Shown piece by piece: positions 1-16,336 of a stretch of DNA of 16,336 bases (positions are counted from its first letter, which is position 1; the number at the start of each line of letters is the position of its first letter). The position numbers and the translations under genes were made by a program. Source of the stretch: Dehalococcoidia bacterium (GTDB lineage Bacteria; Chloroflexota; Dehalococcoidia; E44-bin15); the NCBI GenBank assembly GCA_030638665.1, contig DAOWEF010000070.1:1-16336 (forward strand). The letters run 5' to 3'. The notes under the pieces were generated by a model, which saw only the letters and a program-made list of their open reading frames with translations, did no database searches and had not been told where the DNA came from.

Positions 1-206
1 CCAAGAAGAACCGGCCAGACAGAGTAGCGCTTTCCCCAGTCTATAACATGCTCGGTTGAGGTAAGCAGTACATTTCGCTGAAGTTCCTCGTGGAGCCAGG
101 CTACAGGATCGGGATACGGCTCCTTTGAAGCCGCCATAAGCGCATCGATTTCCGCACCCTCGATCTTATCGAGCTCGCTGCTCACATAGGGCCTCGCTAT
201 TTCCAC
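1..206 (-). CDS. nuoB: NADH-quinone oxidoreductase subunit B (NuoB), 5' part only
   Basis: Reading the minus strand from a GTG at 206-204 gives an open frame to the window edge (68 codons). The N-terminus is variable, but the stretch from residue about 49 (NVLTASTEHVIDWGKRYSVW) matches the conserved start of NuoB, where it precedes the cysteines that bind cluster N2 (those lie beyond the window). NuoB is the peripheral-arm subunit carrying N2, the last Fe-S centre before quinone. The GTG overlaps the end of nuoA by 10 nt, and a GGGG run in nuoA provides a ribosome site, so the two genes are translationally coupled as in standard nuo operons. Partial at the 3' end. Confidence 0.88.
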   Translation of the reverse strand, partial: MEIARPYVSSELDKIEGAEIDALMAASKEPYPDPVAWLHEELQRNVLLTSTEHVIDWGKRYSVWPVLL

Positions 207-568
207 TTCAGAACCCCCTTTTTCCACGCATAGATGAAACCGACGATCAGTATCAGGAAGAAGGCCAGCATCTCTACAAGCCCGAAGAGTTTAAGCTGCT
301 TTAACTCTACGGCCCAGGGATAAAGGAAAACTACCTGTATATCGAAGATTACAAAGAGCAGGGCAAAGAAATAATAGCGGAAATTGAATTGAACCTGGGA
401 TTTACCTATAGTTTCCATGCCGCACTCGAAGGTGGTGTATTTTGTGGGATTGGGCTTTCGGGGAACGATGTGCAGGCGCCTGAGTGTGACGGGGAGTAAT
501 ATCATTGTAGCGGCAAAACCAAGAGAAGCGATGAGGAAAATTCCGATGTAACCGAAGTTTCCCAGCAA
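197..568 (-). CDS. nuoA: NADH-quinone oxidoreductase subunit A (NuoA)
   Basis: Small membrane subunit of respiratory complex I at the junction of the membrane and peripheral arms. From the chosen start it has 123 residues, normal for NuoA, with three membrane segments (near residues 4-25, 60-80 and 92-114). Family signatures are visible: a YTTFECGME motif in the loop, and FNFRYYFFALLFVIFDIQVVF ahead of YPWA in the second segment. The frame extends to a TTG at 595, but the TTG at 568 is preferred: it has GGAGGGG (575-581) six bases upstream, and a decayed second copy near 11000 keeps the same arrangement of GGAGG then TTG. First gene of the nuoAB operon, with a good promoter at 631-659. Confidence 0.95.
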   Translation of the reverse strand: MLGNFGYIGIFLIASLGFAATMILLPVTLRRLHIVPRKPNPTKYTTFECGMETIGKSQVQFNFRYYFFALLFVIFDIQVVFLYPWAVELKQLKLFGLVEMLAFFLILIVGFIYAWKKGVLKWK

Positions 569-630
569 GTATTTCCCCTCCGAGCTTATATACAAACCTT
601 GGGCTTGGGTATTTTATAACAACTTCGGGA

Positions 631-659
631 ATTATATAACATGTCACCCTGGTTGTAAA
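631..659 (-). promoter_or_regulatory. Promoter of the nuoA-nuoB operon
   Basis: On the minus strand there is TTTACA (659-654), a 17-nt spacer and a perfect TATAAT (636-631). Transcription would start near 625, about 55 nt before the preferred nuoA start. This is a near-consensus sigma-70 type site in the right orientation. Confidence 0.7.
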
Positions 660-796
660 GTGAAAAAAAGCACAATCGTGGTATTGCTTACTCCTTGAGA
701 TCGGTTGTCATTTTCCTTCCCTTACGGTGCTTGGTGAGCGAGGGCATTCTATAAATTGGTTGCCCGGTCCAGGCAAAGTTTCCACCGAGCATTTAC

Positions 797-893
797 CTAG
801 TCCTGCAGTTTATTTATCTGCTCTACGGTAATGTTCTTGAACCTTCCCTGTTTCATTGAGATATTCTCTCAGTGGCCTGAGATTACCCCTTTT
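797..893 (-). pseudogene. Relic of the C-terminus of a 2-oxoacid:ferredoxin oxidoreductase beta subunit (PorB/KorB-like)
   Basis: On the minus strand one frame reads GNLRPLREYLNE and, after a one-base shift, the next reads QGRFKNITVEQINKLQD followed by a stop at 799-797. Joined, this gives REYL-two residues-QGRFKNI, which matches the conserved C-terminal end (P-[VI]-x-E/R-Y-L-x-x-Q-G-R-F) that I know from pyruvate/2-oxoacid ferredoxin oxidoreductase beta subunits. No convincing upstream remainder of the gene is seen, and the shift breaks the frame, so this is a gene fossil of about 30 codons. The call rests on a short motif only. Confidence 0.4.
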
Positions 894-1027
894 GGCAATG
901 GATTCGCTGGCCGAGGTTAGGCGATACGGGGGAGCTATCGCTTTACAGCTTTGGAGACGCCATGCTGTTGCTCTGATTTACTACTTGACAATTCGTGATA
1001 AACGTGACAGAATGCGGCTTCAAAAAA

Positions 1028-1056
1028 TTGTAACGCAGTGGGTTTTATGGTAGCAT
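1028..1056 (+). promoter_or_regulatory. selC: Possible promoter for the small ORF and tRNA-Sec
   Basis: TTGTAA (1028-1033), a 17-nt spacer and TAGCAT (1051-1056) lie upstream of the GGAGGAAGG ribosome site near 1070 and of tRNA-Sec. An alternative is TTGACA at 985-990 with CAGAAT at 1008-1013, also 17 nt apart. Both -10 boxes are imperfect, so the choice is open. Confidence 0.35.
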
Positions 1057-1085
1057 GGCGTTGTATGGGAGGAAGGAATTATAGC

Positions 1086-1257
1086 ATGCTTTCCCCGGTG
1101 GGTGCCGGTGGGGCTTTGCCCTATCAAGTATTGGGAAAGCCTAATAATTGCTCTGCCGATCGTCGCCCTCTACCTTGCGGAAGCCTTTCTGGTTTTGATT
1201 GTCCAGCCATATAAGAAGCGTATTGCGCTGCCTGAAGTCCAGGTAGAACCTTCATAA
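1086..1257 (+). pseudogene. Small single-pass membrane ORF, apparently frameshifted
   Basis: A strong ribosome site (GGAGGAAGG, about 1069-1077) precedes an ATG at 1086, but that frame yields only 42 residues without membrane character. The next frame, open from 1054 to the TAA at 1255-1257, encodes a clear membrane helix (core LIIALPIVALYLAEAFLVLI) followed by a basic patch, QPYKKR, and a short tail ending EPS. A single extra base in the G run at 1110-1113 would join the well-positioned ATG to this frame and give a protein of about 56 residues. The alternative is a GTG start at 1102 in the second frame without a good ribosome site. Function unknown. The stop lies 5 nt before tRNA-Sec. Confidence 0.35.
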
Positions 1258-1262
1258 CTAGT

Positions 1263-1360
1263 GGGAGCGGATGGGCCCCGGTGGACTCCGCGGACTTCAA
1301 ATCCGTTGGTGGGCACCTTGCGGTGTCTACGGTAGGTTCGACTCCTATGCGCTCCCGCCA
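1263..1360 (+). tRNA. selC: Selenocysteine tRNA (tRNA-Sec, anticodon TCA)
   Basis: The 98-nt gene has all marks of bacterial tRNA-Sec. The acceptor stem is long (GGGAGCG pairs with CGCTCCC; an eighth position is G opposite G). The anticodon arm is GCGGA-CTTCAAA-TCCGT with anticodon TCA at 1297-1299, closely matching the GGACTTCAAATCC of the E. coli gene. There is a long variable arm (GGCACC-TTGC-GGTGTC), a T arm GTAGG-TTCGACT-CCTAT, discriminator G and an encoded CCA end. The D stem pairs as GGGCCC with GGACTC, with one mismatch. It is charged with serine and converted by SelA, then carried by SelB to UGA. The selenium genes nearby confirm the call. Its 3' 13 nt recur at 3505-3517. Confidence 0.95.
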
Positions 1361-1361
1361 A
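1349..1361 (+). repeat. Direct repeat, left copy (3' end of tRNA-Sec), possible attachment site
   Basis: GCGCTCCCGCCAA covers the last 12 nt of tRNA-Sec plus one base. The identical 13-mer lies at 3505-3517, next to the end of selB. Identity blocks at the 3' end of a tRNA gene are the usual footprint of site-specific integration. Confidence 0.5.
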
Positions 1362-1636
1362 GCTAAGTTCTGCACATTTTGTGGATTTATTTATAGTTAT
1401 TGGAACCTTTTCCTCAACGCATTGCTGAACACTTCACTTAACTTCTGGCATCGGAATATCGTGCACGTCTGGTGTACAGTAGTGGTTACCCATTAGCTAC
1501 GTTCCAACCGAGGCAGCAAGAACATTCCGCTCAGATATGGTTGATACCAGTTTTGAGAGGGTATAACTCTATTACTCGAAATATGTAATTTATATTAATA
1601 TTGAGTGGTATTCACCTGCAGGTTACCAGTGGAATG

Positions 1637-1840
1637 TTAATCAGACTTGATAAGGCGGACACCAATAAGAATCGCGAGGAAACCAAGTAACCCAATAACA
1701 GTAAATAGTGGTAGGGAGAAAGATAACCCGGAAAAAGTAGCTAAGATTCCTACAGGAGGACTAGTAAAAATAACACAGATTACAGTTGCTAGCCCACATA
1801 AAACACAAATACCTCCAAATATAAATTTTATCACAAACAT
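1637..1840 (-). CDS. Small two-helix membrane protein, unknown
   Basis: An ATG at 1840 opens a 67-residue frame ending in TAA at 1639-1637. It consists almost entirely of two hydrophobic segments (about residues 4-26 and 41-62) joined by a short SPPVG turn, with a basic C-terminus (RLIKSD). An upstream in-frame TTG (1858) would add six polar residues. AAGAGA about nine bases before the ATG is a weak ribosome site. I do not recognise a family. It is the only frame of protein-like composition in the AT-rich segment between tRNA-Sec and the riboswitch, so it may be cargo of an inserted element. Whether it is expressed is uncertain. Confidence 0.45.
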   Translation of the reverse strand: MFVIKFIFGGICVLCGLATVICVIFTSPPVGILATFSGLSFSLPLFTVIGLLGFLAILIGVRLIKSD

Positions 1841-1875
1841 AATATTATCTCTTGGCAACGGTAATGGAATTATAT

Positions 1876-1913
1876 TAATTTAATTATTATTAATTATTAT
1901 TAATTATATTATA
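1876..1913 (+). repeat. AT-rich tandem repeat
   Basis: The 10-mer AATTATTATT is repeated almost three times in tandem inside a run of nearly pure A and T. It may be a bent or easily melted upstream region. No gene is seen between 1859 and 2486 apart from the regulatory elements listed, plus a hairpin GCCTGC-ATTCG-GCAGGC near 2068-2084. Confidence 0.5.
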
Positions 1914-2202
1914 AGTATATTGGCATTCCTTTGTCAAGCATTATCAAGCAGAACATACAAGAATGGCTACTTGATAAAAAAATGTGTGGAATGTAATTCA
2001 TCTACTACGATAGACTAATACGAATAAACCCGAAGTAACTCTAGCTCACTACATATCTCTACCCCGGCCTGCATTCGGCAGGCTGGCATGCATGTGGGAT
2101 CCTTTCCAACCAGATCTCTTTCTGCGCTAGTTGAGTTGAAATTGATAATCTCAGGGAGCACAACCCAATAACCCTATTTCATATTAATGGCTCTTTGTGT
2201 AC

Positions 2203-2236
2203 TTGACAAAAACATCATAATATGTTATATATAACA
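2203..2236 (+). promoter_or_regulatory. Strong promoter with a palindromic possible operator upstream of the riboswitch
   Basis: Perfect TTGACA at 2203-2208, a 17-nt spacer, then TATATA at 2226-2231. The -10 box lies inside the perfect 14-bp palindrome TGTTATATATAACA (2223-2236), a good candidate repressor site. Transcription would start near 2238, about 75 nt before the aptamer core of the cyclic-di-GMP riboswitch. Confidence 0.65.
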
Positions 2237-2311
2237 CTATATAGTATAATATTTATTAAGATAGAATAAAGTAGGCAGACACAACACTGCGTTAAAAATG
2301 AATATTATGTT

Positions 2312-2426
2312 CCGAGAAAGGCAAACCCGCCAAAAGGCGGCGACGCAAAGCCAAGGGTCTAAGGTTAGAACATTTAACTATGACAGCCGGGCTGCCGAAG
2401 AACGACAGATTTAAAGCCTTTCTCGG
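2312..2426 (+). promoter_or_regulatory. Cyclic-di-GMP-I (GEMM-I) riboswitch, complete copy
   Basis: The core follows the GEMM-I pattern: GGCAAACC, a hairpin CCGCC-AAAA-GGCGG, GACGCAAAGCC, then GGGTCTAAGGTT and ATGACAGCCGGGCTGCCGA, the tetraloop-receptor side. The closing strands CCGAGAAAGGC (2312-2322) and GCCTTTCTCGG (2416-2426) are perfectly complementary over 11 nt. The last three bases of that pairing compete with the GGC needed for the aptamer hairpin, which suggests a switch between two folds. It binds the second messenger c-di-GMP. Downstream there is no large gene, only short ORFs at 2487 and 2683, so the regulated product is unclear. The 5' flank and core (2263-2387) are duplicated at 2825-2949. 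Confidence 0.88.
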
Positions 2427-2486
2427 GTGAGGAAGGTTTTGTCAAAAGAAATAGGCAATCTAAACACATATTAATGGGATTAAAAC

Positions 2487-2579
2487 ATGTCAACAGAAAT
2501 TAATGATCAAATTTACTACTGGACTTCAGAAGTCTTCAAACTGGCGGGCATAAGCCAAGCCCTTGATCCCTCATGCTAG
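2487..2579 (+). pseudogene. Truncated ORF resembling the start of a MerR-type helix-turn-helix protein
   Basis: ATG at 2487 opens 30 codons ending in TAG (2577-2579). Residues 9-23 (IYYWTSEVFKLAGIS) resemble the first helix-turn-helix of MerR/excisionase-like proteins, where a pattern such as Y-x-T/I-S-E-V-x-x-L-x-G-I-S is common. The likeness stops at GIS and the rest is short and unrelated. There is no clear ribosome site. It looks like the front end of a broken gene lying directly behind the riboswitch. The match is short and the call weak. Confidence 0.3.
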
Positions 2580-2639
2580 GGCTGGTGTCTCACCCCATCT
2601 CTCCACTAGCCCCAGGGTGAGCAGTCAAGGCTCAAGGGG
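2560..2639 (+). other. Compact set of overlapping inverted repeats, possible structured RNA
   Basis: Several complementary arms are packed in 80 nt: CCCTTGA (2560-2566) with TCAAGGG (2632-2638) or TCAAGG (2625-2630); CTCACCC (2589-2595) with GGGTGAG (2615-2621); and CTAGGGCTGGTG (2576-2587) with CCACTAGCCC (2603-2612). The last two pairings exclude each other. No U run follows, so it is not a simple terminator. It lies in the same transcript as the riboswitch, just ahead of the 32-codon ORF. Confidence 0.35.
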
Positions 2640-2682
2640 TATTGAGGATATGGCTATCAAAGGTGAAAGGGGGTGATTTGGG

Positions 2683-2781
2683 ATGGTTGAAACTATAGAG
2701 GGGTTACTCGAAACCCTTGAAAGGCTTCTGGATAAATTCATCGATGCCATCGCGGCCATCGCAAACATCACAAACAGCTAG
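2683..2781 (+). CDS. 32-residue amphipathic small protein, unknown
   Basis: ATG at 2683 has a very good ribosome site (AAAGGGGGTGA, ending seven bases upstream) and gives 32 codons ending in TAG. The peptide (core IEGLLETLERLLDKFIDAI) is mostly an amphipathic helix with acidic and basic residues on one face and leucine/isoleucine on the other. It resembles small membrane-active or surface-helix peptides in composition only, and no family is recognised. It is the best-initiated ORF behind the complete c-di-GMP riboswitch and so may be its regulated product. Confidence 0.4.
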   Translation: MVETIEGLLETLERLLDKFIDAIAAIANITNS

Positions 2782-2824
2782 CCAGGCTGATTTGGAGAGA
2801 AGGGAGCGGGATGTAGTTTAAGGC

Positions 2825-2977
2825 AGAATAAAGCAGGCAGACACAACACTGCGTTAAAAATGAATATTTTGTTCCGAGAAAGGCAAACCCGCCGAAAGGC
2901 GGCGACGCAAAGCCAAGGGTCTAAGGTTAGAACATTTAACTATGACAGCTCACCAGTGGCAGATAAACATCGTTTCG
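2825..2977 (+). promoter_or_regulatory. Second, 3'-truncated copy of the cyclic-di-GMP-I riboswitch
   Basis: Bases 2825-2949 repeat 2263-2387 with only three mismatches over 125 nt at a constant offset of 562. The similarity includes the leader hairpin GCAG/CTGC, GGCAAACC, GACGCAAAGCC and GGGTCTAAGGTT. It stops abruptly after ATGACAGC: the GGGCTGCCGA element and the perfect closing strand of the first copy are replaced by unrelated sequence. TTTCGG at 2972-2977 could still pair imperfectly with CCGAGAAA. The copy therefore probably cannot form the normal binding pocket, or it uses a changed 3' half. No separate promoter was seen directly before it. Confidence 0.75.
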
Positions 2978-3001
2978 GTCCTAACACAGAAGGGCAATGA
3001 G

Positions 3002-3133
3002 ATGGTGGGCGCTCTATCGACGGTGATTCACTGGGGATCGATTTTCCTAGCGCAGCTTATGCTGTTGCTTGTCTACCGGTCCTACAACATTACCGCATAT
3101 ACCCCCGCAGTAGCAGGGGAGGTATACATTTAA
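3002..3133 (+). CDS. 43-residue small membrane protein, unknown
   Basis: ATG at 3002 with AGAAGGG about seven bases upstream gives 43 codons ending in TAA (3131-3133). Residues about 8-26 (IHWGSIFLAQLMLLLVYRS) form one membrane helix, followed by a polar tail. The frame also stays open upstream to an ATG at 2942, but that start lies inside the riboswitch repeat. It sits between the truncated riboswitch copy and a good terminator, which suggests a real transcription unit. No family recognised. Confidence 0.4.
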   Translation: MVGALSTVIHWGSIFLAQLMLLLVYRSYNITAYTPAVAGEVYI

Positions 3134-3157
3134 TCTAATACACAAGAGAGATGAACG

Positions 3158-3196
3158 AAAGAGGAGTGAATTGATTTTCACCCCTCTTTGTTTTCC
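3158..3196 (+). terminator. Rho-independent terminator after the riboswitch unit
   Basis: AAAGAGGAGTGA pairs with TCACCCCTCTTT (one A-C mismatch) around a short AT-rich loop, followed by GTTTTCC. It lies 25 nt after the 43-residue ORF. Confidence 0.65.
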
Positions 3197-3344
3197 AACC
3201 CAGCGTTTTTTACCTCAGGCAACACGCAGGGCAAACCTTAAAATTATACCTTCATTGATTTAGGCACACACCCCCATTAGCTGAATCATGCGTAATCATA
3301 GCTAGAGCTTTTCTACCTATGGCCTGCCTTGTCATACAATAATG

Positions 3345-3450
3345 CCCCTCATACTGCATGTATATAAGCCAATAGTATTCTCCTATGTTAGGCCTGGTTC
3401 GCACAAACCAAATAAAGCTAGGCTACTTGACCAATGTGCTTTATGAGGGG
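3345..3450. repeat. Inverted-repeat bounded segment of 106 bp
   Basis: CCCCTCATACTGCA (3345-3358) is matched in inverted orientation at 3437-3450 (12 of 14 bases; the outer nine are perfect). Inside are a smaller pair TGGTT/AACCA and no ORF. It could be a long-range RNA or DNA hairpin or a small non-autonomous element. I see no clear target-site duplication. The rest of 3197-3520 holds no gene. A hairpin TACACA-CTGT-TGTGTA follows at 3451-3466. Confidence 0.35.
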
Positions 3451-3504
3451 TACACACTGTTGTGTATAAATATATATCCCCATGCTGAATGCTAAAGCCC
3501 CCAG

Positions 3505-3517
3505 GCGCTCCCGCCAA
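3505..3517 (+). repeat. Direct repeat, right copy of the tRNA-Sec 3' end
   Basis: GCGCTCCCGCCAA is identical to 1349-1361. It is not preceded by any T-arm-like sequence, so it is only the tail of the tRNA. It lies three bases beyond the selB stop codon. Confidence 0.5.
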
Positions 3518-3520
3518 CAT

Positions 3521-5371
3521 CTATCGCAACACCCGCTCATCACCGATGCGGTGGGTTAATTTTTGTGCGTCCAGATATTCCATTAGGGCCAGGGCATATT
3601 TGCGACTGGTGTGGAACAGGTCGCGGACCTCGGCTACGGTTACCTTGCCCTGGGATTTTATCTGGGCGACTATGCCGTCCACCATCTTATCGTAGATAGA
3701 GGCGAGGAAGATCACGTCATCGCTTACCTTCACCACCCGACGTTGCTCTATGAGCAGATTGAGTAGGTCTGGCTCAAGTAGAGGATCGAGGGTTGGCAAG
3801 TAGGGATTGCGTGCCAACCTATTCAGGAAAGCGTCGACTTCTGCCTGCTGTTTCGGGGTAGGCTGAGGCTTGTGGTCGGGCGAGCGCACCATCGGCCCAG
3901 CCTCGATTAGGGTGCCTTCCTGTATGAGCTGCTCCAGAGCGCGGGCGAAGAACTTAGTGGGGGTCTTTATCTTGCCTCTCAGTTCCTCTTTAGGAGGGCC
4001 GTGGCGAAGAGGGAATTGCTGGTGGTATCTCTGGACAGCTAGCTTTGCTTGTTTTGCCAGTTTTTCCCAACCCTGTGCTGAGAAAAGCAGCATCATGTTT
4101 CCCAATACTATGACCTTCTTCTGAGCGGCCAGTGATCTTATAGCCTCCTCAACTTCCCCTCGCGACAGGTTGCAAAGGGTCAGCAACCTTTTCAGCTCGA
4201 GAGGCTCTTCTTCTTGTACAATGGCCAGGATTATCTGTTCAGCGGTGCCTGCCTCCCTGGTTGCTAGTCCCTCAATAACATCGGTGCGAAAGCGGCGGTG
4301 TCGTTTTGCCTGTGGGCCAACGATTTGCCCTCCGCCAAGGGTCTGCTGAGGGGAGCGAATGATGAATCGGTCATCCTTTACCGCCACAATGGGCTGAGCA
4401 AGCAGAAACTGAGCCCATGCTGTTTCCCCAGGCTCAATTTTGTTACTCTCCAGCAGGCGAATCTTCCCCAGCACCTCGGCGGCTCCATGGTGAAAGGTGA
4501 CGGTAGCATTATGGGGCAGAGGGCGAGGCGCAGAGGGCAACAAGCGTAGCTTAACATCGAACGCTCTGGTCGGCGTGAGCCAACCTGGGGTGGTCACCAC
4601 ATCGCCACGCGTTAGCTCACTGGTAGCCACACCGGACAGGTTGGCCGCTACGCGGTTGCCCGGAGAGGCGATATCGATTTTCTGCTTATGTGATTGCAGC
4701 CCGCGTATGCGTGCTGCTAGAGCTGGAGGCAGGATCTCTACCTCTTGTCCCTGGGATAAAGACCCATCGACCAGGGTTCCGGTAACCACGGTGCCAAAAC
4801 CAGCCATGGTAAAGACACGGTCTATGGGGAGCCTTGGCCTGCCGATGTCCTTCTTGGGTGTGGCGGAATCTAAAACCTGGTCAATAGCAGAAACTAGCTT
4901 GGGTAAGCCCTCACCGGTTAATGCGGAGACAGCGATGAGCGGGGCTTGCGCTAAGGTAGTGCCCGCTAATACATCCCCTACCTCCAATGTCACCAATTCC
5001 AGCCACTCCTCATCTACCAGGTCCTTCTTGGCTATTATTGCAATGCCCCGGTCTACCTGAAGAAGGTCGAGGATGGCCAGATGCTCTCTAGTTTGGGGCA
5101 TGACCCCTTCATCGGCGGCGATCACTAGCAAGGCGATGTCGATGCCTCCAACGCCGGCGAGCATGTTCTTGATGAAGTGCTCATGCCCGGGGACGTCCAC
5201 AATGCCGACCGCTCGACCGCTGGGCAGTTTTAGCCAGGCAAAGCCGAGGTCGATGGTCATGCCTCGCTCTTTTTCCTCCCGCAGCCGATCCGGGTCGATC
5301 CCGGTGAGTGCCTGAACCAGAACCGATTTCCCGTGATCGACATGGCCTGCGGTGCCTAGGACAAAGGGCAT
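3521..5371 (-). CDS. selB: Selenocysteine-specific translation elongation factor SelB
   Basis: SelB is a GTPase that carries selenocysteyl-tRNA-Sec to ribosomes stalled at UGA and binds the SECIS hairpin of the mRNA. The 616-residue protein has the usual length. The EF-Tu-like domain shows G1 AGHVDHGKS (8-16), switch region [10 protein letters not shown] (35-44), G3 DVPGH (59-63) and G4 AKKD (114-117). Beta-barrel domains follow, then the winged-helix repeats of the C-terminal third. The last helix ends [14 protein letters not shown]...RIGDERVLR, the characteristic SECIS-binding winged helix. The ATG at 5371 has GGGAG in the tail of selD, and only three bases separate it from the selD stop, so the genes are coupled. 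It is the last gene of the selenium operon. Confidence 0.98.
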
Positions 5372-5374
5372 GCG

Positions 5375-6427
5375 TTACTCCCGGATGATGATTCTCCCCT
5401 TCGGTTCCTCTACTACATCTCCGATGATGGCAGCATCCTTTATACCATTCCGGTGCAGGTTTTGAAGGAACACCTCCCCTTCATGGCTGGGAATGGAGAT
5501 CAATAATCCGCCCGAGGTTTGGGGATCGAAGAGGATATTCCACATATCATCCCCTATCTCATAAGCCTGCTCTATCATATTGAGGCGAAATTCCCTGTTG
5601 CGCTGCGTTCCCCCCGGAACCAGCCCCATCCGGGCAAACCCTTTCGCCTCGGGGAAGAAGGGAATGGCGGCGACATGGATCTCCATGCCTACCGGGCCAT
5701 CCGCAATCATTCCACAGGCATGCCCCAGGAGACCGTAACCGGTTATGTCAGTACAGGCGTGGACCCCCGCATCCTGCATTAGCGCCGATGCCCTCTGGTT
5801 CGAGGTAGTCATCGAGGCGGCGATGCGGGCCACAGCCTCCTCCCCTGCTACCCCACCCTTCAGGGCAGTGCTCACGATCCCCGTGCCCAGGGGCTTGGTG
5901 AGGATCAGTTTATCCCCCACGTCAGCCCCACTCTTGGCGATGATCTTGGAGGGATGAACGATACCGGTAACGGAGAGGCCATACTTCAGTTCCTCATCCG
6001 TAACGCTATGCCCCCCCACTAGGGCAACCCCCGCCTCCTGCAGCTTATCCCATCCACCGCGGAGGATCTCCCTGAGCACCGATATATCCTGGGTCTTCGT
6101 GGGGAAGCAGACCACATTCATCGCGGTGAGGGGCTTACCTCCCATGGCGTAGACATCGCTCAGGGCATTAGCGGCGGCGATTTGCCCGAAGGTATAGGGG
6201 TCATCGACGATGGGCGTGATGAAATCGATGGTCTGGATGATCGCCAGCTCATCGCTTAGCTTATAGACTCCAGCGTCATCACCACTCTCCAGGCCGATAA
6301 GCAGGTTCGGGTCATCGATCAAGGGCAGGTCGCACAAAGCTCTGTCTAGGTCCGACGGACCTATCTTAGAAGCTCAGCCGGAACCGCGAACGGTCTCAGT
6401 GAGTCTTGGCCTCACTATATCGTCCAT
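5375..6427 (-). CDS. selD: Selenophosphate synthetase SelD, itself a selenoprotein (Sec at codon 18)
   Basis: Makes selenophosphate from selenide and ATP. The true start is the ATG at 6427-6425, behind GGGAGGA five bases upstream. Codon 18 is TGA (6376-6374) in the context GSG-Sec-ASKIGP, exactly the catalytic Cys/Sec-x-x-Lys site of the family. A SECIS hairpin follows at once. The protein is then 350 residues, matching the roughly 347 of E. coli. Lys21 is the partner of the catalytic residue, and GDDAGVY (49-55) and the FGQIAAANALSDVYAMGG region are ATP/metal-binding signatures. A normal ORF search would start at TTG 6337 and lose 30 residues including the active site. It is followed by selB after three bases and preceded by yedF. 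Confidence 0.96.
6339..6376 (-). promoter_or_regulatory. Bacterial SECIS element of selD
   Basis: Directly after the UGA the mRNA can fold into an outer stem (GCUUCU with AGAGC, one bulge), an internal loop and a perfect 7-bp stem UAGGUCC-GUC-GGACCUA (6363-6347). The apical loop starts with G, 18 nt after the UGA. A G at the loop start and a loop 16-37 nt downstream of UGA fit the known bacterial SECIS rules. Confidence 0.88.
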
Positions 6428-6611
6428 TTAGTCCTCCCTTCAGTGTGGAGATGGAGAGTGCCAATGGTAGCTAAACCCATCATAGCATCTTGTCTAGAGC
6501 CGCACAACTGCGGGCATTGGACAAATAACTTGGTTTCATCGTACTGCTCTATAATCCTTGATTATGATCAGATAGAAAGTATACTATCTTTTTACTATAT
6601 GAATATATCAC
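6428..6611. other. yedF-selD intergenic region
   Basis: The 184-nt gap between yedF and selD on the minus strand is AT-rich near yedF. Apart from the selD ribosome site at its end I see no clear promoter or terminator, so read-through from the operon promoter is likely but not shown. Confidence 0.3.
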
Positions 6612-7193
6612 TTACAAAGAGATAATCTTTTCTGCTCTGAGCAGGGTATCTGCTATCGTGTACATATTAGATACCTGGCCAACCGCCACTTTGTCTGACA
6701 ATTGCAAGCGTGATAGGCATGTCCCACAAGCCAGAATTTCTATCCCCCGGTTTTCCAGTTGGCGCAGCTCCCCTAGCACTGGAGAGTCATTGGTAGCCAG
6801 CTTCACCCCATTGTTGATGAAGATAATAGTTTCTGGCCTTGACGTAAGACCACCCAATGTGTCAAGGAAGCTTTGCATAAGGTAAATTCCTAACTGCTGA
6901 TTATCCCCTCTTCCCAAAATGTCGGAGGCGATAAATAGTACTATGCCAGTGGCAACCACGCACTGTTGTTTGGCTGGCCCACCCCCTGCCGTCCTCAGCG
7001 TTAGGTAGATTCCGTCCTCCTTTTGCTCAACGGTTACTTCGCAGCCCTGGTCCTTTCCTAATCGGGCAACGTTGTCTCGTGCTGCTTCGTTATCAACGAT
7101 CGTGATCACTTCATCTACTTCTTCCAAGGCTTTCTTGGTGAGCACAACAGGATGCGGACAGGACAGATTTCTCGCATCAATAATCTTGGCCAA
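6612..7193 (-). CDS. yedF: Selenium metabolism protein YedF (TusA-like plus DsrE-like)
   Basis: YedF proteins co-occur with selD and are thought to carry or deliver selenium; the exact reaction is unproven. The 193-residue protein has two parts. Residues 1-70 form a TusA/SirA-like domain with the hallmark cysteine in NLSCPHPV (Cys12) and a Lys-rich helix. Residues about 80-193 form a DsrE/F-like domain (LGRGDNQQLG, then a conserved cysteine pair in ILACGTCL). The start is a TTG at 7193, chosen because GGAGGG lies six bases upstream; an ATG within that spacer is followed at once by TAA. It lies between the shortened yedE and selD, as in other selenium gene clusters. Confidence 0.93.
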   Translation of the reverse strand: MAKIIDARNLSCPHPVVLTKKALEEVDEVITIVDNEAARDNVARLGKDQGCEVTVEQKEDGIYLTLRTAGGGPAKQQCVVATGIVLFIASDILGRGDNQQLGIYLMQSFLDTLGGLTSRPETIIFINNGVKLATNDSPVLGELRQLENRGIEILACGTCLSRLQLSDKVAVGQVSNMYTIADTLLRAEKIISL

Positions 7194-7264
7194 TTACATC
7201 CCTCCAGAATAATTATATTGTGTAAATCATAGTACACCTACTGTGATTTAGCTAGAAGCGCGGT

Positions 7265-7284
7265 GCCAAGAGCACCCACTTGGC
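7265..7284 (-). other. Hairpin after the yedE stop
   Basis: GCCAAG and CTTGGC form a perfect 6-bp stem with an 8-nt G-rich loop, 18 nt after the TGA that ends the shortened yedE. No U run follows. It resembles a SECIS in position, but see the rejected list. Confidence 0.4.
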
Positions 7285-7302
7285 GATAATGAAGAGCAAT
7301 GG

Positions 7303-7605
7303 TCACGTGCCCAATAAAAATCGGACTAGCGGGGCGGAACCCCCTCTAGTCCGAAACTCGCCGAAGGCATAGGCAGCAGCGAAGCTGCCTAGAACGAAGC
7401 CTGTGATCTCAGGGCGGATATACTGTACCGCCCCGGCACTGTGCAGGCCTAGCGCCCCTGCGGTATCCCTCAGGAAGCAGCCTACACATATCCCCATGTT
7501 GGGCGGGTTTCCCCACCTCATCAGCAACGCCGACAGGATACCAATCACCAGCGCGGAGGTGAAGATCAATGTACCCGGCGTGAACAGTCGTGAAGCATGA
7601 GCCAA
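7303..7605 (-). pseudogene. yedE: Shortened YedE-type selenium transporter (N-terminal part only)
   Basis: YedE/YeeE proteins are membrane proteins linked to selenium (or thiosulfate) uptake. The first 100 residues are clearly this family: a membrane helix (TLIFTSALVIGILSALL), then NPPNMGICVGCFLRDTAGALGLH, QYIRPEITGFVLG and GEFRTRGGSAPLVRFLLG. Family members I know continue with MIGALVFLGCP and run to about 350-400 residues. Here the frame ends in TGA two codons after FLLG, so roughly 250 residues are missing. It may be a truncated, dead gene or a retained short form. The start is a TTG at 7605, with AAGGAG about six bases upstream. It is the first gene of the operon, behind a leader carrying a UGA mini-ORF. 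Confidence 0.8.
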
Positions 7606-7640
7606 AACGCTCTCCTTTCCTATTGGTTCTACTTGCCCTA

Positions 7641-7690
7641 AAGAGCCACGCTCTTAGCTGCTTCACAGCTCACGTACGTCGGTTAACCAT
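7641..7690 (-). promoter_or_regulatory. Leader mini-ORF ending in UGA with a SECIS-like hairpin
   Basis: In the 5' leader of yedE, AGGGGGTGA stands just before an ATG at 7690. Codons are MVNRRT and then TGA (7672-7670). After the UGA come GCUG-UGAAG-CAGC (7669-7657) and a perfect stem AAGAGC-GUG-GCUCUU (7655-7641). The apical loop begins with G, 21 nt after the UGA; the true SECIS of selD has a GUC loop at 18 nt, and both begin UGAGCU, then AAG after three bases. This could be a selenium- or SelB-sensing leader. The structure is seen; the function is inferred. Confidence 0.45.
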
Positions 7691-7736
7691 CGATCTCACC
7701 CCCTCTCTAGCCTACCTTATCTATATTCAATCAAGT

Positions 7737-7766
7737 AGTATAAAGTACTAAAACGAGCATTGTCAA
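7737..7766 (-). promoter_or_regulatory. Promoter of the yedE-yedF-selD-selB operon
   Basis: Minus strand: perfect TTGACA (7766-7761), an 18-nt spacer and TATACT (7742-7737). The start would be near 7730, giving a leader of about 125 nt before yedE that contains the UGA mini-ORF. Confidence 0.65.
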
Positions 7767-7807
7767 ACCTGGTTCAATTCTTATGCAATCCTTCAATGAG
7801 ACCTCGT

Positions 7808-7837
7808 TTGACAGGTTTCACGGGAATATGCTACATT
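7808..7837 (+). promoter_or_regulatory. selA: Probable selA promoter giving a nearly leaderless mRNA
   Basis: Perfect TTGACA (7808-7813), an 18-nt spacer and TACATT (7832-7837). The expected start, near 7844, is only a few bases before the selA ATG at 7847, which has no ribosome site. A further possible -10 (TATAAA near 7739-7744) could give a longer leader. Confidence 0.5.
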
Positions 7838-7846
7838 GCCTTCGCC

Positions 7847-9208
7847 ATGGACAAGAGATTTCGTAGCCTCCCCAGTGTCGATAAGGTCCTCTCCGATGAG
7901 CGCATCCACCGCCTCGAGGGGGATTACTCCCACAACTTCGTGCTTCAAGGAGTGCGGCAACATCTCGAAGAGGTGCGTCTTCACATCGCCCAGGGCAAAC
8001 CTGCCCCATCCTTTGACCAGCTAGTGAAATCTATCTGCGAGCGACTTGATTCTCTGGCGGAACCCAGCCTGCACCCGGTGATCAACGCAACAGGTGTCCT
8101 TCTGCACACCAACCTGGGGAGGGCGCCGTTAAGCCAGGAGGCAGTAGTGGCTATGGAGGAGTGCGCCAGAGGTTATACCAATCTGGAAATCGACGTCGAT
8201 AGCGGGAAGCGGGGTTCCCGCCAGGTTCACATCCAATCCCTGCTGTGTCAACTAACCGGAGCTGAGGCTGCTATGGCAGTAAACAATAACGCTTCAGCAG
8301 TGCTCCTGGCCCTCAGTGCCCTCGCCAAGGGTAAGGAGGTAATCGTCTCCCGGGGGCAGGCGGTGGAGATCGGCGGCGGCTTCCGCATCCCCGGTGTGAT
8401 GCGACAGAGCGGGGCTAAACTGGTGGAGGTGGGGACCACTAATCGCACATATTTGTCGGACTACGAAGAGGCAGTCACCCCCCGCACCGCAGCCCTACTC
8501 CGAGTCCACTCCAGCAACTTCAGAGTGGTCGGTTTCGCTCAATCGGTGGCCATTGAGGAGTTGACTCAGCTCGGGGAGCGATACGGGCTTCCAGTGCTCG
8601 ATGACTTAGGCAGCGGCTGCCTCTTGGATACCGCCAGGTTCGGGCTGGACCCTGAGCCTATGGTTCAGCAGAGCATTGCGGCTGGGGTAGGGCTGGCCAT
8701 GTTCTCCGCGGATAAGCTCCTGGGCGGACCCCAAGCCGGGATCATTGTGGGCCAGGGCCCCCTTGTTGCCAAGCTCCAAAGGCATCCCCTGGCTCGCGCG
8801 GTGCGTATCGACAAGATAAGGTTGGCCGGGCTGGCAGTCACCTTGATCCACTATCTCAAGGGTGAAGCGGAGACCAAAATCCCGGTATGGCGGATGCTCT
8901 CGGCATCCCTGGAGGAAATAGAGGAGCGAGCCCAGAAATGGCGTCATTTCCTCGGTAGTGCCGCCTCAATAGTTGAAGGTGAATCCGTAGTGGGGGGCGG
9001 TAGCCTTCCCGGGGGCACCTTGCCCACTCGCCTGGTGGCTATCAGCGGCAGGGGCAAAGTTAAGGAACTGGCTGACAAGCTGCGCAGGGAGTCTCCTCTG
9101 GTCATTGGGCGGATTGAGAATGACCTTTTGCTCCTCGACCCCCGAACTGTCCTCCCTGAGGAGGAAGAAGCCCTGATGAGTCGCCTGCGAAATATCTTGA
9201 GCCCCTAG
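7847..9208 (+). CDS. selA: L-seryl-tRNA(Sec) selenium transferase SelA
   Basis: PLP enzyme that converts seryl-tRNA-Sec to selenocysteyl-tRNA-Sec using selenophosphate from SelD; it acts in the cytoplasm as a large ring-shaped complex. The 453-residue protein is of normal length. The N-terminal tRNA-binding domain begins with RSLPSVDKVL. The core has VINATGVLLHTNLGRAPLS, ALLRVHSSNF, LDDLGSGCLL and the PLP-lysine motif FSADKLLGGPQAGIIVG, with Lys290 at the position of E. coli Lys295. The ATG at 7847 is chosen because family members begin a few residues before LPSVD; in-frame ATG codons at 7796 and 7760 would add a tail unlike the family. It is transcribed away from the rest of the selenium operon. 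Confidence 0.97.
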   Translation: MDKRFRSLPSVDKVLSDERIHRLEGDYSHNFVLQGVRQHLEEVRLHIAQGKPAPSFDQLVKSICERLDSLAEPSLHPVINATGVLLHTNLGRAPLSQEAVVAMEECARGYTNLEIDVDSGKRGSRQVHIQSLLCQLTGAEAAMAVNNNASAVLLALSALAKGKEVIVSRGQAVEIGGGFRIPGVMRQSGAKLVEVGTTNRTYLSDYEEAVTPRTAALLRVHSSNFRVVGFAQSVAIEELTQLGERYGLPVLDDLGSGCLLDTARFGLDPEPMVQQSIAAGVGLAMFSADKLLGGPQAGIIVGQGPLVAKLQRHPLARAVRIDKIRLAGLAVTLIHYLKGEAETKIPVWRMLSASLEEIEERAQKWRHFLGSAASIVEGESVVGGGSLPGGTLPTRLVAISGRGKVKELADKLRRESPLVIGRIENDLLLLDPRTVLPEEEEALMSRLRNILSP

Positions 9209-9439
9209 TTTCGCCAATAGCTGGTTGATTTATAGGCACCTGATAAGCCACATCACATTTTACGGAAAAAGCCTGAACAAATTAGAATAATTCAGGGTGT
9301 TGTGTGGGTTGACCGAATTGTTGGGATATTGACGAACTTTGCAGTAATATGCTAGGCTAACATTGCATTGAAGCCCTTCTTAGTCACGCAAGCTGAGGCA
9401 TGGGATTTAGATAGGCAAGTATGCGAGTTGGAGTATACC

Positions 9440-9459
9440 GCTGGGGATTTGACCCCGGC
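9440..9459 (+). other. Hairpin in the tatA leader
   Basis: GCTGGGG and CCCCGGC form a 7-bp stem (one G-T pair) with the 6-nt loop ATTTGA, 45 nt before the tatA ATG. No U run follows. The interval 9209-9504 holds no gene. It also has CCTGAA/TTCAGG arms near 9272-9296 and a TTGACG box near 9330 as a weak promoter candidate. Confidence 0.4.
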
Positions 9460-9504
9460 ATGAAATAGCAAGAGGGGCCACCAAAGGCTCTAGAGGAGGG
9501 GAGT

Positions 9505-9726
9505 ATGCCACTGCATGGATGGGAGTTCCTTATTATAGTGGTGGTCGTGTTGATCGTCTTTGGGGTGGGGAAGCTTCCCCAGACACTGGGCTCTCTTGGC
9601 AAGGGTATCCGTAGCTTCCGTAAGGCGTCGGCAGGCGAGGACGTGGACACGGAATCTTTGGAGTCTAAGTCCAAAAAGGAAGAGCCCACGAAAGAAAAAG
9701 ATACCGCCGACGAAGAGAAAAGCTAG
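9505..9726 (+). CDS. tatA: Twin-arginine translocase subunit TatA
   Basis: Pore-forming subunit of the Tat system, which exports folded proteins. The 73-residue protein shows the classic plan: a short N-terminal membrane helix (about residues 5-20, [17 protein letters not shown]), the FGVGKLP hinge, an amphipathic helix ([14 protein letters not shown]) and an acidic/lysine-rich tail. The ATG is preceded by GAGGAGGGGAGT. It is the first gene of a tatA-tatB-tatC cluster on the plus strand. Confidence 0.93.
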
Positions 9727-9823
9727 CCTCTGGCTTATCCCCCTTGCTTATCCCCTTGTAGTTGAGAATCGAGAGAAAACAGCTTTCCTTCCCTGTAGGG
9801 ATTGGCTAAGCGGGTGGTGATGG

Positions 9824-10150
9824 ATGGTTGATGGCTTCTTAGGTATAGGTTTCTGGGAGATACTTCTAGTATTTGTAGTCATCCTGGCGCTATTGGGGCC
9901 AAGAAGGCTGCCTGAGATCGCTGGAAGACTGGGAACGTTAGTTCGCCGGCTGAAGAGGGCTTCCTATGATCTGACATCGGCGCTGACTAAGGAAGTGGAA
10001 GGTACCCCGCTGAAGCAAGGTGAGAATCCTCTGAGTTCCATTAAGCAGGCAGCCTCTGATCTGAAATCATCGCTGACTAGGGAAGTAAAAGATGCCCCTC
10101 AGAAGGAAGACGATAGTCCCCCAGGTAAGGCCGAGGAACCGAAGACCTAA
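9824..10150 (+). CDS. tatB: Second TatA/TatB-family subunit, TatB-like
   Basis: This 108-residue protein has one N-terminal membrane helix (about residues 9-25) followed by GPRRLPEIAGRLG, the TatB-type GPxRLPE signature, and a long amphipathic helix. TatB binds TatC and receives signal peptides; in some bacteria one TatA-like protein does both jobs, so the exact role is inferred. The C-terminal half contains an internal duplication: residues 46-64 and 76-94 repeat A-x-x-D-L-x-S-x-L-T-[KR]-E-V with a 30-residue offset, visible in the DNA as well (9967-9996 and 10057-10086). It lies about 100 nt after tatA and 40 nt before tatC. Confidence 0.87.
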   Translation: MVDGFLGIGFWEILLVFVVILALLGPRRLPEIAGRLGTLVRRLKRASYDLTSALTKEVEGTPLKQGENPLSSIKQAASDLKSSLTREVKDAPQKEDDSPPGKAEEPKT

Positions 10151-10190
10151 GCATAGCACGATTGCTGGCCGATGAGACGCCGCATAGCCG

Positions 10191-10937
10191 ATGGAGGAAG
10201 AGAAAAAACTCACGGTTTTAGGCCATCTGGAGGAAGTGCGGGGGCGCCTGGTTAAGTCCTTAATAGCTGTCGTCATCTGCATTGGTATTTGTTTCCCCCT
10301 GGCACGGTATATCTACCCCATCTTAATGACCCCCCTCCCCGGCATTGAGCTGTATTACACCGAAGTAACCGGATTACTGGGGAGTTATATGAAAGTCAGC
10401 CTATATGGCGGTCTAGTCCTCGCCGGGCCTTACCTTCTCTACCAGTTTATAATGTTCATGAAGCCAGCCCTTACTCGTAGGGAGAAAGGATATTTTTATA
10501 CGCTGTTGCCTGGAGTGCTCATTCTTTTCTTCGGGGGGGTCATGTTTGGCTACTTTATACTCCTGCCCCCAGCGCTAAATTTTCTATACTACTCGTTTCC
10601 AGGTTTCGTCGGCGGTGATATAAACCCAATTTGGACAGTGGATAATTACGTTTCTGTGGTCACCAGGCTCCTCTTCTGGCTCGGTGTGGTGTTCGAAATA
10701 CCGATACTAATGTACTTCTTGAGCAAGATTGGTGTGATTAGCCCGGAGTGGATTCGCAGGAAGTGGAGGTATGCGGTGGTCATTGCCTTCATCATCGGTG
10801 GTGTCATAACCCCCACATTTGACCCGGTCAATCAGAGCTTGGTTGCTGGTCCTATCATCCTCCTCTACGGGCTTGGCTACTTGCTAGCAAAGCTTGCGCG
10901 TTTGGGTAGTAAGAGGGCAGAGACTGAAACGATGTAG
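10191..10937 (+). CDS. tatC: Sec-independent protein translocase TatC
   Basis: Core receptor for twin-arginine signal peptides. The 248-residue protein starts EEEKKLTVLGHLEEVRGRLVKSL, the conserved cytoplasmic N-terminus (H-L-E-E-x-R-x-R). It has six membrane helices, including YGGLVLAGPYLLYQFIMFMKPALTRREKGY, which contains the family's P-x-L-x-x-x-E/K-K region, and the VVFEIPILMYFLSKIGV segment. TatA, TatB and TatC together make a full translocase. The gene ends four bases before a relic of nuoA lying on the opposite strand. Confidence 0.96.
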   Translation: MEEEKKLTVLGHLEEVRGRLVKSLIAVVICIGICFPLARYIYPILMTPLPGIELYYTEVTGLLGSYMKVSLYGGLVLAGPYLLYQFIMFMKPALTRREKGYFYTLLPGVLILFFGGVMFGYFILLPPALNFLYYSFPGFVGGDINPIWTVDNYVSVVTRLLFWLGVVFEIPILMYFLSKIGVISPEWIRRKWRYAVVIAFIIGGVITPTFDPVNQSLVAGPIILLYGLGYLLAKLARLGSKRAETETM

Positions 10938-11085
10938 AGGGTAGCGAAACCAAGGGCAGGTATGAGGAAAATTACAATGTGACCGAAGCCCCCTTGCCAA
11001 GTACACCTCCTTATCAACCATAAGATACATACGCCTCATCAGAAAGAAAGGCCATTGACCCAACCCTTGAGGTCGGTTATCATTA
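10938..11085 (-). pseudogene. Relic of the nuoA 5' end and its upstream region
   Basis: On the minus strand the ribosome site GGAGG, then TTG (11000-10998), is followed by a frame which, after one inserted base, reads GGFGHIVIFLIPALGFAT. The intact nuoA of this window reads GNFGYIGIFLIASLGFAAT. DNA identity is evident (for example AATTTTCCTCAT in both). About 22 codons remain and stop where tatC ends. Upstream, CCTTGAGGTCGGTTATCATT (11065-11084) matches CCTTGAGATCGGTTGTCATT (693-712) at 18 of 20 bases, so the duplication included the nuo leader. It is a dead fragment of a second nuo locus. Confidence 0.7.
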
Positions 11086-11113
11086 GGGAACGCCCATCGA
11101 AGGAGCATCTCTG

Positions 11114-12817
11114 TTGCCCCACACCGACCTAATTCTACTTCACCCGCCCAGCGTCTACGACTTTCGTCAAAAGACCATCCTCTATGGTCCGACCAGCGAC
11201 CTCATCCCTTCCTCCCCTATTTTCGAGCTCTATCCCATAGGCTTTACCAGCATCGCGGAGTACCTGGAAAGGGCTGGCTACCGTGTGCGTATCGTGAACT
11301 TGGCGGTTCGCATGCTCCGAGACCCCAAATTCGACGCCGAGAAGCTTATCAAGGGCCTGAACGCCACCGTATTCGGCATCGACCTTCACTGGCTGCTCCA
11401 CGCCCACGGCGCCATCGAGATAAGCCGGATGGTAAAAAGGCATCACCCGGAGGCAAAACTGGTCCTCGGCGGACTCTCCGCCTCCTACTATCACCAGGAG
11501 CTTCTGGATTACCCCGAGATCGATTATGTGCTCCGGGGCGACTCTACCGAGGAGCCCTTCCGCCAGTTGATGGAGTGCATCATAAACAATAGCGAACCGA
11601 CCGCGGTACCCAATATTTCTTGGAGAGATAGTAGCGGGGAGGTGCACCAGAACCCTCTTTCCCATGTCCCCGATGAGCTCAGCGAGGTGTTCGTTAACCA
11701 CTACGACCACACGGTGCGCTCGGTAGTCCGTTACCGCGACCTGTCCAGTTACCTCCCTTACCGGCACTGGCTTCGCTATCCCATCACCGCGGTGCTTACC
11801 TGTCGGGGCTGCACCCACAACTGCCTCATCTGCGGCGGCTCCGCTGCTGCCTTCCGTCAGTGCTACAACCGGGATCGTCCCGCCTTCCGCACCCCGGAGG
11901 CGGTGGCCCATGATGTGAAACGCATCGGGCGCTTCAGCGGCGGCCCCATATTTATCCTGGGGGACATCCTCCAGGCGGGCGAGGATTATGCCTACAGCCT
12001 TCTGGAACTTTTAGGCCGGGAGCGATCGAAAAACCGGCTCATATTAGAGCTTTTCGGCCCCGCCCCTCCAGCGCTGCTAAAAAAGATGGGCGAAGCCTGC
12101 CCCGGGTTCTGTCTCGAGATCTCCCCGGAGTCCCATGACCCCGAAATAAGAAAGGCCTGTGGCCGGGACTACCCCACTGAGGCCCTGGAGGCTACGATTG
12201 AGTCTGCCCTAGCGGCGGGATGCAGCCGAATGGATATATTCTTCATGTTCGGCTTGCCCAAGCAGACCCCGCAGTCGGTAATGGACACCATAGACTACTG
12301 TGGCACTTTGATGGGCAAATTTCAAGACAAGCGAGTCTTCACCTTCACCGCGCCACTGGCCCCTTTCCTCGACCCGGCAAGCCTCGCCTTCGAGAACCCG
12401 GAGCGCTACGGCTATCGCCTGTTGCTGCGGAGCCTGGAGGAGCATCGCCAGGCGCTGGTGGCACCGAGCTGGAAGTATCACCTGAATTACGAAACGGAGT
12501 GGATGAGCCGCCAGCAGCTCGTTGCCAGCGCCTACAAGGCGGAACTCGCCCTTAACCGCATCAAGGCAAGGCACGGCATCATCTCTAAAGGGATGGCCAA
12601 GGCGACAGAGCAGCGCCTCTACACCGCCCTCGAGATGCTGGACCGCATCGATGAGATAATTGCTTCGGGCCAAGTGGAGCAGTTGTCCCAGCTCAAGGAC
12701 ACGGTAGATCGGGTGAACATGTCGCGCGCGGGGGGCAAGCGGGAGCTTGAACTGCCCATTTCCCCTATCAAAATAAGGCTGCCGAGCGCCGTCTGGTCTC
12801 TGCTATCGGGACGATAG
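11114..12817 (+). CDS. B12-binding-domain/radical SAM protein, unknown substrate
   Basis: The 567-residue protein has the layout of cobalamin-binding-type radical SAM enzymes. Residues 1-160 form a Rossmann-like domain (LILLHPPSVYDF at the start, LYPIGFTSIAEYLERAGYRV, FGIDLHW...HG, KLVLGG, YVLRGDSTEEPF). The radical SAM domain starts with CRGCTHNCLIC, giving the 4Fe-4S motif Cys233-x3-Cys237-x2-Cys240. Later elements include LEISPES and MFGLPKQTPQSV. The D-x-H-x-x-G cobalamin motif is imperfect (DLHWLL), so B12 may not be bound through histidine. The start is a TTG with AAGGAG eight bases upstream (11100-11105). It reads in the same direction as the two ene-reductases that follow. Reaction unknown. 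Confidence 0.85.
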   Translation: MPHTDLILLHPPSVYDFRQKTILYGPTSDLIPSSPIFELYPIGFTSIAEYLERAGYRVRIVNLAVRMLRDPKFDAEKLIKGLNATVFGIDLHWLLHAHGAIEISRMVKRHHPEAKLVLGGLSASYYHQELLDYPEIDYVLRGDSTEEPFRQLMECIINNSEPTAVPNISWRDSSGEVHQNPLSHVPDELSEVFVNHYDHTVRSVVRYRDLSSYLPYRHWLRYPITAVLTCRGCTHNCLICGGSAAAFRQCYNRDRPAFRTPEAVAHDVKRIGRFSGGPIFILGDILQAGEDYAYSLLELLGRERSKNRLILELFGPAPPALLKKMGEACPGFCLEISPESHDPEIRKACGRDYPTEALEATIESALAAGCSRMDIFFMFGLPKQTPQSVMDTIDYCGTLMGKFQDKRVFTFTAPLAPFLDPASLAFENPERYGYRLLLRSLEEHRQALVAPSWKYHLNYETEWMSRQQLVASAYKAELALNRIKARHGIISKGMAKATEQRLYTALEMLDRIDEIIASGQVEQLSQLKDTVDRVNMSRAGGKRELELPISPIKIRLPSAVWSLLSGR

Positions 12818-12824
12818 CCCCTTA

Positions 12825-12853
12825 TTGACCTCACCACCACAGGCGATTAGTAT
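12825..12853 (+). promoter_or_regulatory. Possible promoter of the ene-reductase pair
   Basis: TTGACC (12825-12830), a 17-nt spacer and TAGTAT (12848-12853). Transcription would start close to 12860, just past the ATG at 12859, which favours the downstream start at 12889. Confidence 0.4.
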
Positions 12854-12888
12854 AGATAATGGCTTTTTCGCCAGTATTGGAGTCGATA

Positions 12889-14964
12889 ATGACCAAGCTA
12901 AAGAGCCTGTTCCAACCGATCGCGATAGGGGAACTGGAGCTAATGAATAGAATAGTGATGACATGTGCCAATGCTAGCGGTGGCGGGGGCAAGCACGTAA
13001 TCAGTTATTATGCTGAAAGAGCGCGCGGCGGCGCTGGATTGCTTATCGTGGGCGGCATGTATACCTTCGATACCGGCCCGGTAAAAACTTTATATGGAGG
13101 GCGCAAGGACGTGACCCCAGGGGAGGCACGTGCCATCCGTGAATTCGCCCTCTATAGCGAGGAGCTACTACCCGGCTTACGCGAGTTCACCAAGACAATG
13201 CATGATAACGGAGCCAAGGTCACGGCCCAGCTTCTGATGACCTATGAATGGAAAAGGGACTGGAAGTCGAATAAAGAAGGCCCCACCGAGCTGGTAAGCC
13301 CATCGGGTGGCCCTTCCGGCGCTCGCCTGGGAGACACCAGGGCGGTGACCGTCGACGAGATCCACCAGATCGTTGAAGAGTACGGCGATGCGGCGATGAT
13401 AGCCCAGCAAGCCGGATTCGATGCGATAGAGATCCACGCCGGCATAGGCTACTTCCTAAATCAGTTCCTTTCGCCTCACACCAACAGGCGAACCGATGAA
13501 TATGGAGGGAGCCTGGAGAACAGGATGCGCATGCTGCTCGAGATCGTGGATTCGTGCCAGAAAAAGACAGGAAAAGACTTCCCCATTATCGCCCGCATCT
13601 CTGCCGAAGATTTCATTGAGGGGGGAAACACCCTTGAGGATACCAAGCCTATTGCTGTGGCCCTAGAGCAGGCGGGCATCGTTGCGATCGATGTGGAGAC
13701 AGGATGGCATGAGTCCCCTGTACCCATGGTCCAGCAGTGGGTAAAGCCTGGGGCCTTCGTTTACCTTGCCGAAGAGATCAAAAGGGTGGTAAACATACCG
13801 GTTCTGACCGCCTACCGTATATGGGACCCGGTTCTGGCAGACAGGATCATCGCCGAGGGGAGAGCTGACCTCGTGGGCATGGCGCGCTCTCTCGTCGCCG
13901 ATCCCGAGCTGCCAAATAAAGCCAGGGAAGGAAGGTTTGACGATATCAATTATTGCATAGCGTGCTGCCGCTGCCTGGATACGGCTATAGCGGGCGGGTG
14001 CCCGTCCTGCGCCGTCAACGCCAGGGTGGGGAGGGAGGCGGTATATATCATCGAACCCGCCGCCGAGAGCAAGAATGTGCTCATCATCGGCGGCGGCCCC
14101 GCAGGCATGGAGGCAGCCAGAGTGGCGGCGTTAAGAGGCCACAAAGTGACGCTCTGCGACAGGGGTCGAAGGCTGGGTGGGTCACTGCTATTGGCAGGCA
14201 TTATGAATCCGGAACTCCCCAAATTCCTCAAATACCTGACGCGCCAGGTGCGAAAGCTCCCTGTCGAGGTCAGGCTGAATACGGAGGTGGATACCTCCCT
14301 TGTTGAGAGGATGAAGCCAGACATGGTCATTGTAGCCACGGGGGGCATACCCCCCACCTTCGAGATGCCGGGGATCCATCTGGATAATGTGCTCACCAGC
14401 CACGATATGCTTATGGCAATGATCCGCAAGCCCAGAAAAGGTGGAGCTTCACAAAGGTTTATGTGGCGCTTAGGCTCCCTCGCCCTGAGATATCTGGATC
14501 AGCCAGCAATCATCAGATGGGCGCTGAGGTTCAGCTTCCCGTTCAAAAAGAGGGTCGTCATCATTGGTGGCGGGTTTGCTGGCTGCGAACTGGCGGACGT
14601 GCTGGCGGAGAGGGGAAAGGAACTAGCGCTTCTTGAGGAATCCAAACGGCTGGGTTTCGATATCGGGATCACCACTAGGTGGGTGGTCTTGATGAGGCTA
14701 TGGAAATCCGGCGTCAGAATGGAAAGGAATGCCAGGGTGGTGGAGATAACTGAAAAAGGGGTAAAGGCGATAGCAGGAGATTCTGAGGCGTTCTTTGAAG
14801 CAGATACGGTAGCGCTGACCCTGCCACTGGAAACGAACGATAAGCTTGCGGGGGAACTGGAGGAGAAAGGCTGGACCGTCCACAGCGTCGGCGACTGCAC
14901 CGCTACTGGTGGCAGGATTATGGAAGCTATGGCGGCCGGATTCCGCGCTGGCTATGAAATCTAA
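12889..14964 (+). CDS. FMN/4Fe-4S/FAD ene-reductase of the FadH / NADH:flavin oxidoreductase family (copy 1)
   Basis: Old-yellow-enzyme type reductase like 2,4-dienoyl-CoA reductase: an FMN TIM barrel reduces an activated C=C bond, with electrons from NAD(P)H passing through FAD and a 4Fe-4S cluster. The 691-residue protein starts with MTKLKSLFQPIAIGELELMN; the barrel includes IEIHAGIGYFLNQFLSPHTN and RTDEYGGSLENRMR. Cluster cysteines are Cys356, 359, 362 and 374 (C-x2-C-x2-C-x11-C; the E. coli FadH pattern has x3 in the middle). Two dinucleotide motifs follow (VLIIGGGPAGMEAA and VVIIGGGFAGCELA). The start at 12889 has GGAG six bases upstream and matches the next paralog. The frame extends to 12859. 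Substrate unknown. Confidence 0.9.
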   Translation: MTKLKSLFQPIAIGELELMNRIVMTCANASGGGGKHVISYYAERARGGAGLLIVGGMYTFDTGPVKTLYGGRKDVTPGEARAIREFALYSEELLPGLREFTKTMHDNGAKVTAQLLMTYEWKRDWKSNKEGPTELVSPSGGPSGARLGDTRAVTVDEIHQIVEEYGDAAMIAQQAGFDAIEIHAGIGYFLNQFLSPHTNRRTDEYGGSLENRMRMLLEIVDSCQKKTGKDFPIIARISAEDFIEGGNTLEDTKPIAVALEQAGIVAIDVETGWHESPVPMVQQWVKPGAFVYLAEEIKRVVNIPVLTAYRIWDPVLADRIIAEGRADLVGMARSLVADPELPNKAREGRFDDINYCIACCRCLDTAIAGGCPSCAVNARVGREAVYIIEPAAESKNVLIIGGGPAGMEAARVAALRGHKVTLCDRGRRLGGSLLLAGIMNPELPKFLKYLTRQVRKLPVEVRLNTEVDTSLVERMKPDMVIVATGGIPPTFEMPGIHLDNVLTSHDMLMAMIRKPRKGGASQRFMWRLGSLALRYLDQPAIIRWALRFSFPFKKRVVIIGGGFAGCELADVLAERGKELALLEESKRLGFDIGITTRWVVLMRLWKSGVRMERNARVVEITEKGVKAIAGDSEAFFEADTVALTLPLETNDKLAGELEEKGWTVHSVGDCTATGGRIMEAMAAGFRAGYEI

Positions 14965-15004
14965 ACGCCAGCCAACTCAACTCACTAACAAATAGGAGAG
15001 TGTA

Positions 15005-16336
15005 ATGACCGAGCTCAAGCATCTGTTCCAACCGATCCAAATAGGCACGTTGGAGCTGAAGAACCGGATAGTCTTCCTGGCAGCCGACACTGGCTATGGT
15101 GATAATGACATGGTTACCGACCGCCAGAAGAATTACTACGCCGTGCGGGCCAGGGGTGGAACAGGTCTCTTAATCACGGGCATGGTTTTACCTTCCAGTA
15201 TGGGGAAGCCCATCCCTGGTCGGATGGGGATCTATCACGATAGGTTCATCACGGGGCTTCGCCAGCTTGTCGATGTGGTGCACACTGAGGGAGCCAAGAT
15301 AGCGATCCAGCTAAGCCTCCAGTACTTTTGGGCCAGGGGCGAGGGCGCTCCCCTGGAGGAGGTTGGTCCCTCGGCGATCGCCACACGCCGCAACTCCCAA
15401 CCGCGCGAGCTCAACCTGGATGAGATCAAACAGATTATTAACGAATACAGCGAGGGAGCACGCCGGGCGCGGGAGGCAGGCTTCGACGCTGTAGAGCTTC
15501 ACTGTGGTATCGGCTATCTGATAAGCCGCTTTCTATCCCCCTGCACCAATAAGCGCACTGACGAGTATGGAGGCTCTCTGGAAAACAGAATGAGGTTTCT
15601 TCTTGAAATCATCGCCTCATCGAAAAGAAAGGCCGGCAGCGATTACCCCCTGTTATGTAGAATCTCCGCAGACGAGTTTATGGAAGGGGGACATACCCTG
15701 GAGGATACCAAAAAACTAATCCCCATCCTGGAGGGAGAGGGGGTTCATTGCCTAGATGTAGGAGCTGGGTGGCATGAATGCCGGACGCCCCTGGTTCACA
15801 TGTCGGTACCGCGTGGCGCCTTTGTCTACCTCGCTGAAGAGATCAAAAAGGTGGCCAAGATCCCGGTGGTCGCCGCCTATCGTATCAACGACCCCATCCT
15901 GGCAGACAATATTATCGCCGAGGGAAGGGCTGACCTCATCGGCATGGGGCGTGCACTCATCGTCGACCCGGAGCTCCCCAACAAGGCCAGGGAGGGGAGG
16001 CTTGAGGAGATCAGGCCCTGTATTGCTTGTGGGCACTGTCTGGACGTGGTCATGTTGGGCGCGCCGCTCGCCTGCGCGGTGAATCCACAGGTGGGCAAGG
16101 AGGCAGAATATACCAGCGTACCGGCGAAAACGCCGAAGAAGGTATTTGTCATCGGCGGCGGCCCTGCAGGCATGGAGGCTGCCGCGGGGGCGGCAGAACG
16201 GGGACACCAGGTCACCCTCTTTGAAAAGGGGGACCGGCTGGGCGGCAACCTTCTCCTGGCGGCAGTTCCCTCATATAAATGGGAGCTCAGCAATCTGACC
16301 AATTATCTAGAGACCCGGCTTAAAAAGAGCGGTGCC
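15005..16336 (+). CDS. FMN/4Fe-4S/FAD ene-reductase, tandem paralog (copy 2), 3' end outside window
   Basis: Starts at ATG 15005 with AGGAGAG five bases upstream; 444 codons lie in the window without a stop. The protein begins MTELKHLFQPIQIGTLELKN and parallels copy 1 throughout: CGIGYLISRFLSPCTNKRTDEYGGSLENRMR, RISADEFMEGGHTLEDTK, and the cluster cysteines Cys339, 342, 345 and 357 (again C-x2-C-x2-C-x11-C). The FAD motif VFVIGGGPAGMEAAAGAAERG is present, and the window ends soon after. It is 40 nt downstream of copy 1 in the same direction, so the pair is probably one operon. Catalytic-site loops differ (for example AADTGYGDND versus CANASGGGGK), which suggests different substrates. Confidence 0.9.
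   Translation, partial: MTELKHLFQPIQIGTLELKNRIVFLAADTGYGDNDMVTDRQKNYYAVRARGGTGLLITGMVLPSSMGKPIPGRMGIYHDRFITGLRQLVDVVHTEGAKIAIQLSLQYFWARGEGAPLEEVGPSAIATRRNSQPRELNLDEIKQIINEYSEGARRAREAGFDAVELHCGIGYLISRFLSPCTNKRTDEYGGSLENRMRFLLEIIASSKRKAGSDYPLLCRISADEFMEGGHTLEDTKKLIPILEGEGVHCLDVGAGWHECRTPLVHMSVPRGAFVYLAEEIKKVAKIPVVAAYRINDPILADNIIAEGRADLIGMGRALIVDPELPNKAREGRLEEIRPCIACGHCLDVVMLGAPLACAVNPQVGKEAEYTSVPAKTPKKVFVIGGGPAGMEAAAGAAERGHQVTLFEKGDRLGGNLLLAAVPSYKWELSNLTNYLETRLKKSGA

Follow-up and report, generated by a model that had tools for sequence, protein, structure and literature searches.

A candidate ribosome-read selenium sensor, with UGA as the codon sensed, in the leader of a selenium operon of Dehalococcoidia

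Introduction

A SECIS-like element in the leader of E. coli selAB (Thanbichler and Boeck 2002, EMBO J 21:6925) reportedly tunes expression by means of SelB together with Sec-tRNA. In the leader-peptide attenuators of the trp, his and phe operons, downstream expression is set by the fate of the ribosome at end-product codons of a short promoter-proximal ORF. To our knowledge, the way in which bacteria sense their selenium supply is little understood. A leader peptide with UGA as Sec codon did not figure among the matches listed (titles and beginnings of abstracts, at most 20 per search of up to 181) in the literature on Sec leaders, SECIS-like control and attenuation, a scope outside which most subscription papers and preprints fall.

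In the present study we have analysed a contig of 16,336 nt from a bacterium of the class Dehalococcoidia (DAOWEF010000070.1; this whole stretch is called the window), in which a first-pass annotation had noticed a mini-ORF ending in UGA before a SECIS-like hairpin. The locus resembles the selAB leader in placing a SECIS-type hairpin before genes of the selenium machinery, and the trp, his and phe attenuators in having a short ORF just after a putative promoter, with a codon for the pathway product, if the UGA is read as Sec.

Results

Organisation of the leader and its operon

The window encodes SelB, SelA, SelD and tRNA-Sec, and the UGA of the mini-ORF sits in a Sec operon (Table 1). On the minus strand the Shine-Dalgarno sequence GAGAGGGGGTGAG precedes the ATG at 7690-7688; 20 nt separate the UGA from the GUG loop, the first G of which is nucleotide 21 after the UGA. 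Ribosome site, start, six codons, UGA, 6-bp stem and loop were all found where the first-pass annotation had placed them. The yedE start, for which it had given a distance of about 65 nt and another frame, is indeed out of frame, the TTG at 7605 being by our count 64 nt past the UGA. From sequence comparison we take the element (ribosome site, 6-codon ORF, UGA and SECIS-like hairpin) to be real, to lie at this place and to be conserved.

Because of the sigma70-like promoter at 7766-7737, about 50 nt upstream, the mini-ORF probably comes before all other ORFs of the transcript, a short ORF near a promoter as in a leader-peptide attenuator. Inspection by eye of the 90 nt upstream of 12 leaders found TTGACA in seven and TTGACG in two, the stretch ending at that place in the other three.

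The Sec site of selD reads UGAGCUUCUAAG...GGUCC GUC GGACC, with 17 nt from UGA to loop. This site lies some 1.3 kb away. The UGAGCU and AAG that it shares with the leader, once taken as a likeness of the two, are coincidental and were dropped, since other leaders have UGAGCC, UGAGUC, UGAACC or UGAAGC.

Table 1. Features of the selenium locus in the window
Feature	Positions	Strand	Basis or remark
sigma70-like promoter of the leader: TTGACA, 18 nt, TATACT	7737..7766	-	consensus scan, 11/12 matches
strong Shine-Dalgarno GAGAGGGGGTGA of the mini-ORF	7696..7707	-	9/12 columns invariant in 12 aligned leaders
mini-ORF ATG GTT AAC CGA CGT ACG UGA = MVNRRT-(Sec or stop)	7670..7690	-	sequence; UGA 7672-7670
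SECIS-like hairpin AAGAGC-GUG-GCUCUU, perfect 6 bp	7641..7655	-	-5.0 kcal/mol alone; pairs in 12/12 aligned leaders
read-through frame, 86 codons, out of frame over the yedE start, last codons CCG CCC UGA (7411-7409)	7409..7669	-	same stop site in 10/11 adjacent-type leaders
yedE remnant of 100 aa, starting with TTG and matching just the N-terminal part of TIGR04112	7303..7605	-	covers 3-87 of the 337 profile positions
terminator-like hairpin inside yedE, CGGACUAG.GGGG...CCCC.CUAGUCCG	7322..7353	-	-25.3 kcal/mol, z -3.16
U-tract AUUUUUAUU directly 3' of the intragenic hairpin	7313..7321	-	sequence, folding
yedF (TIGR03527), next operon gene	6612..7193	-	family profile match
selD, own Sec UGA (6376), SECIS GGUCC-GUC-GGACC	5375..6427	-	ATG 6427 picked by eye
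selB (TIGR00475)	3521..5371	-	family profile match
selA (TIGR00474), divergent	7760..9208	+	likely start ATG about 7848
tRNA-Sec	1263..1360	+	present in the window

yedE itself, treated earlier as a plain gene, is present in the window only as a 100-codon remnant, which scores 132.9 bits against TIGR04112, under the cut-off of 200, and the genes controlled would be yedF, selD and selB. It stops at the same codon, just past the U-tract, in the window (G000), G001 (L074) and G006 (L057). The G006 yedE is 53% identical to that of the window, with 22, 22 and 35 differences at codon positions 1, 2 and 3 and both frames open; after random substitution, both frames were open in 3.5% of the trials of this comparison. 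We infer that the first 100 yedE codons may have been retained as part of a regulator after the transporter was lost, and the regulator proposed below, if true, would also account for three genomes keeping only about these codons.

Elsewhere in the window, two c-di-GMP-I riboswitch aptamers (2310-2399 and 2872-2964, plus strand; 81.6 and 56.6 bits) lie on the same strand about 470 nt apart, the longest listed plus-strand ORF close behind them having 63 aa. Three ORFs at 9505-10937 (plus strand), adjoining the selenium cluster, resemble two TatA-type proteins and one TatC, as judged by eye from their translations.

Conservation of the leader in the class

Conservation in relatives, on which the earlier proposal had been made to depend, was found: a mini-ORF with its UGA and a hairpin spaced as in a SECIS are shared by six families of the class. 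The total is 17 leaders, of which 16 precede yedE and one precedes a DUF3798/ABC transporter. Every one of the 17 has the ending R(R/K/S)T-UGA, a uniformity that partly reflects selection, since several came from patterns demanding that ending: three of the four patterns required the peptide end and UGA, one UGA alone, and it was the peptide that decided that G110 was counted and the f70 candidates (below) were left out.

Among relatives that have the locus the nearest is G006, which belongs to another genus and was found through YedF. Its Shine-Dalgarno sequence and hairpin core are identical to those of the window; the changes on both sides of the UGA mostly affect third codon positions, and at the outer end of the hairpin an A-U pair has become G-C. 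The pattern search gave leaders in 3 of the 14 genomes of the window's family, and all six genomes of that family that bear yedE carry the leader. Across the class, a pattern search matched 11 of 393 genomes, seven of the matches being real (six mismatch-free in the window's family, plus G204 elsewhere). Scanning genome_contigs returned 29 exact matches, among which 10 precede yedE and diverge from selA; the assemblies of these 10 all have Dehalococcoidia, Dehalococcoidales or Chloroflexi in their titles. The other 19, with no SelA, SelB, SelD, YedE or YedF match in the stretch covered, were taken as chance.

When 12 distinct leaders were aligned, the hairpin paired in 12 of 12, one pair of the 6-bp stem being changed on both sides. 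The hairpin is otherwise near-invariant and its own covariation is weak, the observed score being reached by 206 of 500 shuffles. Over the last four codons of the mini-ORF, all four third positions vary against one of the eight other positions, in the six leaders of the window's family and likewise in all 12.

A covariance model of the leader gave matches at E 0.05 in 21 of the 393 class genomes and matches in 10 of 301 phylum genomes, the leaders among the latter being, as far as inspected, only the two already known. The model added G138 (MRRRT-UGA) and G372 (start GTG, YRKT-UGA), both directly before yedE and with 20 nt between UGA and GUG. Weaker matches of the model at L148, L150, L158, L159 and L160, with no YedE, YedF, SelA, SelB or SelD match, were set aside, and L151-L155, L157 and L161-L165 were left out of the inspection.

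A pattern of Shine-Dalgarno sequence, peptide and UGA returned 30 sites in 28 of the 393 genomes, 15 of them in frame, and added two leaders. That of G375 (MIRINRRT-UGA; hairpin UGCGUUG-UGUAU-CAACGCA, spacing 25) lies about 170 nt before yedE. The second leader of G204 (MLILNRRT-UGA; hairpin GAUGCGC-GUG-GUGCAUC, spacing 21) is followed, after some 350 nt, by a gene for a DUF3798 protein (PF12683, E 1.8e-116) and an ABC ATPase-like frame named by eye. The stems of these two are unrelated, yet they stand at SECIS distance, RRT-UGA being part of the search pattern. The leader of G110 (MAASQRKT-UGA), about 400 nt before yedE, came from a mechanical scan upstream of 29 yedE loci, for which the SECIS-like stem of G138 is too weak.

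In L196 (2472-3982, plus strand) the second leader of the kind is followed by the DUF3798 protein and the ABC ATPase-like frame, a candidate selenium-regulated transporter. In f70 (G187 and G158; L091 and L093, reverse complement) a strong Shine-Dalgarno sequence and a 10-codon ORF to UGA lie about 390 nt before yedE; these candidates, of the form MT..PR..F[VT]-UGA, pass the strict scan with a different peptide and a conserved GUU-loop hairpin at spacing 33, and G158 has a second UGA two codons after the first. They are possibly an independent variant and are kept outside the 17.

UGA against other stops

The mechanical scan asked for a Shine-Dalgarno motif GG[AG]GGTGA, 3-13 codons, UGA and a SECIS-like hairpin. 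It gave 10 sites in 14 selenium loci (255,652 nt, both strands), each of them a leader and one in the window, the G138 leader being missed, against no site with any stop in 19 control contigs (290,958 nt), a comparison in which the motif was fixed after the leaders were known and some of the 14 loci were chosen as leader-bearing. Its UAA or UAG versions found no site in the selenium loci or in the control contigs.

Thirty yedE loci were chosen by YedE family, ignoring leaders (L085-L113 plus G006; L114, a weak YedE paralogue, was dropped). No peptide being asked for, there were 17 sites with Shine-Dalgarno sequence, ORF and UGA, of which 15 had a SECIS-like hairpin, and none with UAA or UAG, counts that are not independent because the leader-bearing yedE belong to few lineages. 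Thirteen of the 15 end R(R/K/S)T and the other two are the f70 pair. The exclusive use of UGA, the kept peptide end and the variation at third positions indicate that the leader peptide is translated and selected, and that its stop is specifically UGA, as for a Sec codon.

Fit of the leader hairpin to the bacterial SECIS model

The bacterial SECIS model (PMC13188914, Fig. 2 legend) has an apical loop of 3-9 nt on an upper stem of 4-16 bp, a G within the first two nucleotides of the loop, usually with G or U after it, 16-37 nt from UGA to loop, and a minimum free energy of at most -7.5 kcal/mol. A GUG loop with at least six pairs is possible in 12 of the 12 aligned leaders, the stem of G138 being weak, and the loops of G372, G375, the second G204 leader and G110 are CGUGU, UGUAU, GUG and CGGGC. 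The spacing is 20 nt in the 12 aligned leaders and 19-25 nt in these other four. The bare 15-nt hairpin, at -4.1 to -7.0 kcal/mol in the 12 leaders, is weak against the energy of the model; the 48 nt from the UGA reach -8.4 to -18.6 kcal/mol, but their lowest-energy fold holds the GUG hairpin in just 9 of the 12, the window being one of the three where it is missing.

For the 43-48 nt of the window that start at the UGA, the fold of lowest energy lacks the GUG hairpin. This rival structure needs bases that would be hidden under a ribosome standing on the UGA. When folding begins at UGA+15, approximately where such a ribosome frees the RNA, the GUG hairpin is the predicted fold in the window and is obtained in 11 of the 12 leaders. 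The folding energy of the leader was discarded as a test of its reality, being uninformative (in the window, z -1.67 for UGA plus hairpin, with 11 of 200 shuffles folding as well, and z 0.23 for the whole 161-nt leader, in which no competing antiterminator structure was identified). It is the conservation of the element that goes beyond chance. By loop, stem and spacing the hairpin may be called SECIS-like, and binding of SelB and insertion of Sec are predicted.

These data bear on the simplest reading, that of an ordinary upstream ORF whose UGA is a plain stop serving translational coupling, next to a structural hairpin unrelated to SelB. A terminated ORF 64 nt before the TTG start could couple initiation, and the SECIS-like hairpin of the window is not its lowest-energy fold. 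We nevertheless judge this reading very unlikely, given 15 UGA sites against none with UAA or UAG when the stop was left free, a GU or GG loop recurring at SECIS spacing on quite different stems, and a SelB that clears the cut-off of its family in 3 of the 5 other leader genomes examined (matches in G138 and G204 being weaker or partial).

The read-through frame and its fixed stop

The fixed UGA of the read-through frame lies about 55 nt before the intragenic hairpin (in the window, stop at 7411-7409 and hairpin from 7353), and hairpin and stop are found together in 10 of 11 adjacent-type leaders, both in none of the 21 other yedE. The first read-through stop falls exactly at the Pro-Glu codons CCU-GAR in 9 of 9 survey leaders versus 0 of 21 others (Fisher 7e-8, ignoring ancestry); G372, from a third family, has all three parts, namely the leader, the intragenic hairpin and the same read-through stop. 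Openness of the frame is by itself unremarkable, as it extends past the Pro-Glu codons in 8 of the 21 other yedE, with 0.19-0.38 in simulations; the alignments of several leaderless yedE start at residue 9-21, which places earlier codons outside the stop scan. Synonymous recoding of eight sequences brought the first stop to Pro-Glu in 1-9% of trials per sequence.

Between G000 and G001, G003 and G007, identity in the overlap is 0.79-0.83 in the yedE frame and 0.63-0.69 in the read-through frame. Since the yedE frame is the more conserved, the product of read-through does not appear to be the object of selection. A small selenoprotein of about 39-97 residues, made by mini-ORF and read-through together, would agree with the in-frame UGA and its SECIS-like hairpin, with the conserved start and N-terminal residues, and with the persistence of the leader in genomes with decayed yedE. 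It is the least probable of the readings that we weighed, and the read-through product was rejected as a functional selenoprotein: the 30 to 91 codons after the UGA have no Pfam match, their residues differ between families save for RAWL/RACL, which is the hairpin itself, and the constrained frame is that of yedE.

In E. coli pheL, frame shifts occur at a CCC_UGA-type site (PMC5009743). A +1 shift at CCC_UGA into the yedE frame was considered and rejected, for the site is present in 8 of 9 survey leaders versus 3 of 19 others (L101 and L108, where the motif was not parsed, being left out of the count) but is absent in L059. In some f1 members the post-UGA segment pairs by eye over a long range with early yedE codons, a pairing that we do not claim as real.

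With the fixed stop so placed, a ribosome that reads through would cross the yedE start without reaching the hairpin, whereas one translating yedE itself would traverse it.

A terminator-like hairpin inside yedE

The intragenic hairpin is built from codons of EFRTRGGSAPLVRFLLG, followed by a U-rich stretch. It takes the form CGAACUAGAGGUGG...CGCCUCUAGUUCG UUUUUU in f45 and CGAGCCAGGGGUGG...CGCCUCUGGUUCG UUUUUU in G372; a simple terminator scan made no call for the hairpin of the window. The 30 yedE loci comprise nine with a leader directly upstream and the hairpin, one with a leader directly upstream without it (G138), three with a leader about 370-400 nt upstream (G184, G204 and G213) and 17 without leader by pattern. 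Two of these 17 are short of upstream sequence and for three (G110, G187 and G158) a candidate emerged later. The DNA upstream of yedE measures 6 nt in L085 and 250 nt in L095, too little to establish that these loci lack a leader.

A score for a stem followed by T was 8-14 in the nine adjacent-leader yedE and 0-8 in the remaining 21, where a score of 8 was attained three times (Fisher 1.5e-5, ignoring ancestry). Stems scored without the U-tract requirement are unremarkable, since they attain up to 14 pairs in other yedE, so that it is the junction of stem and U-tract that distinguishes the nine. Across 11 sequences, among them that of G372 and the decayed copy of yedE in G065, four pairs are changed on both sides (9 cells), and the covariation score of 0.224 vs 0.120 was equalled by none of 500 shuffles. 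The decayed G065 gene keeps its stem by a paired change, two conserved Arg codons having become Gln and Cys (by eye); no leader was found in G065. At L077 (4514-4585, minus strand) this genome retains just the hairpin-bearing piece of yedE, with compensating changes, and other DNA lies between the piece and selA.

Synonymous recoding gave, for hairpin energy, p values of 0.005-0.08 in five f1 members, 0.09-0.20 in f45 and 0.015 in one leaderless yedE, L057, L087 and L108 giving no motif in this test. For the statistic of stem plus T they were 0.002-0.008 in f45, 0.003-0.009 in three f1 members and 0.04-0.28 in three others, and 0.008-0.04 in four leaderless yedE. What can be read from the alignments is a conserved order of Shine-Dalgarno sequence, ORF, UGA and hairpin, a fixed frame and stop, a covarying hairpin with its U-tract, and the joint occurrence of these parts.

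Discussion

We propose that the leader is a selenium sensor read by the ribosome, in which Sec read-through would occlude yedE and allow the intragenic terminator to form, with the operon going down as selenium rises; on balance we believe this to be probable. Sec insertion, the direction of the response and the mechanism, as we infer them, would be the following. Ribosomes would initiate on the mini-ORF and arrive at the UGA, where, with SelB and Sec-tRNA present, the SECIS-like hairpin would permit insertion of Sec. The read-through ribosome would cross the ribosome site and start of yedE in the wrong frame and halt about 55 nt before the terminator-like hairpin; with yedE uninitiated, the terminator could form and the operon (yedE remnant, yedF, selD and selB) would be turned down. 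When Sec-tRNA is scarce, RF2 would terminate at the UGA, the yedE start would be free or reached by re-initiation, and a ribosome translating yedE would hold the terminator open and keep the operon on. The earlier suggestion of a selenium-sensing attenuator, working through read-through or stalling by SelB at the UGA, holds in outline, with a conserved element, a fixed read-through stop and a terminator-like hairpin, its presumed target yedE being a remnant here. The stop inside yedE and the hairpin beyond it were not part of that first-pass annotation, and fit the attenuator idea.

The off-with-selenium direction is suggested by the geometry and by the rise of the yedE transcript on selenium depletion in Methanococcus maripaludis, by 5.28 log2 (PMC11097638), another organism with a change in the predicted direction. 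The same paper states that selenium transport by YedE could not be shown, its role as transporter being so far unproven. For E. coli, PMC4513850 gives a UGA recoding of 30-40%, dependent on selenium, which would suit a graded sensor.

Several loci do not fit. The leader of G138 adjoins yedE without intragenic hairpin and without distal stop; in G184, G204 and G213 the leader is intact, the adjoining yedE copy is decayed and no hairpin with U-tract was seen; and in G375, in G110 and at the second leader of G204 the frame after the UGA closes short of the gene. From G138, the decayed yedE and the leaders far upstream, it follows that occlusion with intragenic termination cannot be the whole function, and where the leader is 170-400 nt from the gene the sensor would have to work by another route. 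In L048, L053 and L062, up to about +400 of the leader, a decayed yedE N-terminus follows an intact leader and precedes an intact second yedE without hairpin.

Leaders far from their gene would also be served by a SelB-SECIS complex acting as a local translational repressor, in which SelB and Sec-tRNA on the hairpin pause or block ribosomes and lower yedE initiation, as reportedly in the E. coli selAB leader, read-through being incidental. The place of a SECIS-like element in the leader of a selenium operon and a hairpin sequence almost invariant in 12 leaders, as for a protein site, agree with this idea. It would leave unexplained the kept ORF, strong Shine-Dalgarno sequence, peptide end and UGA, as well as the fixed read-through stop and the intragenic hairpin, and we hold it to be rather unlikely. 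A positive switch, in which read-through ribosomes cover an untranslated leader, prevent premature termination (Rho-dependent or intrinsic) and raise expression with selenium, suits the leaders 170-400 nt from the gene and a read-through that ends before it. In the adjacent type, however, read-through would cover the yedE start out of frame and stop before the hairpin, and the transcript response of M. maripaludis (PMC11097638) goes the other way; we regard the positive switch as quite unlikely.

Returning to the sensor that turns the operon down with selenium, we put forward, tentatively, a wider proposal: a class of cis-regulators with a recoded stop as sensor, in which UGA/SECIS read-through versus termination in a leader peptide of 5-8 codons (...R-R/K-T-Sec) would measure Sec-tRNA, switch ribosomes between overlapping frames and open or close an intragenic terminator. 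It would be a regulon signal in Dehalococcoidia-type Chloroflexota, and would point to selenium transporters that have gone unrecognised, one example being the DUF3798/ABC system in G204. If this is true, the cell gauges selenium directly by how well Sec decoding succeeds, using the same machinery that the sensor controls; YedE gains a selenium-specific regulatory link; and a searchable signature becomes available for more selenium uptake systems, with one candidate here (G204 DUF3798/ABC). It would also mean an attenuator whose sensed codon is a recoded stop.

Within the same family, the true bacterial SECIS elements of selD and fdhA share with the leader a UGA and, behind it, a hairpin whose small loop contains G-U, this dinucleotide starting 20 nt after the UGA in fdhA of G003 (by eye), 18 nt in selD and 21 nt in the leader; they differ from it in that no conserved selenoprotein follows the leader UGA. 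Compared with the trp, his and phe attenuators, the codon sensed here would be a stop recoded by SelB and SECIS, the choice would be termination versus read-through instead of stalling versus passage, and the terminator-like structure lies inside the first gene, with no mutually exclusive antiterminator identified. Among known systems, the selAB leader of E. coli comes closest. Unlike it, the present leader has a mini-ORF with an in-frame UGA at Sec spacing before the hairpin, its target would be yedE-yedF-selD-selB or a transporter, and it is accompanied by a read-through frame and an intragenic terminator-like hairpin. What appears to be new is that, in 10 of the 11 adjacent leaders, a covarying intragenic hairpin occurs together with a fixed out-of-frame read-through stop.
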